Both the position numbers and the translations under genes were made by a program. From a virus: a DNA stretch of 27,500 nucleotides. Of the stretch, positions 1-27,500 are shown one piece after another (within the stretch, counting starts at the first letter, position 1; every line of letters starts with the position of its first letter). The DNA is taken from the IMG/VR virus record IMGVR_UViG_3300044961_000060, positions 1 to 27,500 of that record; one strand, given 5' to 3'. The notes beneath the pieces were generated by a model. It saw only the letters and a program-made list of their open reading frames with translations. It was not told the DNA's origin and searched no databases.

Positions 1-237
1 GCGACCGGCCATTTGTGGGTATTCGCTCGCGGCAACAGTGCCGCAGGCGGCAGCGCATGGATCGCGGGGCCCAACCGAGGTGACGCCTACGGCAATCCGT
101 GGGTGGTTTTGCTGGGTGGCGCCCGCGACAACGCGGCGAGCTCCGGCTCTCGGGCGTCCACCTCGTTCCACGTCGCGTGGAACTCGAACTGGAACATTGC
201 GTTGCGGGCCGCCGGTGACCACCTGAAACATGTATGA
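1..237 (+). CDS. C-terminal part of a DGR-type variable (target) protein, 5' truncated by the window
   Basis: The reading frame is open from base 1 to a TGA at 235-237 and gives 78 residues of a C-terminus. The end is rich in Gly, Ser, Asn and Trp (GGARDNAASSGSRAS, then WNSNWNIALRAAGDHL), the style of the C-type-lectin/formylglycine-enzyme-like fold used as the variable region of diversity-generating retroelements such as phage BPP-1 Mtd. Repeated Asn or Asn-derived codons followed by an invariant RAA-DHL tail suggest the last 40-45 codons are the variable repeat. Such proteins normally sit at tail-fibre tips and bind the host receptor. A DGR hairpin starts at the stop codon and Avd and reverse-transcriptase fragments follow, which supports the call. 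It could instead be a non-DGR lectin-fold tail protein; the N-terminal part is outside the window. Confidence 0.7.
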   Translation, partial: ATGHLWVFARGNSAAGGSAWIAGPNRGDAYGNPWVVLLGGARDNAASSGSRASTSFHVAWNSNWNIALRAAGDHLKHV

Positions 238-640
238 GGCTGCGAAAGCAGCCTCGCAAGAAATGATGGAACAGCCAGCCCAAACCGCCGCCAAGCCTGA
301 ACCGCGCGCCGCCATGGCCGTGGTGATGCGCTTCGACGGGTTTGTGAACTACCTCTACCCTATGCTGACGAACACCAACCGCCAGCACATGGGGCTGCGG
401 TTTTCGCACTGGAGCGTGCTGCCATGGCAGGCAGGCGTCAACTTTTGCGGCTACCGCATCTGGCCCACGCACAAGCTGCTGCGCAAGTCCAGCGTCACAC
501 GGGCCAAGCGCAAGCTGCGCCGGTTTGACGCAGCCGGCGACACGGAAGGCCGCCGCAAGTTTCTCGCCGCCTGGCTGGGCCACGCCCAGTGGGCAGACAC
601 CCACCACCTGAAACAACACCTAGGAGTTGCACATGCCTGA
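230..640 (+). pseudogene. Avd-reverse transcriptase deletion chimera (collapsed DGR)
   Basis: The open frame of 136 codons has two unlike parts. Residues about 29-52 (MAVVMRFDGFVNYLYPM and following) resemble the first helix of Avd, the accessory protein of diversity-generating retroelements. From about residue 55 onward (GVNFCGYRIWPTHKLLRKSS, then a basic RAKRKLRRF stretch and AWLGHAQWADTHHL) it resembles the C-terminal thumb of DGR reverse transcriptases. The rest of Avd, the template repeat and the palm/finger domains with the YxDD catalytic motif are absent. This is best read as an in-frame deletion with its junction near 385-410. ATG codons at 230, 263, 266 and 314 are possible starts; none has a strong ribosome site and 314 fits Avd best. 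Whether the chimera makes a protein is unknown; it cannot be an active reverse transcriptase. Confidence 0.7.
236..255 (+). other. DGR-type hairpin after the variable repeat
   Basis: A perfect inverted repeat with 8-bp arms GAGGCTGC (236-243) and GCAGCCTC (248-255) encloses a GAAA tetraloop (244-247). It begins inside the stop codon of the variable protein. In the BPP-1 retroelement a hairpin/cruciform with an 8-bp GC-rich stem and a four-base loop just downstream of the variable repeat increases retrohoming. The location, stem length and GAAA loop match that element. A terminator is unlikely because no T-run follows. Confidence 0.75.
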
Positions 641-1055
641 GTACTACTTCAGCCCTCACACGGGCGAGCACATCGAGGCCGCCACGCCTGCTGACTGGAT
701 GGGGCGTACTGCTACGCCCCCGCCCGTGTATGACCGGGCCACGCAGGGTGCTTTCTTCCGGGACGGGGTTTGGGAGGTGGAGACTGCGCAGCCGCCCGCT
801 CAGCCTGTCCCTCAGCAAGTCACCCGAGCACAAGGCAAGGTCGTGCTGATCCAGATGGGCCTGTGGCCGCAGGTCGTGGCGTTCGTGGATGCCATCGAAG
901 ACCCGATGCAGAAGGCCATCGCCGAAGTCGCGGTGTACGAGACCCTGCACTGGCAGCGCACCAGCCCGTTCCTCAACCAGGCCGCCGATGCACTGGGCAT
1001 CACTCAAGCTCAGATGGATGAACTGTTTATTGCGGCCGACCAGGTGATGCTGTGA
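633..1055 (+). CDS. Phage tail-region protein of unknown function
   Basis: This 140-residue soluble protein is of a kind often seen beside phage tail-fibre genes. The N-terminal part (MPEYYFSPHTGEH, then a Pro-rich linker) is short and acidic. The C-terminal 75 residues are helical, with the pattern ARGQ-K..LIQMGLW..VVAFVDAI, a conserved tryptophan, and a terminal LGITQAQMDELF helix. The start is ATG 633, preceded by TAGGAG at 621-626; an in-frame TTG at 627 overlaps that ribosome site and is unlikely. The stop overlaps the GTG of the next gene, so the two are probably translationally coupled. Assembly chaperone for the neighbouring fibre proteins is a reasonable guess but rests on context only. 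Confidence 0.6.
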   Translation: MPEYYFSPHTGEHIEAATPADWMGRTATPPPVYDRATQGAFFRDGVWEVETAQPPAQPVPQQVTRAQGKVVLIQMGLWPQVVAFVDAIEDPMQKAIAEVAVYETLHWQRTSPFLNQAADALGITQAQMDELFIAADQVML

Positions 1056-1309
1056 GGCTCTACATCTTTCACATCCTTGTCGCCCTTTCGCAGCTCGGCA
1101 ACGCGCTGCTGGGCGGCTACCCGGATGAGTCCATGAGCGCCCGCGCCCACCGCACGGGCTCCAAGGGCCGGTGGCCAGGCGTGGTCACGCGCCCGCTGAT
1201 CGACGTGTTCTTCTACATCGTCACGTTCGGTCGAGACAAGGCGCACTGCCTGACGGCCTACGAGAGCGAGCATCTGCGTCGCCAGTTCCCCGAGCACTAC
1301 CGGACCTGA
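1052..1309 (+). CDS. Small conserved phage protein with N-terminal hydrophobic helix
   Basis: An 85-residue product starting at GTG 1052, which overlaps the previous stop as GTGA. Residues 2-21 (LYIFHILVALSQLGNALLGG) are hydrophobic and could insert in a membrane, although the segment is only weakly hydrophobic towards its end. The remainder is basic and polar, with RPLIDVFFY in the middle and a charged YESEHLRRQFPEHYRT tail. I recognise it as a type of short hypothetical protein common in proteobacterial prophages near tail genes, without an assigned role. Its place between tail-fibre-associated genes gives no clear function. Confidence 0.55.
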   Translation: MRLYIFHILVALSQLGNALLGGYPDESMSARAHRTGSKGRWPGVVTRPLIDVFFYIVTFGRDKAHCLTAYESEHLRRQFPEHYRT

Positions 1310-1335
1310 CTAACGAGGCGCACATGCGTTGACAC

Positions 1336-1560
1336 ATGACCACTCGATTTACACCAATACCCAAAATGCAAAAGAAAGACCCCATCCAACTGCCAGATGA
1401 GCAAATCGAGGAACTGGTGGAGAAGGTGACCGAGCGCGTCATCGAGAACGTGTACCTGTCCATCGGCCGCTCTGTGGTGAAGAAGTTTTTTTGGATTGTC
1501 GGCGTGGCTTCGCTGGCCGTGCTGACGTGGCTGGCCAGTGCTGGCCACATCAAACCCTGA
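1336..1560 (+). CDS. Small membrane-anchored phage protein
   Basis: A 74-residue protein with a charged amphipathic region (about residues 18-40, PDEQIEELVEKVTERVIENV) followed by one strong membrane segment at about 50-68 (KFFWIVGVASLAVLTWLASA). A single C-terminal anchor with a cytoplasmic coiled-coil-like domain is the visible architecture. The start at ATG 1336 is preceded only by a weak GAGG; a two-codon mini-ORF (ATG CGT TGA, 1324-1332) uses that site just upstream, so re-initiation or an internal start at ATG 1369 is possible. Function unknown. A holin-like or virion-membrane role is possible, but a separate three-segment holin candidate lies at 14893. Confidence 0.5.
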   Translation: MTTRFTPIPKMQKKDPIQLPDEQIEELVEKVTERVIENVYLSIGRSVVKKFFWIVGVASLAVLTWLASAGHIKP

Positions 1561-1569
1561 GAGGCAACC

Positions 1570-2268
1570 ATGCCACAAGCACCGGCCTACAGCCGCACCA
1601 AGAACTTTCTGGAAAACAACCCGGACCGCACCGACCATGCCGCGGTGAATGCCGAGCTGGACAAGGTGGCGCTGTCCATCAACGCGCTGCGCGCCAATGC
1701 GGCCCTGCTGCAGAACGACGATGGAACGCTGAAGAACGCCATCGTCACGCTGGCCAGCCTGGCGCCCGAGCTGGTGAACGACCTGACCGGCCCGCAGGGG
1801 CCTGTGGGTCCAGTCGGTCCGCAAGGCCCTGCCGGTCCGCAAGGCCCGCAAGGCCCGAAGGGCGACACCGGCGCGTCATTCAACGCCGAGGCGCGCGATC
1901 TGTTCGCCAACCGCAACCTCTACAACCTGCAGCCCAAGGGCTTCAGCTTCTTGGCCATCGACACCGGGTTCATGTACTTCAAGCTGTCCAACACCAGCGG
2001 CGACTGGTCGGATGGCGTGCAGTTCGGCAAGGGCGAGACCGGCGCCACGGGTCCACAAGGCCCCGAAGGTCCGCAAGGCCCGCAAGGGTTGCAGGGCATC
2101 CAAGGCATTCAAGGCCCGACCGGCCCGGCCGGCGCCAACGGCGTGGATGGCGCTGTGACCAGCATCGACACCGCGCTGAAAACCGCCAGCCTGATCGGGC
2201 GCACCAGCGTGAACGCGCAACTGCAACTGGTGGGCGGCCAGCTGCGCATCGTCCTGACAACTTCGTGA
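1570..2268 (+). CDS. Collagen-repeat tail fibre/appendage protein
   Basis: A 232-residue structural protein with three visible parts. Residues 1-72 form a phage fibre-type N-terminal domain (SRTKNFLENNPDRTDHAAVN), probably the attachment to the virion. Two runs of Gly-X-Y triplets follow, at about 75-98 and 158-192 (GPQGPVGPVGPQGP; GPQGPEGPQGPQG). A globular insert of about 60 residues lies between them and a short terminal domain follows. Gly-X-Y runs in phage proteins form collagen-like triple helices, so a trimeric fibre or spike stalk is expected. The ATG follows GAGAGGCAACC. The gene sits between small tail genes and the adaptor. The repeats are rich in GGTCCGCAAGGC-like DNA, prone to recombination and length change. 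Confidence 0.75.
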   Translation: MPQAPAYSRTKNFLENNPDRTDHAAVNAELDKVALSINALRANAALLQNDDGTLKNAIVTLASLAPELVNDLTGPQGPVGPVGPQGPAGPQGPQGPKGDTGASFNAEARDLFANRNLYNLQPKGFSFLAIDTGFMYFKLSNTSGDWSDGVQFGKGETGATGPQGPEGPQGPQGLQGIQGIQGPTGPAGANGVDGAVTSIDTALKTASLIGRTSVNAQLQLVGGQLRIVLTTS

Positions 2269-2275
2269 GGCCTGC

Positions 2276-2983
2276 ATGAACGGACTGACCGAACGCTACC
2301 GCACCCTGGGCGAGCTGATGACCGAGCTGCGCGCCCGGCTGGGCTTCGTCACGCAAGGCTCCGCGTCCAAGAACAACGACACGGTGATCAAGTCGTTCTT
2401 GCAGGAGGCGCACGACTACGTGTTTGGCGAGCTGGAGCCGCCGGCCATGCGCAAGAAAACCGTCATCAAGCTGGTGGCGGGCTCGTTTCTGTACGACTGG
2501 AACAACGACGAGGAAGACGAGCCCATCGATCCGGGTCGCGTCATTTCGGTTTGGGTGCGCACCAGCGACACGATCCGAACCCCGTTGACGCAAGGCATCA
2601 CGGAACACGACCGCTCGCTGGACACCATCCGGCAAGAGCCCAGCAAGTACGACCACTTGAACGGGCAGATGGAACTGTGGCCGATACCAGATCAACCCTA
2701 TGACCTGATGGTTGAGTACATCGCGGACAAGCCGCGCTTTGAGCGGCTCAGCGATCGACCTGGCGCGCCCGACCGCCTGGTGTTTCTTTATGCGCTGGCC
2801 AACGCCAAGGCGCACTACCGGCACCCGGATGCGCAGGCTTCGGCCACGGCCTTCCAGAACATGCTCAACAAGGAGAAGTTTCGTCAGAAGGAAAACAAGC
2901 GGTTCTTCATGCAGGGTGAGACCACGCGAGGCCAAGCGCAGGTGGTACGCACGGCCAATGGTGGCTACACGCTCAGGAGCTGA
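2276..2983 (+). CDS. Head-tail adaptor (tail tube adaptor) protein
   Basis: The 235-residue product matches the general pattern of podovirus adaptor proteins that bind under the portal and start the tail. It has an N-terminal helical region (residues 8-50, ERYRTLGELMTELRARLGF, then FLQEAHDYVFGEL) and a beta-rich middle in which physical-chemical residues alternate (YDWNNDEEDEPIDPGRVISV; MELWPIPDQPYDLMVEYIAD). A C-terminal helical region with a long ANAKAHYRHPDAQ segment completes it. Its position directly before the nozzle-like gene is the usual order (T7 gp11-gp12, P22 gp4-gp10). The start is ATG 2276, only 7 bases after the preceding stop. The family assignment is from overall pattern, not a diagnostic motif. 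Confidence 0.65.
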   Translation: MNGLTERYRTLGELMTELRARLGFVTQGSASKNNDTVIKSFLQEAHDYVFGELEPPAMRKKTVIKLVAGSFLYDWNNDEEDEPIDPGRVISVWVRTSDTIRTPLTQGITEHDRSLDTIRQEPSKYDHLNGQMELWPIPDQPYDLMVEYIADKPRFERLSDRPGAPDRLVFLYALANAKAHYRHPDAQASATAFQNMLNKEKFRQKENKRFFMQGETTRGQAQVVRTANGGYTLRS

Positions 2984-2985
2984 AG

Positions 2986-4383
2986 GTGCCAGCAATCCAC
3001 TTTGACCGCTTCGACCTTGGCATTGATCTGCGCAAGGGCGCCAGCGTGTCGGACGCGAACCGACTGCTGGAGATGAAGAACGCGCACGTCACCACGGGCC
3101 TGGCCACGCAGAAGCGGCCCGGCCTGACCAAGGTGGCGGACCTGGAGCCCGGTACCAAGGGCCTGTTTGCGGCCTTCGGCAAGCTGCACACGTTCTACGG
3201 CAGCGGGACCATCACCCACGCCAACCCCCTGTTTCAGGCCAACCGGGTGCAGTTTTCTGGGGGTGCGCAGGCGGTGGCCGATGTGCCCTTTGCCGATGTG
3301 TTCAATGCCTTCATCTATTGCGCTGTGCAGTACGCAGACGGCCAAGTAGAGCATCACTACCTGGACGGTAGCCCGGCCACGCACGTGGCCGACGCCAACT
3401 GCCCCGATACACGGGCATGTTTGAAGATCGCCAGCAAGATTTTTGCAGTGGGCGCTGGCAATGCGGACGTGGTGCGCTACTCCAAGACCGGCGACCCGCG
3501 CGACTGGACCACGGCCAACGACGCCGGGTTTTTGCCGACGGGCTTGAACAGCCGGGGTGACCGGGCGGCCAACGCGCTGGGTGTGTACCAGAACAAGATG
3601 GTGGTGCTGACGCGCGACGGCGCGCAGGTGTGGGCGGTAGACCCCGACCCGACCGCCATGCGGCTGGAGGACATCGTGGAGAACGTGGGGACGAGCTTCC
3701 CGCGCACGGTGGCCAACGTGGGCGGCGACCTGTATTTCCTGAGTGACTACGGGTTCCGATCGATCACGACCCTGCAGTACACCAACAGCCTGGCCGATGT
3801 GGACGTGGGTTCGCCCATCGACTCGCTGGTGCGGCCTGAACTGAAGGTGCCGGGCGTCAGCCCCAAGAGCTTCTACTTCTACGGTACCGGCCAGTACGTG
3901 TGCGCGATCGGCAACCGCCTGTTTGTGTACTCGATCAGCCGCACGGCCAAGATTGCGGCGTGGAGCCAGTATTTCCTGAGCGCGCCGGTGGACGCCTTTG
4001 CCGAGCTGGGCCAAGAGCTGTACATCCGATCAGGCGACACGGTTTACAAGCTGAACGAGGAAGTCAGCACAGACGATGGCACCCAGTACGAGGTGCTGAT
4101 TCAGCTGCCCTACATGGACCTGAAGAAGCCCGGCATCCTGAAGCAGATTTGGGGCGCCGATGTGGTGGTGGAGGGCACGTGCTTCATGTCCATCGGCTTC
4201 GATGTGCGAGACCCCGACGCCTTTACCCCCGAGGTGAAGGTGAAGGGCAACACCCGCCCGGGTGGCCTGATTCCAGTGGAGTGCACCGGTACCGAGTTTT
4301 CCATCCGGCTGCGCAACTTTGACAACAAGCCGTTCCGCGTGGATGCCATCACCCTGCACTGGAACGATTTGGGGCCCATCTGA
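2986..4383 (+). CDS. Tail nozzle / packaged-DNA stabilisation protein (P22 gp10-like)
   Basis: A 465-residue, beta-rich protein that begins at GTG 2986, two bases after the adaptor stop, with GGAGCTGAAG as ribosome site. The N-terminus (FDRFDLGIDLRKGASVSDAN, RLLEMKNAHVTTGLATQKRPG) has the conserved style of podovirus proteins that report wild-type 'track' loops for DNA. Many short repeats follow, such as DPRDWTTANDAGFLPTG and GGDLYFLSDYGFRSITTLQ, as in beta-propeller nozzle proteins. In P22 gp10 and related proteins this subunit closes the tail and holds packaged DNA. Its place after the adaptor and before the internal proteins supports the role. The stop TGA shares its last base with the ATG of the acetyltransferase gene (TGATG). 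Confidence 0.7.
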   Translation: MPAIHFDRFDLGIDLRKGASVSDANRLLEMKNAHVTTGLATQKRPGLTKVADLEPGTKGLFAAFGKLHTFYGSGTITHANPLFQANRVQFSGGAQAVADVPFADVFNAFIYCAVQYADGQVEHHYLDGSPATHVADANCPDTRACLKIASKIFAVGAGNADVVRYSKTGDPRDWTTANDAGFLPTGLNSRGDRAANALGVYQNKMVVLTRDGAQVWAVDPDPTAMRLEDIVENVGTSFPRTVANVGGDLYFLSDYGFRSITTLQYTNSLADVDVGSPIDSLVRPELKVPGVSPKSFYFYGTGQYVCAIGNRLFVYSISRTAKIAAWSQYFLSAPVDAFAELGQELYIRSGDTVYKLNEEVSTDDGTQYEVLIQLPYMDLKKPGILKQIWGADVVVEGTCFMSIGFDVRDPDAFTPEVKVKGNTRPGGLIPVECTGTEFSIRLRNFDNKPFRVDAITLHWNDLGPI

Positions 4384-4829
4384 TGAAGCTGCGACTGGCC
4401 ACCGCCCACGACCTGCCGGCGCTGTGTGTGCTGGGTCGGATGATGCGCGACGAAACGACGTTTGCCGGCATGGACTTCGACAACGACCGTTTCAAGGAAG
4501 CCGTGCAGGAACTGATCGACAAAAATCAGTTGGTGCTGGTGGCCGAGGATACAAACGGGGAAGTGGTGGGCGCGATGCTGTGCCAGGTCAAGCCTACATG
4601 GTTTGGCAACGACTTGATTGCGACCGAGCTGGGCCTGTTCATTCATCCAGATCACCGAGGCGGGACGCTGGCGGCGCGGTTCATCAAGACCTTTGTGAGG
4701 TGGGCCCGACTGGCTGGCGCCAAGCAGATCAGGCCGGGCGTGATCACTGGATGCGAGCTGGCTGTAAGGCTGTACGAAAGATTGGGCTTCCGCCGATGCG
4801 GGGCCACGTTTGTGATGGAAGGAGTTTGA
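4383..4829 (+). CDS. GNAT-family N-acetyltransferase
   Basis: A 148-residue single-domain acetyltransferase. Motif A is visible as ELGLFIHPDHRGGTLAARFI (residues 82-101), where HRGGTLA stands for the R/QxxGxG/A pyrophosphate-binding loop of acetyl-CoA. The C-terminal CELAVRLYERLGFRRCG (about 126-142) is the usual GNAT 'YE+LGF' end of the fold. It is translationally coupled to the nozzle gene by TGATG. Such enzymes are frequent between tail and internal-protein genes of podoviruses. Whether the substrate is a virion protein or a host protein cannot be told from sequence. Confidence 0.85.
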   Translation: MKLRLATAHDLPALCVLGRMMRDETTFAGMDFDNDRFKEAVQELIDKNQLVLVAEDTNGEVVGAMLCQVKPTWFGNDLIATELGLFIHPDHRGGTLAARFIKTFVRWARLAGAKQIRPGVITGCELAVRLYERLGFRRCGATFVMEGV

Positions 4830-4830
4830 T

Positions 4831-5637
4831 ATGGGCGGTGGTGGCGGCGACGGTGGGGCAGGAGAAGCCCGGCGACAAGAGGAAGAGCGGCAAGCGCGCA
4901 TCAGGGCGGCGACTGACGCGATCAACGCGACGTTCAACAACCAAGTCAAGGAAAGCCGCCTGGGCTACTTTGATTGGAGCGGCCGAGAGCTGAGCGAGGC
5001 GGAGTACCGCCAGATCAAGGACGCCGAGAACAATTCTCCTTTCGCAACCCTGTGGTTTAGGGCGCCCCCTGCTCCAACGCAACGGGTCGTGGAGTATTGG
5101 GTGCCTGGAGACCCAGCCAATTCCCGAGAAAACCTGTACGCAGACCAGCGCAACGCGGTGTACGACCTGAACCGAATGGAGGTGGACCGTCAGGCCACCG
5201 AGGCCGAGCGCTTCAACCGTTTTGGGCTGGCCCGTGCTGGCCTGATGGGTGGATCGGCGCAGATCGACAGTGTGGCCGACATCAACCGGCGCACGAACGA
5301 GGGCCTGATGCGCGCCGGCGCCATTGCTGATCAAGCGGCCGCAGACCTTCGCACAGCCGACGAGCAGGCACGGGCGAACCTGATCAGCTTGGCACAGTCG
5401 GGCATCGACGCCGGCACAGCGGCATCGCAAGCCATGAACGCCCTGAAGGTGAACAACGCCAACTCAGCAAGCGCCCGAGCGGGCGCCACGGTGGGCGGCC
5501 TGTTCAACGACCTGAGCCATGCTTACTTAATGAGCCAAGCAAACATTGGCCGCAATGCTGCCGCCAACCCAAACGCGCAGCAGTGGTACGGGGTGTCAAG
5601 CCCGTCAAAAACCTACGGCGGCACGTCTACGCGATAA
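4831..5637 (+). CDS. Internal virion protein candidate 1 (Gly-rich N-terminus)
   Basis: The 268-residue product starts with MGGGGGDGGAGEARRQEEER, followed by a helical domain and a long Ala-rich, low-cysteine helical region (residues 100-230, with LNRMEVDRQATEAERFNRFG and similar). The C-terminus is polar and ends YGGTSTR. Gly-rich starts and Ala/Gln-rich helices are typical of proteins placed inside podovirus heads and ejected with the DNA. GGAG at about 4819 serves the ATG at 4831. It is the first of three consecutive genes of this style directly before the giant protein, so ejection or core function is inferred from context rather than from a recognised family. Confidence 0.55.
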   Translation: MGGGGGDGGAGEARRQEEERQARIRAATDAINATFNNQVKESRLGYFDWSGRELSEAEYRQIKDAENNSPFATLWFRAPPAPTQRVVEYWVPGDPANSRENLYADQRNAVYDLNRMEVDRQATEAERFNRFGLARAGLMGGSAQIDSVADINRRTNEGLMRAGAIADQAAADLRTADEQARANLISLAQSGIDAGTAASQAMNALKVNNANSASARAGATVGGLFNDLSHAYLMSQANIGRNAAANPNAQQWYGVSSPSKTYGGTSTR

Positions 5638-5649
5638 GGAGAGAGCGCC

Positions 5650-6387
5650 ATGACTGGATTGGAAATCGCAGCACTGGTGGCGGCAGTCGCTGGTGCAGGG
5701 GTGCAGTACAACGCCGCCCGCGAGGCGCAGGCCCGCATGGAGGCCGAGACGCGCCGAAGCCTGGAAAACCAGCGACGGCTGCAGATGCAGGCCGAGAAGA
5801 AGGCGCTGGACACAGCTGCCAACTACGAAACCCCGAAGCGGCAAGCCGAGCAGGCACAGATTGCCGAGCAGATCACGCAAGAGCTGATTGCACCGGTCAG
5901 CGAGAGCCAAGCGATCCGCCAAGGCCAGCAGACCACGCAAGGCAACGTGTCCGAGGACTACCTGACCGCCAAGGCGGCCAGTGACCTGAACACGCTGAAG
6001 CAAGCGGAACAGATGGCCCGGCTGCTGGGGAAGACCACCAGCGCCAGCCGCTTGCGCATGAACGAGGGCATCCGACTGATGGATGCCGGCATGGACGTAG
6101 ACCGACTGAACAACTTTTCGCGAGGGCAGGCCTGGGCTGATCAAATCGCCATCAATGCAGCCGGGCAGGTAGACCCTGGACAAATGTTCCTAGGCGCGCT
6201 TCTGCAAGCGGGCGGAAGTGCCGGGCTTGCTGGCGGGTTTGGTGGAAAGACCACGCCATTCACCGGCGGAGGCCTGAAGGCTACAGCTTCGCCCACGGGT
6301 TTCAATTTGGCATCACCAAGCGGCGGGTTGGGCTTGCGCCCCACTGGTGGCGTTGGTTTGAAGCCTGGCATTTTGGGGGGCTTCTGA
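5650..6387 (+). CDS. Internal virion protein candidate 2 (coiled coil, Gly-rich C-terminus)
   Basis: A 245-residue protein preceded by a good AAGGAGAG site. Residues 4-20 (LEIAALVAAVAGAGVQY) are hydrophobic and may form a membrane-active helix. Residues 21-150 are a long charged coiled coil (EAQARMEAETRRSLENQRR and on). The last 70 residues are Gly/Thr/Pro-rich with repeats such as GGLGLRPTGGVGLKPG. This hydrophobic start, coiled-coil middle and flexible tail resemble T7 gp14-type core proteins that reach the cell envelope during ejection. The stop is one base from the next ATG. Role inferred; no enzymatic motif is visible. Confidence 0.55.
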   Translation: MTGLEIAALVAAVAGAGVQYNAAREAQARMEAETRRSLENQRRLQMQAEKKALDTAANYETPKRQAEQAQIAEQITQELIAPVSESQAIRQGQQTTQGNVSEDYLTAKAASDLNTLKQAEQMARLLGKTTSASRLRMNEGIRLMDAGMDVDRLNNFSRGQAWADQIAINAAGQVDPGQMFLGALLQAGGSAGLAGGFGGKTTPFTGGGLKATASPTGFNLASPSGGLGLRPTGGVGLKPGILGGF

Positions 6388-6388
6388 T

Positions 6389-7459
6389 ATGACGACGACG
6401 ACTTTGATCCGGGGGCCTGGTGAGGCTTGGGCCGGTGCGGGTCGCGCCATTGCCGGCGGCCTTGGCGCATTGCTGCAGGGCGAGGCGGTGCGCCAGCGCG
6501 CGCAGCAAGAGCAGGAGCAGAGCCTGGCCGACATCTACTACCGCAACATGATGGGCAACCAAGCCGGGGCCAACGCGGTGAAGATCGGCGAGGAAGCCAC
6601 GGGCCTGCGGCTGACCAATGAAGCCCGGCAGGCGCCCATCGACTTAGGCCTGCCCGATTACCTGCAGGTCGCCCAGCGCGTATTCCAGTGGACCGGCGAC
6701 ACCAACGCCGAACGCCTGGCAAACGCTGGCACGGCGATCCAGACCCAAGGCATCCGCGACCAGGCCGTGGCGAACGTGGGAAACATCGACCTGATGAACC
6801 GCCTGAACACGCTGGCCATGCCCGGCAAGACTTATATGCCGTTCAGCGCAGTGGGAAACACTGGCGGGGCTCTCAACCAAGCAACCGGCCAAGGCACGGT
6901 GTTTGACGAGGCGCTGCGCCGTTTGTTTGCTGACGAGTCGGGCGCGAAGGTGGCGCGCGACCGTGGAGCCGCGAACGCATCCAATGCAGCAGCTGCGCGA
7001 TCGAATGCCCAGCGGGATATGACGCTGGCGGAACTCGAATTTCTGAACACCAGAGGCTCCCGGCCCGGTACCGGCGCCGAAGGCTCCGAGGGCGCACTTT
7101 CATCCACGATTCTGAACACTTTGCGCATTCCCGCGTTGGACGATCGGGGGCGGCCGGTACGCAACCCGCTCACGGGCCAGCTGGAAACCCAGATCGATCA
7201 AGCTGCACTGAGTCAGTTCTACGCCTGGGCAACCGAGAACAACCGCCGACCGACTGCCACAGCCTTTGCACAGTGGGAGGCGCAAGGCCGACCAAGTGGC
7301 AACAAAAATCCGGCGCCCGCACAACCCGCAGGAACAATGTCCACCGAAGCAAGATCTGCCGCGCTGGCCAGAGCGCGCGAGGCCATCGCCAGAGGTGCGC
7401 CGCGTGACAAGGTGATCGAGCGCCTACGGCAGAACGGGATTGATCCAACGGGGCTGTAA
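6389..7459 (+). CDS. Internal virion protein candidate 3
   Basis: A 356-residue soluble protein. A short hydrophobic stretch (WAGAGRAIAGGLGALLQG, about residues 14-31) leads into a Gln/Glu-rich helix and then mixed helical sequence. The C-terminal 60 residues are Ala/Arg-rich and low in complexity (STEARSAALARAREAIARG), then a short charged helix ending NGIDPTGL. Cysteine is absent, as in the two preceding proteins. Its TAA stop directly abuts the ATG of the giant gene, so the two are probably translated in sequence. P22 gp20-like or T7 gp15-like injection protein is the likely analogy; nothing in the sequence proves it. Confidence 0.55.
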   Translation: MTTTTLIRGPGEAWAGAGRAIAGGLGALLQGEAVRQRAQQEQEQSLADIYYRNMMGNQAGANAVKIGEEATGLRLTNEARQAPIDLGLPDYLQVAQRVFQWTGDTNAERLANAGTAIQTQGIRDQAVANVGNIDLMNRLNTLAMPGKTYMPFSAVGNTGGALNQATGQGTVFDEALRRLFADESGAKVARDRGAANASNAAAARSNAQRDMTLAELEFLNTRGSRPGTGAEGSEGALSSTILNTLRIPALDDRGRPVRNPLTGQLETQIDQAALSQFYAWATENNRRPTATAFAQWEAQGRPSGNKNPAPAQPAGTMSTEARSAALARAREAIARGAPRDKVIERLRQNGIDPTGL

Positions 7460-10400
7460 ATGACCATCGAATTCGATGACCTGATTCCAAGCAACACCAA
7501 CATCGAATTCGATGATCTGATCCCGAGAGGGCCCGGCTTCACGGATCAAATGGCCAACGGGGTGCGCGCCCTGTTCGGCAACATCGTCACGCCGTTCAAT
7601 GCGGCCGAGAAGATCGGCCAGCTGGCCAACACCGTCAACCCGCCAGAGCCCCCGGGCTCCGTGTTTGAGCGCGTGCCGGTTGAGCGGGCGCCGTTCAACT
7701 TCGCACGGGCCAGCGCCGTGCAGCGCATTCTGGACGACAACCGAGAGCGCCAGGCGCAGTACGGGACCATCGGCCCGATCGTGGGGCCCGACCCTTCTGT
7801 AAGCAGTGTGGCCACGGGTGTGCTGTCCGATCTGGTGTCGGGTGGCAAGGCAGCGCGCGCCGGCATCAACCAGATGGCTGGCGACATCACCGGCTCAGAA
7901 CACTTCCTCAGCCAGGCACGACGCGAAGCCGCGCAGGCCGAGCTGATGCGCGCGGTGAACACGCCTGATTTCGAGACCGAGAACGCGCAAGGGATCTACA
8001 GTGGCCTGTCCAGTATGGTTCGCCAACTGCCTGCCATCGCGGCGGCCGTGGCCACGCGCAACCCCAATATCGCACTGGGCGGCATGGTGGCGCCGATGGT
8101 GCCCGAGGAATACGGCAAGTTCCGCCAGCGCGGAGCCGATCCACTGCCGGCATTGGCTGGCGCTGCAGGAACGGCCGCCACCGAGTACATCACCGAGAAG
8201 CTGCCCATGGGTTTCCTGGTGCAGCAGTTCGACCGGGCCGGTGCAGGCCAGTTCCTGACCGGCATGCTGGCGCGCGAAGTGCCCCGCGAGCAGCTGGCCA
8301 CGCTGGTGCAAGACGCGATCGATACCGCGATTGCCAACCCAGACAAGACATGGGGCGACTACCTGGCCGAGCGCCCGAGAGCCGCGTACCAGACCCTGCT
8401 GGCCACAATCACGCAGACCGGCATCATGGGTGGCGCGAATGCAGTGGCCAACCGCCTGACCAGACAGCCCGAGCAGCGCGCGCCCGAGCTGCCTGACTAC
8501 CAAGAAGCAGCAGCGCGAGTGTTTGGCCGCACCACGCCACCCGCGCCACCGGCACAACCGCCTGTTCAACCCCCTGCACCACCTGATGCCGAGGTGGTGA
8601 ACCGCATCCTGCAGGCCATCGAGCAGACCCAGAATGTCCCGAACGTATCGCCAGCCCAACGATCCGAAGCCGAAGCCCCGGCAACTCAAGCGCCAGCGCC
8701 AGCAGCAGGCGATGCAGCCGCGCCCGCTGGAGTACCCGCAGAGCCTGCCGCCCCTGACGTGGAAGCCGCTGGGCTGACGTTTGACGACCTGGTGCCCGAC
8801 GTGTCTCAAAACACGCCGGAATTGAACACGTCGCCGGAACCTGTACAGAAAACGCCAGAAATTGAACAAGTGGCTGGCGCCATCACTGATGAGGGTACCA
8901 AGCCCGCTGCCACACCCGAAACCGTAACCCAGCCGCAAATCCAGCAACCGGCCCAGCAACAGCAAGCCGGCCCAATGCGGCTGGGCGTGGACAACCAGCC
9001 CTTGAGCGAAGGCGGCAAGCCATTCAAGACCAAGGACGCCGCCACCAAAGCCAAGAAGCTGCAGCCCATGATGCGCGTGGTCAAAGTGCAGGGCGGTTTT
9101 GCCCTGGCCGAGAAGACCCCCGCACAGCTGGCCGCGCAAGCCAAAGCCGCCAAGCGCCTGGGCGGCGTGGGCAGCGGCCCCATGTCTGCCCACGCCTTCA
9201 TTGCTGCAAATGGTGGACTGAGCCGTGAGGTCGCGTCAGACCTTGGAATTGAAGGCAACGTGCGTGTGGGCGGCCGCTGGCTGTACGCCCGCAACGGTGG
9301 TATGACCATCGAGCAAGCCACCGAGAAACTGCTGGAGGCCGGCTACATCAACACCGACAGCCACAACGACGCTTACGACATCATTCGCCGCAGCGTGCAA
9401 AGCCCGCAGTACACGGCCCAAGGCTGGGAGGAAATGGCCGAGGCTGAGCGCGAAGCACAATTCGAGGACTACCTGGCCGCTCAACAAGAGGCTGGGCAAG
9501 ATGATCCGTTTGGCGAGCCCTACGATTACACTGCCGATGAGCTGAACGCCGATCCGTTCTATGCCCCCGCACCGGACGCCTTGAAGGCAGAGGTGCAAGC
9601 GCTGATGGCACAAGCCGAAGCCGCGGGCATTGACGTGGAATCTGTGCTGGAGCGTGTGGCCCAGCAGACCCAAGACCAGCCGGAACAGGAATACTATGAA
9701 CGCGCCCGCCAAGCCCTCACAGAAGCCAACACTCGAACAGCTGACCAAGGCAGCAACCGAAATGCTGAACCAGCTCAACGAGAAGGCGGACAAGAAGCCA
9801 AGCCCGCAAGCGGTGAAGATCGCGGCCCGGCTGATCGCCAAGAAGGCGATGGCCAAAGCCTAACCAGCTACACCCCCGAAGAAGTCACCCAGCGCATCGA
9901 GCGACTGGAGCAGGCCGAAGCAGAGCGCAAAGCCGCCGAAGCCAAAGCAGAGCAGGACGAGCGCGAGCGCCAACAGCGCGAAGAAATCCGCCGGCGTAGC
10001 GAGGCCGCAGCCGACACCTTCGAGCTGGGTCAAGACCCGATGGCCAACCTGAGCGGCCAGCGGGACATCTTCAGCGCGCCGGCAGAGCCCGGCATCGACA
10101 CGGCCAAACTGGAAAAGGACTTCCGCACCTACCCTACCAAGATTCTTTCCGTACTGATTGAGCGGGGAGACCTGCCCAGGCTGCACAAGGCGGCCGGCGT
10201 CAAGAGCGCCAATGCGTTTGGCGACATGCCGATTGACGACCAGGCGGCCGCCTATGTCAAGTTTGTGAGGCAAGGCGGCAAACCGGTGGAGGGTTTGCCC
10301 GCCGACTACAACGCATGGGTGGCCAGCCAAGAGCGAGACATCGAGGTTCGCCGCCTGCAGTCAGACCGCGTGGTGCGCCAGGCCAACGGCAAGCCGTTCA

Positions 10401-13400
10401 AAACGGAAGCCGGCGCGAAGCAGATGCAGGAGCGTTTCGACCTGCAGGGCACGCACGAAATCGTGGCAGTTGATGGCGGCTTTGAGCTGCGCCAACTTTC
10501 GCCATCGGCACAAGCTGAAATCCAGCGCAAAGCCGAAGGCCGCGAGAGCTACACCGATGCGCAGGCTGCGGTGGCCGCTGAAATGGGCATTGGCCAAACA
10601 GCGGATGGCGAGTGGGACGCTACTGACGAGCAGTTTGACGAAATGGAGCGCCGGACGCAGGCCCGCATGCGTGGCGAATCGGCGCAGCCAGCAGCACCCA
10701 CCTACACCTACACCCAGCCCAGCAAGATCGACACGCCCACCCAGGGCGTACTGGCTGGCGCCAAGGAACGCAAGGCCCGCGCATTTGCTCGCCTGAAGTC
10801 TGTGCGCGAGCAGGTGAAGAGCGGAAAGGCCAACCGGCTAGATTTGCTGAAAGCCGAGCAATCCCACAAGGAAGCTATCCGCGCGGTGGAAGATGCTCAG
10901 GAACAGCTGGAGCGCGATGCAAACAGTCTTGGACTGACCACGGTGCGCGAAGATGGAGAGGCTTATAATGCAGAAGCCCCCCGGCGACCCTATACCGATG
11001 ACAGACAGCTCCAACTCTTCCTCGATAACGGACCTGACCCAAGCCAGGCTGGACCGCGGGGAGAAGCTGCCCAACGGGAAGCCGTTGCCGCCGTTGACGA
11101 CCTACGATCCACCGAAACCATACTTGGTCTCGCCCTGTCGCGTGATTACGCTGCCCGTCAGCGGGTCAGCCTCGTCGGACAAAAAGTAAGCAGCGCCGAA
11201 GACCTGGCCGTTCTGGCTCAGGTGTACCGCGATCCCCGATTCGAGACTTTCCGTGTCGTGTTCGTGAACGACGCGGGCAAGGTGGTTTCGCAGGTGGGCC
11301 TGACCAGCCGACTGCCGGCATCGACGCAGGCCGTCATGGGCAGTGACGTGGAAGGCTATCTGTCCGAGCTGTCGGCCACGGCGCGCAACCGTGGTGCCAC
11401 CGGCTTCTACATGCTGCACAACCACCCCAGCGGCTTGGCCACCCCCAGCATGGCCGACCGTTCGCTGACTCAGACGTTTGCGCTGATGATGCCGTCGCTG
11501 GAGTTCAAGTCGCATGTGGTGATCGACACGAACGAGTACTCGACCATCGACGGCAAGGGCCGCACCGAGACCCTGAAGAAGGACTTTGGCCAGCCAGCCC
11601 CGTACCGTGCACAAGAGTGGGCGGACGTGAAGATCAGCGGCCCGGCCGATGTCATGTCCATCGCCAAGCGCCTGCAGGTGGACGAGGGCGCCATCACCCT
11701 GATCCACACCGACAGCCAGTACAACGTCAAGGCGATCAGCACGATCCCGAACGACGCCAGCACCATGAGCAAGGAAGAGCTGAAGAAGCTGGTGCTGAGG
11801 GCTTCCCTGCAGAAGCAGGGCGCCCAAGTGTTCGCGGTGGGCCGAGACAGCAAAGCCCTTACACGGATTGGCACCATGGTGGTGGACGCCATCTATGTCG
11901 AGGACAGCGGCCAAACTCAAAGCCTGAGAAGCATGGGCGTCATTGCTGGCGGCGCCCCTCTGCCCAACGATCGCCGCACCCGCGTGAGCCCCGACACCAG
12001 CCCCGAGTTTGCTTACCTTCGCCGGCAGTCGCAGCCGGCCCCCATGCAGCGCGTGGCCGAGGATGGGCCGCAGTACGACCCCGAGCCCACCCAGAGCCCC
12101 AACCGGGACGCGCTGGGCCGGCTAAAGTTCCGCCTGGGTGAGGTGGCGCTGCACAAGCTGGACGCCCTGACCCGGCCGCTGCAGGAACGCTTCGGCATGC
12201 GCATGGCATCGCCCGAGCTGCGCAAGCAGCTGCGCCAGATGAAAGCGACGATCGAGGAGGCCAAGCGCGCGGCCGTGAACGTGGCCAAGGAAATGAACGC
12301 CATGACCGAGGCCGACCGCGCCATGGTTTCCGACATCGTGGAAAAGATGATCGCGCCCGGCGTGGTGCCGCCCGAGCATGCGGTGAAGGTGGCCGACGCC
12401 ATTACCCGGACCATGGACCAGCAGACCGACGAGCTGGTGGCGCTGGGCATGTTGAGCGCCGACAGTGCCGACCGTTGGCGTGGCCGGTACCTGCCGCGCA
12501 TCTACAACCGCGAGACCGAGCTGGCCGACGACCCGCTGATCAAGCGCCTGTTTAAGACCGGGACGCCGACCATGGCCGGCATTGGTGGTGGATCGCTGAA
12601 AGGCCGAGGCCTTTTCCAGGACGTGAGCGTGGACGCGGTGGACCAGTGGCTGGCCATGGGCTACGAGGTGCGAGACCCGCACTGGCGCCTGAACCAGGGC
12701 AAGCTGGAGCTGAAAGACCCGAATGCGCCGAAGGTGGCCCGCGACATGGTGACCGTGTGGCGCGACTGGACCCCGAGCGAGCGCGCGCAGATGGGCGAGA
12801 GCCGGGACGCCATGTACCGCTTCGTCATGGGCTACACGGCCATGCAGCGCGACATTGCCCTGGGCCGCCTGTTCAACAACATCGCCAACAACCCTGAATG
12901 GGTGCGCCGATCGGGTTCCAAGGGCTGGGTGCAGGTGCCCAACACCGAGATTCCCGACACCGGCGGGGTGAAGCGCTACGGCAACCTGGCCGGGCTGTAC
13001 GTGCGCCGCGACGTGATGAGCCACCTGACCCAGTTCGAGGAAGCGGCAAACGACACCCTGCAGCTGTACCGCGAAGCCTTGGGCCTGTGGAAGGAGGGCA
13101 AGACCGCACTGAACCTGGTGTCCCACTTCAACAACGTGATGGCCAACGTGAGCATGGCGCACTTCGCCGGGGTGAGCTACTGGGATGGCCACAAGTACGT
13201 GAATGCGGTGCGCGATCTGGTCAACGATGCGCCCATGGTGGATGAGGCCCGCAAGGTGGGCTTGTTCACCGGCAGCTTCACCAAGGAAGAGATGGTGCAG
13301 GCCATGCCGCCCGAGCTGCAGAAGCTGGCCAACATGGAAGAGGGCGAGGCGCGCCGGGCCGGCAAGCTGGTCATGAACGCCATGACGTTCTGGCTGCGCA

Positions 13401-14449
13401 AGCCGCTGCGTGACGCCTACGAGTTCGAGGACACGTTTTTCAAGTACCTGATCTACCGCGACGCGCGCCAGCAGGGGCTCGATCCCACGGAAGCCATGGA
13501 CTACGCGCTGCGCTACATCTTCACCTATGACGATTTGCCGAGCGGTGCGCGCAAGGTCCGCGACTACATGATCCCGTTCTTCAGCTGGACGTACAAGGCG
13601 ATTCCTGCCCTGCTGCACACGGCTATGGTGTACCCGTGGCGCTTCCTGGCGCCGGCCGCCGTGCTCCACGGCATCAACATCGTGGCCTACTCGCTGGCCG
13701 CCGGCGACGAGGACGACGACTGGCTGGAGAAGATCGCCAAGGGCCGCGAGCTGGAGACCGAAGAGCGGGAAGTGTTGCCAGAGTTCATGGCAGGGCTTAG
13801 CGCCCTTGGGAACCCGAAGACAATTCGATTGGGCACTGACAAGCTGACCGGCCACCCTGTTTTCTTGGATGTATCCCGAGTGGTTCCCGGCGGCGATATG
13901 TTCGACATGGTGAACCAGGCGGGGGGCATTGCCATGCCTGCGCCACTCATGCCGAACCACCCTGTGCTGTCGGCCTTCAGCGCCATGATCGTGAACAAGG
14001 AAATGTTCTTTGGCCGCGACATTGTGGACAAGAATGACACCTGGCTGGAGGCCGCCGAGAAGCGCGCCAAGTGGATGGCCGGGCTCCTGTTGCCTGCCGT
14101 TTCGCCCGGTGGTTACCACTCGCAGCGCATTCTGGACGCCACCGCCAACGCCATGGACACGGTAATCACCACGCCACTGGGCGAGTTCACGGGGGTGGAC
14201 CGCTCAGGCCTGCCGGTGCAACCGAAGTTTGCAGCCATGCAGACCATTGGAATCAAGGCCCGGCCTGTGGACCTGGAGCTGGAAGAGCAGCGCCGGCGCG
14301 CGCAAGAGGCCGCACTGGTCAACTCGATCGCGGCCGAAGTGCGCAGCATGGCGCGTCTGTATCAGCGGGGCGCCGTGTCCGACCGGATGATGGACAAAAC
14401 CCGCGAGCAGGCGCGCGAGAAGATCGAGCGCATGCGGGAAGAACGCTGA
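7460..14449 (+). CDS. Giant polyvalent virion protein with RadC-like JAB domain
   Basis: At 2,329 residues this is the largest gene of the window. Visible parts: two tandem IEFDDLIP motifs (about 3-22) and a third FDDLVP at about 441; a moderately hydrophobic helical region (about 100-330); a Pro/Gln/Ala linker (about 350-515); a GKPFKT module near 518-548 repeated near 975-1012; charged helices (about 800-1200); a RadC-type JAB/MPN domain (about 1250-1370) with H1320-N-H1322-P-S-G and D1333 of a JAMM zinc site, though the usual upstream Glu appears as Gln; and a conserved C-terminal 770 residues resembling large polyvalent-protein domain 38. That region contains PFFSWTYK and a hydrophobic stretch at 2038-2080. 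Polyvalent proteins are carried in the virion and delivered with the DNA, often to counter host defences. Position after internal proteins and before lysis genes fits. Confidence 0.75.
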   Translation: MTIEFDDLIPSNTNIEFDDLIPRGPGFTDQMANGVRALFGNIVTPFNAAEKIGQLANTVNPPEPPGSVFERVPVERAPFNFARASAVQRILDDNRERQAQYGTIGPIVGPDPSVSSVATGVLSDLVSGGKAARAGINQMAGDITGSEHFLSQARREAAQAELMRAVNTPDFETENAQGIYSGLSSMVRQLPAIAAAVATRNPNIALGGMVAPMVPEEYGKFRQRGADPLPALAGAAGTAATEYITEKLPMGFLVQQFDRAGAGQFLTGMLAREVPREQLATLVQDAIDTAIANPDKTWGDYLAERPRAAYQTLLATITQTGIMGGANAVANRLTRQPEQRAPELPDYQEAAARVFGRTTPPAPPAQPPVQPPAPPDAEVVNRILQAIEQTQNVPNVSPAQRSEAEAPATQAPAPAAGDAAAPAGVPAEPAAPDVEAAGLTFDDLVPDVSQNTPELNTSPEPVQKTPEIEQVAGAITDEGTKPAATPETVTQPQIQQPAQQQQAGPMRLGVDNQPLSEGGKPFKTKDAATKAKKLQPMMRVVKVQGGFALAEKTPAQLAAQAKAAKRLGGVGSGPMSAHAFIAANGGLSREVASDLGIEGNVRVGGRWLYARNGGMTIEQATEKLLEAGYINTDSHNDAYDIIRRSVQSPQYTAQGWEEMAEAEREAQFEDYLAAQQEAGQDDPFGEPYDYTADELNADPFYAPAPDALKAEVQALMAQAEAAGIDVESVLERVAQQTQDQPEQEYYERARQALTEANTRTADQGSNRNAEPAQREGGQEAKPASGEDRGPADRQEGDGQSLTSYTPEEVTQRIERLEQAEAERKAAEAKAEQDERERQQREEIRRRSEAAADTFELGQDPMANLSGQRDIFSAPAEPGIDTAKLEKDFRTYPTKILSVLIERGDLPRLHKAAGVKSANAFGDMPIDDQAAAYVKFVRQGGKPVEGLPADYNAWVASQERDIEVRRLQSDRVVRQANGKPFKTEAGAKQMQERFDLQGTHEIVAVDGGFELRQLSPSAQAEIQRKAEGRESYTDAQAAVAAEMGIGQTADGEWDATDEQFDEMERRTQARMRGESAQPAAPTYTYTQPSKIDTPTQGVLAGAKERKARAFARLKSVREQVKSGKANRLDLLKAEQSHKEAIRAVEDAQEQLERDANSLGLTTVREDGEAYNAEAPRRPYTDDRQLQLFLDNGPDPSQAGPRGEAAQREAVAAVDDLRSTETILGLALSRDYAARQRVSLVGQKVSSAEDLAVLAQVYRDPRFETFRVVFVNDAGKVVSQVGLTSRLPASTQAVMGSDVEGYLSELSATARNRGATGFYMLHNHPSGLATPSMADRSLTQTFALMMPSLEFKSHVVIDTNEYSTIDGKGRTETLKKDFGQPAPYRAQEWADVKISGPADVMSIAKRLQVDEGAITLIHTDSQYNVKAISTIPNDASTMSKEELKKLVLRASLQKQGAQVFAVGRDSKALTRIGTMVVDAIYVEDSGQTQSLRSMGVIAGGAPLPNDRRTRVSPDTSPEFAYLRRQSQPAPMQRVAEDGPQYDPEPTQSPNRDALGRLKFRLGEVALHKLDALTRPLQERFGMRMASPELRKQLRQMKATIEEAKRAAVNVAKEMNAMTEADRAMVSDIVEKMIAPGVVPPEHAVKVADAITRTMDQQTDELVALGMLSADSADRWRGRYLPRIYNRETELADDPLIKRLFKTGTPTMAGIGGGSLKGRGLFQDVSVDAVDQWLAMGYEVRDPHWRLNQGKLELKDPNAPKVARDMVTVWRDWTPSERAQMGESRDAMYRFVMGYTAMQRDIALGRLFNNIANNPEWVRRSGSKGWVQVPNTEIPDTGGVKRYGNLAGLYVRRDVMSHLTQFEEAANDTLQLYREALGLWKEGKTALNLVSHFNNVMANVSMAHFAGVSYWDGHKYVNAVRDLVNDAPMVDEARKVGLFTGSFTKEEMVQAMPPELQKLANMEEGEARRAGKLVMNAMTFWLRKPLRDAYEFEDTFFKYLIYRDARQQGLDPTEAMDYALRYIFTYDDLPSGARKVRDYMIPFFSWTYKAIPALLHTAMVYPWRFLAPAAVLHGINIVAYSLAAGDEDDDWLEKIAKGRELETEEREVLPEFMAGLSALGNPKTIRLGTDKLTGHPVFLDVSRVVPGGDMFDMVNQAGGIAMPAPLMPNHPVLSAFSAMIVNKEMFFGRDIVDKNDTWLEAAEKRAKWMAGLLLPAVSPGGYHSQRILDATANAMDTVITTPLGEFTGVDRSGLPVQPKFAAMQTIGIKARPVDLELEEQRRRAQEAALVNSIAAEVRSMARLYQRGAVSDRMMDKTREQAREKIERMREER
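9696..9863 (+). CDS. Possible small gene nested in the giant gene (+1 frame)
   Basis: An ATG at 9696 with an AGGA ribosome site (9687-9690) opens a 55-residue ORF in the +1 frame of the giant gene. The product is helical and protein-like (PTLEQLTKAATEMLNQLNEK, then VKIAARLIAKKAMAKA), while the giant frame across the same bases is polar, low-complexity linker (about residues 746-800). It may be a genuinely overlapping gene or the relic of a separate small gene absorbed into the giant frame. No homologue is recognised, so this remains tentative. Confidence 0.3.
   Translation: MNAPAKPSQKPTLEQLTKAATEMLNQLNEKADKKPSPQAVKIAARLIAKKAMAKA
10968..11189 (+). CDS. Possible second small gene nested in the giant gene (+1 frame)
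   Basis: An ATG at 10968 has a GGAGAGG ribosome site (10955-10961) at ideal distance and opens a 73-residue ORF in the +1 frame of the giant gene. The product is Ser/Pro-rich at the start (MTDSSNSSSITDLTQARLD) and then LPNGKPLPPLTTYDPPKPYL, which looks like an ordinary small phage protein. The giant frame here runs into the RadC-like domain, which is itself clearly coding. Strong initiation signal but no recognised family; could be chance. Confidence 0.3.
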   Translation: MQKPPGDPIPMTDSSNSSSITDLTQARLDRGEKLPNGKPLPPLTTYDPPKPYLVSPCRVITLPVSGSASSDKK

Positions 14450-14485
14450 CAAAAATCCGCCGAGCCACCTGACCGACCGAAGAAT

Positions 14486-14509
14486 GGGGGCATCTGAAAG
14501 GATGCACCC
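14486..14509 (+). promoter_or_regulatory. Hairpin holding the endolysin ribosome site
   Basis: A 9-bp stem with one G-A mismatch (14486-14494 with 14501-14509) encloses the loop TGAAAG, and the endolysin ATG starts at the next base, 14510. The likely Shine-Dalgarno AAAGGA (14497-14502) lies in the loop and the top of the 3' arm. The fold could limit ribosome access and delay lysis. It lacks a T-run, so it is not a typical terminator. Confidence 0.4.
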
Positions 14510-14896
14510 ATGGACCTTCAACCCGCTCGATGGAACGAGTACCCAAACTTCAGCGCGGCTGAGTTTGCCTGCCGGCACACTGGCCGGAACGACATGACGC
14601 ACGAATTCATGTTGCGTCTGCAGGCCTTGCGGACCGAGTACGGCAAGCCGCTGCGCATCACGTCTGGGTACCGCCACCACACGCACCCTGTGGAGGCGCG
14701 CAAGGGCCACACCACAGGCGAGCACACGCGCGGCACGTGCGCCGACATCGCATGTTCCGATGGCCGCACACGCTTTGAGCTGGTGAGCCTGGCGCTCAAA
14801 CACGGATTCCCGCGCATTGGCATCGCCAAGGGGTTCATTCACCTTGGCCTGGGTGGGCCCGGCCTGCCGCACAACGTGATCTGGGAGTACGCATGA
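14510..14896 (+). CDS. Endolysin, peptidase M15 family
   Basis: The 128-residue protein is an M15A-type peptidoglycan peptidase (L-Ala-D-Glu endopeptidase or D-Ala-D-Ala type cleavage). Zinc ligands are visible as H72 in GEHTRGTCADI, D79 in the same motif, and H111 in GFIHLGLG. The ITSGYRHHTHP loop (50-60) before them is the conserved family segment. No signal peptide or membrane segment is present, so it needs the holin to reach the wall. It begins at ATG 14510 after AAAGGA inside a hairpin. Its stop overlaps the holin start (ATGA). Family assignment is firm; bond specificity is not. Confidence 0.88.
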   Translation: MDLQPARWNEYPNFSAAEFACRHTGRNDMTHEFMLRLQALRTEYGKPLRITSGYRHHTHPVEARKGHTTGEHTRGTCADIACSDGRTRFELVSLALKHGFPRIGIAKGFIHLGLGGPGLPHNVIWEYA

Positions 14897-15303
14897 TTGC
14901 CGCACTCATCCCGGCCATTGCCGGCATCGTGGACAAGCTGATTCCCGACCCCAAGGTGGCGGCCGAAGCCAAACTGCGCGCGGTGGAGCTGGCCCAACGT
15001 GGCGAGCTCGCCGGTCTGGACGCGGATGTCAAGCTGGCGCTGGGCCAAATGGAAATCAACAAGGCCGAAGCCACCACCGACAAGTTTCGTGGGGGCTGGC
15101 GCCCGGCTGCAGGCTGGGTGTGCGTGATGGGCCTTTTCTATTCCTTCCTGCTCAAGCCCCTGCTGCCGTGGGTGGCCGCTGTGGCCGGGCTGCAAGCCCC
15201 CGAGCTTCCTGCGATCGACGCCATGGAGCTGATGGTGTTGCTGGGCGGCATGCTGGGCCTGGGCGGGATGCGTACCGCCGAACGTTTGAGAGGTCGAGCC
15301 TAA
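14893..15303 (+). CDS. Holin, 3-TM superfamily
   Basis: A 136-residue membrane protein. Residues 1-17 (MIAALIPAIAGIVDKLI) are a hydrophobic start. Residues about 25-55 are a charged helix (AKLRAVELAQRGEL) with GQMEINKAEA, and RGGWRPAAGW marks the turn before two strong membrane segments at about 76-98 (CVMGLFYSFLLKPLLPWVAA) and 112-127 (LMVLLGGMLGLGGMRT). The charged helix plus WRP motif is the hallmark of the GTA/3TM holin family. It overlaps the endolysin by ATGA, which gives a two-gene lysis cassette. No spanin gene was recognised nearby. Confidence 0.8.
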   Translation: MIAALIPAIAGIVDKLIPDPKVAAEAKLRAVELAQRGELAGLDADVKLALGQMEINKAEATTDKFRGGWRPAAGWVCVMGLFYSFLLKPLLPWVAAVAGLQAPELPAIDAMELMVLLGGMLGLGGMRTAERLRGRA

Positions 15304-15438
15304 CCCGCCATCATGACCGCGAACGCCACGCGGGCGCTGGGGCGGGCTTAATACCAGCGCAGGAACCTGCCGGGGCGGCCCCGGTTATGGCGAGAGCCGA
15401 TACCGCAGACGGATGTGCTTTGGCATTGTCGGAATCCG
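15304..15438. other. Intergenic region with two hairpins between convergent holin and integrase
   Basis: Two inverted repeats occur here: GCGCTGG/CCAGCGC (15334-15340 and 15354-15360, 13-base loop) and CCGGGG/CCCCGG (15370-15375 and 15379-15384, 3-base loop). Neither is followed by a T-run on either strand, so if they stop transcription they do so poorly or with Rho. No ORF of credible length is present. Confidence 0.4.
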
Positions 15439-16497
15439 TCAACCCTTCAACTCATTCCAGCGCCGGTGCACATCTTCCGGCCGGATGTGGGTGTAGCGCT
15501 TGAGCTGCGCCCAGTTCGTGTGCCCAGACACCTGGGCCACTTCCTCGATCTTGAGCCCGGCCCAGAACAACTGGGTGATGCCCGTGTGCCGTAGGTCGTG
15601 AAACCGCAGATTCTCGATCTTGGGCAGGCCGGTCTCTGCAATGCGGTCGCGCGCTCGCTCAAAGGCCGCCAGCATGGATTCGGTCTCGTAGGGAAAGATG
15701 CGATCGTCCAGCTTGGGGATTTGTTCGAGCAGGGTGAATGCGTCGCCCAGCAGCGGGACCACTTGGTCGTTGCCGATCTTCTGACGCGGGTGCTTCACGT
15801 CGCGGATGATCACCGTCTTGCGCTTGTAGTCCACATCGGCCCAGCGCATGCGCGTGAGTTCACTGGCCCGGCGGGGCAGGGCAATGGCCATCTTGTACAC
15901 GGGCACCATGTCGATGGTGGTCTGGTGGTGGCGGTTGCGCTGCGCGAATTCGGCCAGCAGTGCGGCTTCTTCCTCGTCGTCCACCAGCCGGATCACTTGC
16001 CGGGACTTGCCGATGGCGCCGGCCTCCTTCAGCTTCTTGATGGCCATGTCCACCGGCAGCGGGTCTACCTGGATGCCGTGGGCGTAGGGCGCCGCATGCA
16101 CGGCGGCCGACAGCGGGGAGAGGTTGGCCAAGATGGTGGCCGGCCCGGCGCCTTCGGCTTTTCGGCGGATCACGTAGTCGGTGATGTCTTTGGCGGTGAG
16201 CTCGTCCAGCTTGATCTTGCTGAAGGCCTGCGCCACGGTCTGGTGGTTGTGGATGGTGGACCGGCCCAGCGGCCGCAGCTTCTGTTGGTACTCCAGGTGC
16301 TCCAGAATCAGCTGGCCCACGGTCATGGACCGCATGGGGGCGCCTTGCTTGCGCACCTTGTCCTCCAGCCGCTCGGCCCACGATCGGGCCATGGCCTCGC
16401 TGGGGAAGGTTTTGGATTCGCTGAATACAATGACACCGGCTTTCTTGATGCGGACCTGGGCGAAATACACGTCGCCGCGCTTCTGGATGGATGGCAT
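15439..16497 (-). CDS. int: Site-specific tyrosine recombinase (phage integrase)
   Basis: The 352-residue enzyme catalyses recombination between attP and a host attB. An N-terminal arm-binding-like domain (residues 1-55, with MARSWAERLEDKVRK) is followed by a SAM-like core-binding domain (about 57-150) and the catalytic domain. Catalytic residues seen: R210 (PRRASELTRMRW), K235 (DVKHPRQK), H300 and R303 (HDLRHTGITQ), H326 (GHTNWAQL) and nucleophile Y335 (KRYTHI). The start ATG at 16497 has an AAGGAA site; an upstream in-frame extension to 16674 crosses the repeat cluster and is not credible as coding. It is convergent with the late genes and has its own promoter region upstream, since a terminator separates it from the minus operon. 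Confidence 0.92.
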   Translation of the reverse strand: MPSIQKRGDVYFAQVRIKKAGVIVFSESKTFPSEAMARSWAERLEDKVRKQGAPMRSMTVGQLILEHLEYQQKLRPLGRSTIHNHQTVAQAFSKIKLDELTAKDITDYVIRRKAEGAGPATILANLSPLSAAVHAAPYAHGIQVDPLPVDMAIKKLKEAGAIGKSRQVIRLVDDEEEAALLAEFAQRNRHHQTTIDMVPVYKMAIALPRRASELTRMRWADVDYKRKTVIIRDVKHPRQKIGNDQVVPLLGDAFTLLEQIPKLDDRIFPYETESMLAAFERARDRIAETGLPKIENLRFHDLRHTGITQLFWAGLKIEEVAQVSGHTNWAQLKRYTHIRPEDVHRRWNELKG

Positions 16498-16833
16498 GAA
16501 GGTTCCTTTTCTTGATGCACCGGACCTGTGAAAACGTGGTGCATCAGGGGCCGTATGATGCACCATCTGATGCACCCGACGCCAAGAAACCCCCGAAAAT
16601 GCACCGAAATGCCCGGTTAGCAGGCAGCAGGAACAAGGGCCAGAAGTTGACGAATTCGCAGCAACAACAACCACTTAGAGCAGAAATGAGCCCGTGGCGC
16701 ATGTGCGTCGCGCCGATGTTGGATTGGACACAGCCACTTCTAAGGGCTTGTCACTGAAACGAAAAAGGCCGCTGGTGCGGCCTTGATGCACTGGGCGGTG
16801 CATACGCAGGGGGTGGCGGCTGGCGCCGGTGCA
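16498..16833. other. Intergenic region upstream of int: candidate attP and integrase promoter
   Basis: The 336-base stretch has no credible gene. It holds most of the TGATGCACC repeat cluster, an AT-richer stretch (16597-16700, including GTTGACGAATTC) unlike the neighbouring GC-rich coding DNA, and the terminator of the minus operon. A clear attP core or tRNA-like 3' end is not identifiable by eye. The int promoter must lie between the terminator and 16497; no good -35/-10 pair was found. Confidence 0.45.
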
Positions 16834-16836
16834 TCA
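16513..16836. repeat. Cluster of TGATGCACC repeats (candidate integrase arm or excisionase sites)
   Basis: Five exact copies of TGATGCACC or its complement GGTGCATCA lie at 16513-16521 (+), 16538-16546 (-), 16556-16564 (+), 16568-16576 (+) and 16828-16836 (-). Near copies lie at 16597-16605 (AAATGCACC), 16784-16792 (TGATGCACT) and 16797-16805 (GGTGCATAC). The copies fall in two groups flanking about 180 bases, in both orientations, directly upstream of int. That is how arm-type sites of tyrosine integrases surround an attP core. The last copy includes the stop of the 49-residue gene. Confidence 0.6.
16762..16784 (-). terminator. Rho-independent terminator of the minus-strand early operon
   Basis: A perfect 8-bp stem AAGGCCGC/GCGGCCTT (16765-16772 and 16777-16784) with a TGGT loop. 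On the minus strand it is followed by TTTTT (16766-16762), which is the right polarity to end the operon whose last gene stops at 16834. Confidence 0.85.
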
Positions 16837-16983
16837 CTTCCTCTCCAGCAGGTTGGCCAGCTTCTGCCGTTGCTTCGATGCAGGCCGCTCAACGACGCGG
16901 CGCATGGCTTCGCTGGTCTTGCGGTTGCGCTCCATCTGCTTCATCCAGCTGGTGTCGGGCTTTTGGGTGAAGGCGTTGGTCAT
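16834..16983 (-). CDS. 49-residue basic phage protein, last gene of the early operon
   Basis: A small ORF encoding MTNAFTQKPDTSWMKQMERN, then a helical, strongly basic stretch ending LLERK. The ATG at 16983 begins at the base after the TGA of the zinc-ribbon gene, so translation is coupled. Length and charge recall excisionases or small DNA-binding proteins, and it sits next to the candidate attP, but no helix-turn-helix is clear. I do not recognise a family. Confidence 0.5.
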   Translation of the reverse strand: MTNAFTQKPDTSWMKQMERNRKTSEAMRRVVERPASKQRQKLANLLERK

Positions 16984-17196
16984 TCAATACTCCACTTTCT
17001 CAATGGTGAACTCGTGCCCGCAATGCTGGCATTTAACTTCCCAGCCGTTGAGCTTGTCCCATGCGTTTGTGAAAAGGTGCTTTCCAATCTCATTCTCGGT
17101 GTCGTGATCCGGCTCCGCAAGATCGTTGAATTTACCGCACTTTGGGCAGTCCACGTACAGGGACCAGTCGAGTAGGGCCGTGGGTCGGTCGGTCAT
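16984..17196 (-). CDS. Small zinc-ribbon protein
   Basis: A 70-residue protein with two Cys pairs, CPKCG (about residues 17-21) and CQHCG (about 56-60), which make a zinc ribbon with a 34-residue insert. The start at ATG 17196 follows AAGGAG and overlaps the stop of the PrtN-like gene (ATGA). Other in-frame starts upstream have no ribosome site and read as the shadow of the neighbouring gene. Nucleic-acid or protein binding is likely from the fold; a specific role is unknown. Confidence 0.65.
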   Translation of the reverse strand: MTDRPTALLDWSLYVDCPKCGKFNDLAEPDHDTENEIGKHLFTNAWDKLNGWEVKCQHCGHEFTIEKVEY

Positions 17197-17447
17197 ACCT
17201 GACTCCTTTCCCACAGTGCCTTGGCCTCGGCCTCGGTCTTGTCGATCCACTGACCCAGTGCTTCGGCGCTGACCATCATCGGGGCTTTGCGGCTGTTGGT
17301 CAGCCGGAACGTGGGTACCGGCAGCTCGTTGCGCGCGGCTTTCTTCAGCGCTTCCTCGTAGGACAGCGCGAAATACTTTTCGCACACGTCGGCCAGCGGG
17401 ATTGCTGGCGACTTGTAGATGGACATGAGGGCCAGGGACGTGATCAT
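17193..17447 (-). CDS. PrtN-like (pyocin activator family) regulator
   Basis: The 84-residue protein resembles PrtN of Pseudomonas aeruginosa pyocin clusters and its phage homologues. The pattern is a first helical part with IPLADVCEKYFALSYEEALK, then AARNELPVPTFRLTNSRKAP, then VSAEALGQWIDKTEAEAKA. PrtN activates pyocin genes from P boxes after DNA damage; phage copies have no settled role. In this operon it would be made early with recombination functions. It overlaps the zinc-ribbon gene. Confident about the family, not about whether it activates the late genes here. Confidence 0.7.
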   Translation of the reverse strand: MITSLALMSIYKSPAIPLADVCEKYFALSYEEALKKAARNELPVPTFRLTNSRKAPMMVSAEALGQWIDKTEAEAKALWERSQV

Positions 17448-17455
17448 GGTGCCTC

Positions 17456-17941
17456 TCAGAACTTCTTGCCGCCTTCAGCAGCTCGGTTTTCGATCTTGTG
17501 GTCAGCGCGCTGCGCGTTGAAGGCGAGCTTTTCAGCGATCGCGCCGGCCAGGTCCAGCTGCAGGCCGCCGGCCATGTCGAAGCAGCGGATCTCGGCGTCA
17601 GCCAGCTCCACTTCCAGCATGGGCCGGTGCGGCAGCTTGTCGCCCATCAGGCCCTTGCGCGCACCTTCCATGGCTTCGCTGATTTCGCTGTGCACCAAGC
17701 ACAACAGTTCACCGATGTTGCGCGCGGGCTTACGGCCCAGCAGCACGTCAGCGTAGGGCGTGGTTTGCAGTTCGCCGGTGGCGCCGATGGAGACCCAGCG
17801 TTGGTCAAGGCCATCGGTAGCGCGCAGCTCGGCCACAAGGTCGCCTAGCTCGGCGCCCTTGGCCTTGATGCGGTTCATCAGATCTATTTCATTCTGCGTC
17901 AGCTCGCGGTAGCCCTTGATCTGTCGGTGTTGGTTTTCCAT
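17456..17941 (-). CDS. Acb2/Tad1-like hairpin domain fused to MazG-like domain
   Basis: The 161-residue protein has two parts. Residues 1-58 (ENQHRQIKGYRELTQNEIDL, then MNRIKAKGAELGDLV and DQRWVSIGATGELQT) match the phage Acb2/Tad1 hairpin domain, which sequesters cyclic nucleotides made by CBASS and related defences. Y11 and K26, reported to contact the nucleotide in Acb2, are at the same numbers here. Residues about 75-155 look like an all-alpha MazG-type pyrophosphohydrolase: E86-I-S-E89, then E112-L-A-D115 (the ExxE...ExxD metal site) and a QLDLAGAIAEKLAFNAQR tail. The gene has an AAGGAG site overlapping the stop of the DUF2303 gene. Standalone Acb2 is usually under 100 residues, so the fusion is notable. 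Nucleotide binding and hydrolysis are inferred. Confidence 0.75.
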   Translation of the reverse strand: MENQHRQIKGYRELTQNEIDLMNRIKAKGAELGDLVAELRATDGLDQRWVSIGATGELQTTPYADVLLGRKPARNIGELLCLVHSEISEAMEGARKGLMGDKLPHRPMLEVELADAEIRCFDMAGGLQLDLAGAIAEKLAFNAQRADHKIENRAAEGGKKF

Positions 17942-17952
17942 TGCTTGCTCCT

Positions 17953-18774
17953 TCAGTTCGCTTTGGCGTAGGCGCCCAGCAGAACGGGCATCTGGCCGTT
18001 GAGGGAATCGCGCACCAGGTCGGCCAGCTCGTTGGCCATTTCCTCGGCATGCAGCTCGGCCTTCACGATGCGCAGCACGATCGATGGCTTATCGCCACCG
18101 GTCTGCACACCCAGGCGCAGCACGAACAGACGTTCGGCCAGGTCTTTGTAGGGCACGCACTTGAAGTAGATGGTGGTCGGGATCGGGTCAGCGCTGGTGG
18201 CCTGCACCGACTCGAATGCGCTCTTGCTGGCACTCAGCGACTGCTCGCTGGATTCCAGTTTGCGCATGGCCTCGATGGACAGCTTGCGGATGGCGGCGAC
18301 TGCCTTGGGCAGCTTGATCGGGCCTTGCTCGTTGAAGCACTCAATCAGGTCGGGCCAGTCTTCCAGAAACTCGGCGGCGACGGTCTGGGTCAGTGCGCGG
18401 CCGCCGGCATGCTGCAGCAGGGCGCGATACGCGGCGGTCAGTTGGGCTTGCAGCTTGGCGCGGTTGTCGGTGTGGCCGGGCTCGTCGGGAGTGCCCAGGT
18501 TCAGCACGGCGGTGGCGCACATTTCGTTGGCGTCCACAAACACGCTGGCGCCGGCTTCGGCGTGGGCCTTGGCGTAGGTAGCAAAGTCCTTCAGTGCGCT
18601 GGTGGTCATCAGGCCACGGGCGCGCCGGCGGATGGTCAGGTACTGCTCCAGATCGTGCAGTTTGAAGTCTTCGGGCAGGGCCACAAGGGTGGCGGCCTGC
18701 TCGGTGATGGCCGTAGCAGCGGCCGAGATGGCCTCCGATTGGGTCAGTTGCTTGATGGCGTCTTTGTCGAACAT
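17953..18774 (-). CDS. YfdQ/DUF2303 family phage protein
   Basis: The 273-residue protein has the typical features of the DUF2303 (YfdQ) family. These are LPEDFKLHDLEQYLTIRRRA and a following MTTSALKDFATYAKAH stretch, then FVDANEMCATAVLNLGTPDE and a C-terminal LRIVKAELHAEEMANELADL helix. The family is common in the early operons of temperate phages, near SSB and recombinases, with no established biochemical function. The start ATG 18774 follows AGAAAG. In this operon it is directly upstream of the Acb2-MazG gene and downstream of the 115-residue protein that often accompanies it. Confidence 0.8.
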   Translation of the reverse strand: MFDKDAIKQLTQSEAISAAATAITEQAATLVALPEDFKLHDLEQYLTIRRRARGLMTTSALKDFATYAKAHAEAGASVFVDANEMCATAVLNLGTPDEPGHTDNRAKLQAQLTAAYRALLQHAGGRALTQTVAAEFLEDWPDLIECFNEQGPIKLPKAVAAIRKLSIEAMRKLESSEQSLSASKSAFESVQATSADPIPTTIYFKCVPYKDLAERLFVLRLGVQTGGDKPSIVLRIVKAELHAEEMANELADLVRDSLNGQMPVLLGAYAKAN

Positions 18775-18808
18775 GGTGTTGCTTTCTGCTGGGTGTTGCG
18801 GGTGGGGC

Positions 18809-19156
18809 TTAAACGATTTCGCCCTGCTTGTTCATGAGAGAGGGCTGGGCCAGCGACAGCGCGCCGAACCGGCCCACGTGCAGCACGGTCGATCGCTTCT
18901 CTTCTTCGCCGGCCTTGCCGTCCATGGTCGGCTTGACGTACTTCAGGGTGTGCTCGCAGCGCACCTGACTGGTACCGGGGATGCGCTGGAAAACCAGCTT
19001 CACGGTGACTTCGCCGGCCTTGTCGTTGTCCACGGTGGCGGCCGCCACTTGCGACAGCGCAATGGACAGCTTGCGGTCGAACACGCCACCGTCCAAGTCG
19101 GTGATGAATTCGCCCACGTCAGTCGCGGCTGCAGTGGTATCGGGTGGTGTGGTCAT
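18809..19156 (-). CDS. Conserved phage protein, YfdQ-associated
   Basis: A 115-residue protein without Trp. After a Thr/Ala-rich start it has the pattern EFITDLDGGVFDRKLSIALS, then a beta-rich block (EVTVKLVFQRI, VRCEHTLKYVKPT) and a conserved end, VLHVGRFGALSLAQPSL. I recognise it as a small family that regularly lies beside DUF2303 genes in phages; it has no assigned function. It lies between SSB and DUF2303, 26 bases from the SSB stop. The ribosome site is GAAAGGAAAG before ATG 19156. Confidence 0.65.
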   Translation of the reverse strand: MTTPPDTTAAATDVGEFITDLDGGVFDRKLSIALSQVAAATVDNDKAGEVTVKLVFQRIPGTSQVRCEHTLKYVKPTMDGKAGEEEKRSTVLHVGRFGALSLAQPSLMNKQGEIV

Positions 19157-19182
19157 GCTTTCCTTTCGGGGTGGTTGGGGAA

Positions 19183-19623
19183 TCAGAACGGGATGTCGTC
19201 GTCCATATCCTCGAACCCGCTTCTGGCGGGAGCGGGAGCGGGACGCGGTGCGGGGGCTTGGCGCTGGGGCGCGGGTGCGGGGGCATCGTCACGGCCGCCC
19301 AACAGCTGCAGCTCGGTGGCCACGATGTCCACCGTGTTCTTCTCCACGCCCGACTGGTCGGTGTACTTGCCGTACTTGATGCGGCCCTCGATGTACACGG
19401 GCTTGCCCTTCTTGATGTACTCGCCGGCAATCTCGGCCAGGCGCTCGTAGAAGGTGACGCGGTGCCACTGGGTGTCCTCGATCACTTCGCCGGTGTTGCG
19501 GTTCTTGCGCCGGCTGGTGGTGGCGATGCTGACGTTGGCCACGGCTTGGCCACTGGGCAGGTAGCGGATTTCCGCATCACGGCCGGCATTGCCGACCAGG
19601 ATCACTTTGTTCACTGATGCCAT
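19183..19623 (-). CDS. ssb: Single-stranded DNA-binding protein
   Basis: A 146-residue SSB. The OB-fold starts MASVNKVILVGNAGRDAEIR and includes ATTSRRKNRNTGEV and TQWHRVTFYERLAEIAGEY, then KGKPVYIEGRI, all as in bacterial and phage SSB proteins. A Pro/Ala-rich linker follows (about residues 112-135), and the C-terminal tip EDMDDDIPF is the standard partner-binding peptide. It would coat single-stranded DNA for ERF annealing and replication. ATG 19623 is chosen because it starts the conserved domain; longer in-frame starts overlap the upstream coiled-coil gene. Confidence 0.95.
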   Translation of the reverse strand: MASVNKVILVGNAGRDAEIRYLPSGQAVANVSIATTSRRKNRNTGEVIEDTQWHRVTFYERLAEIAGEYIKKGKPVYIEGRIKYGKYTDQSGVEKNTVDIVATELQLLGGRDDAPAPAPQRQAPAPRPAPAPARSGFEDMDDDIPF

Positions 19624-19634
19624 GGTCGGAACTT

Positions 19635-20420
19635 TCAGGCGGCGCGGGCTGCGATGCTGCGTTCGGCCACAGCCATGACGCCGGGGTACAGCTGGCCGGC
19701 CTTCTTGAAGGCGCGGGCCTGGGCGCCCAGGAACTTGGTGTCGGCCTGCAGGCACTCGATGGGGGCCTGACCGGCGGCCACGGCTTGCACCAGCTCCATC
19801 AGGTTGGTGACTTCGGCGCTGTACGTGACGCGGCCACTGATGCCGGTGACCTTGGCCGGGGCTTCCACGGCCGGGGCCACGGTCACCACCTGGGCGGTCA
19901 TGGCAGCGGTGGCGGCCTGCAGCTCGGCGGCCTGTGCGGCGGCCATGGCAGCGGCTGCAGCTTCCTGATCACCGGCAGCGGCAGCGGCTTGGGCTTCTTC
20001 CTGCGCACGGCGCGCGGCTTCGGCTTGTTCGCGCTCGATGGCGGCCAGGCGTTCCCGCTCGGCGCGGGCTTCGGCTTCGGCCTTTGCGCGGGCCGCTGCA
20101 GCGATGCGCTCCTGCTCGCTGGTGTAGGCCACCATGGCGCGCTTCAGTGTGGCCTCGGCCCGGTCCAGATAGTCCTTCGGGGCGCGGAACAGATCGTTCA
20201 CTGCCTTCACTGCCTGGTTCAGTGGGCCGGTGATGCTGGTGCGCTTCTCTTCGACTTCCTTCTGCAGGGCCTTGATGCCTTTCAGGTCGTCGCTGGCCAG
20301 CTCGAACATGGTCGGGCTGTCGATCACGAAGTCGGTGGCGCCGGCCAGTGCGGCCTTGGCTTTGTTGGCCAGCACGATGGCGGCGCTGGCGTCGTAAGTC
20401 ACGGTGTCGGTGGTTTTCAT
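19635..20420 (-). CDS. Coiled-coil phage protein of the recombination operon
   Basis: The 261-residue protein has an N-terminal domain (about 1-95, with SDDLKGIKALQKEVEEKRTS and then NDLFRAPKDYLDRAEATLK), a long Ala/Glu/Arg coiled coil (about 100-170, ARAKAEAEARAERERLAAIE) and an Ala-rich linker. A C-terminal domain of about 70 residues (VSGRVTYSAEVTNLMELVQA-like pattern and IECLQADTKFLGAQARAF) completes it. It has the look of phage proteins found with exonuclease and annealing recombinase genes, and probably assists recombination or DNA binding. Start ATG 20420 follows AAGGAG; longer starts upstream overlap the exonuclease gene. Function inferred from neighbours. Confidence 0.65.
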   Translation of the reverse strand: MKTTDTVTYDASAAIVLANKAKAALAGATDFVIDSPTMFELASDDLKGIKALQKEVEEKRTSITGPLNQAVKAVNDLFRAPKDYLDRAEATLKRAMVAYTSEQERIAAAARAKAEAEARAERERLAAIEREQAEAARRAQEEAQAAAAAGDQEAAAAAMAAAQAAELQAATAAMTAQVVTVAPAVEAPAKVTGISGRVTYSAEVTNLMELVQAVAAGQAPIECLQADTKFLGAQARAFKKAGQLYPGVMAVAERSIAARAA

Positions 20421-20431
20421 GGGTGGGCTCC

Positions 20432-21028
20432 TTAGAACTTGGGGGTGATGGAATGGCGCGCGCACCAGTTGCGCAGCGTCAGAAGGGAACAGAACAAAGG
20501 CCAGTCGGCCGGGTCGGTGTAGGGCTTGGCCACATAGGTGCCGTCGCCATTGAGTTGCACGGCGATGCGCTGCATGGTGCTGGCGGCGCCGGGGCTCCAT
20601 GCGTTGGCGTAGGCGGCCAGCTGGGGCCCGACACTGGGGTACAGCTCGGCGGTGGTCTTGATGTCCACCACAGAGAGCAGGCCGTTCACGTCGCCAATGC
20701 GGTCGGGTGTGCCGGCATAGCGCAGGGATTGGTGGTGCACGGGCCTTTCGATTTCGAGCCACGACACGCGGTGGTCGGCGCAGAACTTGCGCCATGCGCT
20801 CAGGTACGGGCGCAGGGCGGGGTCCATGGTGTCCTCGTCCAGCTCCATCAGGTCGTCCAGCTCGCAGGCGCGGTGCACGGCCTTGCCGAAGTCGGCGGCG
20901 GCCTGCAGCACATCGGGCGGTACCGTGCTGTAGTCGGTCAGCGGCTTCAGTACGCTCGTCACGCCGGGCACCTTCTGGCCGTTGAGGTAGTAGGTGTGCG
21001 TGGCTTCATCGAAGGTGAGCGTGCTCAT
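20432..21028 (-). CDS. PD-(D/E)XK exonuclease (RecB/Cas4-like)
   Basis: The 198-residue protein has the PD-(D/E)XK nuclease core: H52 in the first helix (GKAVHRAC), D109 in GTPDRIGDV, D122-I-K124 in VVDIKTT and Q136/Y140 in GPQLAAYA, the RecB-type QxxxY motif. The N-terminus (FDEATHTYYLNGQKVPGVTS) is the usual start of this phage exonuclease group. It would resect double-stranded ends so that the ERF protein encoded in the same operon can anneal the strands. Its start overlaps the stop of the 83-residue gene (ATGA). Enzyme class is clear; 5'-3' direction is assumed from the pairing. Confidence 0.85.
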   Translation of the reverse strand: MSTLTFDEATHTYYLNGQKVPGVTSVLKPLTDYSTVPPDVLQAAADFGKAVHRACELDDLMELDEDTMDPALRPYLSAWRKFCADHRVSWLEIERPVHHQSLRYAGTPDRIGDVNGLLSVVDIKTTAELYPSVGPQLAAYANAWSPGAASTMQRIAVQLNGDGTYVAKPYTDPADWPLFCSLLTLRNWCARHSITPKF

Positions 21029-21276
21029 GCTTCCCTCGCTTTCAGCATGGCGTCGGCCACCATGTAGGACTCATGTGCAAGCGCACCCGTCCAGCCTTCG
21101 TGCAAGCCATGCTCGCTGGTGTATTCACTGCCCAACAGCGTTTGCATTGCCTTCGCCGCGAAGTAATCGCGCAGGGTCATGCCGCCGTAGTACAGCTTGG
21201 TTGGCGGGTTGTAGTTGTCGCCGCTGCGTATGCGGACCTCTGGAAACGCCGGGCCGCCTGTGTTGGTGTTGCTCAT
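21025..21276 (-). CDS. Small phage protein with MTLRDYFAAKAM motif
   Basis: An 83-residue protein ending in a helix (HESYMVADAMLKAREA). The central YYGGMTLRDYFAAKAMQTLL is a very common motif in short phage proteins near recombination genes; the family has no known function. I chose ATG 21276, which shares a base with the ERF stop (TGATG), over the GTG three bases earlier. It overlaps the exonuclease start, so the ERF, this protein and the exonuclease form a tight translational unit. Confidence 0.7.
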   Translation of the reverse strand: MSNTNTGGPAFPEVRIRSGDNYNPPTKLYYGGMTLRDYFAAKAMQTLLGSEYTSEHGLHEGWTGALAHESYMVADAMLKAREA

Positions 21277-21950
21277 CACAGCACCGCCTTCAATGCACCG
21301 AAGCCGGCTTTGTCCAGGCCTTCCAGCGTGTCGGCCACATCCATGCCGGCTTTGTTGCGTGCCTGTGCGATGGTCAGGCCCGCGGCCTCGATCTTCTTGG
21401 TGATGTACGCAATCTCGCCTTGCGTGGCGGGCGTGCTGTCTCCGGCTGCGGGAGCAGCTGCGGGTGTGGGCGCCTCTGCAGGTGCGCGGCGCTGGGGCTG
21501 GGCTACGGGTGGTTTGCTGGTGGTGCGCGCCGTGGCCTCGCCCATTTCCTGGCCGTCTTCGTCCAAGTCGTCGTCAGCGGCCACGCCCAGCATGGCGGTC
21601 ACCAAGTAGCGGCGCAGGTAGGTGATGGCGGCGCCGAAGCTCTTGGGGTCTCCAAGGTCGCGGGCGCTGGGCATGTCTACCGTGCTGGACATCGATCCAC
21701 CATCGGCATGCACCAGCGAGCACACCAGGCGGCCTTCGTGCACGGTCTGGATCAGCGCCAGCCCATTGGCCGACAGTGCGGGCCGGGTCTTGGTCAGGAT
21801 TTCTTCCAGATCGGCGTAGCGGAACCGGTACCGGCCTCCGCTCTTCATCGTGATTTCGACATCACGGTTCTTGACGATCGGCTGGAATGCGCCTTGTGCT
21901 TTGGCCAGCGCTGCGTACAGCGCGGCCATGGGATTGGTGGGTTCGTTCAT
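21276..21950 (-). CDS. erf: ERF-family single-strand annealing recombinase
   Basis: The 224-residue protein matches the ERF family (P22 Erf). Seen are FQPIVKNRDVEITMKSGGRY, RFRYADLEEILTKTRPALSA with NGLALIQ, the conserved DPKSFGAAITYLRRYLVTAM and the acidic GVAADDDLDEDG. The remaining C-terminal part is a Pro/Ala linker and a small helical domain with TQGEIAYITKKIEAAGL. ERF anneals complementary single strands, circularises terminally redundant DNA and works with the exonuclease and SSB of the same operon. Terminal redundancy of this phage is therefore expected. Residues and order are typical of the family. Confidence 0.92.
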   Translation of the reverse strand: MNEPTNPMAALYAALAKAQGAFQPIVKNRDVEITMKSGGRYRFRYADLEEILTKTRPALSANGLALIQTVHEGRLVCSLVHADGGSMSSTVDMPSARDLGDPKSFGAAITYLRRYLVTAMLGVAADDDLDEDGQEMGEATARTTSKPPVAQPQRRAPAEAPTPAAAPAAGDSTPATQGEIAYITKKIEAAGLTIAQARNKAGMDVADTLEGLDKAGFGALKAVL

Positions 21951-21968
21951 GGAGGTACAGCAGGTGGG

Positions 21969-22163
21969 TCAGAAAAAGGGGTAGATGAGCGCGGTAATGA
22001 GCATCACCACGACGACCATCAGGGCAGCGGTGGCGGCGTCACGCAGGTGCTCGCGCCACGTAGTGCGGGGCAGGGGTTCGGCGGCCGGCATGCGCTGGCC
22101 GACTTTGGCGACACGGACCGGGCAGTCCTTGCCCTCGGTGCACTTGTAGTCGCAGCAGTTCAT
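21969..22163 (-). CDS. Small Cys-rich membrane protein
   Basis: A 64-residue protein. The N-terminus has four cysteines within 14 residues (MNCCDYKCTEGKDC) that could bind metal, followed by a basic region and one C-terminal membrane segment at about 45-64 (ATAALMVVVVMLITALIYPF). It overlaps the upstream 41-residue membrane protein gene by ATGA. The Cys-rich part would be cytoplasmic if the positive residues before the segment stay inside. Function unknown. Confidence 0.6.
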   Translation of the reverse strand: MNCCDYKCTEGKDCPVRVAKVGQRMPAAEPLPRTTWREHLRDAATAALMVVVVMLITALIYPFF

Positions 22164-22285
22164 ACGGGCTCCGTCACGGCACCGCCGAGCCCAATGAGGA
22201 TGAGCAGGACCAGACCAACAGCGGGCCAGTACCAGCGGGGGCGGCCCAGCCGTTCGTACAGTTCTTCAAGCAGGTAGGGGTTCAT
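22160..22285 (-). CDS. 41-residue membrane protein, first gene of the early operon
   Basis: The ORF encodes MNPYLLEELYERLGRPRWYW and then a single membrane segment PAVGLVLLILIGLGGAV (about residues 21-37). ATG 22285 follows a CGGAG ribosome site, and the TGA overlaps the next ATG. As the first gene after the operon promoter it would be made very early after infection. It is too short for domain recognition. Both small membrane genes could act on the envelope or on superinfecting phage, but this is speculation. Confidence 0.6.
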   Translation of the reverse strand: MNPYLLEELYERLGRPRWYWPAVGLVLLILIGLGGAVTEPV

Positions 22286-22404
22286 CGGTTCACTCCGGTG
22301 GTGTGCGGTAAGTGAAGTGAACTTTAGCAGAATAAACCTGCCTTGTATAGTAGGCTACTAAATAATTTTCGGCATTGCGGTGGTTTGCCTAGGATTCAGG
22401 CAAC
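22286..22404 (-). promoter_or_regulatory. Promoter and operator region of the minus early operon
   Basis: This AT-rich gap has a perfect 13-base palindrome TAGTAGGCTACTA at 22348-22360 and an inverted repeat TTGCCT (22385-22390) and AGGCAA (22398-22403) with a 7-base spacer. On the minus strand the palindrome overlaps TACTATACA, the best -10-like sequence; no convincing -35 was seen. Repressor or Cro binding here would control the recombination operon, as at lambda PL. Confidence 0.5.
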
Positions 22405-22427
22405 AAAAAACCCGCCGAAGCGGGTTT
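22405..22427 (-). terminator. Rho-independent terminator after the repressor unit
   Basis: An 8-bp stem AAACCCGC/GCGGGTTT (22408-22415 and 22420-22427) with a TTCG loop on the minus strand and a T-run (complement of A at 22405-22410). It ends transcription of the repressor and its coupled membrane gene before the operon promoter. Confidence 0.85.
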
Positions 22428-22449
22428 GGTGGGTGAGCCGCGATTGAGC

Positions 22450-22680
22450 TCAGTCGCACACGATGTAGTGGCCGGCCTTGTCGAATTCGGACCGGCAGTT
22501 GGTTTCAGCGCTATCGCCCCAGTGAAAGACTGGGAACGACAGCATTAAGCCGATGGCCCATGCAGCGAGAACAGCCAACGCGGCGTATTCCTTCCAGGGC
22601 GCATTCAGTTTGATCTTGACGTTGCTGCCCAGCAGGGCGATCAGGCCAACAAAGGCGACGAGCCAGATTGCCAAGTGCAT
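22450..22680 (-). CDS. Membrane protein co-transcribed with the repressor
   Basis: A 76-residue protein with two likely membrane segments at about 2-19 (HLAIWLVAFVGLIALLGS) and 33-53 (AALAVLAAWAIGLMLSFPVF). A hydrophilic C-terminus follows, with two cysteines (NCRSEF... IVCD). The ATG at 22680 lies one base after the repressor stop, so it is coupled to cI and should be made in the lysogen. Small membrane proteins in that position often give superinfection exclusion or lysogenic conversion. No family is recognised. Confidence 0.6.
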   Translation of the reverse strand: MHLAIWLVAFVGLIALLGSNVKIKLNAPWKEYAALAVLAAWAIGLMLSFPVFHWGDSAETNCRSEFDKAGHYIVCD

Positions 22681-22681
22681 T

Positions 22682-23338
22682 TCACCTTCTCCTGTACTTC
22701 CTGTGTTCCACCATGGTGCCGATGATCCGCACCGGCGTGACATCTGACCGGATTGTCGGGTAGTCGTCATTCAACGGCACCAGCTCGAACACCGTATTGC
22801 CGGCTGCGTCCATGCTTCGCGGCCTGTATTTCTTGAACGTCGCTTCTTCCTCTCCATTCTTGGCGACAACAAAGTCGCCGGGCTGCGGCCTGATGCCGGG
22901 GTCGATGATCACTCGATCACCAGGGCGAAACTCCGGCAGCATTGAATCCCCTTTGATTTCCAGTGCAAAGGCATCTTCAGACAACTCCAAGTCGGTCATT
23001 AGCCAGTCATGTGCATCGTGTGGTTGGAACGGGTTGACAGCGCCAGCCCAGTTGCCAGCTTGCACATAGTTGATAAGCGGGACTCGCCTTGCACCAATGT
23101 TCGCCGGATGGACGTTGTTGTCAGAAACCAATTTTGGGCCTTTGCCCGTTACGAGCCAAGTTGAGCTAAACCCTGTAGCTCTTTCAAGCGCTTCGGCTGT
23201 TTCGGCCTTGAGGCTCTTGATACGCCCATCCAGCCACTGACTGACCGCGCCGGGACTCTTGCGAGTTTCGGCAGCGATCTGAGCCTGCGTTTTACCCGAG
23301 TGGGCAAGCGCTTCGCGTATTCTGTCTGAGAGTGTCAT
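22682..23338 (-). CDS. cI: CI-like repressor with S24 (LexA-type) peptidase domain
   Basis: The 218-residue repressor has an N-terminal helix-turn-helix (residues about 15-40, KTQAQIAAETRKSPGAVSQW) and a C-terminal S24 autocleavage domain. Its Ala94-Gly95 cleavage bond lies in NYVQAGNWAG, Ser132 in IKGDSMLPEF and the general base is probably Lys169 in ATFKKY. RecA-stimulated self-cleavage is expected, so DNA damage should induce this phage. The ATG at 23338 begins the conserved domain; the 13-residue extension to 23377 runs into the divergent promoter and is unlikely. It faces the Cro-like gene across about 70 bases. Confidence 0.92.
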   Translation of the reverse strand: MTLSDRIREALAHSGKTQAQIAAETRKSPGAVSQWLDGRIKSLKAETAEALERATGFSSTWLVTGKGPKLVSDNNVHPANIGARRVPLINYVQAGNWAGAVNPFQPHDAHDWLMTDLELSEDAFALEIKGDSMLPEFRPGDRVIIDPGIRPQPGDFVVAKNGEEEATFKKYRPRSMDAAGNTVFELVPLNDDYPTIRSDVTPVRIIGTMVEHRKYRRR

Positions 23339-23409
23339 GGCCTTATTAAGCCACCTAAAGGCTATAGGATGCTTCACAATATCGGTTTAGTGTGATAAAT
23401 TTCAAGCCC
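23339..23409. promoter_or_regulatory. Divergent cI-cro promoter/operator region
   Basis: The 71 bases between repressor and Cro-like gene are AT-rich against their surroundings. Half-site-like elements are present (AGCC/GGCT around ACCTAAA, and CTAAA with TTTAG), and there are -10-like sequences such as TATAGGAT, but no unambiguous -35/-10 pair. The location between divergent regulators is the main evidence. Confidence 0.5.
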
Positions 23410-23634
23410 ATGAAAACCGAAGAAGCCATCCAACTAGCCGGGTCCGCCGCGACGCTGGCCAAGATTCTCAATGTCACCCCGTCCGCTGTGACTCAGTGGA
23501 GGGATGGCCCCCTGCCTGATCTTCGGCTTGTCCAGCTCTACGCGATCCGGCCCGAGTGGTTCAAGGGGCGCCCTGTCCCTTCTGTTCGCCGCAAGGTGGG
23601 AAAGAAGCGTAAGCCAGTCACTGAAGGCGTCTGA
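23410..23634 (+). CDS. cro: Cro-like helix-turn-helix regulator
   Basis: A 74-residue protein divergently placed to cI. The helix-turn-helix is MKTEEAIQLAGSAATLAKIL with NVTPSAVTQWRDGP, where VTPSAVTQW is the recognition helix, as in Cro proteins of the YdaS/Cro type. A basic C-terminus (VRRKVGKKRKPV) follows. I prefer ATG 23410; a GTG at 23392 is also in frame and no strong ribosome site distinguishes them. It should repress cI and the early promoters. The stop is just before the O-like gene. Confidence 0.85.
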   Translation: MKTEEAIQLAGSAATLAKILNVTPSAVTQWRDGPLPDLRLVQLYAIRPEWFKGRPVPSVRRKVGKKRKPVTEGV

Positions 23635-23637
23635 GCC

Positions 23638-24540
23638 ATGGCCGGCGACTGGATCAAGATGCGCGGTAATCTGTGGGACGACCCACGGGTTGCAAAACTT
23701 TGCGACCTGACAGAGCAGGGTGAGGCCGCCGTCATTGGTGGGCTTTACTGGCTGTGGGCCACGGCAGACCAGCACAGCGAAGACGGGATCATGCCCGGGC
23801 TGACGCTGCGCCAGATTGACCGCAAGACTGGTGTGCCAGGGCTTGGCAATGCTTTGGTGTGCATCGGGTGGCTGGCCGATCACCCCGAAGGCGTGCGCAT
23901 CGTCCGGTTTGAAGAGCACAACGGCACGTCTGCCAAGAGGCGCGCTGTAACGGCAAAACGTGTGGCCAGCCACCGCTCAGGTAACGCCGATGCAACCGCA
24001 GACGATGCAGCCGGTAACGCTGATGTAACGCAGACAGCGTTACAGGATGAGCACGCGAGCGTTACAGGTGCGTTAGCTAGAGAAAGAGAAAGAGAAGAGA
24101 AGAATACTTCTTCACTTCGTTCAGAAGTAGAGCCGCGCAAGCGCAGCGCACCCGCTCAGGTTTCCCGGCCTGACGACGTTGCCGAACAGACCTGGGCCGA
24201 CTGGCTGGCACTGCGCAAGGCCAAGAAGGCCCCAGTCACCGAGACCGTGCTGGAGCAGGCCAAGCGCGAGAGCGAGAAGGCCGACATGCCGCTGGATGCC
24301 TTCCTGCAGGTGTGGTGCATGCGCGGGTCGCAAGGCCTGCAGGCCGACTGGCTGAAGCCGGCCGAGCGCCAAACCGCCAGCCGCCAGCCCATGAGCTACG
24401 CCCAGCAGGACGAGCTGGCGCGCCGCGCTCGCTGGGAGGAAATGACCGGCCGCAAGTGGCCAGAGACAGGCCAGCCAGCCGATGCCGACGACTACATCGA
24501 CATCACACCCCCGCAGCCGAAATTGAGGGTCGCCACATGA
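23638..24540 (+). CDS. O-like replication initiation protein
   Basis: The 300-residue protein begins MAGDWIKMRGNLWDDPRVAK and carries a winged-helix-type domain (about 1-95) with AAVIGGLYWLWATADQHSED and LTLRQIDRKTGVPG, as in phage replication proteins that replace host DnaA. A Ala/Asn/Thr-rich low-complexity segment (about 108-150) matches the iteron DNA at 23947-24076. The C-terminal half (VAEQTWADWLALRKAKKAPV and onwards) is a conserved domain of phage O-like proteins. ATG 23638 follows GAAGG. Its stop overlaps the P-like gene by ATGA. It would bind the iterons inside its own gene, as lambda O does. Domain family named from pattern and context. Confidence 0.75.
   Translation: MAGDWIKMRGNLWDDPRVAKLCDLTEQGEAAVIGGLYWLWATADQHSEDGIMPGLTLRQIDRKTGVPGLGNALVCIGWLADHPEGVRIVRFEEHNGTSAKRRAVTAKRVASHRSGNADATADDAAGNADVTQTALQDEHASVTGALAREREREEKNTSSLRSEVEPRKRSAPAQVSRPDDVAEQTWADWLALRKAKKAPVTETVLEQAKRESEKADMPLDAFLQVWCMRGSQGLQADWLKPAERQTASRQPMSYAQQDELARRARWEEMTGRKWPETGQPADADDYIDITPPQPKLRVAT
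23947..24130 (+). other. Candidate replication origin: iterons and purine-rich tract within the O-like gene
   Basis: GTAACG or GTAACGC occurs at 23947, 23981, 24014 and 24025; the inverted form GCGTTAC/G occurs at 24037, 24059 and 24070. Directly afterwards lies a GA-rich stretch (GAGAAAGAGAAAGAGAAGAG, 24080-24100) with TACTTCTTCACTTC, locally much more AT-rich than the flanking DNA. Iterons followed by an AT-rich unwinding region in the middle of gene O is the layout of the lambda origin. Confidence 0.65.
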
Positions 24541-25004
24541 GCCTGCCCACCAAAGCGATTGACCGACTGTTCGAGCGCCTGGCCGCCACCTATGGGGCCG
24601 GATGGACGCGCCAATGGGCCGATGTGCCGATGGCCGATGTGAAGGCGGCATGGGCTCATGAGCTGTCCACGTTCGCGCAGAGCCTGCACCGGATTGCCTG
24701 GGCGCTGGAGAACCTGCCGCCTAAGTGCCCGAACGTGATCGAGTTCAAGCACCTGTGCCGCCAGGCGCCAGCGCCCGAGGCCCCGCGACTGCCTGAGCCG
24801 AAGGCCGACCCTGAACGGGTGAAGGCTGAGCTGGCCAAGCTGGGCGACGTGCGAACGCAAACCGTTCAGACCAGCACGACCGATCACAAAGCCTGGGCCA
24901 AGCGAATCCTGGCCCGCCATGAGGCTGGCGAGAAGATCAACCCCACCAGCCTGCGCTTTGCCCGCGAAGCGCTGCGCCAGCATCTGATTCCGGCTGAGAC
25001 ATGA
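24537..25004 (+). CDS. P-like replication partner protein
   Basis: A 155-residue helical protein starting at ATG 24537, overlapping the O-like stop by ATGA. Residues 1-80 are conserved in style with phage proteins found after O: PTKAIDRLFERLAATYGAGW, VKAAWAHELSTFAQSL and ALENLPPKCPNVIEFKHLC. A Pro/Ala linker with EAPRLPEPKADPERVKAELA follows and the C-terminus is helical. In lambda the protein in this position loads the host DnaB helicase. Here that role is inferred from position; longer in-frame starts upstream are in the O-like gene shadow. Confidence 0.6.
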   Translation: MSLPTKAIDRLFERLAATYGAGWTRQWADVPMADVKAAWAHELSTFAQSLHRIAWALENLPPKCPNVIEFKHLCRQAPAPEAPRLPEPKADPERVKAELAKLGDVRTQTVQTSTTDHKAWAKRILARHEAGEKINPTSLRFAREALRQHLIPAET

Positions 25005-25243
25005 CATGCCGCGCATGCCAACAGACCCAAGAGCGGCCGACCTGCGGGGCATATCGGTTCCAGTGCCTGGACTGCTGCACCCGGCTGGTGCTGAGTGCCT
25101 ACCCGAGCAAGCCCCACGCGGCCGCGATGCTGGCTGCTATCGAGCGGTTCCCGGGGAACCCTGGCCGGGCGCGCGTGCTGGCGTCCGTGCGCCTTGGCCT
25201 GGAGAAACGCCGCTCAGCTGGCCCGAGGTCCTGCACGGAATGA
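25001..25243 (+). CDS. Small Cys-rich (zinc-finger-like) phage protein
   Basis: An 80-residue protein overlapping the P-like stop by ATGA. The first 30 residues contain five to six cysteines (MTCRACQQTQERPTCGAYRF, then QCLDCCTRL), consistent with a zinc finger. A helical basic region follows. It has the look of small phage proteins that precede the DNA methyltransferase in nin-like regions, but no function is assigned. Confidence 0.6.
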   Translation: MTCRACQQTQERPTCGAYRFQCLDCCTRLVLSAYPSKPHAAAMLAAIERFPGNPGRARVLASVRLGLEKRRSAGPRSCTE

Positions 25244-25256
25244 GAGAGGGCGTGCT

Positions 25257-26270
25257 GTGACCGCCTACTACAACGAAATCGACCCGAGCGCGGCCCAGTG
25301 GCTGCGCAACCTGATCGACGCGGGCCACATCGCGCCCGGCTATGTGGACGAAAGGAGTATCGAAGATGTTTTTCCAAGCGACCTACGAGGCTTCACCCAG
25401 TGCCATTTCTTCGCCGGCATTGGCGTCTGGTCCTACGCCTTGCGTCAAGCAGGATGGAGTGATGACCGACCTGTTTGGACTGGTTCCTGTCCGTGCCAAC
25501 CTTTCAGCGCGGCAGGCAAAGGAACTGGGTTTGATGACGAGCGGCACCTGTGGCCAGCCTTTCATCACCTCATCAAAGAGTGCAAGCCTGCAACGGTCAT
25601 TGGAGAGCAGGTTGCAAGCAAGGACGCTGACGCTTGGATCGACCTTGTACACACTGACCTGGAAGCAATGGGTTACGCCTTCGGGGCGGTCCCGTTTCCG
25701 TCTGCGGGCGTCGGTGCGCCGCACATCCGAGACCGGCTTTACTGGGTGGGTCACTCCAGCCGCGCGAGATTGGAAGGACACCCCGGGCATGGTCGCGCAG
25801 CGCGACGGGCGGGATCGACTGGACCAGTTGCCACGGCAGGCCTATCTGGCTGGGTGGCCGACAACGACAGCGGCGGATGCCAGCCGTGGGGTGAAGGAAG
25901 CCCGGCCGTGGGACACGGGCAAGCCGCTGGGGCAGATCGTGGCGTTGGCGGGCTGGCCAGCACCTCAGACCAGCGACAGCACGGGCGGCGGGCAAGCGAA
26001 ACGTGCGATGGGGGATACACGCCACGGCTCGAATCTGAACGACTTTGCGATGCTGGCATTGCCAGCCCGACTAACGGATTCTGGCGAGCTGCTGACTGGC
26101 TCCTGTGCCGCGATGGAAAGTGGCGGCCAGTTGAACCCGGCACATTCCCGCTGGCTCATGGGGCTTCCTCCCGAGTGGTGCGCCTGCGCGCCTACGGCAA
26201 CGCCATCAACGCGAAAGCTGCCCAAGTCTTCATTGAATGCGTGATGGATGGGTTGGAGGCATGGGAATGA
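25257..26270 (+). CDS. C5 cytosine-specific DNA methyltransferase
   Basis: The 337-residue enzyme shows the motifs of C5 methyltransferases. Motif I is FFAGIGVWSYALRQAGW (AdoMet binding). Motif IV is SCPCQPFSAAGKG, with catalytic Cys80. Motif VI appears as VIGEQV (the usual ENV triad is EQV), motif VIII as RDRLYWVG and motif X as YGNAINAKAAQVFIECV. The region between VIII and X is Gly/Arg-rich and would be the target-recognition part. The GTG at 25257 starts the domain. It may protect phage DNA against restriction. The stop overlaps the next ATG (ATGA). Almost 87 percent of it is overlapped by a second ORF in the +1 frame, so its amino-acid composition between motifs may reflect double coding. 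Confidence 0.85.
   Translation: MTAYYNEIDPSAAQWLRNLIDAGHIAPGYVDERSIEDVFPSDLRGFTQCHFFAGIGVWSYALRQAGWSDDRPVWTGSCPCQPFSAAGKGTGFDDERHLWPAFHHLIKECKPATVIGEQVASKDADAWIDLVHTDLEAMGYAFGAVPFPSAGVGAPHIRDRLYWVGHSSRARLEGHPGHGRAARRAGSTGPVATAGLSGWVADNDSGGCQPWGEGSPAVGHGQAAGADRGVGGLASTSDQRQHGRRASETCDGGYTPRLESERLCDAGIASPTNGFWRAADWLLCRDGKWRPVEPGTFPLAHGASSRVVRLRAYGNAINAKAAQVFIECVMDGLEAWE
25366..26244 (+). CDS. Overlapping conserved phage protein inside the methyltransferase gene (+1 frame)
   Basis: A 292-residue ORF in the +1 frame, wholly inside the methyltransferase gene. ATG 25366 has a strong AAAGGAG site (25351-25357) at the right distance. I recognise the protein as a recurring phage hypothetical: VRANLSARQAKELGLMTSGT, LGSTLYTLTWKQWVTPSGRS, LRASVRRTS, and an ending AAMESGGQLNPAHSRWLMGL with PPEWC. 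A Trp-centred motif repeats: GWVTPAARDW, GWPTTTAADAS and GWPAPQTSDS. No function is known. Its ordered, Trp-bearing sequence makes a chance ORF unlikely. Both frames seem to be coding. It lacks catalytic motifs that I can name. Confidence 0.72.
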   Translation: MFFQATYEASPSAISSPALASGPTPCVKQDGVMTDLFGLVPVRANLSARQAKELGLMTSGTCGQPFITSSKSASLQRSLESRLQARTLTLGSTLYTLTWKQWVTPSGRSRFRLRASVRRTSETGFTGWVTPAARDWKDTPGMVAQRDGRDRLDQLPRQAYLAGWPTTTAADASRGVKEARPWDTGKPLGQIVALAGWPAPQTSDSTGGGQAKRAMGDTRHGSNLNDFAMLALPARLTDSGELLTGSCAAMESGGQLNPAHSRWLMGLPPEWCACAPTATPSTRKLPKSSLNA

Positions 26271-26479
26271 AGCTGTACTGCGCCCTGTGTGGCCGCCCGA
26301 TGGACCAGGCGGCCGTTCTGATCGGCAATCACCCAGTCGGGCCGAAGTGCGCCCAGCGTGCCGGCCTGATGCCGCTGGCCCAGCGCAAGAGCGGGCTGGT
26401 GTTCCCTGTCCTGCGCCTCAAGCTGGCCAAGCCGCAACAGCCGCAGACCGCCGACCTGTTTGAAGAGGCCGAGGCATGA
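26267..26479 (+). CDS. Small Cys-containing phage protein
   Basis: A 70-residue protein starting at ATG 26267, which overlaps the methyltransferase stop by ATGA and lies 8 bases after GGAGG (26254-26258). An in-frame ATG at 26261 is too near that ribosome site. CALCG at residues 5-9 and GPKCAQR at about 25-31 form a possible zinc site, with a Pro/Gln-rich, acidic tail. It overlaps ninB by ATGA. Function unknown; common in nin-like regions. Confidence 0.6.
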   Translation: MKLYCALCGRPMDQAAVLIGNHPVGPKCAQRAGLMPLAQRKSGLVFPVLRLKLAKPQQPQTADLFEEAEA

Positions 26480-26925
26480 GCGAGCGGACCGTCATCCGAT
26501 GCTGGGAACCGGTGCAGGCCCACAAGGCCATGACCGGCCAGCTGTGGCCACTGCTGAAGGCGCACCTGATGGCCGGCCGCCGCATGGTGGTCGAGGCGCG
26601 CGAGGAAACGCGAAGCCTGGCCGAGAACGCCATGCTCCACGCCCTGCTGACCCAGATCAGCAAGCAAGTCGAGTGGGCCGGCAAGAAGCGCGACGTGGAA
26701 ACGTGGAAGCGCCTCCTGACCGCCGCATGGTGCCGAGCCCGAGGCGAACACATCGAAATGCTGCCCGCGCTGGATGGCCACGGGGTGGACATCGTGTTCC
26801 GCCGCACCAGTCAACTGACCCGCAGCGAATGCGCCGAGCTGATCGAGTTCGTATTGGCATGGGCTGCAGAGCATGGAGTGCACACCGGCAGGGTGGACCC
26901 TGAGACCGGGGAGATTTACCAGTGA
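26476..26925 (+). CDS. ninB: NinB-like recombination protein
   Basis: A 149-residue protein of the NinB/Orf family. It shows the family core RSLAENAMLHALLTQISKQV followed by EWAGKKRDVETWKRLLTAA, then VDIVFRRTSQLTRSECAELI and a C-terminal VLAWAAEHGVHTGR. In lambda Orf (NinB) is a recombination mediator that binds SSB and supports single-strand annealing, so it may work with the SSB and ERF of this phage. ATG 26476 and GTG 26922 overlaps tie it to both neighbours. Confidence 0.85.
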   Translation: MSERTVIRCWEPVQAHKAMTGQLWPLLKAHLMAGRRMVVEAREETRSLAENAMLHALLTQISKQVEWAGKKRDVETWKRLLTAAWCRARGEHIEMLPALDGHGVDIVFRRTSQLTRSECAELIEFVLAWAAEHGVHTGRVDPETGEIYQ

Positions 26926-27476
26926 AGTCGTGCAAGGTGTGTTCCGAGTATTTCAGCCCATCGAGGCCGATGCAGAAAGTGTGCTCGCCCAGCTGCGCGA
27001 TGAAGCACGCCAGAGCCCTCGCGGAAAAGAAGCAGGCCAAAGAGCAGGCGCAAGAGCGCAAGGCCATCAAGGCCAAGCTGCAGGCAATGCAGACCAAGCC
27101 CCAGCTGGTGAAGAAGGCCCAGACGGCATTCAACGCATTCATCCGCGCCCGTGACGCCGGCAAGCCCTGCATTTCCTGCGGCCGACCACTGGGCACCGAG
27201 CCCAACACCTACGACTGCGGACACTACCGAAGCGTGGGCAGTGCGCCCCACATGCGGTTTGTGGAAGACAACGCCCATGGCCAGTGCAAGCACTGCAACA
27301 ACCACCTAGCCGGGAACCACGTCGAGTACCGCAAGGGCCTGATCGAACGCATCGGGCCCCGGGCGGTGGAGTTGATCGAGGCCGACAGCACCCTGCGCAA
27401 GTACACCCATGAGGGATTGATCGAGATTGCCCGGTACTACCGCGAGCAAGCCCGCAAGCTGGGGGGCAAGGCGTGA
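26922..27476 (+). CDS. ninG: NinG-like (Rap) recombination protein
   Basis: A 184-residue protein of the NinG/Rap family. Zinc ligands C4-C7 (CKVC) and C21-C25 (VCSPSC) form the N-terminal finger, followed by a Lys/Gln/Glu coiled helix (about 30-58). A C-terminal domain has CISCGRPLG, DCGHYRS, HGQCKHCNNHLAGNHVEYR and a helix ending YYREQARKLGG. Rap is a structure-specific nuclease acting on recombination intermediates. Start is GTG 26922 overlapping the ninB stop (GTGA); the stop overlaps the next GTG. Confidence 0.88.
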   Translation: MKSCKVCSEYFSPSRPMQKVCSPSCAMKHARALAEKKQAKEQAQERKAIKAKLQAMQTKPQLVKKAQTAFNAFIRARDAGKPCISCGRPLGTEPNTYDCGHYRSVGSAPHMRFVEDNAHGQCKHCNNHLAGNHVEYRKGLIERIGPRAVELIEADSTLRKYTHEGLIEIARYYREQARKLGGKA

Positions 27477-27500
27477 AGCGAGACATGGATGTGGACCATT
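27473..27500 (+). CDS. Start of a further phage gene, cut by the window
   Basis: GTG 27473 overlaps the ninG stop (GTGA) and the frame stays open to the window end, giving MKRDMDVDH. DUF2513 proteins often begin MKRDMD, which is a weak hint only. Nine residues do not allow identification. Confidence 0.4.

Follow-up and report, generated by a model that had tools for sequence, protein, structure and literature searches.

A C5-cytosine DNA methyltransferase (MTase) gene in the virus record IMGVR_UViG_3300044961_000060 is dual coding: computational analysis finds purifying selection on a second, nested frame as well as on the MTase frame, conserved MTase motifs divided between the two, and relatives in which the same parts are split or fused. 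The locus very probably specifies a two-subunit C5-cytosine MTase from one piece of DNA, with alpha as the catalytic chain and beta, judged by sequence, supplying recognition modules and motif IX. The window, the whole stretch of DNA analysed, comprises the 27,500 nucleotides (27.5 kb) of this record, and all positions refer to it.

Under this reading, initiation at 25257 would yield alpha, a catalytic domain with motifs I, IV, VI, VIII and X, and initiation at the ATG at 25366, in the +1 frame, would yield beta, carrying the recognition modules and the motif IX missing from alpha. The two chains would assemble into an active enzyme that would methylate phage DNA, most likely for protection from host restriction. 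The two-subunit reading draws on the evidence for dual coding (an open frame, selection and conserved start signals); the lack of motif IX in alpha, which has a gap, predicted to be disordered, at the place of its small domain, together with the presence of that motif in beta; and the existence of split relatives, of fused relatives and of MTases where the beta frame is absent and motif IX lies in the enzyme's own frame.

Layout of the locus

All coordinates given in a preliminary description of this DNA were reproduced from the sequence, and all features lie on the + strand. The alpha frame (25257–26270; 1,014 bases, GTG start, 337 aa) matches PF00145 (E=3.3e-14) and phrog_363 (E=1.4e-90), and has C5 MTase motifs I, IV (PC), VI (Glu), VIII and X in order. 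Their conservation was assessed in A3, an alignment of 89 sequences. Motif I (FFAGIG, 25407–25424) was located from A3 and by motif inspection. Motif IV (PCQPFS, with the catalytic Cys, 25491–25508) was placed with an M.HhaI alignment, and its residues P79, C80, Q81 and S84 are invariant in A3, as are Glu117 and V119 of motif VI (GEQV replacing ENV, 25602–25613) and R158 and R160 of motif VIII (HIRDR, 25722–25736); in motif X (RAYGNAI, 26187–26207), G314, N315 and A316 are conserved. The MTase frame had been described as keeping motifs I, IV, VIII and X, and all four are there.

The nested frame (25366–26244; 879 bases including the stop, ATG start, 292 aa) is read in +1 relative to alpha and would encode the recognition and motif-IX subunit. 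A Shine-Dalgarno sequence, AAAGGAG (25351–25357), lies 8 bases 5′ of its ATG; this ORF, of 879 bases within the 1,014-base gene, is as it had been described. Downstream of the MTase gene, ORFs at 26476–26925 and 26922–27476 appear by eye to be NinB- and NinG-like, as in lambdoid phages.

Conservation of the nested frame

Two sets of viral loci were examined, 80 picked via the nested protein and 80 picked independently via the MTase protein. The +1 frame is open over nearly the whole gene in 80/80 loci of each set, and in the MTase-chosen set its open stretch has a median of 93% of the matched MTase length; the +2 frame is rich in stops, with a median of 17% for its longest open stretch. Since the loci share descent, these counts are not independent events.

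Expected numbers of stops were obtained for 131 distinct genes by reshuffling each gene's own synonymous codons. Over 25461–26045 about 268 nested-frame stops are expected and none is seen; in the leader (25368–25461) there are 8 against 60 expected, and 5′ of the nested ATG there are more stops than expected (241 versus 178). No comparable overall depletion is found in the +2 frame of the same 131 genes. Stops in the nested frame of most relatives, which the preliminary description had named as evidence against its proposal, are absent from the relatives examined (80 + 80 loci; 131 genes).

Variation at MTase wobble positions is 0.44–0.57 in codons 1–80, drops to 0.12–0.35 over the greater part of the conserved nested region and climbs again past the nested stop. 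Codon identity, given a shared amino acid, is 1.2–1.35-fold the expected value ahead of the nested core and mostly 1.7–2.9-fold inside it. For dN/dS, an OLGenie-like count sorted the pairwise changes in 18 pairs of 85–98% identity by their consequences for each of the two frames, using a simple estimator that makes no correction for multiple hits. Nested-frame ratios are 0.18–0.23 in the N core, 0.30–0.46 in the variable part and 0.24–0.40 in the C block; the corresponding MTase ratios are 0.07–0.10, 0.54–0.81 and 0.22–0.36. The nested-frame ratio 5′ of the nested gene is 1.2–1.9, and the +2 frame in the same regions gives 1.6–3.0 by the NN/NS measure and 0.56–0.69 by the SN/SS measure, the latter on few counts. 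Both frames are under purifying selection, which in the variable part constrains the nested frame more than the MTase. The per-frame count that had been proposed as a check thus finds selection in both frames and not in that of the MTase alone, and the locus is dual coding in the sense first suggested.

Could the nested frame be untranslated, and be open and conserved only because the MTase protein is conserved and its codon usage is high in GC? Stops are indeed scarce in high-GC DNA, and some nested residues are fixed by conserved MTase residues. This explanation is nevertheless extremely unlikely. It is already contradicted by the 0 stops where codon reshuffling predicts 268, and the wobble constraint is confined to the nested region; nested dN/dS is about 0.2–0.5 against 1.2–1.9 upstream, with the +2 frame mostly at or above 1 on NN/NS; and the start codon and Shine-Dalgarno sequence are conserved as well.

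The start signals are conserved beyond the needs of the MTase frame. For the MTase codon that creates the ATG at 25366, 117 genes use GAT and 10 use GAC, although elsewhere in these MTase genes GAC exceeds GAT by about 2:1. The ATG is present in 114/130 relatives, and 73% of genes have a Shine-Dalgarno match of 4 nt or more ahead of it, compared with 15% for other ATGs. Constraint at the level of nested amino acids starts only near 25470–25490: the first ~32 residues (25366–25461) form a leader that stays open while its sequence is unconserved and its wobble variation still high. An ATG at 25462, where conservation begins, was considered as the true beta start and rejected, being a start codon in only 47/130 relatives compared with 114 for the ATG at 25366.

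Division of motifs between the frames

In C5 enzymes the small domain, with its target-recognition domain (TRD), is expected in the stretch that matches alpha residues about 174–279. An AlphaFold model of alpha is confident for the catalytic core (residues 1–173, pLDDT about 90) and a C-terminal helix, with residues about 174–279 predicted to be disordered at pLDDT mostly <50. By pLDDT and dN/dS, the segment 25776–26093 combines predicted disorder and weak selection in alpha with constraint in beta. Foldseek with the alpha model returned M.HhaI as top PDB match, and also M.HaeIII, covering about 190 of about 325 positions (of 327 columns for M.HhaI). Neither motif scanning nor the AlphaFold model gives alpha, in its own chain, a small domain that bears a TRD and motif IX. 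A motif-IX-like string occurs in alpha's own frame in only 2/328 distinct alpha ORFs, both of them apparent frameshift mosaics. In two more distant MTases without the beta frame, from phi1207.3 and BtpYZU03, a canonical motif IX is found in the enzyme's own frame.

Beta carries a block resembling the missing motif. Its C-terminal block, PARLTxSGxxLTGSxAxMESGGQLNPAHSRWLMGLPPEW, is conserved and ends in LNPxxxxWLMGxPxxW, near-invariant among 117 relatives; in the window the motif-IX-like block is LNPAHSRWLMGLPPEW (26131–26178). Upstream lie three repeats, GWVTPAARDWKD (25744–25779), GWPTTTAADASR (25852–25887) and GWPAPQTSDSTG (25951–25986), with GW..P motifs at nested residues 127, 163 and 196. 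The repeated GW.TP..D-like motif and conserved-looking C-terminus noticed at the outset are thereby borne out. Relatives have 0–7 GWxTP-like modules per beta, mostly 2–4; this variable copy number is at most suggestive of tandem TRD modules that may each read a different site, as in multi-specific phage C5 MTases.

Beta matches phrog_1008 (E=1.7e-37) and phrog_31772 (E=2.6e-35), both labelled 'DNA methyltransferase', as do the beta proteins of the split relatives described below. Those labels are silent on a non-catalytic partner chain, and on most members overlapping an MTase in another frame. Neither Pfam nor NCBIfam recognises beta, and split-type beta proteins have nothing significant in Pfam, PF00145 being best at E=0.028, in 3/11. 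A profile of the split-type beta tail had, among 177,635 sequences, the plant DRM DNA methyltransferase (4onj, 4onq) as its sole PDB match, aligning LNPDWVEWLMGFPIGWT to LEPDEVEMLLGFPKNHT in register at motif IX and then at the LGN of motif X, in a short block at E=0.12. Beta modelled alone by AlphaFold from 117 sequences reached pLDDT 59.7 and pTM 0.26, and Foldseek found no PDB match for this model; given both results, we claim no recognition-domain fold. A poor model of beta by itself is what one would predict if beta requires alpha for folding.

Split, fused and divergent relatives

In the relatives L224/L303, L227, L285, L289, L294, L297/L316, L310, L315, L317 and L320, alpha's ORF runs no further than motif VIII, and the ORF in the beta frame carries modules, an LMGFP block and then motif X. 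The split form of L224 is corroborated by the independent contigs L283 and L303; beta of L261 likewise has motifs IX and X, and Gordonia phage Jumbo is also split, again with motif X on the beta chain. With motif X on beta behind IX, such an enzyme should need both chains.

Single chains also occur. Mycobacteriophage ShiLan gp70 and Gordonia phage Baddon gp4 each have motifs I–VIII, a beta-type motif IX and X in one chain, and ShiLan gp70 also holds PTP repeats/modules; against 7,386 shuffled decoys the beta profile matches ShiLan at E=4.8e-10 and Baddon at 9e-4. Two further candidates for fused enzymes were rejected. In L290/L318 (one contig) a single frame runs through alpha and the C-terminal half of beta, but the beta N-terminus persists in the other frame, indicating a frameshift mosaic or a sequencing indel, and L397 is similar. 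Directly 5′ of the MTase of L397, at about 2554–3880, is a reverse-transcriptase-like ORF (YVDD). L191, with swapped frames, was left out, and L190 has two MTase/beta loci in tandem on one viral contig (matches at 818–843 and 1860–1885).

Because fused forms exist in nature, programmed frameshifting might be thought to join the two frames of the window into a single alpha–beta chain rather than two subunits. We consider this very unlikely, as the nested frame comes with a conserved ATG and Shine-Dalgarno sequence of its own, and as the usual alpha is open through its own motif X, so that a frameshift product would be without X.

An independent scan with the pattern WxEWLMGFP reached far more divergent sequences. 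Among its 110 complete, distinct cases the MTase motif X lies in the overlapping frame in 104 and in the beta frame in 3, with 3 unresolved.

These relatives also bear on whether the nested frame might be a real gene with its own function (e.g. anti-restriction or MTase regulation) unrelated to the architecture of the enzyme. Selection on the nested frame says only that its protein matters, and beta is without a recognised domain, both of which suit such a gene; we judge it improbable all the same, given that split relatives have motif X on the beta chain, that ShiLan and Baddon have both halves in one chain, that alpha lacks motif IX and that beta is found only alongside an MTase of this group. 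The preliminary description had offered 'a partner or an anti-restriction factor': the first of these is strongly favoured, beta having the look of a recognition and motif-IX subunit, and for a stand-alone anti-restriction protein we found no support.

Comparison with known methyltransferases

Two-polypeptide C5 MTases are already known, if rarely noted, and the phage form is far more widespread than we found reported. M.EcoHK31I (YGGCCR), a single restriction-modification enzyme, is a two-polypeptide C5 MTase in which the small polypeptide has motif IX alone and the predicted TRD is placed in the large subunit (PMC3404938). The window resembles it in having motif IX on a separate smaller polypeptide and X on the large one. 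It differs in that its recognition modules apparently lie in beta; the M.EcoHK31I prediction of a TRD in alpha counts against recognition by beta. Furthermore, the phage loci have no evident partner nuclease, unlike M.EcoHK31I. Lee et al. are reported to have placed, in 1995, the M.EcoHK31I beta gene within the alpha gene in a different frame, and the window likewise has the small subunit in another frame within the large-subunit gene.

M.AquI (CYCGRG) is a naturally split C5 MTase with motifs I–VIII on alpha and the distal variable region and motifs IX–X on beta (PMC3404938). The split relatives (L224, L227, L289 and others) are M.AquI-like, their small chain holding IX as well as X; the window departs from the M.AquI type in having motif X on alpha, and its overlap spans all of beta, unlike in M.AquI. 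ShiLan gp70 and Baddon gp4 share the beta-type motif IX with the window yet are encoded in one frame as one chain.

Distribution and significance

The arrangement recurs in hundreds of phages. Nested frames are present in phages N15, epsilon15, PMG1, K1ind2, PhiXhv-28, RcIroh, phiKX1, Lc-Nu, Honeybear, Bas71 and Bas48 (both BASEL phages) and in a Nodularia phage, and scanning bacterial and archaeal genomes yielded 196 confirmed matches, the best 80 of which were kept. Some records annotate both frames and others, such as N15 and epsilon15, only one. Second-frame proteins annotated in other phages had been mentioned in the preliminary description, and examples were found in the K1 coliphage K1ind2 (ORF28), Xanthomonas phage PhiXhv-28 and Paenibacillus phages Honeybear and Likha. 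The 'Mte8-like' ORF28 is a CDS fully nested in the C-specific methylase gene with the same motif-IX-like end; its label is a name only, giving no function. Annotators of Paenibacillus phages entered the nested frame as a second DNA-cytosine methyltransferase (L413, 1451–2155; L422, 1151–1855), and the Honeybear annotation of the nested frame bears the note 'Not called by any programs'. In the literature outside subscription journals we found no report of phage MTases with overlapping frames.

Outside small viruses it is rare, to our knowledge, for two strongly selected frames to share a long stretch of one strand. The present overlap turns up repeatedly among phages of Proteobacteria, Firmicutes and cyanobacteria, and actinobacteriophages have split or fused forms. 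We suggest, tentatively and a little short of an even chance, that these loci form a large, previously unlinked class of phage C5 MTases, in which the catalytic gene is overprinted with a recognition subunit whose GWxTPxxxD modules are exchangeable and variable in number. If the two-subunit reading is true, catalysis would be encoded in one frame and specificity in the other of the same stretch of DNA, and families labelled hypothetical, 'Mte8-like' or 'DNA methyltransferase' are offered a function. Many phage cytosine methylases would then be annotated as complete though half of the enzyme is in another frame, and recoding the codons of such a gene for cloning would destroy its partner unnoticed. 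The one-chain, split and fully nested forms would make up a natural, graded series for the origin of dual-coding genes, showing how the halves of an ancestral enzyme came to share DNA.
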